Shown here: positions 1-64,000 of the stretch, piece by piece | Position numbering within the stretch: position 1 is the stretch's first letter | Layout of the letters: each line of letters starts with the position of its first letter | NCBI GenBank assembly: GCA_963930775.1 | Contig: OZ005693.1 | Location: 5,394,001-5,458,000 of the forward strand | Source: Cliona cf. orientalis | Taxonomy: Eukaryota > Porifera > Demospongiae > Clionaida > Clionaidae | DNA length: 64,000 nucleotides | Reading direction: 5' to 3' | The notes under the pieces: model-generated | What the model saw: only the letters and a program-made list of their open reading frames with translations | Databases searched by the model: none | What the model was told of the DNA's origin: nothing | Program-made: the position numbers and the translations under genes

Positions 1-398
1 TGTACGGTAATACTATATAGAAGTAGACATACCAGAGCGATTCTCTACCTTCAGAAACTTATCTCATCTTGTCTATAGCCTTCGATCTTGCGATTTTTGA
101 TCGTTTGTATTGCTATATATTGTGCACGTGATACCAGACCAACGTCATTATTCGTCATAGCTTCTGTTACGGAGCGGTCTTTGTTTGAGGCTTTGCACAC
201 TAATACTGCTGCTAAAAGTGATATTTCTATTTATTATCGGTAATATGCATGCAAAGTTAGAAAAAAATCTACTCTTTTGCTGTGTAGCACTGTAAGTTAC
301 ATAACTTAATTTCACTGGTTTGTATATGTATGTATTATTATGTAATACCAATATAATCATTATTATACATTCATGCAGTCATACAGACAGCGATATCT
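1..398. other. 5' flank of the NLR gene
   Basis: No convincing gene is visible. The frame leading into the 2A leader is open back to about position 357, where a TAA lies, and it contains no ATG. AG dinucleotides near 378 and 386 could be splice acceptors of an upstream exon that supplies the initiator Met. The promoter was not identified. Confidence 0.4.
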
Positions 399-3300
399 TT
401 GAGTGTTCTGTGGAAAGCCCTGGCCAGTAAGCAGGAGCTGGTGGAGAAGCTGCATTATGTTGAATCAGATACTAAAGTAGAAGTTGTGATGATGACCAAG
501 CTCCAGAGGACTTGGGTGTTGGCAGTAGCAAAAGCAGTGCTGGATGTTATGTTATCAGTAGCTTTTTTTGTCATCTTATCGTTATTGCTGATATCTGGAG
601 ATGTTGAGGAGAACCCTGGACCTGTTGGAGGTATATTATTTTTTAAGTAGCTATGAGTCTTATTACTATGCTAGTAATATCCTGCAGATCTTGATTACAT
701 GAGTATTGATAGCAGTCAAGTATTAAGTAAGTAGTACATAAATAACTTTTGCATACATGCATGCACAATATCGTTATGATACTGTAACAATGCATAGTAA
801 CCATTGTTATACAGATGAAGATCATTTGAGTGATATCATGGAAGAAGTTCTGGACATTAAGTCGGTGTACTTTGCCCTCGGTCGATCCTTGAGATTACGA
901 AATGACGACTTACAAGCTATTCGTAAAACATATCCCAACGAATCTGATCATGAGCAAGCACTTAATGATGTGTTGCTTTTGTGGCTTAAAAGAGAGTACA
1001 ATGTAGAGAGTTTTGGTCCACCTACATGGCGGATGCTGGTGGAAGCCGTCAACAAAAAGAGTGGTGGAAATAATTATGAACTGGCCAAACAAATTGCTCA
1101 AAATCATAAAACAGGTGGAGTTATCATGCATGCATGCATGCCATAAGTTTATAGACCAATTTCTGCATGGCCCTAAAGTATCCTATAAGCGTAATAGTAA
1201 TAATTATTATAACACTATACATACATACATACATACATATTTTCTTATCTCTTGCTTATTGCGTTTGATTCACATATATACTCAGCTGCTGGAGCTACTG
1301 GTGGATCAGAGGTGATAAATGTCAGCATTGTCAACGTTCATAAGGGAAGTAGAGATTCAAATGGTGAGTGACATCATTAACATTTACTAGTAATTTTATT
1401 AGTGACTGATATTATGTATACAGCTACAGCCCTCTTGACTCTTGACAACATCAGGGAAGTACTTGACCTGACTTTTCCTCATCGTGCAAAGTGGAGACTA
1501 ATTGGCGTACAGCTGGGTATCGATGTTGGCACACTTGATGCTATAGAGGCAAACAGAAAAATGGTTGAGAACTGCCTCACTGACTTAATTTCACACTGGC
1601 TCCAAAATACTGTGCCCCAACCAACCCGTGGTGCCTTAACTGCCATTCTTCAGTCTCAATATTGTAAATCAGGTAAATGATAATTATGCACACTATAAAA
1701 ATTAATTTAGAACTTCTATTCTCTTGACTTACAGTCACCACTGATAGTCACAAGGAAGATTATGCAGCATATCTAAAATGTGTCTACAAAATTATGACCT
1801 ACGGTAGCTTTATGCAAGGTGATCAGTGGCCTCCTCCCATTGCAGACAATATGAGAGTGTGCCATTTAGCTATGATAAAGGCGGAGAAAATCCAGAGAAA
1901 GCATGTTGAGGATGATTTTGTGAGAATGACCATCACTGGAAAGGTGGATGATATTCTTCAACAAAAAGTTCCAGTTGAGCTCCAAAACATTTTCACACAG
2001 ATAGAGGAAGGAAAGCCACGAAAGGTACTGCTAGAGGGTGCTCCAGGGTGCGGTAAGAGCACCCTCTCTTTTCATATTTGCCAGCAGTGGAGAGAAGGCA
2101 ATCTGTTTCAGGAATACCGGCTGGTAATACTAGTGCGGCTACGGGAACAAGCAGTCCACACTGCCAAAGATATAGCTGATCTAATGCCACGAAGAGACAA
2201 ATTACGTCAGGTATCTGAAGAACTATTTGTCAGCAGGGGAAAGGGCATCCTCTTTGTCTTAGATGGTTGGGATGAACTCCCACCAGGAGGTGTACCAGGC
2301 TGTGCAGTCATCAAAGAACTACTCCACTCTCCAAGTTTTGATGTCATCATCACATCTCGACCAACATCTTCAATGAGTCTTTATGCGCTGAAAGTACTTC
2401 ACACTCGAATTGAGATTTTAGGATTCACAGAGAAAGAACTTAGACGATACTTTGCAAGTTGCTTGGACAATGTCACACAGATCGAAACATTGCAGCAGAG
2501 CATCCGAAAGAATCCAGTGATAGCAGGCACTTGTTATCTTCCCTTGAATGCCAGCATCCTAGTGCATCTCTTTAAATATTTTGATCATGAGCTTCCAGAG
2601 ACTCAATTTGAGATATTTGATGCACTTGTTTGTAACTGCATACTTCGACATAATATGAAGAAATCTGACAAAAGAATTTCAGGGATAAAATCTATAGCTG
2701 ACCTTCCACCAATGATTAAAGATCAATTTGCAAAAATTTGTAAATTAGCTTATAAAGGTGTGATGAAAGATGTGATTATCTTTGAGTCTAAGGACTGGCA
2801 GCTCGATAGCGATTTTAATACCCTTGGTTTGCTTCAAGGAGTACAGAGCTTAATTGTTGCAGGAACATCACACTCTTACAACTTTCTTCACCTATCTATA
2901 CAAGAACTCTTGGCGGCCATTCATATGGCCACTCAGTTGGAACCAAGTAAGCAGGTCAAGAAATTCAAACAACTTTTTGGACGACCTCGTTTTGCTGTTG
3001 TATTTCAATTCTATGCTGCCAAAACTAAACTAAAAACTCCCGGAATTCAGAAAGTGGTGGTGAAAGCAGTTAAGAAGTATTTAGCTGATCCCAAAATAAT
3101 TGAGTTAACTCCTGAAGCCACTGCTCAGAATCATTCAGCCTTTAAAAAGTTGAAAGATGCGATGGTTGCAGCAGTTACGAGACGTTCAGCTAATCCCCCG
3201 GCTAGGCATGCGCAGGACTACACTACTGCTCAAAATCCTTCAATCTCTAAACATGTGGAACCCCAACCACTGATTCTTTCCCTGCTGCATTGTCTTTATG

Positions 3301-5657
3301 AAGCACAAGACAGTACTCTATGCCAATTGGTAGTGCAACAATTCAAAGGCAAACTGGGTCTATTTCACATCAGCTTCAATCCTGCCGATTGCCTGGCAGT
3401 AGGTTATTTTCTGATCCACTGCAAACCCGTTGGTGATGAAGGGTGCAAAACTCTATTCGGAGGTGGTGCAGTTTATGACCTACGGATTCTTAAGTAGGTG
3501 ATGTTTCCCAGCAGAGTGCACATAACCCACGCTGGCCGCTTATAAGCCACACCAGCCATGTGACGCACACGTGCACGCGCGCTTGCATGTGTACGTATAC
3601 GTACAATCGTGTTCTCAATTATTAATAATTATGCACGCGCAGCTGTAAGTTTCATTTTCTAGCAGTATATTAAAATCAACATCTGAATCTCTGTTAAAGT
3701 TTGTCATGCAGCGGCTGTCATACTCATTGATGTGGAGACTGGAGGTAAGAATGCTTGTGGTTATTTCGTATGATACTATCAGTAGACTTTCAGTGGGAGC
3801 CTATGCACCAGACTCTGCTGACAGCCTGTTGTACTGAACTATATAGCTAGCCTCGTCCCCAGTATACTGTCAGAGCCTTCATAAAATTTACTTGCGAAGG
3901 GGCTGGCCTGTGAGACTATACTAAAATGGTGCATGTTCAATGATGTTGGGTCGTTTGAAATAATAATATGATTTATTAAGTGAGCCTGGGATATGCTTAC
4001 CAGCCCCTTTGTAGCAAGCACGCGAATAAGCATTTTAAAATTTCAAAGCTGAAAACTAGCTCTGCCTTTTAAACTAGCCAAAGGCAACAGCTATAGCCTT
4101 TGGCTAAATACAGCTGTTACCTAGCTGCGTTAATTAAATTTACAGTAATTAAAGTGATTGCCATGACAACATTGAACTTTACCACAGCTTAACTTGTACG
4201 TTGCCCCCAGTACAATCAATCACTATTACTCACTATTGTTGCCATGGTGATAAGATTAAAATTCCTTTAAATTGCTTCTCATTAACAATAACAACATTTA
4301 TTTTAATAAATACCTAGACTTAATGCTAGTTACCTACTTAGTATAATTAACAACTAGGAGTAGCTACAATAATGTTGTCTACTTACTAGACTAGCTAGGT
4401 GAGTTAGTGTGTCATGGCGATTGCATGGTGTTTTCCTCTCTCTTCTCCCACTCACAGCCTCGAGGTCAACTCCATCGGCGCCGAAGGAGCCAAGGTCCTG
4501 TCCGACGCCATCAAGACAATGGCTAATCTTGAGACGTTGCGGTAAGTTGACCTAGCTACAATAATGTTGTCTACTTACTAGACTAGCCTAGCTAGGTGAG
4601 TTAGTGTGTCATGGTGGTCAGTGTCTTCCTCTCTCCTTCCACTCACAGCCTCTCCTCCAACTCCATTGGCGATGAAGGAGCCAAGGCCCTGTCCGACGCC
4701 ATTAAGACAATGGCTAATCTTAAGGAATTGCAGTAAGCTGACCTAGCTACAATAATGTTGTCTACTTACTAGACTAGCCTAGCTAGGTGAGTTGGTGTGT
4801 CATGGCGGTCGGTGTCTTCCTCTCTCCTTCCACTCACAGCCTCCAGAGCAACTCCATCGGCGATGAAGGAGCCAAGGCCCTGTCCGACGCCATCAAGACA
4901 ATGGCTAATCTTGAGCAGTTGTCGTAAGTTGACCTAGCTACAATAATGTTGTCTACTTACTAGACTAGCTAGGTGAGTTGGTGTGTCATGGCGGTCAGTG
5001 TCTTCCTCTCTCCTTCCACTCACAGCCTCGGCCACAACTCCATCAGCGATGAAGGAGCCAAGGTCCTGTCCAACGCCATCAAGACAATGGCTAATCTTGA
5101 GCAGTTGTCGTAAGTTGACCTAGCTACAATAATGTTGTCTACTTACTAGACTAGCTAGGGTAGTTGGTGTGTCATGGCGGTCGGTGTCTTCCTCTCTCCT
5201 TCCACTCACAGCCTCCAGAACAACTCCATCGGCGATGAAGGAGCCAAGGCCCTGTCTGACGCCATCAAGACAATGGCTAATCTTCGGGCATTGAAGTAAG
5301 TTGACCTAGCTACAATAATGTTGTCTACTTAGTAGACTAGCTAGGTGAGTTAGTGTATCATGGCGGTCAGTGCCTTCCTCTCTCCTTCCACTCACAGCCT
5401 CCAGTGGAACTCCATCAGCGATGAAGGAGCCAAGGCCCTGTCCGACGCCATCAAGACAATGGCTAATCTTAAGTGCTTGTGGTAATTTGACCTAGCTACA
5501 ATAATGTTGTCTACTTACTAGACTAGCTAGGTGAGTTAGTGTGTCATGGCGGTCAGCCTCTCCTTCCACCCACAGGCTCAAGGTCAACAACGCCATTACA
5601 GTCGAAGGATGGAGAGTTCTTAGAGAAGCTGCTGAAGAAAAAGGCATAAATATATAG
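399..5657 (+). CDS. NLR immune receptor: 2A leader, two Death-type domains, NACHT, LRRs
   Basis: This is a multi-exon NLR-type gene. Exons chain in phase: up to 630, 815-1114, 1286-1363, 1424-1672, 1735-3493, then LRR exons 4458-4541, 4649-4732, 4840-4923, 5026-5109, 5212-5295, 5398-5481 and a last one at 5576-5657. The product is about 1,040-1,070 residues. In order it has a hydrophobic leader ending in a 2A motif; a Death-fold domain (about 830-1110); a linker; a second Death-fold domain (about 1424-1665); and a NACHT NTPase with Walker A GAPGCGKST near 2037-2063 and Walker B ILFVLDGWDEL near 2246-2280. LRRs of the ribonuclease-inhibitor type follow, with NSIGDEGAKALSDAIKTM as core. NACHT-LRR proteins with Death domains are cytosolic sensors that oligomerise on ligand binding; that role here is inferred. 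The start is uncertain: 399 is a TTG, the first in-frame ATG is 489, and an upstream exon is possible. The donor at 3494 (GTAGGT) leaves phase 2, which matches every LRR exon, so the TAG at 3495 is probably intronic. The TAG at 5655-5657 overlaps a GTAAGT donor. Splicing to 6337 would build a TAA stop across the junction, so the protein ends at the same residue either way. No frameshift was seen. Confidence 0.85.
597..623 (+). other. 2A translation-skipping motif (GDVEENPGP)
   Basis: In frame in the first NLR exon, codons for GDVEENPGP follow a hydrophobic stretch (VAFFVILSLLLIS). This matches the 2A consensus D-x-E-x-N-P-G-P. The expected skip is between Gly (618-620) and Pro (621-623), which would release the leader as a separate peptide. 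2A motifs at the N-terminus of NLR-type genes have been described in sea urchins and sponges, where the 2A can also act as a signal sequence when skipping fails. Activity here is inferred from the intact consensus. Confidence 0.9.
3494..4457 (+). other. Intron between NACHT exon and LRR exons
   Basis: A 964-nt intron between the GTAGGT donor at 3494 and the acceptor ending at 4457. It holds alternating purine-pyrimidine words near 3570-3610 and a CTCGTCCCCAG word near 3851 recalling the MITE family described below. A short acceptor/donor-flanked piece near 3712-3745 has a stop in the required phase, so it was not taken as an exon. Confidence 0.5.
4380..5657 (+). repeat. Tandem array of LRR exon-intron units
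   Basis: Six 84-nt LRR exons, all phase 2 at both ends, alternate with near-identical introns of 107, 107, 102, 102, 102 and 94 nt. The period is about 186-191 bp. Introns share words such as AATAATGTTGTCTACTTACT and CTTCCACTCACAG. Each exon encodes one 28-residue LRR. Exons differ mainly at the first few codons (LEVNS, LSSNS, LQSNS, LGHNS, LQNNS, LQWNS) and the last few, which lie at the start of the LRR consensus and at exon junctions. The last exon is a divergent capping unit. Confidence 0.9.
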
Positions 5658-6603
5658 TAAGTCCACAACTGTTGTTTTCATGTACAGTAGAACATTTCCT
5701 GACCTAGCCACGCACAGGTGTACTACGCTGTCTCTCTCAGCTACTCACTGACATCAGTCGGTGACGCGCTACAAGCGTAGAGCTCGGCAAGTGGCCTGCA
5801 TCTTCCCGAGAGCCGCCATAGCTTCTTATCCTCCTGCTCGCACCGCCGCCATTTTTTTGCGGCTATGTCGAATTTTGAACATCGACCTAGCCGCACACAA
5901 GTACTGTACACTGTTTTGTTTGGTTTCTCACTAGTCTCTGGTGTAGTAGCACATTCTATGTAGCCGACTGTGAGAGAGAGCGCGCTTCTTTTCAAGTGCT
6001 GGCAGCCATCTTTGTCGGTGGCACCTGCTTCTTTGCCTCTGGCAGTGTAGGGCTAGTTCATTATCAAGTACCTTGTAAACTTTTTCTGTGTTTCTTAGTC
6101 TGTTCTTAGCAATGCCAACAACGTAGAACCTTTCACCGCTGGCTCGAATGGCTCAAGAATTCTGTAGCTTCTCCCTCTCTATAATAATTATAGCTCTGTG
6201 TGCACACAGCTGCGCACTTGTTTGTTGACAATAATAAGTGTGATTTCCGCATTTTTGTGGCTAGCTGTACTGTGTGTGTACATACTGTGAATATAATGTG
6301 TATTATGGTGTATATTGCTTTCTCTTATTTTTGCAGAGGCGTGTGGTAGAAAATGGTGGTGACAGTATTACAATAGTGATAGTACTATAACAAACTGTGT
6401 ACTGATATTTTTGGTGTGTTTTTGTTTATTATTATAGTTTATTGATGTTTATTAACATGTTTGGTATAACTAGAAGCACCTTTAACAAGATTAATAATGT
6501 TGTGTGTGAAATTAATTATTCTGCCGTGTTGATGGATGTATAATATACTTTGCATTGATTAGCAATAAACTTTATTATTAATGTGATCAGATACTGAAAA
6601 TTA
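5658..6603 (+). other. 3' untranslated region and polyadenylation signal of the NLR gene
   Basis: After the coding stop a GTAAGT donor is followed by a pyrimidine-rich acceptor TTATTTTTGCAG ending at 6336, suggesting a spliced 3' UTR. An AATAAA signal lies at 6564-6569. No supported ORF lies inside. The intron holds two diverged copies of a GACCTAGCC word (about 5700 and 5883). Confidence 0.5.
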
Positions 6604-6849
6604 AGGGGCCATTTCCCTACATCATTGCAGTGCTGTAGCCACGAAATTTTGAGTGATCAGGTAATAATTATTATTATTGTCAACACACCACATAAGGTGC
6701 AATACAGGGTGCACAATTGCAAGGTAATAATATTTATAAATAAATATGAAATTAATGGTAATTAATTAGTTAAGCACAGCACATATAAGTAATTTCATCG
6801 CAAATTTCATGATTGAGTTCCGGATACACTCTGGCATCACGAATAAAGT

Positions 6850-8405
6850 TAGCACAGAGCTCATCACAGTCACTGTATTTTTTTCAATGCTTTTCTGAAT
6901 ATAAGGAATTGTATATACCCCACATTGGTGTACACCAAAGTTGACGCTTCTGAAAATGCATCTCGTAGAAGTTGAGACCCAACTCTCCTGGCTGAGGTAA
7001 CCAGCTTCTTGCAGCTGGTGATAATCATGTTATATATACTGCTGACTCCAGCAACATGGTGAAGAATAGCTGTATGGCAATTGCAACGGCATGGGAGATT
7101 CCAAATTCTCCTCAATAAAATTAATTGTTAAAGGCAGTCTCCAGGGACCGTATTTCAGGAGAAGAGGCCTTCCATAAAGAAGCACCATACAGAGAAAGAT
7201 AGAAGCTCTGGCATAAGCTTAGTTTTGGTATACGGATCACAAGACCCGAAGATTGTGAGCATGTGGTTTGCCTTGCAGCACATGCCCTGCTTTACAGCAT
7301 TAATATCTAAATTATCAGATAGATCACTGCACAAAATGTGACCAAGATGCGTCACAGATTTACTCCATCCAAGCCGCTCACCGCAAAAACTGAACTCTGT
7401 AGAATCACACCCTGAAGAAGTACAAGAAAACTTTATGAATTGAGTCTTGGAGGTATTAAAGATCAAGGAATGTGAGCTAGCAACCTGAGTACAAGCACGT
7501 AGCATTAAACGCAAAGCATGCAGAGGCAGGAGCAATAAGAGCAATATCATCCGCATAACATACAGCACCCGCAAAATGGTGATTCCAATAACAACCAACT
7601 CCTTGTTTCTCAGGTTCCAAAAGTAGGTCATCAATATAAACTGTAAACAATATGGGAGAGAGGACACCACCTTGACGTATACCCCATTAGAAATAGAGAA
7701 TTTGTGTGAGAGAGTTCCATTCCACAACACACCTGCTCTCTGATCCATGTACCATGTTAATAGGATCCTCACAACCGCAGGAGATAACTTCCTTTGCAGC
7801 AGTTTCTTAAAGAGTAGTGAGTGGTTCACACGGTCAAATGCCTTACTAGCATCTAAAAAGCAACCATGAACAGTTGATCCGTTGTTATAGTACCTAGATA
7901 TAACATTTTTGATGAGGCCAGTGCACAGATCAGTGGAAAAACCTTGCTTGAAACCAAACTGCAGTGTGGAGGTAGCAAAGGCAGATCTATATTCATTTAA
8001 TAAGCAGAGCTCAAGCACTTTACTGAGAGTTGGAGCCAGAGCAATAGGTCTATAATTGTCCGAGTTAGAAGGGTCCTTGCCAGGCTTAGGAATAGGCTGA
8101 AGAATGCAATCTCTAAGAGAATTAGGCACATAGCCATGTCTCAGCATAGTAGTGAAGAGGTTACTAAGAAATTCCTTTAGCGCAGGAGATGCACAGATGA
8201 AAATTTAATGATATCGATCGGACAAAAGGTTTGTGCCCTCTGATTTGCCCAATTTTAGTTGAGACAAAGCAGCTGATTCAGAAACAGTTCCTGAAGAGAT
8301 TGTAGCACCTTCCAGGTCTGTGATACAAAGAAAGCTGTTAAGGAAGGGGACAAGATCAGAACGTGCTGCAGAACTGCATCCAGAGTTGAGAATATCATTC
8401 AACTA
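6850..8405 (-). pseudogene. Broken non-LTR retrotransposon (reverse transcriptase remnant)
   Basis: Minus-strand frames match the RT of LINE-type elements. Reading downwards they give a linker (about 8402-8205), then an RT start with LQPIPKPGKDPSNSDNYRPI and QFGFKQGFSTDLC, then DASKAFDRVNH. RQGGVLSP (near 7670-7682) and the catalytic YADD (7546-7557) sit in a different frame. A C-terminal part follows down to 6870. At least three frameshifts (near 8205, 7682 and 7535) break the frame. There is no endonuclease domain, so the copy is 5' truncated. The RT would copy element RNA at a nicked target. This copy is dead, and the clade was not assigned. Confidence 0.85.
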
Positions 8406-8773
8406 ATCATGCATAGAGTCGATAGACTCTATAAGTAGGGATGGCACGGATATACCATAATATGTAATGCATTACAAATACCCAAATAGCTATCTCAAAA
8501 CAGGTAACGTTATGAAATTTCTAAGTGTGAAAATCAGAATCTCCAGCAAATTATCTATCCAATAAGATCAAGATCATCCATGCATCAACTCAATTGTAAA
8601 TGCCAGAACCAGATGTTCAAAAAATGGCCATTTGTCAATCTTTCTTTCTTTCTAGTTTCCAGGGCTAGCTCAAGATTGCCTTGACCTCTCATCTTTGTTA
8701 GAGTATAAATCCATTCCATTTAGTAGCGCGCAGTGCAGTGGCACGCTAATTTCGCGTTATCTTGACATTTACT
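8406..8773. other. Spacer between LINE remnant and foldback element
   Basis: No gene. A TAGGGATGGCA word at 8436 recurs in inverse at about 11646-11655 and directly at about 17961, so it is probably a repeat end, but flanks do not form a matching target duplication. Confidence 0.35.
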
Positions 8774-9330
8774 TAATAGTGGGTGTGTACGGCGCATTGA
8801 CAACACTTGGCGTGTCTGATACGCCATTTCAAGTTTGTGATATAATGCGCACAGAGGAGGTAGGACAGGCTTGACCTTTGGCTAATAGTTCACTAATTAA
8901 ATCGCTATTATAGGCTTTCGTGAAAATTTTTAGAGGATATCGTTGCGATTTTCAAACTCAGCGCTATTGATTTAGTGGGGGAGCCCCTCTTGGTTAGTAC
9001 TATAGAGCAATTATTTTTAGGTCTTTGGAATGTCAATTAGTCACTTTGATTAACATTCCAAAGACCTAAAAATTGCTCAACAGTGCTAACTAAGAGGGGC
9101 TCCCCCACTAAATCAATAGCGCTGAGTTCGAAAATCGCAACGATATTCTATAAAAACCTTCACAAAAGCCTATACAGGCGATTTAATTAGTGAACTATTA
9201 GCCAAAGGTCAAGCGTGTCCTACCTCCTCTGTAATGCGCATGCTCAAAATGTGTTACCATGGTGAAGTCATTCCCTAGCGCGTATCAGACACGCCAAGTG
9301 TTGTCAATGCGCCGTACACACCCACTATTA
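8774..9330. mobile_element. 557-bp foldback (long inverted repeat) element
   Basis: Nearly the whole stretch is one imperfect palindrome centred near 9043. The ends are TAATAGTGGGTGTG and CACACCCACTATTA. If the element proper is ATAGTGGG...CCCACTAT it is flanked by TA on both sides, the target duplication typical of Tc1/mariner-type elements. The arms are roughly 250-280 bp and differ by a few indels. There is no ORF. A diverged piece of the right arm recurs near 11395-11450. Confidence 0.85.
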
Positions 9331-9835
9331 GATCAGCGTAGAATCGTCCCTCTGTTGATGGTCTGACTTTCAATTGACAAATCATCCTATAGTAGTGATT
9401 CCGGGAGTTTGTAAAATCGGCAAAATTTTATACGTGCATTTGTATAGGGGAAAATGGTACAGAAAAGTGGCATAATAAAACGATTTCTTGCAGGCACTCA
9501 CTCCAGCCAAATTTTATACTTAAACAGTGTTTCCGAATCAGAAAAGATAGAAGATTCCAAAAATTTATGTTTCCCGGATAATGGAACAATGGTTCTACCG
9601 GAAATTCCACTTTAAAATCTTTAAATATTACGTTGTGGTTTACGATTTATTCCTTTCATGTGGAAACAGTTACCATTCACTTTCTCGTGCCAAATAGTAC
9701 AAAGAACCACCAAAAGTGTATTATTTGAAGCATTGCTAGTACCTGCAAGAAAAACGTCCAATACAAAACTATAGGAGGTGAAATACTAGTACCCAGATAT
9801 CGAAAATTACAATTATTGTTATTGCAAGCCATTGT
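9331..9835. other. Spacer without supported genes
   Basis: AT-rich single-copy sequence as far as can be seen. Minus-strand ORFs here lack domains and splice logic. Confidence 0.4.
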
Positions 9836-10279
9836 GGGCGTGGCCGTAATCGCCATGTTCAATGGATTAGTAATGTAGCTACCATTTGAGGTAGCAAGGC
9901 CCTTTCCACCCCATGCACCCTCGTCCCCAGGCCATTCCCACGTTTCTGCGAGCAACACTGAAAATGTGAGAGTGGCCTGGGGACGTCGCTACCCAAACAT
10001 AATTCCAATCACTATAATTTGTATACTATAGGGGAGGTGAGTAGCTATACATGTAGTCTAGTGAGCTAAACTGGTACTGTGACCCTCCTCAACGGGTATC
10101 GGTTTAAGTCGGTGATATTAAAAAAAGTGAGAGAGGATCTAGCACTATCAGCAGCATTCCAGATGTTAGCCACATAATTGGCTCATGACCATCAATATCA
10201 CTATGCATGTCGTGGTCAGATGTGTACGCCATGACAAAACCACACGTACATCTGCTTCATAGTGTTGTGGTTGTTGTTT
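9836..10279. repeat. Dispersed repeat, copy 1 (with 21728-22136)
   Basis: About 420 bp, starting ATTAGTAATGTAGCTACC and ending GTTGTGGTTGTTGTT, closely matches 21728-22136 in the same orientation. Inside is a short palindrome (CCCCAGGCCA ... TGGCCTGGGG, about 9923-9985). No coding content. Confidence 0.8.
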
Positions 10280-10697
10280 AAAATGAAGCTTCTTATTAAT
10301 AATTTATGTTGTTGTCCACTTAAAAATCAGGCAACCCTTGAATTATTATTCATTATTTCAGGTAATTACTATAATAATATTAATATTATAGTGAACCGAA
10401 TTATGTTGTCAACTTGCATCAAATCTTGAAGATTGGGCAACACTTTCACTGCTTCAAGGACGGCTATAGCTCCAACATCCCCAAGAGCAAGATCACGCAA
10501 ACTGTGGCAGGATATTGAGTCATAATATTGGTATCACATGTACACTTACATGTACAGCTAGATATCAATTATTATGAGTGTCATTATGGGTGTAGCAAAT
10601 AGGCGAAACTTGATAAAGGGCAAGGGAATAGAATTTCAAAATCTATAAATAGAGTTAATGCCTGATTAAATGAAGGTGGAAAGTGTAAAACATGCAT
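10280..10697. other. Spacer without supported genes
   Basis: AT-rich sequence with short homopolymer and ATAATT runs. No exon, RNA gene or TIR element was recognised. Confidence 0.4.
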
Positions 10698-11230
10698 TAC
10701 CGTAAAGTCTGGTTAATAAGCGCATGCGCTTATCACTCTCGATGGTAAGGAAATATGCGCCTATTAGACGATGTGCGCTTAATAGAGAGTGAAGTTTTGG
10801 CCCCGCCCACTGCCAGCACGTTCGAGCGCTCAATGACAAAGCTAGCAGGTTATGAACACAGCATTTCTTGGACTAAGCTCTGTAATAGTTCATGGGAGTA
10901 TGATCGGAAGCCATCGCTGGAAGAAAACCGTGGAAAAATAGCCGATTTCCTTGGCGCTCGCTTCGGTCAAGAGTCCGAACCCGTCTCAGTGGAACATCGA
11001 AGTGTTGAGTATAGCCGATCTCATGCAGCTGGCTATCCGAAAATAGGTTGGTAAATTAGTTCTAGCCATGTAGAGCATGGAACACTCTTGATCGAACGAT
11101 GACTATTACTGTCGTCTTAATTGGGCGCATGCGCTTATTAGACAATACTTAGTAACAGGAAGGAAGCATGCGCTTATTAAAAAATATGCGCTTAATAAGC
11201 ATGTGCGCTTATTAACCAGACTTTACGGTA
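10698..11230. mobile_element. TIR element, TACCGTAAAG family, copy 1
   Basis: 533 bp bounded by TACCGTAAAGTCTGGTTAAT and its inverse at the right end (ATTAACCAGACTTTACGGTA). Subterminal AAGCGCATGCGCTTAT words repeat at both ends. No transposase, so non-autonomous. The 99-codon ORF inside is element sequence also present, broken, in copy 2. The target duplication is unclear. Confidence 0.85.
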
Positions 11231-11747
11231 TTATTTTCTCCATGGATATTGAATTCAGATTTTGAATTCAAAATTAATGTGGATAACAAGTGTGCATACC
11301 AATCATGTGTAAGCATTCAAGTTGGAGTCCATGATCATCAAAATTTAATAATAAAATTCAAACTATTATGCTTGTGACTTTGACAGAATAATATAATGTG
11401 CATGCTCGGAATGTGTTGTCATGGTGAAGTCATGTGACAGCGCCCCTCCCCCTCAAGCGCTCGAGCTGAAGCCGCCGGAACGATCATAGATATCATATGA
11501 AGGCGCAAGGCTCGAGGAGCGGTAACGTATAGATCATAGAATTATGCCGAGTAGCTGCTGCTAATAATAAAATTTAGAACTTGGTTTGTATAGTAGATGC
11601 GATTATCCCTTACAAATCTTGTTTGTGTACTTTTTGATCCTAGCTGCCATCCCTACTTCATCCTTCAATTTTATTCAATTGTTTTTATACTTGTGTATAT
11701 TGCAATGACATACCATGAAGCTGCAAATTCAATGAGAAGTTACATTG
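11231..11747. other. Spacer with repeat fragments
   Basis: Contains a diverged fragment of the foldback element arm (about 11395-11450) and, near 11590-11660, an inverse match to about 17945-18000. No gene. Confidence 0.4.
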
Positions 11748-12290
11748 TATATCCCTAGTTTTTCTATGGTTATGAGGTAATTGTGGTGTAACCTATGATG
11801 AAATTATGATGCAACCTATGAGGTCATGAGAAAATCTAGGGGCCTCACTGGAGCCTTTCTGGGGTTTGAAAATTGGTAAATATGTAGAGCATCTTACGCG
11901 TGTATCCAGCAAATTCATTATAAACCGAGCGCTACTTTCTCTGAGAAGTACCACTGGTTCACTTTACGTGTTTTTCTTGGCTTACGTTATGCCTAGGATA
12001 AATAAAGCTAGCCTTGCGCTATATATAGCGTGCATCATTGTGAAGGGGCTGGCCCGCGCAAGACTGCAGCAGTGCAACTAACCTGAAGTTTGGAAGGAAT
12101 ACTGTGCTGTCGAGTTCGTCTCTGTGATTAAAGCATCGAAACTTGTCACTATCAAGGTTGAGAGTCGATCTTAGACACCATCTCCATGATTTCTGGGGCA
12201 AGCATCGATCGATGTATATGCATTCTATTGACGACCTTTTACCACATGCACCACTACACTATGCAGCTACTGGGGATATGGTCAAGTGTT
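11748..12290 (+). repeat. Dispersed repeat (ATGAGGTAATT family), copy 1
   Basis: Matches 25629-26175 directly and 17248-17780 in inverse over about 530 bp. It shares ATGAGGTAATTGTGGTG near one end and GCAGCTACTGGGGA...TGGTCAAG near the other. The AT-rich head resembles the start of the tandem units at 22.1-25.6 kb, so the families may be related. A solo end lies near 31886-31932. Short ORFs inside are not conserved as proteins. Confidence 0.8.
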
Positions 12291-12340
12291 CATAATAATT
12301 TTATATACTTCACCAAGCCAGCTACCAAATAAACATGTAG

Positions 12341-12838
12341 TACCGTAAAGTCTGGTTAATAAGCGCATGCGCTTATCATTCTGGGTGGTAAGGAAACATG
12401 CGCCTATTAGACGATGTGCGCTTAATAGAGTGAAGTTTTGGCCCCGTCCACTGCCAGCACATTCGAGCGCTCAATCACAAAGCTAGCAAGTTATGAACAC
12501 AGCGATTCTTGGACTAAGCTATGTAATAGTTCATGGGAGTATGATTGGAAGCCATCGCTGGAAGAAAACCGTGGAAAAATAGCCAACTTCTTTGGCGAGA
12601 CTCGCTTCAGTTAAAGTCAAGAGTTCGAACCCGTCTCAGTGGAACATCGCAGTGTTGAGTATATAGTCGATCTCGTGCAGCTGGCTATCCGAAAATAGGT
12701 TGGTAAATTAGTTCTAGCCATGTAGAGCATGGAACACTCTTGATCGAACGGCGAATACCACTGCCGTTTTTATTGAGCGCATGCGCTTATTAGACAATGC
12801 TTAACAACATGTGCGCTTATTAACCAGACTCTACGGTA
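12341..12838. mobile_element. TIR element, TACCGTAAAG family, copy 2
   Basis: 498 bp with the same termini as 10698-11230 (TACCGTAAAGTCTGG ... right end with one mismatch, CTCTACGGTA). The interior is closely similar but carries indels. Non-autonomous. Confidence 0.85.
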
Positions 12839-12902
12839 TAACAATTTTCACATTGATCATTATACGTGAAGTTTGCAAAATTTGCTGCATCCTCTAAGCA
12901 AT

Positions 12903-13351
12903 ACTGTAAATCGGGTTAATAAGTGTAGCAGTAAGTGGAAGAGTAGTAGTATGTATTCAATAAAGGATACATGTACATATAGATATAATATTATTATGCT
13001 TATAGAGTGTAGCCATGCCCTCAAATATTGGGAGCACAACTAATTAAGCACATGTGCGCACATGAGTGCAATCTAGCCAGCCAGCTACTAGTCCAGACAA
13101 CGACTTCAGCACTGTATCTGAAAACTCAATCTTCTTGCATGAGAGTTCCTTTCGTTTTTGGTATGTCTAGCGTTTATTTATCCAGTATCTGTTGAATACT
13201 CGCAGCCATCACTGATTCTTCTTAGCCCACTGTTGATATCATGCCAAGGTCAGAATGCCATGCCTACTAAGCATATGCGCTTAATTAGCAAACAATAGCT
13301 AATAGCAAGAAGAGAACATGCGCTTAATAACCATGCAGAGCTGACGGTATT
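12903..13351. mobile_element. TIR element, TACCGTAAAG family, diverged copy 3
   Basis: The left end (CTGTAAATCGGGTTAATAAG) and right end (CTTAATAACCATGCAGAG then CTGACGGTA) are diverged forms of the same termini. Inside is unrelated or heavily decayed. Older than the two neighbours. Confidence 0.55.
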
Positions 13352-13860
13352 TAACACAAGGAGAAATAATTAATAGACAAAATTAAATTATTGTCAATAA
13401 CAGCAGGGACAAAATTTGTGAGTATCTTCATCCAACGATGAGCCCAGCTACATGTACATAATATTATATATTACGATACTTCTAAGCACTGTGAGTGTGT
13501 GAATGCATGTGCAATAATTAAGTGTATTACCTTCAGGCACACTCATAGATGATGGATGATGTGACTTTCTCTTTCCACTCACAGACTGCCAGACTTTACT
13601 TCCTGTCAGAGCCTTTGGTGGGGCAGTATTGCCAGAGACCTCTGCTCCTAGATCCAGCCTGCATATGAACGGGGAACACCAATGCTACTGTAACATTGCT
13701 GCCCTCTTACATAATCTTATGTGTGATTTCTATCCAAAAATGATACGCATACTAAGTACAGTATACATACGACTCTTGTACTTGATGTACCGTGGCAGAT
13801 ACTGATGAAAATACATTCAGGTAGAAGGTAATTAAGGGAGAGAGGATTAAAGAACCTCGT
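13352..13860. other. Spacer with one exon-like stretch
   Basis: A strong acceptor (CTCTTTCCACTCACAG, ending about 13584) like those before the LRR exons opens a frame running to about 13800 that includes LHMNGEHQCYCNIAALLHNL. No partner exon was found, so this is only a candidate exon. Confidence 0.3.
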
Positions 13861-14267
13861 ATAAGTATCTCTTGTACTGTGCAATATAAGACAGCACACC
13901 TTTCTGGGCGTGGAGAAATGGGTTGGTAGAGTGGGAGGGGTCTGGAGGGAGCCGCTCTCGACCGGATGAACTCAACCAACCTCGCACCAGAGATGATACT
14001 TCATCCACTGATACCTCCATGGTCAGTGCTAGTTGGCATAGTAATAGCACTTTAATATAACATGTCAAAGCAGCACAGAAAGAAACACCTACAAGAATAT
14101 ACTCACCTAAGACTAGCACTCGTGCGTTGAGCATGTGCCTCGACTGATTCCCAAAAGGAGTGCACCCAAACTAGCTCCACCTACTGCGTAATGACGACCC
14201 TTTCCATATAGCTGGACCTCAAGGAATCACTGCTGCACGTCACATTAATTGTACGTGAATTGATGAA

Positions 14268-15118
14268 ATGGAAGCGGCTGGTCTTAACTTGGTTGTGCTT
14301 ATCACTGCAGTTCTCACTGCCACTGCTTCAACACAGGCTAATGGAGTTTGCAATTCTTGCAATTGCCAGTTCAACAATGTCCAAGTGCTGGACCAACTAG
14401 TTAATGCCAGGATTGCTAACACAATCGGTAAGTTTATTGCAGTTTTAGCAATAGTAAGCCTGTATTATTATAGCTATAATAATATTACGCTTCTTATATG
14501 CATGCTCATTAATGCAGTATTTGTTTGTATCTGCATGCAGGTGTAACTTACGTCAGATGGGGAAGAACTAGTTGTCCAAATGTCACTGGAACTGAGCTGG
14601 TTTATTCTGGAAGAGCAGGAGGGACATATTGGAATATTCAAGGAGGAGGAGCAGAGAAGCTCTGTTTACCAGATCAACCTGAATACCTCCCCAATACCGC
14701 TAACCTTAACAGTGCTATACCAGCCTCACCACATGTCCACGGTGCTGAGTATGAGTATAGTGCTGGTCCTAATAGCAATACGTTCCAACATAATGTTCCC
14801 TGTGCAGTCTGCTATGCTTCTGCCAGATCTTCAACTCTAATGATTCCAGCTAGAATCCAGTGCCCTCCAACATGGACCAGAGAGTACTATGGCTACCTCT
14901 CAACGGAGCGTGCAAAAGAACCTAGCCGAGTGCCTAGTGGCCATTATCGGTCATCGTTCAATTGTGTTGATGTAAACCCTGAGGTCATTGAAAACAGCCA
15001 CAGTGATGACAATGGTGCTCTGTTCTACTATGCACTGAGTGCTTGTAATACCGATAGCCTCAGATGCCCCCCTTATGAGCATGGAAGGGCTCTCTCCTGT
15101 GCTGTCTGCACCAAGTAA
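14268..15118 (+). CDS. Secreted short-chain-collagen-C4-like protein, copy A
   Basis: There are two exons, 14268-14427 and 14541-15118, with phase-1 GT-AG splicing, giving 245 residues. An N-terminal signal peptide (MEAAGLNLVVLITAVLTA) is followed by a short CNSCNC cysteine cluster, and then the conserved C-terminal domain: TYVRWGRTSCP, VYSGRAGG, GAEKLCLPDQPEY, HGAEYEYSAG, VPCAVCYASAR, CPPTWTREYYGYL, CPPYEHGRALSCAVCTK. I recognise this pattern from sponge and cnidarian proteins annotated short-chain collagen C4-like. It corresponds to their non-collagenous domain; no Gly-X-Y repeat is present, so it is not itself a collagen. Expected to be extracellular and disulphide-rich; ligand unknown. 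The close copy at 18934-19813 has the same intron position. Confidence 0.85.
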
Positions 15119-15189
15119 ACGTTAATACTTTATATCATTGGCTCTCAAGTCTGATTGACTCTATTAATTATTATTATCTGGTGACTTGC

Positions 15190-16210
15190 ATTTATTAAGG
15201 ATAAACATTTTAGAACGGTATAGACGACTTAAGGCGTGACCGTTTAGCCCATTAACTGCCGTTATATCCGCCATGTTGGTGGTCAACACTGCCATAGCTT
15301 TATACAGTGTATGATCGCGAGTGCATTTCTCGTCTCTCAGCTCGCCTACGACACAGTAAAGGCATTGAAGCTTCCGGATGTGACGCTCTCGGGCTGCTTT
15401 AGACATATATACAACGAAAAATATTTTTCAGATGATCAATTTTCTTATATAGTCCGTATCCTAACCTGGAGGGCATAAAAAATGCGCTCTCGTACAAGTT
15501 CAGAAGACTCACGATTGGTCAGAATTGTTGTGCCGTGTGCACAAATGAGGTTGCCAAGGCCTAGGGGCCATAGAGATGCATTCTCGACTACTCTTGGCCT
15601 CCAGTGAGGGGTGTGGTCTTCATCTGTGCATGCGCGCTATACTAACTGGCACTCGATTGTACTATGACATCAAACATACTTGTTTTAGACTATACTTTCT
15701 TGCACGAATGTGTTGACCTTTTTATCCGCGGATCACCTGTTTAGCAACACCATGCCTATAGTCCTGGGAAGGAATGAGGCTACTCCTCACTTGTGCACAA
15801 GGTGTAAATTATCAGTTTGTGCAACTGTAGCTATTATAATATGTAAAATAATAGATAATTAAGACTGCGTATCTATGGTAAACCCTAGCTTCATGGGTTA
15901 AAAATGGGGGGGGGGGGGGGGGGGGGGGGGGGGAGTGTTAATTTTTAATCAAGCCGTGTGAAGGTGATAAGAGTTTACGGTACTAAAAGCTAGAAATTCT
16001 GCAAAGTTTATCCCAGTGATCTGGTGCTGTTGGCGCTCCACTGAAAGAGGATATCAGTCATTATGGCAGTATGGATTACAGTGTAGTCCACTGCTAACTA
16101 TAGGATGCATTGGTATGTGTTGGTGATAGTGTTAGTTAATGCTTGAAAGCTGCCTCAGTCTGGTGTGAGATACTGTGAGGTAGTTTCAATTTCAAAGCAA
16201 CCCAACTGGC
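15190..16210. repeat. DNA present only in duplication copy A, with G28 tract
   Basis: This stretch interrupts the match between copies A and B after GGATAAACATT. It holds a run of 28 G (15906-15933) and an 80-codon minus-strand ORF at 15164-15406 that reads MSKAARERHIRKLQC at its start but has no recognised domain or partner exon. It is either an insertion in A or a deletion in B. Confidence 0.5.
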
Positions 16211-17247
16211 GGGCGGCCTTACCACAGATAGCGTAACACGATGTGTATGTGTGTGTGTGTGCATGCTTGTAAGACCAGAAAAATATTTCTAATTGAAGTA
16301 CCAGCCTCAATTGCCATTAATTTCGTAACGTTAGGGTTACCGGGGATATGAATTGTCTTAATGCTGTGCTGGCTACATGCATTATTATGACATGTACATT
16401 TTAGCCTCATTATATAATTATTACTATGATCATGCCATCTGTAACCAATGACTACCACCATGCAGGGCTTCATAATATAATGTGGTTATGCTCGCCGGAT
16501 CTGTAGTGTAGGCACATAATAATAATTATTATGGTGCCTGCATGTTGGTCATGTTCACCATGATGACCTGCACTGTACAAGGGCTGTGTGGAAATAGTAC
16601 GTAGGCTGATATGAAACTAAATTAACATGATTTTGTATGTATATAGGTGGGCAGTCATTATTCAGATTTCAAACCAGTTGCAGGCACTAATATTAGGTAA
16701 CTTAGAGTTGTATTTATCTGAGTTAGTGTTGTAGTTAGAGTAGGTAGATTATGCCGGCATAATTTTGAGCATAATAGGTGTGTGTAAGCACTAATTTTGA
16801 GAATTATGCTACCATTATAGATATCAACTCAAGTAATACGTAGTATACCACCAGGGCTTCATAATGTGGTTATGCCAGCTGGAGCCCTAGCTTGGTCATG
16901 CTCAGAATAACCCACTGTGTATGCCTGCCTTGTGCAGGAGTAACTACATGTACATACCTGCACCTCTCAGGATAAGATGGATGAACAAAAAATTTAATTG
17001 TGAAACAATTGCAGTAACCCTCTGCCTACGTCGCTTTGCGGTGAGGGTTATTATAGTAGTATCATTATTCATAATTATGCACTGTATGTGTGCGTATAAG
17101 GTTTGCATGGCTGCAATCAGCCACCAACACACATGCAGAATCTGATATGGATCGATGGGGCAAAGGATCTGGGATGCAAGTGCTCCTGTCATGAATTCAG
17201 GAGCTAATCCATACTCGAAGTAAAATGATGAAAACAGATTACATTAT

Positions 17248-17780
17248 TATGAACACTTGACCATGCACTCAGTAGCTGCATATTTGAAATGGTGTAGGTG
17301 GTAAAAGTCGTCAATATAGTGGGTTCACTTCACTGTACAGTACGATGCCGGCGCCTCAGTCGCAGACTAGACTAGCCTTGGATCATCGGGAATGTGAGAG
17401 TGTCTCTGGACCTCGATAGACTAAGTGAAAATTTCAACGCAAGCTGAGAACTCAACAGCGCAGTACAGCTAGACTGGTCTGGCGGCACTCTGCTCATGGT
17501 GCGTGCTATATATAGCGCAGGGCTATCTATCTGTATAATATTATATATCCACGGGATTACGTCAGCCTAGAGTACGCGTGAAGTTCGGCCGTCGCTGCTC
17601 GTCAGGTATTCGCTGGATACACGCGCAAGATACTCTATATATTTCACTGAATTTCAAGTCCCAGAAGGGCTCCATCAAGGCCCTGCATGAATTTTCTCAT
17701 AATTACCTCATAGATTACACAATAGGTTTCATCATAATTACTCATAATTACCTAATAACTGCAAAAAAGTAAATTGCTAC
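17248..17780 (-). repeat. Dispersed repeat (ATGAGGTAATT family), inverted copy
   Basis: Reverse complement of the 11748-12290 / 25629-26175 repeat, including GAACACTTGACCAT at one end and AAAAGTAAATTGCTAC at the other. It interrupts segmental copy A and is absent from copy B, so it inserted after the duplication or was lost from B. Confidence 0.75.
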
Positions 17781-17949
17781 TGAGTGCATAATTAGTTCTG
17801 TGGCTTTGATCTTAATTTGGAGGTATAATTGTTACTATAGCTGTAATCAATGTTTGTATACAATTACTGTCTACTTGGAACCATCGATCAGAGTGTTGTG
17901 GGAAAGCTAAGGGAAATGTTGACAAAGTGCTACACTTATACAAGTATGA

Positions 17950-18500
17950 AATTTAAGGATGAAGTAGGGATGGCAGGCTCAAAACAAGATTTGTAGTCAT
18001 TAACTGTAGCACTTGTATACAAGCCCTAAGATTTAACATCTAATGTAATGGGCACCAAGAATCAGCACTTGTATACCTTTCCTCCCCACCAGCTTGCTCC
18101 CAGGGGCTTGGTAGCTCAACTGGTAGAGCATCACACCGGAGATGTGAGTGTGTGGGTTTGTATACAAGTTAATGATTATTTGATGAGTTGAGCCTGATAG
18201 CTAGAGCATCTAGCTGAGTGCCATAGGTGACAGCATCGTCACCCAAGGGTGTTCCATAAGAGAAGCTTAACATCTAAGATTTGTAGTGATAATTACATTC
18301 ACTATACATTCCTACGCTTGCTTTTTTCGATTATAATATTATGCCTGTTGATGGTGACTCATTGTTATCCTATGCATGTCATAGAGGGGGTGGGGATTAA
18401 TCAGCTTCGATCGTCACATTATTTCCTGCATGGTTAATTCCTGCACCCTAGTACTCAAAAACCAAGCGTAGGGATGTATAGTGAATGTAATTATCACTAC
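17950..18500. other. Junction between segmental duplication copies
   Basis: Single-copy-looking DNA holding a tRNA-like sequence (next entry). No protein gene supported. Confidence 0.4.
18103..18170 (+). repeat. tRNA-like sequence (probable SINE head or tRNA pseudogene)
   Basis: GGGGCTTGGTAGCTCAACTG resembles a tRNA acceptor strand plus D arm/A box (TAGCTCAACTGGTAGAGC). TCACA/TGTGA can pair as an anticodon stem around CCGGAGA, but position 33 is C rather than T. The T arm (GGGTTTGTATAC) is a poor B box. Not a functional tRNA as read. Confidence 0.45.
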
Positions 18501-21270
18501 AAATCTTGCAATAATATTATAAGACAGCACACCTTTCTGGGCGTGGAGAAATGGGTTGGTAGAGTGGGAGGGGTCTGGAGGGAGAAGCTCTCGATGATGA
18601 ACTCAACCAACCTCGCACCAGAGATGACACTTCATCCACTGATACCTCCATGGTCAGTGCTAGTTGGCATAGTAATAGCAATAGTATTAATACTAATAGC
18701 ACTTAATAAAGCATGTCAAAGCAGCACAGAAAGAAACACCTACAAGAATATACTCACTTCCGACTAACAGCCGTGCATTGTAACTGATTCCAAAAGGAGT
18801 GCACCCAAACTAGCTCCACCTACTGCGTGGGTAGATACCTACAGAAATGACGACCCTTTCCATGTAGCTTGACCTGTAAAATGGAATTACTGCTGCACGT
18901 CACATTAGTAACTGTTGTATGTGAATTGATGAAATGGAAGCTGCTGGTCTTAACTTGGTTGTGCTTATCGCTGCAGTTCTCACTGCCACTGCTTCAACAC
19001 AGGCTAATGGAGTTTGCAATTCTTGCAATTGCCAGTTCAACAATGTCCAAGTGCTGGATCAACTAGTTAATGCCAACATTGCTAACTCAATCGGTAAGTT
19101 CATTAATATTATTGCAGTTTTAGCAATAGTAAATCTGCATATTATATATAGCTATATAATAATATTACGCTTCTTATATGCATGCTCTGGTTTTCACAGC
19201 TCATTATATAATATTTTGTTTGTATCCGCATGCAGGTGTAACTTACGTCAGATGGGGAAGAACTAGTTGTCCAAATGTCACTGGAACCGAGCTGGTTTAT
19301 TCTGGAAGAGCAGGAGGGACATTTTGGAATACTCAAGGAGGAGGAGCAGAGAAGCTCTGTCTGCCAGACCAACCTGAATACCTCCCCAATACCGCTAACC
19401 TTGACAGTGCTATACCAGCCTCGCCACATGTCCACGGTGCTGAGTATGAGTACAGTGCTGGTCCTAATAGCAATACACTCCATCAAAATGTTCCCTGTGC
19501 AGTCTGCTATGCTTCTGCCAGATCTTCGACTCTAATGATTCCAGCTAAAATCCAGTGCCCTCCAACATGGACCAGAGAGTACTATGGCTACCTTTCAACA
19601 GAGCGTGCAAAAGAACCTAGCCGAGTGCCTAGTGGCCACTATCGGTCATCGTTCAATTGTGTTGATGTAAACCCGGAGATTATTGAAAACAGCCGCAATA
19701 ATAATGATGGTGCTCTGTTCTACTTTGCACTGAGTGCTTGTAATACCAATGGCCTCAGATGCCCCCCTTATGAGCACGGAAGGGCTCTCTCCTGTGCTGT
19801 CTGCACCAAGTAAACGTTAATACTTTATATCATTGGCTCTCAAGCCTGATTGGCTCTATTAATTATTATCTGGTGACTTGCATTTATGAAATATATTGAG
19901 GATAAACATTAATTTTTAAGACAGTATAGCTAGCTATCAGCTAGAAGTCTGTATAGTATCCCTATCCCTTCTTTCTGTTATATGACCAGAAAAATAGTAT
20001 TATCTTATTGAGTGCAAGATTCAAATGCCATTAATTAATGTTAGAGTTACCGGTTAATGCTGTGCTGGCAGCATGCATTATTATGACATACATTTATATA
20101 CTACTATCATAATAATATCATCTGTAACCAATGACTACCACCATGCAAGGCTTCATAATGTGGTTATGGTAAATTGGATCTGTGGTGTAGGCACATAATA
20201 TGGTACCTGCATGTTGGTCATGTTCACCATGACGACCTGCGCACTGTACAAGGGCTGTGTGGAAATAGTTCGTAGGCTGATATGAAACTAAATTAATTTA
20301 TCAACATAAAGGTTTTGATTTTGTATGTATAGGTGGGCAGTCATTACTCAGATTTCAAACCAGTTGCAGGCACTAATAATATTATTATTATTAGGTAACT
20401 TAGAGCCGTATTTATCTGAATAAATTAATAGTGTTGTTAGGGTAGGTAAATTATGCCGGCATAATTTTGAGCATAATAAGTGTATGTAAGCATTAATTTT
20501 GAGAATTATGCTAGCATTATAGGCATCAACTGGCATAATTTTGAGAATTTTAGGACACACCATTACAATTAGCTAAATGTTTAATATGAATAATCACAAT
20601 GAGCATAATGGCAACATGGGAATTTTATTGAGCATTAGTAGGGATTTCTTGAGTATTTGAGAATAGCATTATAGACAAAAAAATTAGCATAATTTACCTA
20701 CCCCTAGTCATAAGTCTCAATTGCTGTGCTAGCTGGAAGAAACTTATGCAATGTGATATTGCCTGCCTTGTGCAGGAGTAACTACATATATACCTGCACC
20801 TCTCAGGTTTGGATGGATGGACAAAAATTGCGAAACGATTGCAGTAACCCTCTGCCTACGCTTTGTGGCGAGGGTTAGCAATTATTAATTATAGTAGTGA
20901 AATAATTATTGATCATTATTCATAAAAATTATGCACTGTACGTGAGCGTAGCTATAATAATATCATTATATATGTTATATAATTTGGCTGCAATCAGCCA
21001 CCAACACATATGCAGAATCTGATATGGATGGAGCAAAGGATGATGCAAGTGCTCCTGTCATGGATAATAGTATAGCAAATCCATGCTCAAAGTAAAATGA
21101 TGGAAACAGATTACATTATTACTAGTTTTGGGACTTTGATCTAGAAACTCTTAATTTGGAGGTATAATAGCTATAATCAATGTTTGTATACAACTACTGT
21201 CTACTTGGAATCATCAGAGTGTTGTGGGAAAGCTAAGGGAAATGTTGACATAAGTGCTACACTCATATTA
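18500..21270 (+). repeat. Segmental tandem duplication, copy B
   Basis: Second copy of the unit at 13860-17945, lacking the A-specific DNA at 15190-16210 and the inverse repeat at 17248-17780. Coding and non-coding parts align. The 3' block carries extra AT-rich expansions (about 20380-20700). Confidence 0.8.
18934..19813 (+). CDS. Secreted short-chain-collagen-C4-like protein, copy B
   Basis: Two exons, 18934-19093 and 19236-19813, again 160 + 578 nt, give 245 residues. By eye there are about 19 differences from copy A. They concentrate in a charged loop (ENSHSDDNG in A, ENSRNNNDG in B) and near NSNTFQHN/NSNTLHQN. All cysteines and the signal peptide are conserved. The intron is longer than in A (142 against 113 nt). 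Intact; probably a recent duplicate with the same extracellular role. Confidence 0.85.
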
Positions 21271-21727
21271 TACCAGGTCAATCCCTGAAAGTCAGAGTCA
21301 GACTCATGCAGCCTAGCCAACTATAATAATGAATGATTGGACTGATGATGGTGCTCATGATGATTGGGAAGGGCTTCGGAGGTGACTTAGTCTTAACCAC
21401 AGGTCCTTCCAACTTCAAACTACATTTCTACTTTGGAGGAGACTTAAGGGCACAGTCATGATCATGCAAGCGTGTATATCATAGTTCTGAGCTGCTCGTA
21501 ATTCAATTATTCATCACTCTTCCTTATGCACAGCCTCATGCATGCAAACTAATTAATCATTAAAAGTTATTGTTTTGAATAACAGAAGTCAACACTATGA
21601 TTTTTTTCTTGCTTCTACCAGTTCCTCAGCTTGATCCAGAGCCTCTTCTCCAGCCTCACTGATGCTGATTCCATATCTATTACTGACACTGTGTCAAAAT
21701 GTTTTAATGTGTAGCAATCAAGGACTG
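21271..21727. other. Spacer without supported genes
   Basis: No exon or RNA gene recognised. The sequence lies between the segmental duplication and the dispersed repeat that abuts the tandem array. Confidence 0.4.
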
Positions 21728-22136
21728 AATTAGTAATGTAGCTACCATTTGAGGTAGCAGACCCTTTCCACCCCATGCACCCTCACCCCCAGGGCATTCC
21801 CACGTTTTCTGCGAGCAACATTGAAAACGTGAGAGTGGCCTGGGGACGTCGCTACCCAAACATAATTCCAATCACTATAATTTGTATGAGGTGAGTAGCT
21901 ATACATGTAGCTAGTCTAGTGAACTAAACTGGTACTGTGACCCTCCTCAATAGGTATCGGTTTAAGTCGGTGATATTAAAAAAGTGAGAGAGGATCTAGC
22001 ACTATCAGCAGCATTCCAGATGTTAGCCACATAATTGGCTTATGATCATGAATATCACTATGCATGTTGTGGTCAGATGTGTACGCTATGACAAAACCAC
22101 ACCTACGTCTGCTTCATAGTGTTGTGGTTGTTGTTA
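21728..22136. repeat. Dispersed repeat, copy 2 (with 9836-10279)
   Basis: Same orientation as copy 1, with small indels. It directly abuts the first unit of the tandem array at ATTACGTCCAGAG. Confidence 0.8.
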
Positions 22137-22442
22137 TTACGTCCAGAGTCCCAATTCCAAAAAAAGAATTCGGCCTCGCGATGAGGTAATTATGATGAAT
22201 AATGATGAAACCTATGATGAAACCTATGATGAAATTATGATGAAATTATGATGAAATTAGGGTGAAAACTGCTTCAAAATGTTTAGCTCGCATGACAGGG
22301 TGTTGAGACCCAGAATTCTAACCTAGCGTAGAAGAGATCGTGGACTATCCGATGATATCCTTATGGCGTTTCTCTCTGTTCGCTTTCTCTAGCTCGCTCG
22401 CTTTCAGGGCAGGGGGATTTCCCTATTCAGTCGAGCACATAG

Positions 22443-22765
22443 CTAGTCTCGTCCCCAGACCCCACCCCCAAGAGGAGGAAAGGGTCTGGTACACATAGAG
22501 CGCTTTTTGGGGCGCACAGGATGCAGCATGTCATGTGATCGTCATGACAACGCATCGTATAGGCATGGTAACGCATCGGCCGCTCTCACATGCAGCAATA
22601 GGCGGCTAGCACGCGGTGTCACATGATAATCACATGCAAGCCACATGGCGTGAATCTGATTGGTGCGACAGAATTCAGACATGCCAAGTCAGCAAGACCC
22701 AAAAAGCGCTCGATGTGTACCAGACCCTTTCCTCCTCTTGGGGGTGGGGTCTGGGGACGAGACTA
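22443..22765. mobile_element. MITE, CTAGTCTCGTCCCC family, with 8-bp target duplication
   Basis: 323 bp with long terminal inverted repeats (CTAGTCTCGTCCCCAGACCC ... inverse). The flanks are GCACATAG on both sides (22435-22442 and 22766-22773). The sister unit at about 24576-24593 shows the empty site (GAGCACATGGCAGG). Eight-base duplications are typical of hAT-type elements. No ORF for a transposase. Confidence 0.9.
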
Positions 22766-23218
22766 GCACATAGCAGGTGAAGGTCAACCGGCTCAAGCCG
22801 CGCGCCCCGATATTGTACGCGTATACGGAGCATGCGCAGTTTGTCAATGTGTCCTAGTTCGAATTTATGGCGGCGTATTCATGAGGGACTCTGGACGTAG
22901 ACTCTAAGTTTTTCATTACGTCCAGAGTCCCAATTAACAAATCGATTCGGCCGCTCGATGAGGTAATGATGATGAAATATGATGAAATGTATGATGAAAT
23001 GATGATGAAACCTATGATGAAATTGGGGTGAAAACTGCTTCAAAATGTTTAGCGCGCATGACAGGGTGTTGGGATCCAGAATTCGAACCTAGCGTAGAAG
23101 AGATCGTGGACTATCGATGAGATATGGCGATTCTCCCAGTTCGCTTTCTTTGGCGAGCACGCACTCGGGGGGATTTCCCTATTCAGTCTAGCACATGGCA
23201 GGTGGAGGTCACGTCCGG

Positions 23219-24152
23219 TGTCATAAAATTTTGGGGACCCCATGAAATTGGGGACCCCGGGTCCCCATTTTCATTATGATTTTGGGGACCCTTCCGTGAA
23301 TATGGGGACCCCCCAGTTTCATTCGATGTTTATAGTAGAACTTGAAGAATCGGCGGTTGCCATGAATTTACTGGGGTCAGCAGAGCTCATTATTGTTAGG
23401 AGAAGTTAGTGGCTGGCTAGAAAAATATGGCTTAGCCGGCGCTAGCCTAACTTGTATAAAAGTCTGTACACGATGGAAGTAGCGATTTAGCGATCTTTTT
23501 TTGGTAAAGGTCGTCAGCACTTTACAATTGCCTGCAGTCTGAAAAGCCAATCTACTCTTCAGACATTCAAGTTTATATAGTGATTTATGATTGAGCCAGG
23601 GTATCTCTTGTGTATAAATCTACTCTGGCTTGTAACATAACTACTGCTTGTTGGCAGAGTAGCTAGCTAATATCTAGAAACAAAAAAGTGGAATCCAATG
23701 ATGGCCAGATACAGCATGTAACCATAACCCTAGAGCTTGCTAGTCTAGGTGCCAGATCGTACAACTATAGGGTATATGGATCTTCATGACGTTGTATTTG
23801 TATTTCATGGCCGCATGAGTATATCCTTTTTGTGACAGTCTCATTTACAAGGAAGACGTGAAGTGTCTCAGACTAGCTAAGAGCTTGCATGATAGTATTA
23901 TAATAGTTGTACTACAAAATTAGCTAATAGATACCATGCAGGCTGAGTCATGTGCTGTCTAGTCAATGTTTATGCCTACAACTGTATTGCACTGGGGGTC
24001 CCCATTTTCATAAGAGGGTCCCCAAAATCCTATGAAAATGGGGACCCAGGGGTCCCTAAAATATTATGGAAATAGGGACCCGGGTCCCCATTTTTCTATG
24101 AAAATGGGGACCCGGGGTCCCCAATTTGGGGGGTCCCTATTTTCATATGACA
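23219..24152. mobile_element. 934-bp TIR element with GGGGACCC subterminal repeats, CCGG target duplication
   Basis: The ends are TGTCATAAAATTTTGG and the near-inverse TTTTCATATGACA, flanked by CCGG on both sides (23215-23218 and 24153-24156). A related unit (about 25046-25070) shows the uninterrupted site CACGTTCGGGTCAACC. Both ends carry clusters of the palindromic word GGGGACCC / GGGTCCCC alternating with ATTTTCAT, the kind of subterminal repeat a transposase could bind (inference). No transposase ORF. Confidence 0.8.
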
Positions 24153-25628
24153 CCGGGTCAACCGGCTCAAGCCGCGCGCCCCAATATTGTACGCGTATAC
24201 GGAGCATGCGCAGTTTCTCAGTGTGTCCTAGTTCGAATTTATGGCGGCGTATTCGTGAGGGACTCTGGACGTAGTCTCTAAGTTGTTCATTACGTCCAGA
24301 GTCCCAATTAGAAACAAAGAATTCAGCTCTCGCTATGATGAAATTATGATGAAATGATGATGAAACCTATGATGAAAATTATGATGAAACTTATGATGTA
24401 ATTGCTGTGAAACTGTTTCAAAATGTTTAGCGCGCATGAACGGTTGTTGGGACCCAGAATTCGAACCTAGCGTAGAAGAGATCGTGGACTACCCGATGAT
24501 ATCCTTATGGCGTTTCTCTCAGTTCGCTTTCTCTAGCGAGCTCGCTTTCAGGGCAGGGGGATTTCCCTGTTCAGTCGAGCACATGGCAGGTGAAGGTCAA
24601 CCGGCTCAAGCCGCGCGCCCCAATATTGTACGCGTATACGGAGCATGCGCAGTTTGTCGATGTGTCCCAGTTCGAATTTATGGCGGCGTATCCATGAGGG
24701 ACTCTGGACGTAGTCTCTGAGTTGTTCATTACATTACATCCCGAGTCCCAATCCGCAAAAAAGAATTCGGCCGCGCGATGAGTAATTATGACGAAACCTA
24801 TGATGAAACCTATGATGAAATTATTGAAACTATGATGAAATTATGATGAAATTATGATAAAATTGGGGTGAAGACTGCTTCAAAATGTTTAGCGCGCATG
24901 ATAGGGTGTTGGGACCCAGAATTCGAACCTAGCGTAGAGGAGACCGTGGACTATCGATGATATATGGCGATTCTCTCAGTTCGCTTTCTTTAGCGAGCGA
25001 GCTCTCTGGGGGATTTCCCTATACAGTCTAGCACATGGCAGTGGAGGTCACGTTCGGGTCAACCGGCTCAAGCCGCGCGCCCCAATATACACGTGTACGG
25101 AGCATGCGCAGTTTGTCTGTGTGTCCTAGTTCGAATTATGGCGGCGTACAGTAAGCGCGGTGCAATACTTATGAGGGACTTGGGATGTAGTCTCCAAATT
25201 GTTCATTACGTCCAGAGTCCCAATTAGAAAAAAACTATTCGGCCGACCGATGAGGTAATTGTGATGTAAAATATGATGTAAAATATGACGAAAATGCGGT
25301 TAAGACTGTTTCAAAATGTTTAGCACGCATGAAAGCTTGTTGGGGCCCAGAATTCGAGCCTAGCGTAGAAGACATCGTGGACTATCCGATGATATCCTTA
25401 TGGCGTTTCTCTCAGTTCGCTTTCTCTAGCGAGCTCGCTTTCAGGGCAGGGGGATTTCCCTATTCAGTCGAGCACGTGGCAGATGAAGGTCAACCGGCTC
25501 AAGCCGCGCGCCCCAATATTGTACTCGTATACGGAGCATGCGCGGTTTGTCAATGTGTCCTAGTTCGAATTTATGGCGGCTTATTCATGAGGGACTCTGG
25601 ACGTAGTCTCCAAGTTGTTCATTATCTC

Positions 25629-26175
25629 CCCAGTAGCAATTTACTTTTCTGTGGTTATGAGGTAATTGTGGTGTAATCTATGATGAAATTATGATGCAAC
25701 CTATGAGGTAATTATGAAAAATCCAGGGCGCGGAGCCTTTCTGGGACTTGAAAATCAGTAAATATGTAGAGTATCTTACGCGTGTATCCAGCGAATACAT
25801 TACAGCTGAGCGCTACTTTCTCTGAGAAGTACTGTTGGTTGTATTTTCTTGGCTTACGTAATGCCGTGGATAAATAAAGCTAGCCTTGCGCTATATAGCT
25901 ATAGCACGCATCATTGTCACAAGGGGCGCCGGCTGGCCCGCGCGCGACTGCAGCAGCGTGACCAACCTGAAGTTCGGAAGGAATACTGTGCTGTGGAGTT
26001 CATCTCTTTGATTGAAGCATCGAAACCTGTCGCTATCAAGGTTGAGAGTCGATCTTAGACGCCATCTCCATGATTTCTGGGGCGAGCATCGATTGATGTG
26101 TACGCATTCCACTGACGACCTTTTACCACATGCACCATTACACTATGCAGCTAAGTACTGGGGAGATGGTCAAGG
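25629..26175 (+). repeat. Dispersed repeat (ATGAGGTAATT family), copy 3
   Basis: Direct match to 11748-12290 and inverse match to 17248-17780. It follows the tandem array immediately. The ORFs inside are not preserved between copies. Confidence 0.8.
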
Positions 26176-26283
26176 GTTCCGACATTCTTAACCCTAGGCA
26201 ATACCCAAGGGAGCTACAAATCATGCAAATATATCGGACACGCTCACCTAATACTTATGAACTGGGGAGTCTACTGCACATGC

Positions 26284-26670
26284 ATAGTTGCCAAGTTTGT
26301 GAAAATGGAAACCGGGACATTTGACCACACCCACCATTTAAACCACACCCATCATTTAAACCGCACCCACTGCCACTGTATAATCAATAATGATGAGACA
26401 GAACTGAGAATGCAGTAATGTACAAGAATAAAAAAGGTACCGAGTGTGGATAAGTATTATCATGAAGTTAGTGGTCCAATAGTTACTTTGAAGCTCTTTG
26501 GGACACTTGCACACTAGTTGCCTTCTTACTCCTGGACAGTAGCTCCTTTGGCAGTTTGATCTCATCTCATGTGCCACACCCCCAGTCTGGACTGCTCTAC
26601 CGGGACATGACCGGGACAGGAGGCCAAATATCGGGACTGTCCCGGTCAAAACGGGACGGTTGGCAACTAT
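26284..26670. mobile_element. 387-bp TIR element with 8-bp target duplication
   Basis: ATAGTTGCCAA at the left and TTGGCAACTAT at the right are perfect inverses, flanked by GCACATGC on both sides (26276-26283 and 26671-26678). Subterminal CCGGGACA / TGTCCCGG words and a small CCACACCCA(C/T)CATTTAAA tandem lie inside. The 8-bp duplication suggests a hAT-type non-autonomous element. Confidence 0.88.
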
Positions 26671-26678
26671 GCACATGC

Positions 26679-26835
26679 TCGAGCTTCTCTACAGCATGCA
26701 GTGCTGCCAAAGATTAGGATTTTATCCTAATAATATTATTAGGATTTTTGAACATCCATTTTGCTTAATTAGCATATGCAAATTAGGGATATTAGGATTT
26801 TTTTAGCCTTCTACTCCCATAAGTTATCAACTTAC
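26679..26835. other. Short AT-rich spacer
   Basis: Contains TAATAATATTATTA and other short palindromes. No gene. Confidence 0.4.
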
Positions 26836-27542
26836 CGTGGCTCTAAGGACTGAAGGGTAGTCATTGTTTCCACCACTGACAAGATATCCACTATACCATC
26901 ATCTCCAATAGAGGCCTGATATAGGTATACACATCATCAGTTACTGTACCTGATGAACATTCAATTGAAATTGATGATTCATCAGGTACAGAGGTTATAA
27001 TATAAAATTTAATAAATATGATCAGTACTAGAGAACTAATTAGATTCCACTCCATGCAAGTGAGATAGGCATAGGCAGGTGCTAATTGAAGGGATCAATC
27101 TAGTGAGCATAACTCATGCATGCATGTCTAAGTCCGATGGGGGAATGGGGAGGAAAACAGAATGTACTATTTGCATGGCAACTAAGCCAGTTAGCTATCA
27201 ATTGCAAATTAAATCCTTAATTTGATATGATAGTGGAGGTAAGTACTGTATACCAGGAAAGTTTCACAGTGGGATGTTTTCAGTATATATACAATGTCAT
27301 TATATTATTACACATATAATTTTCCTCTGTTCAGCCCTCACAGTTTAGAGCAGCTATCATACTAAATGAAGGGCCAAGAGCCATAGTGGGCCACTAACCC
27401 CAAATTAAATGTGGGGAATTGTCTAAAAAGCCCAAAAATGGACTAAAAACCACACATTGTACTCTACCAAGTTGCTGAAATTTTCAAAAATGTGAATTTT
27501 CTGCAGCTCATGAAACACATTTTAAACATATTTTCAAGATTC

Positions 27543-27561
27543 GGGGGGGGGGGGGGGGGGG
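27543..27561. repeat. G19 homopolymer in pseudogene intron
   Basis: Nineteen consecutive G, lying between the LRR exons at 27676-27759 and 26836-26915 of the minus-strand pseudogene. Similar G or C runs occur near 15906, 48844, 53524 and 61416-61483. Confidence 0.9.
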
Positions 27562-28662
27562 TAATTCAACATTTGTGGGTTAGCCCACTATGGCTCTCAG
27601 CCTTTCATTAATCTTCCACTAAGTTAGCTCCTATAATGTAATAGTTGACAATACCGCCTTAATCGGTGGACTTACTTCAAGTGTTGAAGATTCTTCATTG
27701 TCTTTAAAGCTTCAGAAACAATATGAGCTCCTTCGTCTCCAAGCGAGTTATATCTAAGGCTGTGCAAGAATGATCTCTTAGTGGCAAAGTTATCAATTAT
27801 TACGTAGCATGGAAAGTGTGAGCTCCTGGACATTGGTACCCATGCAAAAACAAGAATTTTTGAGGGTTCAGTTTTGTAGAATCCATTACTCACATAGCTC
27901 TTCTGATATAAACATTGAGGATGGTCACACTATTACATGCACATATATAAAACGGTGTGATAATTATTGGTAATTAACAATGAAAGCAATAGGGATAACT
28001 CTGATTATAGATTAATAAACATCCACGATTATCATACAGCAATCAACTTACTCCAGACTCTTAATAGGATAGACTTGGCCTGGCTTGAATAAAGCATTGC
28101 ACTTGTCTTTATCAATGGAGCAGCTGTTGAGATCTATATCAAAGTTCTCTAGGTGCTTGACACTAGACCAAAACTGTGATTTCCTTAAATTCAGTAGTGT
28201 TTACCATTTCCTACACATATTTATTGGAGGATAGGGCAGAATTTTTGCTAACTTGAATGAAATATGCAGAAAATTTGCTCTATCCTACACATTTCCTACC
28301 TGCACAAAATCCATATTTTCGTCTAGTGTGAGGAAGTACTGCAGTGAAAAGGATTCTACCAGACTAAGTGTGGTTGTTCTTAGGTTCAATTTTGATTCAA
28401 GCTGATCAGCAACCAATTCACACAAAGAGGAGTCTTGAGCCTCATAGAGACAGTGCAGCAGAGAGAGAAGAAGAGCTACATTTGTATGATCAGGATAGTC
28501 AACAGCACACCCTTTTGCTACTTGGACTACAACATCTTTGATTTCTGGTGTCTTCAGTTTGGTGATGGCTGCATAAAATTGAAAAACATGCACTGAATCG
28601 TGGGTTATTGTACATCTGCTTGAACTTTTCTGCCTGCTCATCATTCTGTAGTTTCGTTGCTA

Positions 28663-28730
28663 CGAAGAGGAGGTGTTAAGAGTGACTGGATACAATGTAA
28701 ACTCGTTGATGATAAGGTGGATGAAATAGT
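28663..28730 (+). repeat. 68-bp inverted copy of the pseudogene's own sequence
   Basis: Reads CGAAGAGGAGGTGTTAAGAG at its start and ATGAAATAGT at its end. It is the exact reverse complement of 29669-29736, which encodes part of the pre-NACHT segment. In the pseudogene it separates LLAAVHI from VATKLQ, which are contiguous in the intact paralogue (LLAAIH-MATQLE), so it is an insertion. Confidence 0.9.
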
Positions 28731-30761
28731 ATATGGACGGCAGCCAGTAGTTCTTGAATAGACAAGTGAAGAAAGTTGTATGAATATGATATCCCACCGA
28801 TACTATCAAAACTTTCTACTTTCTGAAGTAGATCAAGTCAGGCTGTTCCAAATGAAAGATAACTTTGTCGATCATAATACCATCACAAGCTAGTTCACAG
28901 AGCTTTTGAAAGTGATTTGAGGAGGTTTGGATAACGATTTAATTTTGGGAATATCAGTGGCACCTGGTTGAGTCCTCCTGAGATAGCAATAAATGCAGTT
29001 GCAAATAAGGTCAGAGAAGATTCCATACTGGGTATCAGGAAGCTCACCATTCCCGCACATAAATAAGTGCACTACAATACTAGCGTTTAATGGGAGGTAA
29101 CAGATGCCTTCAATTTTTGGGTTATTTTTATTCGTTTCAGCAAACTATCAACATCCTTTGGATCATTTTTGAGGCAAAATGCAAAATGAGATCGAAGTTC
29201 TTGCTTGCTGAATCCCAAAATCTCCACACGCAAAGATAAATACTCGTAAAGGTTTACTGAAGATGTTGGCCGAGATGTTGTGATGATGGAGCTTTTACAC
29301 AACTTATTGCCTTTTATGAGATCAAGAATGACTGAGTGTCCTGGATTTTCTATAGTCAGCTCATCCCAACCGTCAAGAACAAACATGATACCTTCACCAT
29401 CACTTGCTATTTCTCTTCTGCTACTTCTCCAACAATATTTTGTAATAAATGAGCAGCTGATTTGGCATTTTGAACAAATAAATCTCGTAGTTTTATCAAA
29501 ATAACCCGCTTGTAGTCTTGAAGCAGCTGCCCATTAGCCCACTGATATCGGATATGAAAAGAAAGAGTGCTCTTCCCGCTACCAGGGGCTCCTTTCACTA
29601 ATACATGTACCTTCAATTGATCTTTTGAGAAAATAATATCTTCCAGTTGAATGGGAACCTTTTGACAAACTATTTCATCCACCTTATCATCAACGAGTTT
29701 ACATTGTATCCAGTCACTCTTAACACCTCCTCTTCGAATTTTTTGTTTTGCTTTAATTATTTCTAGCCTGAATACCTTATACCGGTATTCATCATCAACA
29801 GGAGGCGGCCACTGAGTATCATCAGAGGAGGTGTGTATCTTGGATTTGCATTGTGATTTCAACTCCTTAGCATAATCTTCTAGTGTCACCACCTTGCAAG
29901 TGGCATCAGAAAATGTGCTCTCCACTTATTCAGCTAAGTTTTCAAATCCAACTGTTGGTTGTTTTAGGGCCTCAACCATTGCTGACCATTTGGGTAGAGG
30001 ATTGATTCTTTTCAGCCATAGAATAAGCATATCAGAAAAACATTTGTTTACATTTCCTTGATTTGTTTCATTTATTACATCAAGATCAGTCACTTTCAAT
30101 TTCAGTTCAATTCCGATGTTTTTCCAAGCAACTCATGCATCCCATACTGCTTTACGAACATCACTTAGATCATTTAATGTTAAGTGATCTGGAACATAAT
30201 AATACATTATTTTATACTAAGCTTATAGTGTGGTCAGTAAGTACTGTATCATAATAATTATTAGCTATAGTGTGGTCAGTAAGTATACTATAGATATAGC
30301 AGTGTCATAATCAATCTTGAATTTATTATGACTCACCCACCTTGAGGTTTAGGATTGAGTTCTGCATCTCCAGCCATAAGTAGGTGCACAACTGATACAC
30401 GAATGAAACTTAAAAATTGATAAATAAACAATATTAAGTAACGGAAAATGCTGTAAAGGTACCATAGGCGAAAGAGCTGTCTCTTCATTGTAATATCATG
30501 GTTTTGTCTTTTCCAGATCTTGTCTATCCTGTGTGCTACTCTACGGCAGGTAGCCATACATTGAGAAACACAATAAGAGGCAACTGGGTGACCGCCTTTG
30601 CATCTCCTCCACCTGAGAAGGAGGCACAGCATTTTTTGGAATAGGAAGATCACTAGAATTGCTCGCACACAAGCCATATCGGTATTAGTGACCCAATGTA
30701 GTCCACTACTCTTTTGCAACTTGTGAATGTCTTGAAGAGTGAATCCCATTATTTCTGCCAT

Positions 30762-31098
30762 GGCACAGAGTTGCTGGTCTACTGACTGTGTCGATTTCCT
30801 TAGATGAAGGTTTGGTGGTGGTATGGATGCGCGTTAATCAATCACCCACTGACGGTCACGTGATCACACTTAATCTACCTCTGTTACAATAGATAGCAAA
30901 CTCTAGATCGCTGATATGCAGTCACTGTTACAGTAGAGACTTGATTGCTTGATGACTACCAGTATAAAAACTGTATGAAGAGATAACATGCAGTAATACT
31001 AATAAACATATTACTGGCGACTATTATGATGCAAAAATAAGTATTGTTCTCAATTGCTTTGTCGATTAATGCACATGCGTATACGCACGTGTGGCCCG
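30762..31098. other. Upstream region of the NLR pseudogene
   Basis: AT-rich with no supported gene. This is where the pseudogene's promoter would have been. No TATA-type or initiator element could be assigned. Confidence 0.4.
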
Positions 31099-31236
31099 CT
31101 GTAAAAAATGAATAGTGAACGTCACTAGTCTTGGTAGTGATATCTGTGGCAAAATGCATGTAGTGACCATCACTACATTTTGCCACAGATATCACTACCG
31201 AGTAATGACGTTGACTTCATTATTCATTTATTACAG
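31099..31236. repeat. 138-bp near-perfect hairpin
   Basis: CTGTAA...TTACAG palindrome centred near 31168. The inner stem GGTAGTGATATCTGTGGC is matched exactly by its inverse, with a 4-nt bulge (CATG) and a loop of a few bases. It could be a tiny foldback transposon or a hairpin RNA source; there is no evidence of transcription. Confidence 0.75.
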
Positions 31237-34200
31237 TATACGTTTGGAGACACCTTGAATTGTAGTCACATGGAGGAGAGTATGAATGTAGCTATGGGTA
31301 ATAGGTTAATAACCAATATTTATGATAGCAACTGTGATTTTTAGCTACTAGTTTTCTAACTATATAATATTATGTGTACATTAATTTCCGATCTGCTTCA
31401 AATGCATGAGGCATGCATATTCAGGCTCAAACTTGTATGCAGGATCTAGCTAAATTAATACAAATCTTCCCATGATTAGTAGTACTAACTGAAACGGCAC
31501 ACATGTAATTATAAGCATATCAGAGATGCCATCTGTTGTAAAATCTTACTATTGTGCTCACACAATCTTTATACAAGTTAGTATCAAGAATAAAAAAAAT
31601 TATTCTTGCTAATCGGCATAAACTGCCATACAAGTTTATCAGCTGGTCCACATGCAGTGTATATGACTGGGGGATCCCGGCCGCAACATAATGACATTTA
31701 GCTGTTAACGGAAATCCCAAAAGAGTTGACCACGGGTTGAGGCGTGCACTCAATGATCAGCAAAGTAAGAGCATTAAATTTTATGTATATGTGTATCACA
31801 ATTGAATGCTCCTTATAATAATAACATCATCAAAAAGTATTCTAGTATTATTATAATGGGTTAGCATGCATGAAACCAGAAATTTACCCCATACACCACT
31901 TCCACTATGCAGCTACTGAGGACATGGTCATTTATTGCCCCATAAGAGTATTGTCTGTCTTGCTTGAGTAGCTATCACACGCAGTGCGTCAAGAGAACAG
32001 AGCTGATCAAAGATCTACCCCAACTACCCTGTCAGCATGCACTGGTCTGTTTTGAGGGATGTTGCAATTAGTTATTTTTCATTTCTCTTTCACAGCTAAA
32101 ATAGTGTACATAATTTTCATTGGCCCGTCACTGCTTATTCTAGCTAGCTATATAGCTACCTCCATGATTGTGCAGCTGTTTGTAAGCGGTGATTTGTTCT
32201 TGATGTTGTGTTTGTTATGAATTAGGCTTAAAGGTATATGCAATACCAGAGATCCATCAACAAAGTTTAATGCTGTTACATCACTGGAATGGAAGTTAAA
32301 TAATGGACAGTACTAGTCTAAGAGCAGAATTATTAAATTTAATTGGTGCATGCCAATTGCATTGTATTGCCAAATCATATAATAATATATTATAGCAATA
32401 AATGTCAAATGTGAATGCATAACAATGATCATACTCATGATCATAAGTCTTAATTCCGAGCATCAAGCAAGTGGATGATAATTATTATTATATTATTAAT
32501 ATATAGAGTCTGCATGGCTTAGCATTATAGTTGATGTCTAAAACTACCACATATCCAAGCAATTTGAATTCAAAAATAGTGACCAAACTGCTTTTGTTAT
32601 GTATACATAACAGAAGCATTCGACAAACATCATTCCTTAATATCATTCCTGCATACATGTAGCATAATAATATTATTAGCTATTATGCAATTCACACACT
32701 CAGTGACAAAGTATAAGGACGCAAAAAAATTAATAAGTTTTCAGATGAGTAATCATGCAAATCCACATTTTCCTCCAGTTTCCAACCAATTAATTCTAAG
32801 TGCATTGTTTCAGATGAGTGATCAATTCCATTAATACAGTCTCTGTGGAGGAGTGCCACATAACAGCATTTCCTCTAGTTCCAGCCAATTATCAGCTTCT
32901 AGCTGAGACTACTGAGCGAAATAGGGCATCAGTGACATTGATCATTAATTTAAATGCATAGTGTTTTAATCCACCACCATTCATTCATTTATGTACTTTC
33001 ATAGAGCCCCGTTTGTATATCCATTCCTTACATCGAAGTCTATATTTTTCAGTATTATAATGTCGCAGTTATGTTAGTGAATAGTTGATCGCGCAAAAAA
33101 TAGAAACTCAGAGAAGAAGCGCTATTCGCAGGTGAATAATATTTATTATACCGTTACATATTAAACGCCCATCATTTCTAGCCGAGCCACTGAACAAGGG
33201 TAGCAGACAAGTTTAAGAGCTAGTCTATACATAGAGCACCCGTTTATTATGCATTTAATAATAAGATTCGGAAGTCCATGGTGTTCAGTAGTGTTGGGGT
33301 ATCGGTCGGCCGAAAGCGAATACGTGGCATGCATGCGCGCTTGAATTTCTAGCCGAGACAGTGAAAAAACAAAAACAAAACAAACATTATGCACTATGAT
33401 TAGAGTCACCAAATAGAATCTGATAGGTATTAAATTCAAAGAGGCGACTGTATATATTCCCTGCAGCATCAATGAGGTCACCGGCTGATTGTATGTCTCC
33501 TGCAGCAGCTACCACCATGACGGTGATCCCACACAGTGATTCATTTTTAATTCCACTGTACTATGATAGATGTTTATGCTGACATCAAGGACAATAAATT
33601 TTAGTAGCCAACTATTCCATGGATTAACCCAATCCAGTGAGTCATTCCTAGTTAGCTATCATATTATTATCCTTTTAATCATGCTAATACCATAAAACAT
33701 CATGTTACTCAGCTAAAATATAGGCGATCAAGAAGTGAAGGGCAGAAAAAAGATCTATCCAGGTACTAACAGATTACTAGATTTCTAACAGTATTAACTT
33801 AAACTGTACTGACTAAAATGTCTCATCATCATTACTCTCATGCCCACTGCAGCCCAGCCCTATTTCCAGTGTTTCAGTGTTAGATGCTGCATGCTTTTCG
33901 GTATGAAACCACCAATAAAATAGGGACATGACTATAGAATGAGCTTGCTGATGATCTCACTATACCCTAGGTCATCAATTCTTTCTTTAGTGCCGTCTAG
34001 CTATCCAAACTTGATGGGGCTAACAAGGTCACATGCGTGTGTATGCATGCACATGCAAAATCATGAAAAGCGAGGATTTTGTGTATTGCTTGTTAGTCAA
34101 AAATCAGTGATCTAGGAACCATTAGCTCAACATTAATTAATATTCAGCCTGTGAGTCTTTAATTAATTTGCACATGTAGCCTGATAGATATACTGTTGAT

Positions 34201-34587
34201 ACACAAATTTAATCTCACAGAATTGTTCTTTTACCCTGCAGTGTCGACTCCGATAACCCAAACCACTACTGCACTGTATCTTTCCATGGAATTCGTACAT
34301 GAAGTGCTCTGATTGGTGCATATAATCATTATTTTATAAGCTACTAGTATCTATATAATTGCTGTACAGGCTCATTCCTACGTAGCTAATTACTGTATAC
34401 TGATCTTTTTGCGAGCATTTGACATAATTTAAATTAATACTTGCAAAAAGTTCAGTATACTATAGTTATTATGATAATAATATTATTACATGTATTATGA
34501 TGTTGTGCTGCACTGCAGGGTATGGGAACATCAATTAAAGTTCAACATCACCGTAATACTAAACTTCCTTGCTATTATAATAATTAT
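31237..34587. other. Gene-poor AT-rich region
   Basis: No domain-bearing ORF or paired splice sites were found. Holds a solo end of the ATGAGGTAATT-family repeat (about 31886-31932) and two short related words near 33176 and 33350 (TTTCTAGCCGAG). Minus-strand ORFs such as 33161-33481 look random. Confidence 0.5.
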
Positions 34588-34906
34588 TAACCCTCGGCGC
34601 ATGCGCGAGGGTTACTGTAGTCGTTCTGTGTGTGTGTCTGTCTGTCCGTTACCACGCTAACTGCTACATACCTCGTTTGCGAGTCCAAATTGCGATGTTA
34701 TAAGGTTCCTTATGGCGTTCCAAACTCATAATTTGTGTGGATTTCGTAGAGAACGCTTTGTTCGCTAGTTTTGGAGTCATTTGCTGATTCTAAGCTTCTT
34801 GACTTCTCCGATCTCGGCCCAGCTAACTTTTCGTATAAATAGAACGCTGGGTGTGTCGCGCTATATACGGCATAGGCCTAATAGTTATACGCATGTGCAA
34901 GGGTTA
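34588..34906. mobile_element. TAACCCTCGG-ended repeat, copy 1
   Basis: Starts TAACCCTCGGCGCATGCGCG and ends with the near-inverse GCATGTGCAAGGGTTA. It contains a GTCGTTCTGTGTGTGTGTCT run and TACCTCGTTTGCGAGTCC. A diverged copy with a longer TG run lies at 60714-60900, and short palindromic relatives occur near 17008, 20846, 43230 and 52120. Confidence 0.6.
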
Positions 34907-34955
34907 CGAAGGCGGGGTCAGGGGACATAATATTATTATGGATGAGATGTATTAA

Positions 34956-35964
34956 GGTACCATTAAATTGCGTGGGCGTGAGGTAGGGGATATGACACCT
35001 AAACCACATCAAAGTCATTAGTGAGGTGCATGTTGTGTAACCACGCCCTTTTAATTGCACAGGTCTCAGGGGTGTGGCTGCTAGAGCCGGAAGTGTTCAT
35101 TTAATATCCTCCATGGACCGGAAGCCGAGCCGGAAGGGAGGGGCCAGGCCACGCCCAAAACAGCCCCACCCTGTTCCCCAAGGACCACCATTCTCAATCA
35201 AGTGCCTACTAACCACCGGATGTCCACCGGAAGCCCACAATCAATCCCAATTAAAACACACAGCTTCCTCAAGGCCAAAACACACACAAACACTTGGAGG
35301 CCGTTCTGCCACACCGCCCACACAAGAGCTCACCTCATTTCCTGTGTGGGCGGAGTAACAACACGTCATCGCAACCACATCCGCTTCAAACCATCGTCAG
35401 CTTCCGTCCAGCCGTACGGTCCCCTACATCGCACCGGCGTACAGTGCCTCATTAACAGACATGGCCTCACCTTTGACCTCCTGCCACGCCCCCAAAGCCT
35501 CCTCGCGGGGTTCAAAGGTCACCACCGCTTCCGGGACACGCCCACCTATCGCCGAGGCCAAGTCCCAGGCGCCGATATCCAAGCACTGGCCTGTGAAGCC
35601 ACGCCCAATCGGAAGCAATAAAACCTGCATTAACGCACACGCACACACTCCACACAGTGCCAGGAACACGCCCACATGCTTAATTAGGCCTAATAAGGCT
35701 TTTTTTTTTTTTTTTTTTTTGTCGTTGCGGTTAATAGTTAAGAAAGAATGCTTTGATCTTGCTTTGATGTGGGCAATTACCGGTGTTTTCTTCAGGGGCC
35801 ACTTCCGGTCGCTAATTACACGCGCATAATCATCCCTGGCCGATTCTGGACACGCCCACCTGCGACCAAAAGCACTCGTATGGCCTCTTCGGCCACGCCC
35901 CTTCACGATTCGCTAATTGAATTAGCCATTCCTGACGCTCACGCCCACGCAATTAAATGGTACC
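34956..35964 (+). mobile_element. TTAA-flanked 1-kb TIR element, copy 1
   Basis: 1009 bp between TTAA at 34952-34955 and 35965-35968. Terminal inverted repeats are GGTACCATTAAATTGCGTGG and CACGCAATTAAATGGTACC. It is studded with CCACGCCC / GGGCGTGG words. Exact TTAA duplication is the hallmark of piggyBac-type insertion; the TIR sequence alone does not assign the superfamily. ORFs occur on both strands (35074-35358 +, 35202-35621 +, 35461-35829 +, 35424-35906 -) with no transposase motifs. A T21 run (35700-35720) lies inside. Confidence 0.85.
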
Positions 35965-35968
35965 TTAA

Positions 35969-37327
35969 GGTAGCATTAAAGTGCGTGGGCGTGAGCGTCA
36001 GGATTGGCTAATTCAATTAGCGAATCGTGAAGGGGCATGGCCGAAGAGGCCATACGAGTGCTTTTGGTAGCGATGTCCAACCTCCAAGGGCCTCCAATAA
36101 ATCGAAAATATCTCAGCTCTGGCTAGGAGTACGCTCACGGAAAAAAATGCGCTGGATAGCTCACTGAATGAGCTATCTACTGACGCCTTAACCGTGCAAA
36201 TCGGTTCCGCGGAACCGCTGCTAGCTTCGTTTTTGTTTGTATTAAGTTTCTATGAGGAAATTTTAGGTGGGCGTGGCTACGTAACGGTTTTATCTACGGA
36301 CACGTTACAAGCACCGTTGGATAGAGCTTGTGGAGAGCTACCTTCTGATACTCGAACATTGATATTCCACTAAAAGATAATCCGCGGAAAAATCAGTGAA
36401 ATTTGGAGGTTGGATATCGCTACTTTTGGTCGAAGGTGGGCGTGTCTAGAATCGGCCAGGGATGATTATGCGCGTGTAATTAGCGACCGGAAGTGGCCCC
36501 TGAAGAAAACACCGGTAATTGCCCACTTCAAAGCAAGATCAAAGCATTCTTTCTTAACTATTAACCGCAACGACAAAAAAAAAGCCTTATTAGGCCTAAT
36601 TAAGCATGTGGGCGTGTTCCTGGCACTGTGTGGAGTGTGTGCGTGTGCGTTAATGCAGGTTTTATTGCTTCCGATTGGGCGTGGCTTCACGGGCCAGTGC
36701 TTGGATATCGGCGCCTGGGACTTGGCCTCGGCGATAGGTGGGCGTGTCCCGGAAGCGGTGGTGACCTTTGAACCCCGCGAGGAGGCTTTGGGGGCGTGGC
36801 AGGAGGTCAAAGGTGAGGCCATGTCTGTTAGTGAGGCACTGTACGCCGGTGCGATGTAGGGGACCGTACGGCTGGACGGAAGCTGACGATGGTTTGAAGC
36901 GGATGTGGTTGCGATGACGTGTTGTTACTCCGCCCACACAGGAAATGAGGTGAGCTCTTGTGTGGGCGGTGTGGCAGAACGGCCTCCAAGTGTTTGTGTG
37001 TGTTTTGGCCTTGAGGAAGCTGTGTGTTTTAATTGGGATTGATTGTGGGCTTCCGGTGGACATCCGGTGGTTAGTAGGCACTTGATTGAGAATGGTGGTC
37101 CTTGGGGAAGAGGGTGGGGCTGTTTTGGGCGTGGCCTGGCCCCTCCCTTCCGGCTCGGCTTCCGGTCCATGGAGGATATTAAATGAACACTTCCGGCTCT
37201 AGCAGCCACACCCCTGAGACCTGTGCAATTAAAAGGGCGTGGTTACACAACATGCACCTCACTAATGACTTTGATGTGGTTTAGGTGTCATATCCCCCAC
37301 CTCACGCCCACGCAATTTAATGGTACC
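35969..37327 (-). mobile_element. TTAA-flanked 1-kb TIR element, inverted copy 2
   Basis: Reverse orientation of copy 1, sharing the central TTAA (35965-35968) and ending at TTAA 37328-37331. It is 1359 bp including a nested 353-bp element, so about 1006 bp native. The inner end begins GGTAGCATTAAAGTGCGTGG. The homopolymer equivalent to T21 is only A9 here; the 12-nt difference keeps the long ORF (36410-36859 +) in frame with its mirror. Sequence is otherwise nearly identical to copy 1. Confidence 0.85.
36069..36421. mobile_element. Nested 353-bp TIR element
   Basis: Ends TAGCGATGTCCAACCTCCA and the inverse TGGAGGTTGGATATCGCTA. The flanks repeat CTTTTGG (7 bp, 8 if the T shared with the terminus is counted). 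Copy 1 carries the empty site (ACCAAAAGCACTC near 35866-35878), so this inserted after the two 1-kb elements were in place. TAGCG termini and a 7-8-bp duplication suggest hAT type. Confidence 0.85.
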
Positions 37328-37359
37328 TTAAGTTGGCAAAAAACAGCAGCGAGCAGCGT

Positions 37360-37450
37360 TGAGCTGGGTTGGCTGAGTGGACTAGGGCTGGTGCTGGTGG
37401 AGAGGTGGTCATGGGTTCGAATCCCGCTTGATCTTTGAATTTTTTTTTTC
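37360..37450 (+). repeat. tRNA-derived SINE-like sequence
   Basis: TTGGCTGAGTGGACTAGG resembles the A box of a leucine/serine-class tRNA, and GGGTTCGAATCCC is a perfect B box. A T10 run (37441-37449) follows as a possible Pol III terminator. Acceptor and anticodon stems do not close properly, so this is a tRNA-derived promoter rather than a tRNA gene. Confidence 0.65.
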
Positions 37451-37941
37451 TTCCACTTTAGAAAATCATTGCTTTTTGGTGGGCTAGTTTGCCGGTACTC
37501 AAAGCGCTAAATTTTAGACACAGCCTAATATTATACAATCATCTTTATAGCTACCTAATATCATTACTATAAATCTGATAGCGCCGAGCACTGGACTAAG
37601 AGAGAGATTTCCTAACACAGTTTTTGTATACAAAACATGAAGGGCACATGATGTCCCTTTCACTTATCCATACTACAGGAAACTACACATTTTAGGTAGC
37701 GTCTCAGGTAGAGGATAGGGCTGAATTTCCTACACAGATCATGTACCAGAGGATTTATGAACTATCATACTGTAGGAAATATTTAAGGACATATCAGGTA
37801 TCCTGACGAAAAAATACATGAAATCAATAGTTTTCAACAATGACAATACACTACAAAAATACAGCATATACATACACTATAAAGCAACACTATAGTACAG
37901 TCATATTATGTACACAGTTACTAAATATGTTCAACCTTTAG
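37451..37941. other. Spacer downstream of the small minus-strand gene
   Basis: AT-rich; no exon recognised. Probably includes the 3' UTR of the minus-strand gene that ends at 37942. Confidence 0.4.
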
Positions 37942-38461
37942 TTACATATCGAGTTCACATAGCTTCTGGTAACTTGCTTCTGGTTGGTCACATTCACTCT
38001 GTATTGAGAAATAAATACACACAAGGTCAGTACATTAATCTGTGGCATACATTGTACACATTCAGTAATTCTGGGAGAGTTACGGCTCAAGTATGGCACA
38101 CATTCGTACCGTGACAGTTTGCCATGCAGAAGTGATTTGTATTGGGTGATGACATCACGCACGGTTGCTCTATAGGCAGCTATACTTTATATGGTACAAT
38201 TTTCCAAAAACAAAGTTCAATAGCCTCACATGTAACATTATGAACTTACCAATTATATAACTTTGATGTAAAGCCACATGTACCTCAAAGCAACCGTCTG
38301 GTACTGAATAGCTCCAAACTTCCAAGCTACTAACACCACACAGCACAGCTGGGCTCACTGGTTCACCTGGCAAATTATTTTGTTTGGTTTAAACTGTTTT
38401 ATAGTTATTCTATCAACTTACCAGATAATAACTGAGGCCTAATTGCTTTCAAGTCACTCAT
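37942..38461 (-). CDS. Small four-exon gene of unknown function
   Basis: Four exons chain in phase on the minus strand: 38461-38422 (ATG, 40 nt), 38366-38250 (117 nt), 38167-38058 (110 nt) and 37998-37942 (57 nt, ends TAA). Introns begin GTAAGT, GTAAGT and GTACAA. Their acceptors are a TTGCCAG, a CTATAGAG and a CAATACAG. The sum is 324 nt, 107 residues. It starts MSDLKAIRPQLLSG. Exon 2 reads like strands (SLEVWSYSVPDGCFEVHVAL) followed by TVRDVITQYKSLL, a pattern that recalls ubiquitin-fold/Ras-association domains, but the match is weak. The C-terminus has CSECDQPEASYQKLCELDM. No signal peptide or membrane segment. I do not recognise the family. An upstream exon cannot be excluded, and the third donor is non-optimal. 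Confidence 0.55.
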
Positions 38462-38832
38462 GATAGCTCATAATACTGTCACAAAAACGGTGGCAGCCTG
38501 AGTCAGTGATACACCATCATCCTGTGTATAAAGGTATTAAAAATAATTATGTAGATCTTGCCAGTTATTACAGTATACCACATTTCTCACATTTTGCTTC
38601 TGCATGTCGATCTGGAAGCTTGTCACAGTGCCATACTACGAACAGCGGGATACAGCTTCATCTAGGACGAGACTAAGCGCTGCATCAGCATAATTTGAAA
38701 TGAATGGCACATGCATGTCACGTGATCGTTAGGGCCCATGCTTGGACTCCGCCCATATCATGCAAGAAGCTTCGAAGATGAAGAGGGCCAGAGAGATTGC
38801 ATGAGTGAGTAGTATTAAATGAGACAAGAAGA

Positions 38833-39228
38833 GAGCTGTCAAGATGTCTCATCTTTCGGCAGCAGCCTGTCAAGATGTCCCATCTTTCGGCAGGTAGCCT
38901 TGCGTGAGAAGAGAGGGGCAACGATGAGCCCAGCCAGAGCCTGAGCTGTCAAGATGTCTCATCTTTCGGCAGCAGCCTGTCAAGATGTCTCAGTCATCTT
39001 TCGGCAGGTAGCCTTGGGTGAGAAGAGACTCTGGCTTTTGGGGGTAACGATGAGCCCAGCCAGAGAGCTGTCAAGATGTCTCATCTTTCGGCAGCAGCCT
39101 GTCAAGATGTTCCATCTTTCGGCAGGTAGCCTTGGGTGAGAAGGGAGCTTGTGGGGCAACGATGAGCCCAGCCAGAGAGCTGTGGCACTGAGATGTCTCA
39201 TCATTCAGCAGGTAGCCTTGTATGAGTA
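38833..39228. repeat. Minisatellite, 110-122-bp unit, about 3.5 copies
   Basis: Units start at 38833, 38943, 39065 and 39177 with GAGCTGTCAAGATGTCTCAT. Each contains two shorter TGTCAAGATGT...CATCTTTCGGCAG words, then GGTAGCCTTG and CAACGATGAGCCCAGCCAGA. Probably non-coding: frames break between units. Confidence 0.85.
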
Positions 39229-39334
39229 GAGAGCGGGCCCAACCACTTCTTGCATCATAAGTTATATTGGGAGAATGTGTGAATGAAATGTTAGTGACAC
39301 TTCATGTATCCACCAGCACAAATAACACAAGACA

Positions 39335-39845
39335 TCAAGTTTCATGTGTACACAGAATATGAATGACATATGATCTATCCACTAGCCTAAGAAACTGTGC
39401 AGTATACTTCATGAGTGCATGTACAAAAAACGTACAGGAAATTTCACTCCCCACTAGCCTAAGAAACTGTGCAGTATACTTCATGAGTGCATGTACAAAA
39501 AATGTACAGGAAACTTCACTTGGACATCCACTGTACGTTTTCTGTAGTGCAGGAAATTTCACTTTTTGTCCAGTGGAGGGTTTAGCACCAGTGGTGTTCA
39601 TTAGTCTTGTGATTCGGAATTTTGTCAACACACTAGCGTAAGTCATCAACTCTCGACCATCTAAGACGTTCGGGACTGTAACTCGGGCTCTGTACGTGCT
39701 ATGAACCTCGAACAAAATCCATTTGGTAGATAATTCATTTGTCTATTAAACGACCACTTACCGTGTATGAATCTCGTTTCTGCAGGTCACTATGAGCGAG
39801 TATGCTAGACCCATGATTTTATGGATTGGCGACCGTTTCCACCTG
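39335..39845 (-). CDS. Candidate two-exon gene fragment, unknown
   Basis: On the minus strand, an ATG-led stretch (MGLAYSLIVTCRNEIHTR, about 39813-39761) ends at a GTAAGT donor in phase 2. A later AG (about 39697) opens the phase-compatible frame RARVTVPNVLDGRELMTYAS, which runs to a stop at 39335. Its last third is two tandem copies of a 25-residue unit (SCTFFVHALMKYTAQFLRLV), encoded by the 75-bp DNA repeat at 39378-39530. No family recognised. The repeat-encoded tail could be read-through of non-coding DNA, so only the first part may be real. Confidence 0.3.
39378..39530. repeat. 75-bp tandem duplication
   Basis: CCACTAGCCTAAGAAACTGT...GTACAGGAAA(T/C)TTCACT occurs twice head to tail with a handful of differences. 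Confidence 0.85.
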
Positions 39846-40160
39846 TTGTCGACCGCCCAGTAATTTGCAACAGCGCTAATGTCGACCGATGGCCGATTTT
39901 TATAATAAATGTGCATACAAGTAGTAGATACTTAAGATAATACTTTCATCATGATTATTACTTACTATTATCATAAATATCAAGTTTTCATATCGAGTGA
40001 AACTTTTATATATGCAGGATACACAAAATTAATACCATCGCCATACGTTCATAGTGTGTGGCAAAACGCGACCACACCCGAGACCACCGTGTAGTAGATA
40101 TCGGTCGACAATAAAAGGTGGTCGAGTAATGATGACTTACGCTACGTACACTTATCACAA

Positions 40161-40216
40161 TTATGTGGTTGCCAATGATTGTTGCAAATGATGTGGTTGC
40201 CAATGATTGTTGCAAA
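40161..40216. repeat. Short tandem duplication (about 28 bp x 2)
   Basis: TGTGGTTGCCAATGATTGTT followed by GCAAATGA is repeated immediately, ending GCAAAATTA. Confidence 0.85.
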
Positions 40217-41034
40217 ATTAAATGATAGTTGCAACATGCATGTATACTTGATCCTTTGAAGGTGGTACATATAATAATGAGTACCAAACGGTTATTGTAT
40301 AAGAATCTGATGATAGTAATAATTATTATTGTAGTGCTAGCTACAGTGCGTACATATATGTACATAATAATTATTATTACCACTGCAAAAGTAAATTTGA
40401 CCTATCTTTGGTTTCTTGTGTGATACACTCGTTTAATTCATAGCTATTAGGATGTTTGCAGTTCATGACCAACCATGATTATGGAATGTACATTAAGGTG
40501 TTCTTGGTAATAATAATGAAGCATATATACCTCAAGCCAAGCTATACACAGTATCATATCTGAGACATGTATAAAGTTGCCTAGCACAGCTAGAGACATG
40601 CATTATTATGAACAGAAATAGCTAAGTGATGACAGAGTAAATTAAGTAATTGAAGTAGCTTTAGAGGCAATTGTAAGTAAATTAAGTGGTAACAGTAGCT
40701 TTAGAGGTAATAAATATTATTCTGCCAGAAACACAAACAATCAATTTGCTATAACAACTGCAGATCTTAAGGTATTTTTACATAATAATAACAGGTATGG
40801 AGCTGCATGAAAAAATATTTTGACCGATGTAACTGTATAATTATATGTTATTCCAAGAATGCATGATGGCACGTATGCGTTAGTGCAGCTTGCATGGGTA
40901 ACCTAAGTAGGGCTATTATATGAATCCTTAAGTTGACACCCTCCCCCTCCCCACCCCAAACTTAATACAAAAGAGAAACAGGGAGCTTCTATTTCCAAAT
41001 AATTGAGTTGATGCATTGAAGTAAGCCCACTACC
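40217..41034. other. 5' flank of the type II membrane protein gene
   Basis: AT-rich spacer. Short duplicated words (AAATTAAGT...AGTAGCTTTAGAGG(C/T)AA near 40630-40710). No clear TATA box or other gene. Confidence 0.4.
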
Positions 41035-42906
41035 ATGGAACAAGATTATCCTGTAGTCAGCAATCCTAATGCAAAAATGCGTGAGGTTCAAATGAGTGAA
41101 ATCACCTTTCCTGAAGCAAGTTCCACTCCTGTGGTTAAGGAGAAATTTGTGATGGAGGGGCCTCATGAAGTGAATAAAGTAGCTCCTGGACCAACAAAAA
41201 ATTATATTGCTTTTATCATTTTGATATCGCTAGTAGTTGCACTCTTTCTTGCAGTAATCATCCTGATTGTGGCTATTGCTATTGAATTACCCAAATTGAA
41301 ATCCGAAACTCATTCTGAATCAGCTGATCAGCAGTCAAGTATTAGTGCTTTAACCAACTCTGCAGCTGAACAGCAATCAAGTGTCAGTGCTTTGATGAAT
41401 AGACTCGATAGCTTGAATTCTTCTATGGATCAGCTTTCACAGCAACTGCTTCAAGCGATTGACAGCCAGACACAAGAAGTAGCCAGCTCGCTGATTCAGC
41501 AAGTCAACTCCTCATTGGAAGCTCTCTCCCAGCAACTGCTTCAAGACATTTCAGAGATCGACAACAGGACACAGCAAATCAATTCTTCACTGGAACTGTT
41601 CTCCCAGCAACTTATTCAAGATATTTCAGCACTTGATACTAGGGTAGAGCAAGTCAATTCTTCACAGCAAATGATCTCTCAGCAAGTATTTGAAGGCATT
41701 ACAGCAGTCAACACTTCCTTCTCTCAGCGATTGCTTCAAGATGTCTCAATAATTGACAGTAGGATAGATCAAGTCAACTCTTCACAGACAATGATCTCTC
41801 AACAACTGCTCCAAGATTTATCAGCAGTCGATAGCAGGACACAAGAAATCAATTCTTCATTCTCTCAGCAACTACTTCAAGATGTCTCAGCAATTGACAG
41901 TAGGATAGAGCAAGTCAACTCAATACAGCAAGTGCTCTCTCAGCAATTACAAGAAAACATTTCAGCAGTAAATAGCAAGATCTCTCAGAGTCAGCAAGAC
42001 ATTTCAACAGTTGAAAATAGGGTAGAGCAAGTCAATATCTCTCTGTTGGAACAGGTGAATAATGTGCAAACCCAAGCTCAGGAGACTGTGAATAATTTAG
42101 AAGTGTTGGGTGAACTACCAACCTTCCCTGCATCTTCCTGTGCTGCTATACTTCCCTCCTTACCCTCAGGTTTCTACTATGTTAGGAACTCCACTGGCTC
42201 TGCTGTGCGTGTATACTGTGATATGACATTGTCCTGTGGTGGAGTTACTGGAGGATGGATGAGAGTGGTTGATGTGGACTTCAATGATAGCAGCATTGCA
42301 TGCCCCAGTGGTTTCAGGGAAGATACTGACTCAGACATACGTACATGTGTAAAGGGTGATGATGACGCTAGTGGTTGTACCTCAATAGAATATTCTGCAT
42401 CAGACGTCACTTACTCCAGTATCTGTGGGAAAGTGATAGCTTACCAGGTTGGAACTACAGAAGCTTTTTCGCGTCTTATTGTCATTTCTTCTTTGACTGT
42501 AGACTCTCAGTATCTTGATGGTATTAGTCTTACTCATGGAAATCCAAGGGAACACATTTGGTCCTTTGCTATGGGTGTGACTGAGTCTAGGACTGACCGA
42601 TTCGGGTGCCCCTGTAACACTGGCAGTACTATTAGTGTCACGAACACTTTCATTGGCACTAACTATTTCTGTGATAGTGCTGCTTCAAGTATTGCTTCTG
42701 GTATGCGTTACCCAAACAACCCTCTTTTTGATGGGGTTGGCTGTGATGCTATGACGAATCAGTGCTGCAGCTTTAACAATCCTCCCTGGTTCTACAGGCA
42801 GCTGCCACAGTCCACTGCTGATGATCTTGAGATAAGGGCCTGCAGAGATGAAAGTGGTACGAATGAAAACTCTCTTATCCAAAGTATTGAACTGTATGTA
42901 CGATAG
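41035..42906 (+). CDS. Type II membrane protein: repeated coiled-coil stalk and fibrinogen-like head
   Basis: Single exon, 623 residues, ATG in a good context (ACCATGG). A cytoplasmic tail of about 58 residues is followed by one membrane segment (IAFIILISLVVALFLAVIIL, about 59-84) with no cleavable signal, so the C-terminus should be outside. Residues about 100-355 form a glutamine- and serine-rich coiled coil built of repeats like SQQLLQDISAIDSRIEQVNSS. The period is about 25 residues and most units carry an N-glycosylation sequon NSS. From about 365, SCAAILPSLPSGFYYV, VYCDM and GGWMRV match the start of fibrinogen-related domains; the rest (CGKVIAYQVG, HIWSFAMGV, NQCCSFNNPPWFYRQLP, SIELYVR) is a cysteine-rich domain that departs from canonical fibrinogen. 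By architecture it resembles scavenger-receptor or ficolin-like trimeric recognition proteins; that function is inferred. A decayed relative lies at 45830-46118. Confidence 0.85.
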   Translation: MEQDYPVVSNPNAKMREVQMSEITFPEASSTPVVKEKFVMEGPHEVNKVAPGPTKNYIAFIILISLVVALFLAVIILIVAIAIELPKLKSETHSESADQQSSISALTNSAAEQQSSVSALMNRLDSLNSSMDQLSQQLLQAIDSQTQEVASSLIQQVNSSLEALSQQLLQDISEIDNRTQQINSSLELFSQQLIQDISALDTRVEQVNSSQQMISQQVFEGITAVNTSFSQRLLQDVSIIDSRIDQVNSSQTMISQQLLQDLSAVDSRTQEINSSFSQQLLQDVSAIDSRIEQVNSIQQVLSQQLQENISAVNSKISQSQQDISTVENRVEQVNISLLEQVNNVQTQAQETVNNLEVLGELPTFPASSCAAILPSLPSGFYYVRNSTGSAVRVYCDMTLSCGGVTGGWMRVVDVDFNDSSIACPSGFREDTDSDIRTCVKGDDDASGCTSIEYSASDVTYSSICGKVIAYQVGTTEAFSRLIVISSLTVDSQYLDGISLTHGNPREHIWSFAMGVTESRTDRFGCPCNTGSTISVTNTFIGTNYFCDSAASSIASGMRYPNNPLFDGVGCDAMTNQCCSFNNPPWFYRQLPQSTADDLEIRACRDESGTNENSLIQSIELYVR

Positions 42907-43724
42907 CTATGCACTGTGGTATACCTCTTGCTGACGAGCTAGTTTAAAGCAGCAAATCCAAATTAACTATTGTTATCAAGATTTTTTGTAATTGCTTAGT
43001 TAATATTAATCTTAGATTGGAACTCGTATTCTTTTATTGTAAACCTGTGGTATTACTGTAATGATTATTCAAACACTTTGTGAACTATGAGTGCATGGAA
43101 ATGATTGGAAGTATGCATGCCAAAGAATTAATGCTCTGTAGGTCTTTATAGATTATACTTATTTTTTCACCTATTATAATTCTATACTTCAATTCTCAAA
43201 TCTGTTACCTAAGACAAAGAAATTATTAACCCTCGCCATAAAACGTAGATGGAGGGTTACCACAATTGTTCGGTGATTTTTGTCCATCCGTCTGAACCCT
43301 CCTGTATTATCACTATATTGGGCAAAAAGGTTAACGATCCAGCCCATTGATGTAGTTGTGTGCAGCTGATACCAGTCTGTGTTTACATGGCACCTATCTT
43401 GGCTATGTCACTATAATAAACTGAAATCCTCTGTAACATCATATCTGAACTGAATTATGCACTCGAGAGCCACTGCCTGTTTACACTGTCACTGCATTGA
43501 CAATTATTGACCATGGAGGGAAGCACAAAAATGGCAAAATGGTAATTAGTCACGTAGCTGTAATTGTGCCTATTATATTAAACTTTGTGCCTAAAATGCT
43601 AACATTATTCCTCAATGCGTGTATTATACTCTTGAGGTATTTATTTTCTCCACTTATGTTCTTCATAACCCTGACACCATCTTCCACCACACCACAATAC
43701 ACTCACTAGTGATTAATAATCATT
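42907..43724. other. 3' flank of the type II gene
   Basis: Includes an AACCCTCGCC...GGAGGGTTACC inverted word near 43229-43260, related to the TAACCCTCGG repeats. No gene supported. Confidence 0.4.
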
Positions 43725-44102
43725 ACCCCGCGCGCATGCGCAAGGGGTAAAGCAATCGTCTGTCGTCGTTGTCGTTGTCGTCGTTGTCGGCATGAAAATC
43801 GCCAGATCTCGCGTTCTAGGCATCTGTGCTTGCTATAAGCATAACCAATCAGTAGATATCGGTGAAAAACTGGTTTGTACACGCCTCGAATTGCTCGAAA
43901 AGGCTTACTAGTGCTACAAATCGTGCATTTTCTGTTCTGCATGCCTGTGGTTTATTGACCACGCCTACTTTTAAGCAAACAAGTTTGCTGATGCGACTGC
44001 GCATGCTCAAGCTCTGTGTTGGAAAGGGTCGTCAAGTAATAGAACAGCTATGCAGCAGAGTGTTGCAATACTACGCTACAGTGGCTGCAGGGCGCGCGGG
44101 GT
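43725..44102. mobile_element. CCCCGCGCGC-ended TIR element, copy 1
   Basis: 378 bp from ACCCCGCGCGCATG to GCGCGCGGGGT, inverse at both ends. An internal GTCGTTGTCGTTGTCG run is followed by ATCGCCAGATCTCG and GGCATCTG. The copy is uninterrupted and shows the empty site for the MITE inside copy 2. The 94-codon ORF at 43862 is not conserved in copy 2. Confidence 0.75.
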
Positions 44103-45829
44103 ATGTGCTCTACAGAGCTCTAGTTCTAATAGTAATACCAAGCTAGGGCTTATAGACTCCTTTGGGATCTATAAACCCTCAATGGTAATGCTACCAATGC
44201 AGTTTATTCCGGTAAGATATAAAAATTAATGTGATGTGACATTAGTATTAAATAATTTTTGAAAACAAAATTCCTTCAAGTTGCTAGCTACAATAAATAT
44301 TTCCAATAATCTTCCTATTATTTTTGTACTTTCTTACAGAGGGCCTAGTGTGTCATCCTATGAACTGTCCATTCAAGTTGAAAAGAGCCATAATATGTGT
44401 CAAAAAATTCAACATCACCTAGCTAAGTCATGACCTATACACTAAAATTAATAATTTTACTTTGACTTCTGAAGCTTCATGTTGAGGTGATCATAATTAT
44501 TTCTTACTTAATCCTAAAGCTTCATGCCAATGTTCGCCAGGTGCTTCCAAGGTTGCACATGTACATTAACAAGCATGCATACTGTGATCTTGGGTTACAA
44601 GATTATGCAATGTCCTGCGTGACTGGGTATCAAAACATGAAACAGTATCATACACAGCACATGACAATGTGTGCACATGCACACAGGGGTGCATACACAT
44701 ACAACATAGAGTATAATAATATTATGTCTGTCATCCTTAGCTATCGCATGGGAGTCAATTAAAAGGAGTTAGCCATAGACAATACATAGCTATTTGTACA
44801 GTCTGAGCTTCTAGAAGGAATAGCTCATAGATCATAGAGACATGATGGTAATTGAAGTAAGTGGAGTGATAATTACCAAATACTGAACATTTTTTTTTGC
44901 TGTACTTGGCTCTCTATAGCAACTGACAAAGCTGAGAGAATGCTTTGATGTACCTATATGGATGATTGCATATGTATTGTTCATCAGTGTAACTCAGCTT
45001 TTGGTAATCTAACCCTTTTGCTTAGAGTAGCTATTACCATACAGCCGTGTGTGCATGTGGGAGGATAAGGGGATACCAGTTTGGATCATCTGATCCTTTT
45101 GGGCTTATTCTAAACCAAATTATTGTATTTATATAATAATTATTATTATGGGATTGTTAAGTTAGATGAAATTCTATATAGTTATCTTCACTCTTAGACT
45201 AATATTAATGATAGTTGGATAGCCAAAAATGTGCAATAAAATTGAGATATAACTACCTGATTTTTAATGCATTTTTAAGTTTCTGGACACAATAAGGTCA
45301 AAAATTTCGCGCAATTGTCACAAAGCCCCCTCCCCCCACTTTGAAAATCGTGTCTATACCCTTGTACATGTGGTGTAAGTCTGTCTCATGGAGGTGTTAA
45401 CAGCCAACATCACAAAATATTAGCTATTTGGACATAATTTTGCTGATGGACTATCATAGGGGAATCAGGAGCAGATTAGATAGGAGTGTTGAACTACATG
45501 CAAATGCGTTCCGGCAGGATGACGTAGATAATACGTCAGTAAATGAAACTGAGGTCATGTAGGTGAGTAGAGCGGGTGTGTCCCACCCAGGCCACCATAG
45601 TACCAGCTGCAGTATACAGTTGTACATGCAGCTACAGTCTGCGTGTGCATAACACCCACTCAATTGAATTTAGTATAAGATGTTGATAGCGCATGTCAGC
45701 CTTGATTACAATTTGTCTACGTCATCTTACCGGAATGCTGTTACTACGCTTGTACTGTAGTTCAATGCTCCTATCTATAATCTACCATTGTGATGAACAT
45801 AATTATTACAATCATGTCCCTGTAGCTAC
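44103..45829. other. AT-rich spacer without supported genes
   Basis: No domain-bearing frame or convincing exon. A pyrimidine tract AAGCCCCCTCCCCCCAC near 45323 is the only marked feature. Confidence 0.45.
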
Positions 45830-46118
45830 TTGTTGGAGACGATTTTTAGTGAGATAGAGTGCAGGGATTTCACTCTCACTGGAGTGGTCAGTTTGTGCTC
45901 TTCTCCGATGATGTTCTCTAGCCGGGATGGACAGGACTGTATGTCCACCAGCAAATGCTATCAGCTCTGCCTCAACAACCCTCCACGGTTTACAAAAGAA
46001 TCTGACCAGCGCCACAACTGATAACATTGAATTGAGGATCTGCCAGTGCACTGATGGCTCACCAGGGTATGATCATGATGATGTTCCCCTGGAATTTATC
46101 GAACTCTATGTGCAGTGA
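45830..46118 (+). pseudogene. Remnant of the fibrinogen-like head of the type II family
   Basis: Two overlapping frames together recall the last 60 residues of the gene at 41035-42906. CYQLCLNNPPRF is in one frame, and KNLTSATTDNIELRICQC plus EFIELYVQ and a stop are in the next. The intact gene has QCCSFNNPPWFYRQLPQSTADDLEIRAC ... SIELYVR broken here by a one-base shift near an AAAAG run at about 45996. No stalk or membrane segment is visible upstream. Confidence 0.7.
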
Positions 46119-46289
46119 TGTTATAATTAATAATTAATAGCTAGTGCATATGTGTCACTGTAGTCATGGAGGGAGATTCTTCATATAAGCTTCCGTGTGA
46201 TTATGTAATGCTTAAATGCATAATAGTGCATATATAGTGTGTATATAATACAATATAGTGGTGTTCTCATGTGTGAAGCAGTGACATGC

Positions 46290-47603
<1,314 letters not shown>

Positions 47604-48350
47604 TACCCCGCGCGCATGACCCCGCGCGCATGCGCAAGGGGTAAAGTAATCCGTTGTCGTCGTTGTCGTTAGCAGAAAAATCGCCATATCTCGAGGTCTA
47701 GGCACCTGAGCGACTGGTAAGCACAATGAATCAGTCGAATTTGACGAAAAACGGGCTTCAGTGTGTTTCGAATCGAGGCCCGGGATATGGTCCACGAGCG
47801 TCACGAATAGTGCCTTTTTGTTAGCCTTCGTAACCACGCCTATCGACAGTGCCCACTCAATGCATTATGCATACAGGCCTTGTGCTTTCTGCTCATGCGC
47901 ATAAAGTGGACTGGTAAGGGTCGTCAATAATGCTAATGACACACGTTTGGCTGCAGCAACAAAAGCAGATCTATAGATTGCGTAATGTGCGCGCTAGTCT
48001 CGTCCCCAGACCCCACCCTCGAGGAGGAAAAGGGTCTGGTGACTTTGGGCAAAAAGCTTGATCCAGTTGACGACCCGTGGAGGAATTTGCGCGTCCCAAT
48101 CAGATCGCAGCTTTAGCCCAGTCATATGACTCGCTAGCCGCAGGAATGTAGCAGGGCCATTGCCCGCTATATAAATTTGAATCGCATACGCAGGCTTAAT
48201 GGCCAATCAGATCCGCGAGCTTTGTTCAAGCGCACCCGTGTAGGCGCGCGCGACCAGAGCCGGCCAAACCAAGAAAACTGCCCGAAGTCACCAGACCTTT
48301 TCCCTCCTTTTGAGGGTGGGGTCTGGGGACGAGACTATGTGCGCGCGGGG
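47604..48350. mobile_element. CCCCGCGCGC-ended TIR element, copy 2 (interrupted)
   Basis: Starts with a tandemly doubled terminus (CCCCGCGCGCATGA twice), then follows copy 1 (GTCGTCGTTGTCGTT, ATCGCCATATCTCGAGG, GGCACCTGAG) and ends GCGCGCGGGGT at about 48350. The CTAGTCTCG MITE at 47994-48337 lies near its right end. Without it the copy is about 395 bp. Confidence 0.75.
47994..48337. mobile_element. MITE, CTAGTCTCGTCCCC family, copy 2, with 8-bp target duplication
   Basis: 344 bp, same termini as 22443-22765 (CTAGTCTCGTCCCCAGACCC and inverse), flanked by TGTGCGCG on both sides (47986-47993 and 48338-48345). The copy at 43725-44102 shows the site without insertion. The interiors of the two MITEs differ although the ends match, as expected for elements mobilised by one transposase. 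Confidence 0.9.
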
Positions 48351-50015
48351 TGTGTGCTCTATAGAGCTCTAGTTAACGATCTTTTCCATTTTCATTTTAG
48401 TTTCCGCCCACTAAAGGTGTTGAACCTTGACCTTGACCTTGAGATCATGGGTTTTAATAACGATATTCATTGTCTATGTAGCTATCTCCGAAGATCAGGT
48501 CCCTGGGATCCAAGTAGCAATCCGTGAGTTTTAAATTAAGGTAGAGGTACCATAATTATATGAAATAGCTCCTAATACCGTAAGAAACACCTAACAAAAA
48601 TTAGGAGTGTTTATTGTTGCTGTTTTAATAGGGACTTATATATTAATATAAAGCTGAAATATTGTGCATGTATGCACACTGCCTACCTATGTCTATGTGC
48701 AAAAGTATGATTGGTTGTGACACTAGTTAACGGAAGTTACAGACAAATTGCTTAAGTGTTTCATATTTAATTGGAGATTATCCCTTAGATATAAATGTTG
48801 ATACTTGTAAAGAGAAGAATCAATCATTGACCCCATACAGGCCGGGGGGGGGGGGGGGGGGGTTGCAAATTAGCTACTGTCTCTCCGCCATGACTCTGCA
48901 AGAAGTGTGATTATTTAATTGGGCTTCTCACACATCTGGCCAGAACCACCATACACAGTGACGCCCAGTATGAGGGGTCCTCAACAATCCGTTTTGGCGC
49001 TGGTAGCTAGCTACTGACTAGATTTCGAAATCACAAGATTTCAAACACTCCAATTCCTGATTTCAGCTATGCTAGTGTTGGTTGATTTCTGATTTTAGTC
49101 AAAATTTCCTTCCTAGTGTTCTATTTCTGCTTTGATTTCGACAGTTTCTTACTATTTGGATTCCTAACCTACTGATTTCTAGAATAAATGAAAGTTTGGT
49201 ATGTACATGTATATTATCAAGAGTGTATTTAATAGGAAGAGTACGTAGCTATGTGGGCAAGCAGGCTCTACACTGTGAAATGGTGGTGTCATCCTACATG
49301 TGCCAGCCTAACCATAGCTACGCAGAATTGTTTACACACATAGCTGTGTGGTTGTAGGTGCAGTGTCTGGCTAGAACTACACCCTACCTCTATAGTCAAT
49401 GATTATTCATAGGCTTGTGGCAACACAGTTTTCACAAAATCATGTACTTGACAAGTTGTACAGCATTTGTTTGGTATCTACTATGCGCTGTGACACCATC
49501 ATCACACTACATAAGCGCAATACTTACATACAGGAGCTACCTACTCTTCCTAATACACTCTTGATACTATGAATATGCCTGATAGTACTAAGTGCATGAG
49601 TGATATGCACAAAAATTCCAAAATTTATTGTTTACAGGCTCTTAAAAGACAATAAACATGCATGACAATGTCAAAAGTAGCTAACTGAAAGCACAACACA
49701 GCCAAACATTATTTATTTTACAACTCGCGATACACCATCAGTCTTGGTAAAACCATTCACTGCAGTATACCATGAGTCCAGCCTCAGGCAATCAGTTAAT
49801 TAGTGAAGATTGGCAGACCTGCAACCACAATTCATTATGTATTGCTATAGCAAGCCAGTTAGTCATGCTCCTTGTAAACCACAGGAAGTGGGCAAGGTTT
49901 AGTGGTTACATAATGATATTCATACATAATGAATAATGAGTAATGACCGCCCGCCTGCATGCTCTTCAGGCAGGAGAGGACGGAAAACAAGTATTTAAGT
50001 TACAGTGGCCTTATA
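48351..50015. other. Gene-poor region with G19 tract
   Basis: G19 at 48844-48862. Short CTTGACC tandem (about 48424-48441) and runs of TGATTTC words near 49020-49190. No exon recognised. Confidence 0.45.
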
Positions 50016-50363
50016 CATAGGCGGCGGAAGGAAGCTTTGACTGGGGGGGGGCAAACATTAACAATTGCGCGCGAAAATTTTGGGGACACGCTCCCTTAAT
50101 TGAAGTTCAAAGGTCACTCGTGTCGATCGGTGGTGCTGCTACTGTCAGAAACAAAGAAATGGTGGAAAATGTGCACTGTGATCGATTCTCGAAGCTATTC
50201 TAGGCAGCTTTTGTAGGTATTTTGGTATATTTGTTGTGAAAAGTAGCTACTTTATGATATCACTGGCTTGGATTTTGGGGGGGCACTGCCCCCCCCCCCC
50301 CCCCATCTCTGAAAGTGGGGGGGCGAGTGCCCCCCCTGCCCCCCCCCTGTTCCGCCGCCTATG
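50016..50363. mobile_element. 348-bp TIR element rich in G/C homopolymers
   Basis: CATAGGCGGCGGAA at the left and TTCCGCCGCCTATG at the right are perfect 14-bp inverses, flanked by TTATA on both sides (50011-50015 and 50364-50368; possibly TTATAC). Runs of G8 and C9-C17 lie just inside both ends. No ORF. It sits at the edge of a decayed CCCCGCGCGC-family copy. Confidence 0.8.
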
Positions 50364-50530
50364 TTATACGCAAGCGGTAAAGTAGTCTGTTGTGTTGCCC
50401 GACGTCATGAGCACAAAAATTGCCACTTCTCGAGATCTAGGCACTTATTAAGTGACTTTTAAGCACAATGAATCTATCAAATTTGGCGAAAAACTGGACT
50501 ATAGTATACTGTCCTTTTCCTGTGATGTTA
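50364..50530. repeat. Decayed CCCCGCGCGC-family copy
   Basis: CGCAAGCGGTAAAGTAGTCTG, TTGCCACTTCTCGAG, AAGCACAATGAATC and GGCGAAAAACTGG (shown as separate short words) follow the order seen in 47630-47760. The left terminus is cut off by the TIR element at 50016-50363. Confidence 0.55.
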
Positions 50531-50830
50531 AGAGGGAGGAGGGGAGTCAGAAGTTAATGGCACAAAGATGTTAATTAATAGTTTGGAGTGTCCCTTAATG
50601 AGCTCTCAATGGACTAGATAACGTCTTCTTCATAGCATATACATATTGTGCTTCTTACCTTTTTCCTGTGATATATGTATATACCAGTGCTAAAACTGCA
50701 GATCTGGGTGACATAAGCTAAATAGTATTGCGGTGTAACTGCAGGTGCTTTCTCATGATTGCTTTATAATAATTATATAATAATAGTATTATTATTCACA
50801 ACACAGCAAGGCATGCAAAATATTATTATC
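50531..50830. other. AT-rich spacer
   Basis: No gene or element recognised. Confidence 0.4.
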
Positions 50831-50990
50831 CCAAGTGCACATGCACAGCAAGGAATAAAGCAATAATTGGTTCTGTCCGTCTGTTTTTCCATCTATCTTC
50901 CAGCAAAAAAAATTGCCAGATTTCGAGATTTAGGCATCTGAGTGACTCATAAGCACAATGAATCGATCGAAATACATGCTCCATGCATTA
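50831..50990. repeat. Second decayed CCCCGCGCGC-family copy
   Basis: GTGCACATGCACAGCAAGG, TTGCCAGATTTCGAG, GGCATCTGAGTGACT and AAGCACAATGAATCGATCG match copies at 43.7 and 47.6 kb in order. The termini are eroded. Confidence 0.5.
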
Positions 50991-51880
50991 TTCTTTGAAT
51001 CATTTGGTAAGGCCCATGAACGTCACAAAACTAGCTATGCCCTCACCCCCACCCCGTTTCCTACACCTGTGTAAATGCTTTGCTGGCTAGCTTGCAAGCT
51101 TGTATGTAAATATGAATCCTTGGTAGACCGTTATCTATCTGTCATTTGGTTGGGAGCAGATCTACTAGCTAGTGGTTACACTCACTGCTGCTAACATAGG
51201 CTGGACTAGTATACATTGTAGCTATTATGTAGTCCAGTTGCCAGCCCCTTCACCCAGACTATTAAGGCTGGATAGCTTGCAACCACACTGACCTTTGTAT
51301 GATAGTCTGGTTAGCTAAGCTTAAGCTTGTACATGCCTATGCTTGCATGCATGCAGCGCTTGGACCCATATATGACACAGCACAAAAGTAGGCCGTGCGC
51401 AGCTTGGAAACTCTCTTGTGCACGTACATATCCAAGTGGTGCACAAGTTTGAATACTGCCTGTGTGCCATTTGGAAACTGCTTGGGAAATGAACTCAATT
51501 TCCCAAGAGAGTATCCAAGGTTGTCATACTTGGAGTGTACAGCTTGTGCACATTTGCATACATTTTGGCCACATCTTGTACACTACTTTGTGCACTTCTG
51601 AGGCTAGTACACCTTTGCACACTTTTTGCCCACTCCACAAGCACTATTGATTAGATTCTAATAATAACAATGATAATTAATTCATAACCATATAAGGTCA
51701 ATATCACCATAATAACAATAATATTATTGTTCAATGTAGATAATAATATAAGGTGTCCATGGTCCATAGAGAATCTAATCTACGCCAGTTCAACATAGAT
51801 CTTGACCTTTGTATATGTCCTATATAAAATATATCATTAGCATTGATAATGACACTCAGTGTGGTCTGCCAATGGAAACT
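50991..51880. other. Spacer with recurring TTGCATAC / CTTGTGCAC words
   Basis: Between about 51395 and 51655 words such as CTTGTGCAC, TTGCATAC, TTGGCCAC and CTTGGAAACT recur irregularly. The same words occur near 53800-53925. ORFs over this stretch look incidental. Confidence 0.4.
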
Positions 51881-52159
51881 ACACAAGTCCATAAAATTTC
51901 AGGCCCACTATATATATTATACGATAATAAAGCACTGAATAGCGTAAATTCCCGGGCGTGTTGCAATAGCTATAGCCATGTACTCCTGCTATAGCTATCA
52001 TGTTGCAAATTTGTAAGCTAAGCCAGCAGCCTTGTTTCCAATGTATAGACCAGGTATGTAGCAGGTAGCGTGGTAACAGACACACACACAACACTCGCAT
52101 GCATAAAACGACTACCATAACCCTCATGCATGCACTGAGGGTTAATGACTATATTAATT

Positions 52160-52320
52160 TTGGTGCACATACCTGCATCAGTAGTCCAATCAGGAGCATC
52201 CTTAGGTGGGTTCCTTGTGGATGGTGCTCCATTTCTCCATACCGTCTTTGGCATAGTCCCCCCTTTCCTCTGGACCTTCTTAAACTATTGCATGTTTATT
52301 TAGCCGGCATATAAATTCAT
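52160..52320 (-). CDS. Candidate exon, minus strand
   Basis: An AG acceptor (GCAATAG, about 52284) is followed by an open frame with FKKVQRKGG, TMPKTVWRNGAPSTRNP and PKDAPDWTTDAG, ending at a consensus GTATGT donor (about 52172). Codon content looks protein-like. A second frame is also open across the same exon, so the phase is unresolved. No family recognised. Confidence 0.35.
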
Positions 52321-52635
52321 TCAGATCTGCATAAATGCACATGACAGAATAATACTATTGTCAATATAACTACTACAAGTGTACATGTATATGGCATAAC
52401 AACATTTTTTAGCAAGCAGGAGGTTGAAAATAGTACACACTGTAAACATGCAATTCTAATTGTAGCTCATCAAGCAAGCTGTCATCATTACGGCCTGGGT
52501 GCCTCTCTTCAGTCAATGATGAGTCGTTCCAACACTTTTCTTTTTTATTCAATATCACTGATCGACAATTATAAAATTCTTGAAGTTGAAATAAATATTT
52601 GAGTAGCACTGGCAGTGTGATTCTAACACTCCTAC

Positions 52636-52763
52636 CTTATAAAAAGGTGCTGTCTGAACATCTTTCTCTTGGCATCTTCTTCCACCTTAGACTCACTTTC
52701 CTCCATGTCATCTATCTGCTTTCCACTGTCATCAAACACTATCGTATTTTCGACAAGCTGCAG
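52636..52763 (-). CDS. Candidate exon, minus strand, acidic/basic helix
   Basis: 128 nt between a TATGCAG acceptor (alternative 3 nt later) and a GTAGGA donor. Frame: LQLVENTIVFDDSGKQIDDM then EESESKVEEDAKRKMFRQHL. It ends in phase 2. It probably belongs with the exon near 52170-52284, but the stretch between (52409-52609, frame with KCWNDSSLTEERHPGRNDDS) could not be joined in phase. Function unknown. Confidence 0.4.
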
Positions 52764-52904
52764 CTGCATACACAGAGTAAGTTTCCTCATAGTATATACA
52801 ACAAGAACACTAGTCTTGTACCCAGCCCCCTTCACACACGGAAAGAGAAGGGGTCTGGATAAACGCATATATAGTGCCCATATCGCTGATGAATGCAGCA
52901 CAGC

Positions 52905-53277
52905 AAACACACAACACAGCAAAACACTTGGCAGGCTCTATTTAGCTGAACACAGACTGTCAGCTGTGACTTCACGAAGTCCGCGCACAGCAAATTCAAA
53001 TGGTGGGCTCTATTTAGCTGAATACAGACTGTCAGCCGTGACTGACGAAGTCCGCGCACAGCAAAAACACATGGGGGGCTCTATTTAGCTAAACACAGAC
53101 TGTCAGCCGTAACTGACGAAGTCCGCGCACAGCAAATTCAAATGGTGGGCTCTATTTAGCTGAACACAGACTGTCAGCCGTGACTGACGAAGTCCGCGCA
53201 CATCAAAAACACATGATGGGCTCAGCTTACATGTAGCTGAACACAGAGTCCGAGTCCGCGCAAAGCTAAAACTCATG
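52905..53277. repeat. 71-bp satellite, about five copies with A/B alternation
   Basis: GGCTCTATTTAGCTGAA(C/T)A recurs at 52934, 53006, 53077, 53148 and (diverged) 53219, giving periods of 71-72 bp. Each unit carries GACTGTCAGCCGTGACTGAC and GAAGTCCGCGCACA. The linker alternates between AAATTCAAATGGTGG and AAAAACACATGGGGG, a higher-order two-unit period. Confidence 0.9.
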
Positions 53278-54305
53278 CTACTAAACTTACTCAATAGCAA
53301 CACACTTCTTATAGCTGAGTATAAGGATTTAGGCTGGCGTGGCCGGTTCTCTTTACTGATTGTTTGAATAGGCTTCATTTATGCTGTCTACGATGGTGGG
53401 CCACGTACGGTAGGCTATTTAAAATTAATGTGATCCTCGAGAATACTGACTTGAAATAGAATATTAAATCAGATATGAAAGGTTGCCGTGATTTCGGTAG
53501 ATATACTGCTACCCCATTTGGATCCCCCCCCCCCCCCCCATACACACACATTTAAGATACTCACCTATAAGGTCCTTTCCACCTGGCCTGATAAGTATGG
53601 CTACGGAATCAAAGGTAGCACGCCTGTCTCAGACTCTGACAGCTACTAGTAGCTAGCTGGGTGAGTTTTCTCGCGCACGTTCTGACCTGGGCTCCTGACC
53701 TGCACGTGCTACATATCATAAGCGTAAGCGCATGCGCATATTAAAATGAACGTGCGCAAGCGCGTGGGCAAATGGAAAACACGTTTCGTGGTCTGGCTTA
53801 ATAGTTTGCAAGTGGTTTACAAGCTTGCATACTTGGCATGGTCGCAAACTTGTGCACTGGCTTGTGAACGTGAAGTGCACAAGTTCGAGAACTCTTGGAA
53901 ACTGACATTGTTCATGCTGTGTGAGCAACTTGCAACGATAATAATATTGGACATGCAATAGCCGGCACCACAGTGTACATATGGTGCTCAATACAACATA
54001 CCAGGATTGTCATTGATCACTGAGAGCTGTTGAATCTTGAACAACGCTGCGTAACATTAGCCTTTTCCGGATCCCCAGCCCTAGCTAGCTAATTAAAGGC
54101 ATGCAACGCGCCGAGGGTTTTGTGGTCGAGAGAGCTCTAGTTGGTTACAGCAGGGAGTGAGCAAAGCGAGGTCCCCTTGCTTATTATTACGTATACAATA
54201 GTATTGTGACTTCTAATAATTATTATGTTCAAATAATATTATCATTACATCATTATTATTATTATTCAGTTTCAGTCTGAGCCTCTGAGTTGTGGATACT
54301 AAGGA
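53278..54305. other. 5' flank of the giant POMP-repeat gene
   Basis: Contains a C16 run (53524-53539), TTGCATAC/CTTGTGCAC words (about 53800-53925) and an AGAGCTCTAGTTGG word near 54130 shared with the tail of the CCCCGCGCGC elements. AT-rich ATTATTATTATTATT lies just upstream of the ATG. No gene. Confidence 0.45.
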
Positions 54306-57300
54306 ATGATTCTTTACAACGTTGTAATTTGCTTATCGGCCTTATTTATCATAACCTTCGGTCATGTGTCTGGGAATGATTACTACATTGTACCATATCA
54401 AGGTTATCCTTGCCAACAAGTCCCATGTATGACACTTCAAACATATATCGGCAGCAATAATAACTACATAAATTCAAGTAGCAAACTTTTCATTAGTGAA
54501 GGAAATCACAGCCTTAGTACTGGGTTTTCAGTATCAAATACAGTGGAGTTCTCCATGCTGTCAGCAGATGACACCCAAACAAGTCCGGTTATCTTCTGTA
54601 GTCAGAGTTCACACTTTAATCTCTCTAATGTTACTCACGCTAACATTGAAGGTTTGACATTCATAGGCTGTGGTGGAAATACAGCTGTTTCAGTGGAGCA
54701 ATTCACTATCCAAAACTCAAATTTTGTGGGTGATAAAAATGCCACGACTTCTCTAGTGATCATTGATTCTAATGTGAGTTTGTCCGAGTCTAGTTTTAAT
54801 TTGTATCGGATGGGGAGCTATCGAAACGACAGAAGCCTAAACCTACCTCTAGCTCACCAACACAGTGAAATTACTGTTACAGTAGCTGTAGGGGGTGCGC
54901 TCATCGTAACCAATACCACACTCTCTATTAATGAGTGTCACTTTGAAAAGAATATGGCAAATATCGGTGGTGCCATCTTCTCTGAAATGGGTACCAATAT
55001 CACCATCACCAACTCCAATTTTTCTTCAAATCATGCAAATCTTGGGCAAAGTGAACTTTGTTATGGAGGAGTTTTGTTTTCAGATGGGACCGGAACAGTG
55101 ATTATTTTAGATAGCACTTTTGAAAATAACACATCTGACAGAGATGGGGGTATGGCTGCCGTTTTTAGTAGCAATATGTCGATTTCAAACACCTTGATAT
55201 GCTATAACACTGCCACCATGTGTGGAGGAGCTCTGACCGTTGATTTCGGGAGTACCCTTAATTTAGAAGAGACAAACATCTCTCACAATGTTGCTAATAA
55301 AAGTGGTGGAGCACTGTGTGTAAAAGGAAACAGCTCTGTTAATGTAAGCAATAGCAGTGTGTTTGTCAACAATTCAGCATTGGTGCGTAACGGTTATGGT
55401 GGCAGCATATATTTAGATGGGTCATCGGCAACAGTAGACAGCAGTATCTTTGAAGATAACAAAGCTTCATCGGGAGGAGTTGCCTATGCAAAAAGTAATG
55501 CTAGTATTATGATGAAAAATAATTGTATCATTACTGACAACAGTGCCAAACACCATGGAGGAGTCATATTCTTAACTGAATTCAGTAAAAGTATTATTAC
55601 TGCCTGCAATATTTGGAACAATAGAGCAGAACATGGAGGAGTGATGTATGCAAGAGACCCAGGAAATGTCATCACCATAAGCAAAAGTAATTTTAGCTTT
55701 AATACAGCTGGCTTGAATGGTGGGGTGCTTATGTTGATTTATGGTAGCAATGTGACTATCAATGACAGTTCGTTTGATAACAATGTTGCAAATCGAGAAG
55801 GAGGAGTACTTTACGGCTTATCCATGGAGGTTGCTAACGTATCCCAAAGCATTTTTAAGGCAAACAAAGCAAACATAGGTGGAGTGTTTACCATTAGGGA
55901 CGGTAGTAAATTCTTTACTCAGTATAGCATATTTAGTGGCAATGTTGAGAGTGACTTGGGAGCAGTTCTCTATGTAGACAATGAAACAGATAATACTATA
56001 CACGATAGCAAATTTAATGACAATTCGGGAAATTATGGAGGAGTAGTTCATGCTACAAGAAGTAGCAGTGTCACTGTTGAAAACTGCACTTTTGATAACA
56101 ATATTGCTAACATTGATGGAGGAACTCTTTATGGACGTGCAAATAGCACGATCACAATTACTAGCAGTTGGTTTAACAATAATACTGCTATCAATGATGC
56201 TGTTATGCTAGCTTTTGACGGAAGTAGAATCACAATGGAAAATATCACCTTCTATGACAATAGGGCTGGCCATGATGGAGGAGCCGTTTACATCTATGAC
56301 AACAGCATGTTGGAAATTAGTAATTGCTCGTTCATCAGTAATCAGGCAAACAACTCTGGAGGATCTGTCTACGGACGAAAGAACAGTTCCATAACAATAG
56401 AAGAAAGTAAATTTGTTAATTGCTCAGCCCAAAATTCAGGCGGAGGAGTGTACATTCAAGAGAAAAGTGAAGTGTGTCTTCACTCCAGCGAGTTCAAAAA
56501 TAACTCAGCATACAGTGGAGGAGCTTTGCATGTGTATACCACATCCGTTATAAACATGACAAACTGTACTTTCTCTGAGAATAAAGCATTACAACGGGGA
56601 GGAGTTATGAATGCTTTTCAATACAGCAGCATACATGCTGAAGCATGCAATTTTACTTTCAGTAGAGGACAATTCGGAGGAATTTCATTCATATTTCAGG
56701 GAAGTGAACTCACTCTTACAAATTGCAATATTTCCAACAATACCGCTGACTTTCAGGGAATTTTCAGAATACGTGAAAAAAGTACTATAAATATCAGCAG
56801 CAGCATTTTCAAATTCAACAGTGCAGAGAATGGAGGAGTGATGTTTATTCAAGACAGTAATGTAATATCTGAAACAGCCTCATTTTCCTATAATAGTGCT
56901 AGTCAAAAGGGAGGTGTGATATATGCTGTCGATCATAGCAACATTTCTGTGATTTCCAATAATTTCTCTTACAGCAGGGCAGGAAGTGATGGTGGCGTGA
57001 TGACTCTATTAGGTGGTACTACTGCAAATGTGCAAAGCAGTATGTTTGTGGGCAGTAGGGCAAGTTCAAATGGAGCAGTTGTTGGTATTCAGCAATCTAG
57101 TATACTGGACGTTACAAACTCTACATTCATTGATTCCAGTGCTGGAAGGAGTGGTGGAGTAGTACGTGCTATTAACAGTTCAATTTCATTCTGTAATAGC
57201 ACTTTCACTCAAAACAGTGCTTCTGAAAATGGAGGGATTGTGTATGCACATTCAATGAGCAGTGTTGAATTTTTATCGAGCCATTTCCTTAGAAATACAG

Positions 57301-60300
57301 CAAATAATTCTGGAGGAGTTGTACACCTGGAAGGACAGAGCAGTGCTGTTCTTGATGGTAGCATCTTTAACCTAAATATGGCAGAAAATAAGGGAGGTAT
57401 TGTTTCAGCTACTACACAATCAGATATACTTTTAAACAATAGCACATTCACTCACAATTCTGCTAAAAATGGAGGAGTCATTTTTGCTGAAGAAGATGGT
57501 ACGATACGCTTTTCCAATGAAAACATTCACAATTCTGAATCGGATATTTTGTTCGAAAACAATGTAGCAATGTATGGTGGAGGTATATATTTAAGCAATA
57601 GTAACCTCTTTATGGGAATAAATTCAACATTCATCAGCAATCAAGCAAATATATCAGGTGGTGCAGTACATGCTGACTCGAGCTCATCCATCAATATTAA
57701 TAGTGCAGTACTCTTTGAACGCAATCAAGCACTAAGCGGGTATGGAGGAGGAATCAATGCTCAAAACACGTCAATCACTTTTGGTAGTACTGTTAATTTC
57801 ATTGGTAATAATGCCTCTTTTGGGGGAGGAATTAGTCTGGCTAATTCAAACCTCAGTGACGGAGTTAAGGATGATTTAATTGCTGCTGTAAATGTAAATT
57901 TCATATCAAATCATGCCGATGAAGGAGGAGCCTTGTATGTCGATGATATGAAAGAATGTTCAGTAAATGCAACTGCTTGCTTCATACAGAGCATAGCTAA
58001 ACGTTTGAGGCTCAATTTTAACAAAAATTCGGCTAATTCTACCCTGAAAGGCAATGATCTCTTTGGAGGGCTCTTGGACAGATGTACAGTTATCACTGAT
58101 CCCAATTCAACGTTGTTAGAACAAAAATTCAGTGCTGGTGCTACTCTATTTAGGAATTTAAGTGAAAATATTATGACAAACTTTGACACAGTTTACTCAG
58201 AACCAACTAGAGTGTGTCCCTGCCAGAATAATTTGCCAGATTGTAGCCTTTCTTTACCTTTGATTGAAGTAAAGCAAGGAAACGAATTTACAGTTGGCCC
58301 AATAGCTGCAGTTGATCAAGTAGGGCATCCTCTTGCTGCTACAGTGACTAGCATGGTCAGTCTAGGGTCTAATTTGATCGGTTTATCTGCTAATCAGTCA
58401 AATCAAGAAGTTAGCCCAAACTGCACCAACCTAACCTATCAGAAAGCGTTTCCCAGAGCATCAAGGAAGTATAAACTCGTTCTATATGCTAACGGTCCAT
58501 GTGGTGGTGGAGGCATATCAGAGCTTTCCATTGATGTGCAAGTTCTCGAGTGTTTCTGTCCACGTGGGTTCAAAAGAAGCCCCCTTGATCCAAAATGTAC
58601 TTGCATTTGTGATACGGAGAGGGTTTTTTCGAAGTATATTACAGTGTGTGATGCCTCAAGTGAATCAGTGACAAGACAAGGAAAGTTTTGGATTACCTAC
58701 CTTAGTGAGAATGATTCTGACCCTTACTTTGTATATCCATATTGTCCCTTTGACTACTGTCTGCCATCAAGTATACCTGTCTCTATCAATCTTAACCTAC
58801 CAGATGCATCAGATGCCCAGTGCATTGACAACCGTGGTGGAATTTTATGTGGGAGATGTCTTCTTAATCACAGCTTGTCTCTTGGCAGTTCAAAGTGCTT
58901 AAAATGTCCTACATATTGGTATGGACTGCTAGTAGGGATAGTCATTGCCGCTATACTAGCTGGTTTGGTGCTTGTAGTGTTTCTTTTAGTCTTCAATCTC
59001 ACAGTAGCTATTGGAACACTGAATTCAATCATCTTCTACGCCAATATCATTTACGTAAATAGAAGCATCTACTTTCAGCAGTTGCCCCTTACGTTTGTCC
59101 CTGTGTTCATATCCTGGTTGAACTTGGACATAGGTTTTGATACCTGCTTTTACAACGGAATGGATGAATACGTAAATACATGGCTGCAGCTGGCTTTTCC
59201 TCTGTATATCATATTCCTGGTCATCGTCATTATCTGGATATCATCTTGCTCATCAAGATTTTCCTATCTCTTAGGAAAAAGAAATCCAGTAGCAACCCTT
59301 GCTACTCTGATCCTACTCTCATACACAAAAGTATTAGAAACTATTGTTGAATCACTTTCATTTGTGTCACTAAAATATCCTAATGGCACTGTAACATTCA
59401 ATTGGCTTCCTGATGCAAATGTAGAGTATGGTAAAAGTAAACATATTGCTCTTATTATTGCTGCACTTCTTATTCTGATCCTGGGTCTCTTATACACTAG
59501 TCTCATCACATCCTGGCAATGGCTACTTCATTGTTCAAGATTAAAATTCTTCAAATGGACTAGAAACCAGAAGCTACAAGCATTTATTGATACCTATCAC
59601 ATTCCACACACTGCTAAGCATCGCTACTGGACTGGTTTACTTTTACTAGTTAGAGTGGTGATATTCCTCATAGCTACTTTTAGTGTGTCTATTGATCCAC
59701 AAATCACTCTTCTTACTACAGCGATGATTACGTCTTCTCTCTTGGCATACAAGACCATACTAATGATTAGAGTATACAAAAACTGGTTGCTCAATGCAAT
59801 GGAGTCATATGTGTGCTTCAATGTCACAATCTTTGCAATGATCACATGGTATACTTTTGTCAATTCAGGCAGTAAAGATTTAGAAACTCTTCAAACAGTT
59901 GTGGCTTATCTATTAGCAGGATCTGTATTTATTATGCTTGTATTGGTCATTGCTTTTCATGTATACAGATACGGCAGTGCGAAAATATACCTACTGGGTC
60001 AAAATTCAAAGCTCGGTAGAAAAGTAATGACCCAACTATCTCAAGATCAAAACCACCCAGCACCGGATAACGCTCTTTTTGATATCATGGACCATCCTCG
60101 GACAGACAGTGCATATGTACCCCCTCCTAACAGCAATCAGCCTCATACGCTACCAACCAGCTCTGAGGTAGCAATCACAGACTCTCAAACACTTGAGTAT
60201 TCCGACTCCAATGATAATTTGGAATCGATACTCCACAAAACCCAACATTGGGCAGGTATCGATAATGCTAGAGGAAATAAGAGAACAAAATCATTAGAAA

Positions 60301-60434
60301 CACCTCTTGTTACGAGTTGCAGATCAGAGGCTAAGGTCTCACTCGGAAGTAAACCACTTCTACTATCCTATAGAGCTCAAGGATCATCAAATACAAGTAT
60401 TATACAACCTCTATTAGAGGAAGAAACGTTGTAA
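54306..60434 (+). CDS. Giant POMP-type beta-helix repeat protein with multi-pass membrane C-terminus
   Basis: Single uninterrupted exon, 2042 residues. The signal peptide is VVICLSALFIITFGHVSG (about 1-25), then a conserved head NDYYIVPYQGYPCQQVPCMT. Residues about 190-1270 hold dozens of roughly 23-residue units with the core SxFxxNxAxxGGxVY (for example NSSFDNNVANREGGVLY). This is the pattern of chlamydial polymorphic outer membrane protein repeats, which fold as a right-handed beta helix. N-glycosylation sequons are abundant. A cysteine-rich stretch follows (CFCPRGFKRSPLDPKCTCIC, about 1417-1440; CIDNRGGILCGRCLL, about 1508-1522). From about 1538 to 1895 come nine or ten hydrophobic segments (WYGLLVGIVIAAILAGLVLV, LAFPLYIIFLVIVIIWISS, IALIIAALLILILGLLYTSL, GLLLLVRVVIFLIATFSV, AYLLAGSVFIMLVLVIAF), then a cytosolic tail of about 145 residues. 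Proteins of this type are known from sponges and some protists. An adhesive or ligand-sensing surface role is inferred. The paralogue starting at 62037 is 1.6 kb downstream on the same strand. Confidence 0.88.
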   Translation: MILYNVVICLSALFIITFGHVSGNDYYIVPYQGYPCQQVPCMTLQTYIGSNNNYINSSSKLFISEGNHSLSTGFSVSNTVEFSMLSADDTQTSPVIFCSQSSHFNLSNVTHANIEGLTFIGCGGNTAVSVEQFTIQNSNFVGDKNATTSLVIIDSNVSLSESSFNLYRMGSYRNDRSLNLPLAHQHSEITVTVAVGGALIVTNTTLSINECHFEKNMANIGGAIFSEMGTNITITNSNFSSNHANLGQSELCYGGVLFSDGTGTVIILDSTFENNTSDRDGGMAAVFSSNMSISNTLICYNTATMCGGALTVDFGSTLNLEETNISHNVANKSGGALCVKGNSSVNVSNSSVFVNNSALVRNGYGGSIYLDGSSATVDSSIFEDNKASSGGVAYAKSNASIMMKNNCIITDNSAKHHGGVIFLTEFSKSIITACNIWNNRAEHGGVMYARDPGNVITISKSNFSFNTAGLNGGVLMLIYGSNVTINDSSFDNNVANREGGVLYGLSMEVANVSQSIFKANKANIGGVFTIRDGSKFFTQYSIFSGNVESDLGAVLYVDNETDNTIHDSKFNDNSGNYGGVVHATRSSSVTVENCTFDNNIANIDGGTLYGRANSTITITSSWFNNNTAINDAVMLAFDGSRITMENITFYDNRAGHDGGAVYIYDNSMLEISNCSFISNQANNSGGSVYGRKNSSITIEESKFVNCSAQNSGGGVYIQEKSEVCLHSSEFKNNSAYSGGALHVYTTSVINMTNCTFSENKALQRGGVMNAFQYSSIHAEACNFTFSRGQFGGISFIFQGSELTLTNCNISNNTADFQGIFRIREKSTINISSSIFKFNSAENGGVMFIQDSNVISETASFSYNSASQKGGVIYAVDHSNISVISNNFSYSRAGSDGGVMTLLGGTTANVQSSMFVGSRASSNGAVVGIQQSSILDVTNSTFIDSSAGRSGGVVRAINSSISFCNSTFTQNSASENGGIVYAHSMSSVEFLSSHFLRNTANNSGGVVHLEGQSSAVLDGSIFNLNMAENKGGIVSATTQSDILLNNSTFTHNSAKNGGVIFAEEDGTIRFSNENIHNSESDILFENNVAMYGGGIYLSNSNLFMGINSTFISNQANISGGAVHADSSSSININSAVLFERNQALSGYGGGINAQNTSITFGSTVNFIGNNASFGGGISLANSNLSDGVKDDLIAAVNVNFISNHADEGGALYVDDMKECSVNATACFIQSIAKRLRLNFNKNSANSTLKGNDLFGGLLDRCTVITDPNSTLLEQKFSAGATLFRNLSENIMTNFDTVYSEPTRVCPCQNNLPDCSLSLPLIEVKQGNEFTVGPIAAVDQVGHPLAATVTSMVSLGSNLIGLSANQSNQEVSPNCTNLTYQKAFPRASRKYKLVLYANGPCGGGGISELSIDVQVLECFCPRGFKRSPLDPKCTCICDTERVFSKYITVCDASSESVTRQGKFWITYLSENDSDPYFVYPYCPFDYCLPSSIPVSINLNLPDASDAQCIDNRGGILCGRCLLNHSLSLGSSKCLKCPTYWYGLLVGIVIAAILAGLVLVVFLLVFNLTVAIGTLNSIIFYANIIYVNRSIYFQQLPLTFVPVFISWLNLDIGFDTCFYNGMDEYVNTWLQLAFPLYIIFLVIVIIWISSCSSRFSYLLGKRNPVATLATLILLSYTKVLETIVESLSFVSLKYPNGTVTFNWLPDANVEYGKSKHIALIIAALLILILGLLYTSLITSWQWLLHCSRLKFFKWTRNQKLQAFIDTYHIPHTAKHRYWTGLLLLVRVVIFLIATFSVSIDPQITLLTTAMITSSLLAYKTILMIRVYKNWLLNAMESYVCFNVTIFAMITWYTFVNSGSKDLETLQTVVAYLLAGSVFIMLVLVIAFHVYRYGSAKIYLLGQNSKLGRKVMTQLSQDQNHPAPDNALFDIMDHPRTDSAYVPPPNSNQPHTLPTSSEVAITDSQTLEYSDSNDNLESILHKTQHWAGIDNARGNKRTKSLETPLVTSCRSEAKVSLGSKPLLLSYRAQGSSNTSIIQPLLEEETL

Positions 60435-60713
60435 TACAGATAATATTATTATATAGCTATCCAATATCGCTTATCGTTATTTGAGCCTAAGCTTGGGTAC
60501 AGTGGCATAATATTGTGTTACTATAGATTTAATTCTATTTTTCTGAATTGACGTGCTTTTTTTCCACTCCATCCATTATGTTGTGCCAACAAAATTAATT
60601 ATTAGTATGTTGTACCAACAAGATTATTTTGACTTTGCCAGGTTATTAATAATATTATACCAATCATGAGTGCCACAAATTAAGTTCATAATATATTACA
60701 ATTGCATAATACT

Positions 60714-60740
60714 TAACCCTCGGCGGGTTACAGTAGTCGT

Positions 60741-60780
<40 letters not shown>

Positions 60781-60900
60781 CTCACTAACTGCTACGTACT
60801 TCGTTTGTGAGTCCAAAGACTGCAGTGTTATAATATTATTATGGTGCTCCAAATGCATGTATTTCACTGAGAACGTTAACGCTATCATTTTGGTGCCATT
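60714..60900. repeat. TAACCCTCGG repeat copy 2 with (TG)16 run
   Basis: TAACCCTCGGCGGGTTACAG then CAGTAGTCGTTGTGCG, a TG run (about 60746-60777), then TTACCTCACTAACTGCTACG and TCGTTTGTGAGTCCAAA follow the same order as 34588-34906. The TG expansion is absent from that copy. Confidence 0.65.
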
Positions 60901-61415
60901 TTTACTGCAGCATTCATAGTTATGCTACCATATACGTTATATGATGCCATGAGGCTTTTATGTTGCCGGATATTTTTCAAGATGTGAATTTCATGCATGG
61001 ATTTCATTTTAAAACACTTTGATTGCAGTAGCTACTGGCAAAGCAGATATTCATTGCGTGACATGTGATTGTAAATCTGTGGGGAGTGGCAATAATGAAC
61101 ATCATTATTAGAGCGTAATCATGCTTTGAATATTGATATTAATTTTATACACGGACACTGAACATGTGTACATGTGCACTGATCTGGTGTCAGCTGCATG
61201 TTTATATGGGTACTTGAAAACGGCACAGGCGTATGACCTTTTTGAGGAATCAAGTTGATCGTTGATCGAGGTAAGTAGCTATACCATTATTATCAATAGT
61301 TAGCTAAATCACCTGACATTGAATTGTATGTAGGCTGACTTGAAATATAGCTAGTGTCACATGAAAGATAGACAGCTAGGGATTTGGAAAAGGATTTACA
61401 GGGTTCTATCTATGA

Positions 61416-61483
61416 GGGGGGGGGGGGGGGGAGGCGGGCAGTGGGAAGCTCCTCCCCGCCACCCCCCCCCCCCCCCCCCCCCC
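61416..61483. repeat. G16 - spacer - C22 inverted homopolymer tract
   Basis: G16 (61416-61431) and C22 (61462-61483) separated by a 30-nt GC-rich spacer (GAGGCGGGCAGTGGG ... CCCCGCCA) could fold into a long G-C hairpin, or a G-quadruplex on either strand. Confidence 0.9.
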
Positions 61484-62036
61484 AAAGCACCCAGCTTCTC
61501 CCCCAAAAGAAGAGTAGCAGCTAAGAGAAAAAGAGAGAGGGAGGAGGTGGGGAACATATACCGGGATACTATTTGGGTGCACATGTAAGTAAAAAGCATT
61601 CCTCTAAACCCACAAATACCTAATAATGGTTTGGAGGAGGGAACTGTACGTGAAAGTGCCACGCCTGCTTCCACCCCAAACCAAAGTTTCTAGATGGAAC
61701 CCTGCAAATAATCATAGCTACTGTGATGATCCACTGATGATAGATGAAACTTCAAACTTATAATAGGGCACAGTTTCATGTGTCAAAATTAATCATATTA
61801 TCCTTTTTAAGCATTAGTGAGTGTAGATATTGGTAGCAGTTACTATACTAGTAGCTTTAATATTTTAAGACTATAGAAGTGACTATTCCTCATGATACTG
61901 TACCATGCAGGTTATAGAGGATCGACGACACCTGATAACTTCGTTGTGCAGCAGCACTTTTGCATAAGCTATTCGCACTATCAGCTAAGTGCATATATTT
62001 CACAGTGCATGCTTCATAAGCTGTTATCTTAAAGCT

Positions 62037-64000
62037 ATGCTCAGTGTGTCATTTCTGTTTATGCTCACCATGGGCGTAAACCTTGCGTTATGTAATGAGT
62101 ACTACATCATGCCTACGCAAGGTAACTGCTCCGTGGAATCCTGTCTAACACTTTCACAGTTTGCAAACAATACTGCCAGCTACACTTATTCGGGTAATAC
62201 CACCTTGTTTATCACAGCTAATAAAACTCATACCCTTGATAAAAGTATCACAGTGTCAAATACTTTGCTGTTTTCATTGCTACCGTCAGTGACAAATAAA
62301 CAAGACACATTTTCAGTGGTCATATGCAATGAGGATGCTGGCTTTACATTTTATAACTCTTCCAGTGTTTTAATCAGAGGTTTGATTTTTATGGGGTGTA
62401 GCATTAGTATGTTTGATTCAGTTAGTCAACTGACCATTCAACACTCGATATTTAATGGACAGAATAAGGAGAATACCTCAATGTTGATAACAAACAGTAC
62501 AGCGAACATTACAGACACTCTCTTTATGTCGAACACGGCTGGTTTACGTGTTGAAAATGTTAGTCCCCAGCCACCATCTTCACTGAGTACTATTTCCACT
62601 GTCGGAGGAGCACTGATCATAAATAGCAGCAACCTTACGCTCGAAAGTTGTGTATTTAATGGTAATAAAGCAAACGTAGGTGGAGCTATCTTTTCTGAGT
62701 CAAATAGCAGTGTCACTTTAAGAAATTCAACTTTCATATCCAACCATGCTAAGGATTGTGATAGTGGACTCTGCTATGGAGGTGCTTTATTCGTTGATAA
62801 AAGTGGCAGCGTAGTTATCGACGGCTGTACCTTTACCCATAATTCAGCAGATGTTGGTGGAGTGCTGAGTTTAGTCAAAAGCAGTGCCTCTATAACTAAT
62901 ACTGAATTTAGTAACAATAAAGCCAATGAAAGTGGAGGAGTCATTCATGCAGAGGATAACACAAGCGTGCGTGTTCAAAATGGTACTTTTATCAGTAATT
63001 CAGCCAGAGATGGTGGGGTTATGAGGATAGTATCCAATGAATTCATGACTGTGAACACAGTAAGTGAAGTCGTTATCTACTCCAGCTGGTTTTCAGATAA
63101 CTTTGCGAGCAATGATGGTGCAGTGATCATCTCTGATGGAAATAATCTGGCATTTACTGAGTGTACTTTTGATAAAAATAGAGCTGATGATGATGGAGGA
63201 GTTGTTTATGCACGTAACAATTGCACCACAGAGTTTATAAGCTGTCTCTTCACTAACAACAGAGGAGGAGACTCAGGAGGAGCCGTGTATGGACATGATT
63301 ACAGCACCGTTACTATTATTAATACAACCATCAATAACTGTCAAGCAAAAGACTCTGGAGGTGGAGTCTACATACGAGAAAATGGTATGGCCAGCATTTA
63401 CAATAGTACGTTCACCAATAATTCAGCAGATTATGGAGGAGCAGTACGTGCGTGGCGAAGCAGTGATGTCAATATTGATTCTACCACATTTCTGAATAAC
63501 AGAGCAGATACAGATGGAGGAAGCTTGTACATTCAAATTCAGTGTAACCTCACAGTTCAGAGTTGTTTTTTTGTCCAAAATAGGGCCATCAATAATGGCA
63601 ACATCTTTGTTACTGATAGTAGTAATCTTGAACTTGAAAGCACTCACTTTACTGATAATATGGCAGGCAATGATGGAGGAGCTGTATACTTGTACGACAG
63701 TAGTGCAATGACTATCCTTGACTGCAATATCTCACATAGTGTGTCCGGTGATTCTGGCGGTGCATTGTATGGACGACGGAATACTAACATGAAAATCACT
63801 AATAGTGTGATTGACAGTAATCGAGCTGAAAACTCAGGGGGAGGGGTGTATGCGCAGCAAGACAGCTCCGTTATCATAGAAAATTGTGTGTTTAACAACA
63901 ACGTAGCTGAATATGGAGGAGCTATTCGAGTATATATTGAGTCTTTTGCAGACATATATGGTAGCAGTTTCACTGGAAACAACGTTAGCCTCTCAGGAGG
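62037..64000 (+). CDS. POMP-type repeat protein, partial (runs off window)
   Basis: The frame from ATG 62037 stays open to the window end (654 codons). It starts MLSVSFLFMLTMGVNLALC (signal peptide), then NEYYIMPTQGNCSVESCLT, which parallels NDYYIVPYQG...CMT in the gene at 54306. Repeats begin near residue 195 (VGGALIINSSN, NKANVGGAIFSESNSS) and continue to the edge (NNNVAEYGGAIRVY). The same single-exon layout and orientation indicate a tandem paralogue. The membrane C-terminus, if present, lies beyond the window. Confidence 0.88.
   Translation, partial: MLSVSFLFMLTMGVNLALCNEYYIMPTQGNCSVESCLTLSQFANNTASYTYSGNTTLFITANKTHTLDKSITVSNTLLFSLLPSVTNKQDTFSVVICNEDAGFTFYNSSSVLIRGLIFMGCSISMFDSVSQLTIQHSIFNGQNKENTSMLITNSTANITDTLFMSNTAGLRVENVSPQPPSSLSTISTVGGALIINSSNLTLESCVFNGNKANVGGAIFSESNSSVTLRNSTFISNHAKDCDSGLCYGGALFVDKSGSVVIDGCTFTHNSADVGGVLSLVKSSASITNTEFSNNKANESGGVIHAEDNTSVRVQNGTFISNSARDGGVMRIVSNEFMTVNTVSEVVIYSSWFSDNFASNDGAVIISDGNNLAFTECTFDKNRADDDGGVVYARNNCTTEFISCLFTNNRGGDSGGAVYGHDYSTVTIINTTINNCQAKDSGGGVYIRENGMASIYNSTFTNNSADYGGAVRAWRSSDVNIDSTTFLNNRADTDGGSLYIQIQCNLTVQSCFFVQNRAINNGNIFVTDSSNLELESTHFTDNMAGNDGGAVYLYDSSAMTILDCNISHSVSGDSGGALYGRRNTNMKITNSVIDSNRAENSGGGVYAQQDSSVIIENCVFNNNVAEYGGAIRVYIESFADIYGSSFTGNNVSLSG

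Follow-up and report, generated by a model that had tools for sequence, protein, structure and literature searches.

A gene of the sponge Cliona cf. orientalis probably encodes two proteins on one message, a hydrophobic membrane protein of 240 residues and a separate NLR receptor, which would be parted by translational skipping at a 2A motif. Most of the gene lies at the start of the stretch of DNA that we analyzed (64,000 nucleotides, C5:5394001-5458000), referred to here as the window. A preliminary description of this DNA had predicted two products from one mRNA, the first a released hydrophobic peptide. The prediction of two products per mRNA is well supported by conservation, but the first product is probably a 240-residue protein encoded by three exons rather than a short peptide. 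The features that make up the gene are listed in the table.

Features of the 2A-NLR gene and of a decayed relative (positions are those of the window unless given on contig C5)
Feature	Position	Strand	Description
Exon U1	C5:5392566-5392785		before window base 1; ATG start; encodes MPYWSIGEWRARIGSSWCALGRP...
Exon U2	C5:5392875-5393132		before window base 1; conserved donor and acceptor
2A exon (U3)	379..630	+	predicted C-terminal exon of membrane protein plus 2A; 252 bases, symmetric phase 1-1
Two in-frame ATGs	489..494	+	candidate starts within U3, used if translation began in this exon
GDVEENPGP	597..623	+	in frame; skip predicted after the glycine codon (last base 620) and before CCT at 621-623
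Phase-1 intron	631..814	+	GT...AG; separates 2A exon from first Death exon
Death domain exon 1	815..1114	+	15.3 bits singly, under the 22.6 cut-off
Linker exon	1286..1363	+	phase-compatible gene model
Death domain exon 2	1424..1672	+	17.4 bits singly, under the 22.6 cut-off
NACHT exon	1735..3493	+	68.5 bits, cut-off 26.7; weaker NOD2_WH and NLRC4_HD2 matches
Seven leucine-rich-repeat exons	4458..5657	+	six of 84 bases; last terminates in TAG
Decayed NLR copy of same layout	30336..30833 (hydrophobic ORF)	-	ORF ends GDAELNPKP; frame-broken NACHT at 28288-29925

The 2A motif of the window gene follows the hydrophobic stretch VAFFVILSLLLIS and conforms to the 2A/StopGo pattern D(V/I)ExNPGP, lying in frame between two coding parts. 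The residues ahead of the motif in the aligned copies of this leader family, referred to here as family A, are LLL(I/L)(S/A)G, a candidate upstream context for skipping. The preliminary description had joined the motif by an in-phase splice to a Death domain, and this join is borne out: the donor at 630 (G|GTATAT) and the exon start at 815 are both phase 1, and the junction (...NPGP-VG-DEDHLSD...) reads through without a stop. It had, however, begun the exon at 399. The exon begins instead at 379, where the acceptor (AG|TC) is retained across the paralogue alignment and the phases and splice dinucleotides fit, and it is probably an internal exon and not the first coding exon. Scored jointly, the two Death exons reach 27.3 bits (cut-off 22.6), with the best stretch within the second exon; the Death region had no match among PDB sequences. 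The joined predicted repeat exons match LRR_6 at 121.1 bits (cut-off 23.4). With a NACHT domain, C-terminal leucine-rich repeats and an N-terminal Death fold (recognized in tandem only), the part behind the 2A has all the domains of an NLR, in the order Death-Death-NACHT-LRR.

We examined the sequence ahead of the 2A exon by comparison of paralogues, which have an upstream block in common. An alignment of eight sequences resolves this block into two exons, U1 and U2, whose donors and acceptors are conserved. In the window gene they lie 0.9-1.4 kb ahead of window base 1 and would be spliced onto the 2A exon. Ten copies were tried, and seven were parsed; in L002 and L006 U1 lies beyond the fetched stretch, and in L005 the acceptor does not match the pattern. 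The joined U1-U2-U3 frame is open in six of the seven, the exception being L012, which has a 10-base deletion in U1. An in-frame stop is found at most 11 codons ahead of the U1 ATG in four of the seven (W, L004, L007 and L008). The spliced model of the window gene has 1233 codons and a single terminal stop, and the skip site divides it into 240 and 993 residues. On the 3' side of the block, 24 paralogous 2A exons align from the conserved AG acceptor to the donor, and the sequence before the acceptor is unconserved. A start at the MHSV ATG of the paralogues was rejected, because the window copy and L001 have lost this ATG whereas the AG acceptor is kept. The third in-frame ATG of U3 lies further downstream, within the hydrophobic part.

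The nature of the protein encoded ahead of the 2A was assessed by hydropathy. The window protein contains four stretches over the threshold, where composition-keeping shuffles give a mean of 2.0 and a maximum of 5; the Death and NACHT exons contain none. These counts are no more than moderate evidence for a membrane protein, and the 240-residue product is probably one. We found no usable relative of it in Pfam, PHROGs or PDB sequences.

We searched the genome (216.8 Mb, 149 contigs) for the motif at the DNA level. The pattern DxExNPGP occurs at 155 places, compared to one for the reversed pattern, and DVEENPGP at 19 places compared to none, so that the motif occurs far above chance expectation. 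By middle codon, the 155 places split into groups of 22, 31, 9 and 93. NACHT genes are also numerous, with 490 first-look candidates, of which 103 were scored; their number and the style of the genes would suit a sponge. At L046, motifs are paired on one strand a few hundred bases apart (C10:760125/760495 and 773803/774007); such a pair would give three products if both motifs share one transcript.

The U1 exon is closely linked to the 2A. Its signature, WRARIGxxWC, occurs at 40 places in the genome and at none with the reversed control. At 38 of the 40 places a strict 2A lies downstream on the strand of U1 and no more than 8 kb away, a limit chosen after the coordinates were known, and at 33 it lies within 2 kb; the median distance from signature to 2A is 968 bases. 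By comparison, random placement on contigs of partly approximate size gave a mean of 0.3, and searches upstream and on the opposite strand each gave 0. The two remaining places are L074, which carries GNVEENPGP, and L075, where repeat sequence lies behind U1 and a strict 2A is absent in the 4 kb read. In the reverse direction, U1 lies within 8 kb of 22 of the 25 family-A 2A sites, with three lacking it. U1-like motifs are also found upstream of other 2A classes (IESN, VETN and VELN loci).

Death or NACHT similarity was found downstream of the 2A in 23 of the 25 family-A loci within the short stretch fetched. When genomic sequences were ranked by likeness to the window NACHT exon, a 2A lay within 9.5 kb upstream for 27 of ranks 1-28, compared to one of the 46 at ranks 29-74. 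Of 621 first-look candidates, 74 were scored in this search, and the ranking used the best 74 of 147 rows; the 73 lower rows that were dropped are mostly extra pieces of the same genes. The NLR-2A pairing therefore looks inherited within one clade.

The exons ahead of the 2A show signs of selective constraint. The dN/dS ratio is 0.23 for U1 (8 copies, L012 left out) and 0.42 for U2 (8 copies, L074 not parsed), and differences in U2 length are all multiples of three. For U3 the ratio is 0.60 before the ATG pair and 0.31 after it (24 copies, L064 left out). L064 (C5:1037906), a 25th copy that was left out of the family-A alignment, has the last hydrophobic segment ahead of the 2A in three tandem copies. 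The 2A motif is present in all 24 aligned copies, but this invariance proves little because the copies were found by the motif. An estimate of the motif losses expected among copies was not relied on, as it treats related copies as independent.

An independent view of motif conservation comes from two further leader families, ELN1 and ELN2, in which the 2A is preceded by a hydrophobic ORF of approximately 230 residues contained in one exon. The two share approximately 45 N-terminal residues (98.8% probability by profile comparison). Family A was considered as a distant homologue of the ELN leaders, and no match was obtained by profile comparison. Homologues were collected from public assemblies, some maybe of the same species, with the 2A region taken out of the query. 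GDxExNPGP is present in 91 of the 98 homologues (ELN2, 53 of 57; ELN1, 38 of 41), and the remaining seven, read by eye, end or diverge in frame ahead of the 2A site. In alignments of 20 ELN2 and 19 ELN1 homologues, hand-chosen and all 2A-bearing, mean pairwise identity of the 2A core is 97% and 99% in the two families compared to 66% before the 2A, and no earlier 10-column window equals the core in conservation (0 of 177 and 0 of 124). The ELN1 and ELN2 examples have three and two hydrophobic stretches, respectively, with shuffles giving means of 1.5 and 1.2 and up to 4. Structure prediction gave all-helical models for the ELN leaders, with pLDDT values of 57 and 62, a confidence too low for a fold search.

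Behind the 2A of the ELN leaders, Death-like domains score 21.6, 19.0 and 17.6 bits, with one locus giving no match, all below the Pfam cut-off of 22.6. Of four stretches read, three (L085, L086 and L088) have ankyrin repeats further along that strand, and the ORF between the Death-like domain and the repeats has no match over cut-off. No NACHT was found among the ELN-locus ORFs submitted to Pfam. We infer that leader, Death-like domain and ankyrin repeats belong to one gene. The downstream partner of the 2A is therefore perhaps not always an NLR.

Other 2A sites in the genome appear to belong to mobile elements. Sites of the DIEVNPGP class are dispersed, mostly on C1 (L019, L022-L024, L026-L032 and L034), and at the loci read a hydrophobic ORF lies immediately ahead of the 2A. 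Helix-turn-helix matches follow at L029 (HTH_28, 6.4e-9), and a PIF1 helicase domain (PF05970, 6.2e-15) was found in L026, which is related to this class but reads DIELNPGP. Two further sites, L025 (DVEVNPGP) and L033 (DIELNPGP), are followed by an apparent cysteine-rich finger and a stretch resembling an endonuclease, which by eye suggest a non-LTR retrotransposon. Within the stretch fetched, Death or NACHT similarity was found downstream in none of the 17 mobile-element rows, compared to 45 of the 59 gene-type rows, with none seen in the other 14. In the window gene, the exons that adjoin the 2A are Death, NACHT and LRR exons rather than those of an element protein, while the 2As of elements adjoin other ORFs. 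The window also contains an inverted repeat with mirrored ORFs at 35085-37198, to which L035 and L075 show close likeness.

We considered whether translation might instead start within the 2A exon, at the ATG at 489 or 492, so that a hydrophobic leader of approximately 44 residues acts as a signal, with skipping giving a cytosolic NLR and its failure sending the NLR into the secretory route. This reading draws on the two in-frame ATGs just ahead of the hydrophobic stretch, at least one of which is kept in all 24 aligned copies, on the lower dN/dS behind them (0.31) than ahead (0.60), and on the leaders of sea urchin NLRs, which behave in this manner in assays according to the available portion of PMC4981915. 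We nevertheless regard it as unlikely. The 2A exon is open and constrained ahead of the ATGs too; homology begins at the conserved AG acceptor, and neither the window copy nor L001 retains the ATG that other copies have there; and two more phase-matched exons lie upstream in paralogues. A different objection to the 240-residue protein would be that U1 and U2 form a separate neighboring gene, with only the 2A exon belonging to the NLR gene. The gap between U2 and the 2A exon of the window gene, which at 1.25 kb exceeds that of the other six copies parsed, would fit this, but order, strand and compatible phases are the same in the parsed copies, U2 runs without a stop to its conserved donor, and the U1-2A linkage holds at 38 of 40 places, all of which render a separate gene quite improbable.

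The function of the 2A itself can also be questioned. If it were inactive in this species, the gene would make a single membrane-bound receptor, an interpretation given to the transmembrane domains of sponge NLRs in the portion of PMC12909245 available, and the NPKP of the decayed window copy and the GNVEENPGP of L074 are departures in that direction. We think this very unlikely: in two leader families the 2A core is better conserved than any 10-column window before it, an intact motif follows U1 at 38 of 40 places, and an inactive motif would need neither. That the 2A is a functionless leftover of a mobile element captured beside NLRs seems to us scarcely credible. Elements with a 2A do exist in the genome (the DIEVNPGP class, the PIF1-helicase relative and the non-LTR-like loci), but their 2As stand in a different sequence context, the Death/NACHT comparison given above separates them from gene-type rows, and conservation of the motif among gene leaders is strong, suggestive of purifying selection on the 2A codons.

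According to the preferred reading, of a membrane protein and an NLR made from one gene, the message would start 1.4 kb before the window with U1 and U2, followed by the 2A exon. The hydrophobic 240-residue protein would be translated first and probably inserted co-translationally into a membrane. Most ribosomes would then skip one peptide bond at NPG/P, releasing this protein, and a cytosolic Death-Death-NACHT-LRR receptor of 993 residues, starting with proline, would follow. Each mRNA would in this way yield membrane partner and sensor in a fixed ratio. Failure of skipping, or omission of the frame-neutral 2A exon, would give a minor fused, membrane-tethered form. The preliminary description had supposed that on failure of skipping the leader could send the entire NLR into the secretory pathway; with a 240-residue protein ahead of the 2A, the product expected is instead an NLR fused to a membrane protein. 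The membrane protein would most likely serve the NLR as a guarded target or as an effector partner. That U1 and U2 are spliced in, that the protein enters a membrane, that ribosomes skip at the motif and how efficiently, and what the membrane protein does are predictions that we draw from sequence.

A broader proposal, which we put forward tentatively and hold to be possible rather than probable, is that the 2A serves as a standing device that pairs a dedicated membrane protein with a Death-domain sensor. At least three leader families (WRARIG, ELN1 and ELN2) would stand before NLRs or Death-ankyrin proteins in this way, the membrane protein being a guarded target or executing partner, and omission of the 2A exon would give a tethered receptor. 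If true, a virus-like recoding signal encodes a sensor and its membrane partner as a unit, rather than supplying an added leader, and the two would be made in a fixed ratio and co-inherited through gene duplication. The interpretation of transmembrane segments in gene models of invertebrate NLRs would be affected as well. The logic would be comparable to that of linked pairs of defense genes in bacteria and of NLR pairs in plants.

Among known systems, the NLRs of sea urchin provide the precedent for a 2A, with dual targeting published by Roulston et al. 2016 (PMC4981915, available in part); a sponge precedent for dual location, which the preliminary description had also cited, was not confirmed in a partial literature search. 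A 2026 paper on StopGo (PMC12846837) names the sea urchin NLR, in the portion available, as a likely case of useful incomplete separation. For sponges, the accessible part of PMC12909245 reports transmembrane domains in NLR architectures of Dysidea avara, termed putative membrane-bound NLRs, and credits the first report of such NLRs to Amphimedon queenslandica. In the parts available of two other papers, the "2a-like" of PMC5890393 is a gene name, and nothing on sponge NLRs or 2A was found in PMC5009743. The partial literature search yielded no description of a layout with leader membrane protein, 2A and NLR, which may be mentioned elsewhere.

The window gene resembles SpNLR2A, as far as the available text of PMC4981915 describes it, in having a hydrophobic stretch and then D(V/I)ExNPGP ahead of a Death-NACHT-LRR receptor, with two products expected. 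It differs in that the 2As studied in SpNLR2A are N-terminal signal sequences of 26 residues, whereas a 240-residue protein of three exons is predicted before the 2A in the window gene. The 2A would not be at the extreme N-terminus as in the sea urchin type, being preceded by two in-frame coding exons whose splicing to it is predicted. With the StopGo/2A recoding elements, as presented in the part of PMC12846837 available, the window gene shares a canonical motif that closes an upstream product; here the case is one of a cellular gene pair, and skipping is predicted. The likeness to the sponge membrane-bound NLRs, judged from the available portion of PMC12909245, lies in NLR gene models with transmembrane segments, but the window gene has a 2A between its membrane part and its NLR, so that the two are predicted to be made mostly as separate proteins. 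The presence of a 2A on NLRs is thus already known from sea urchin, and it is the co-encoded membrane protein that looks new.
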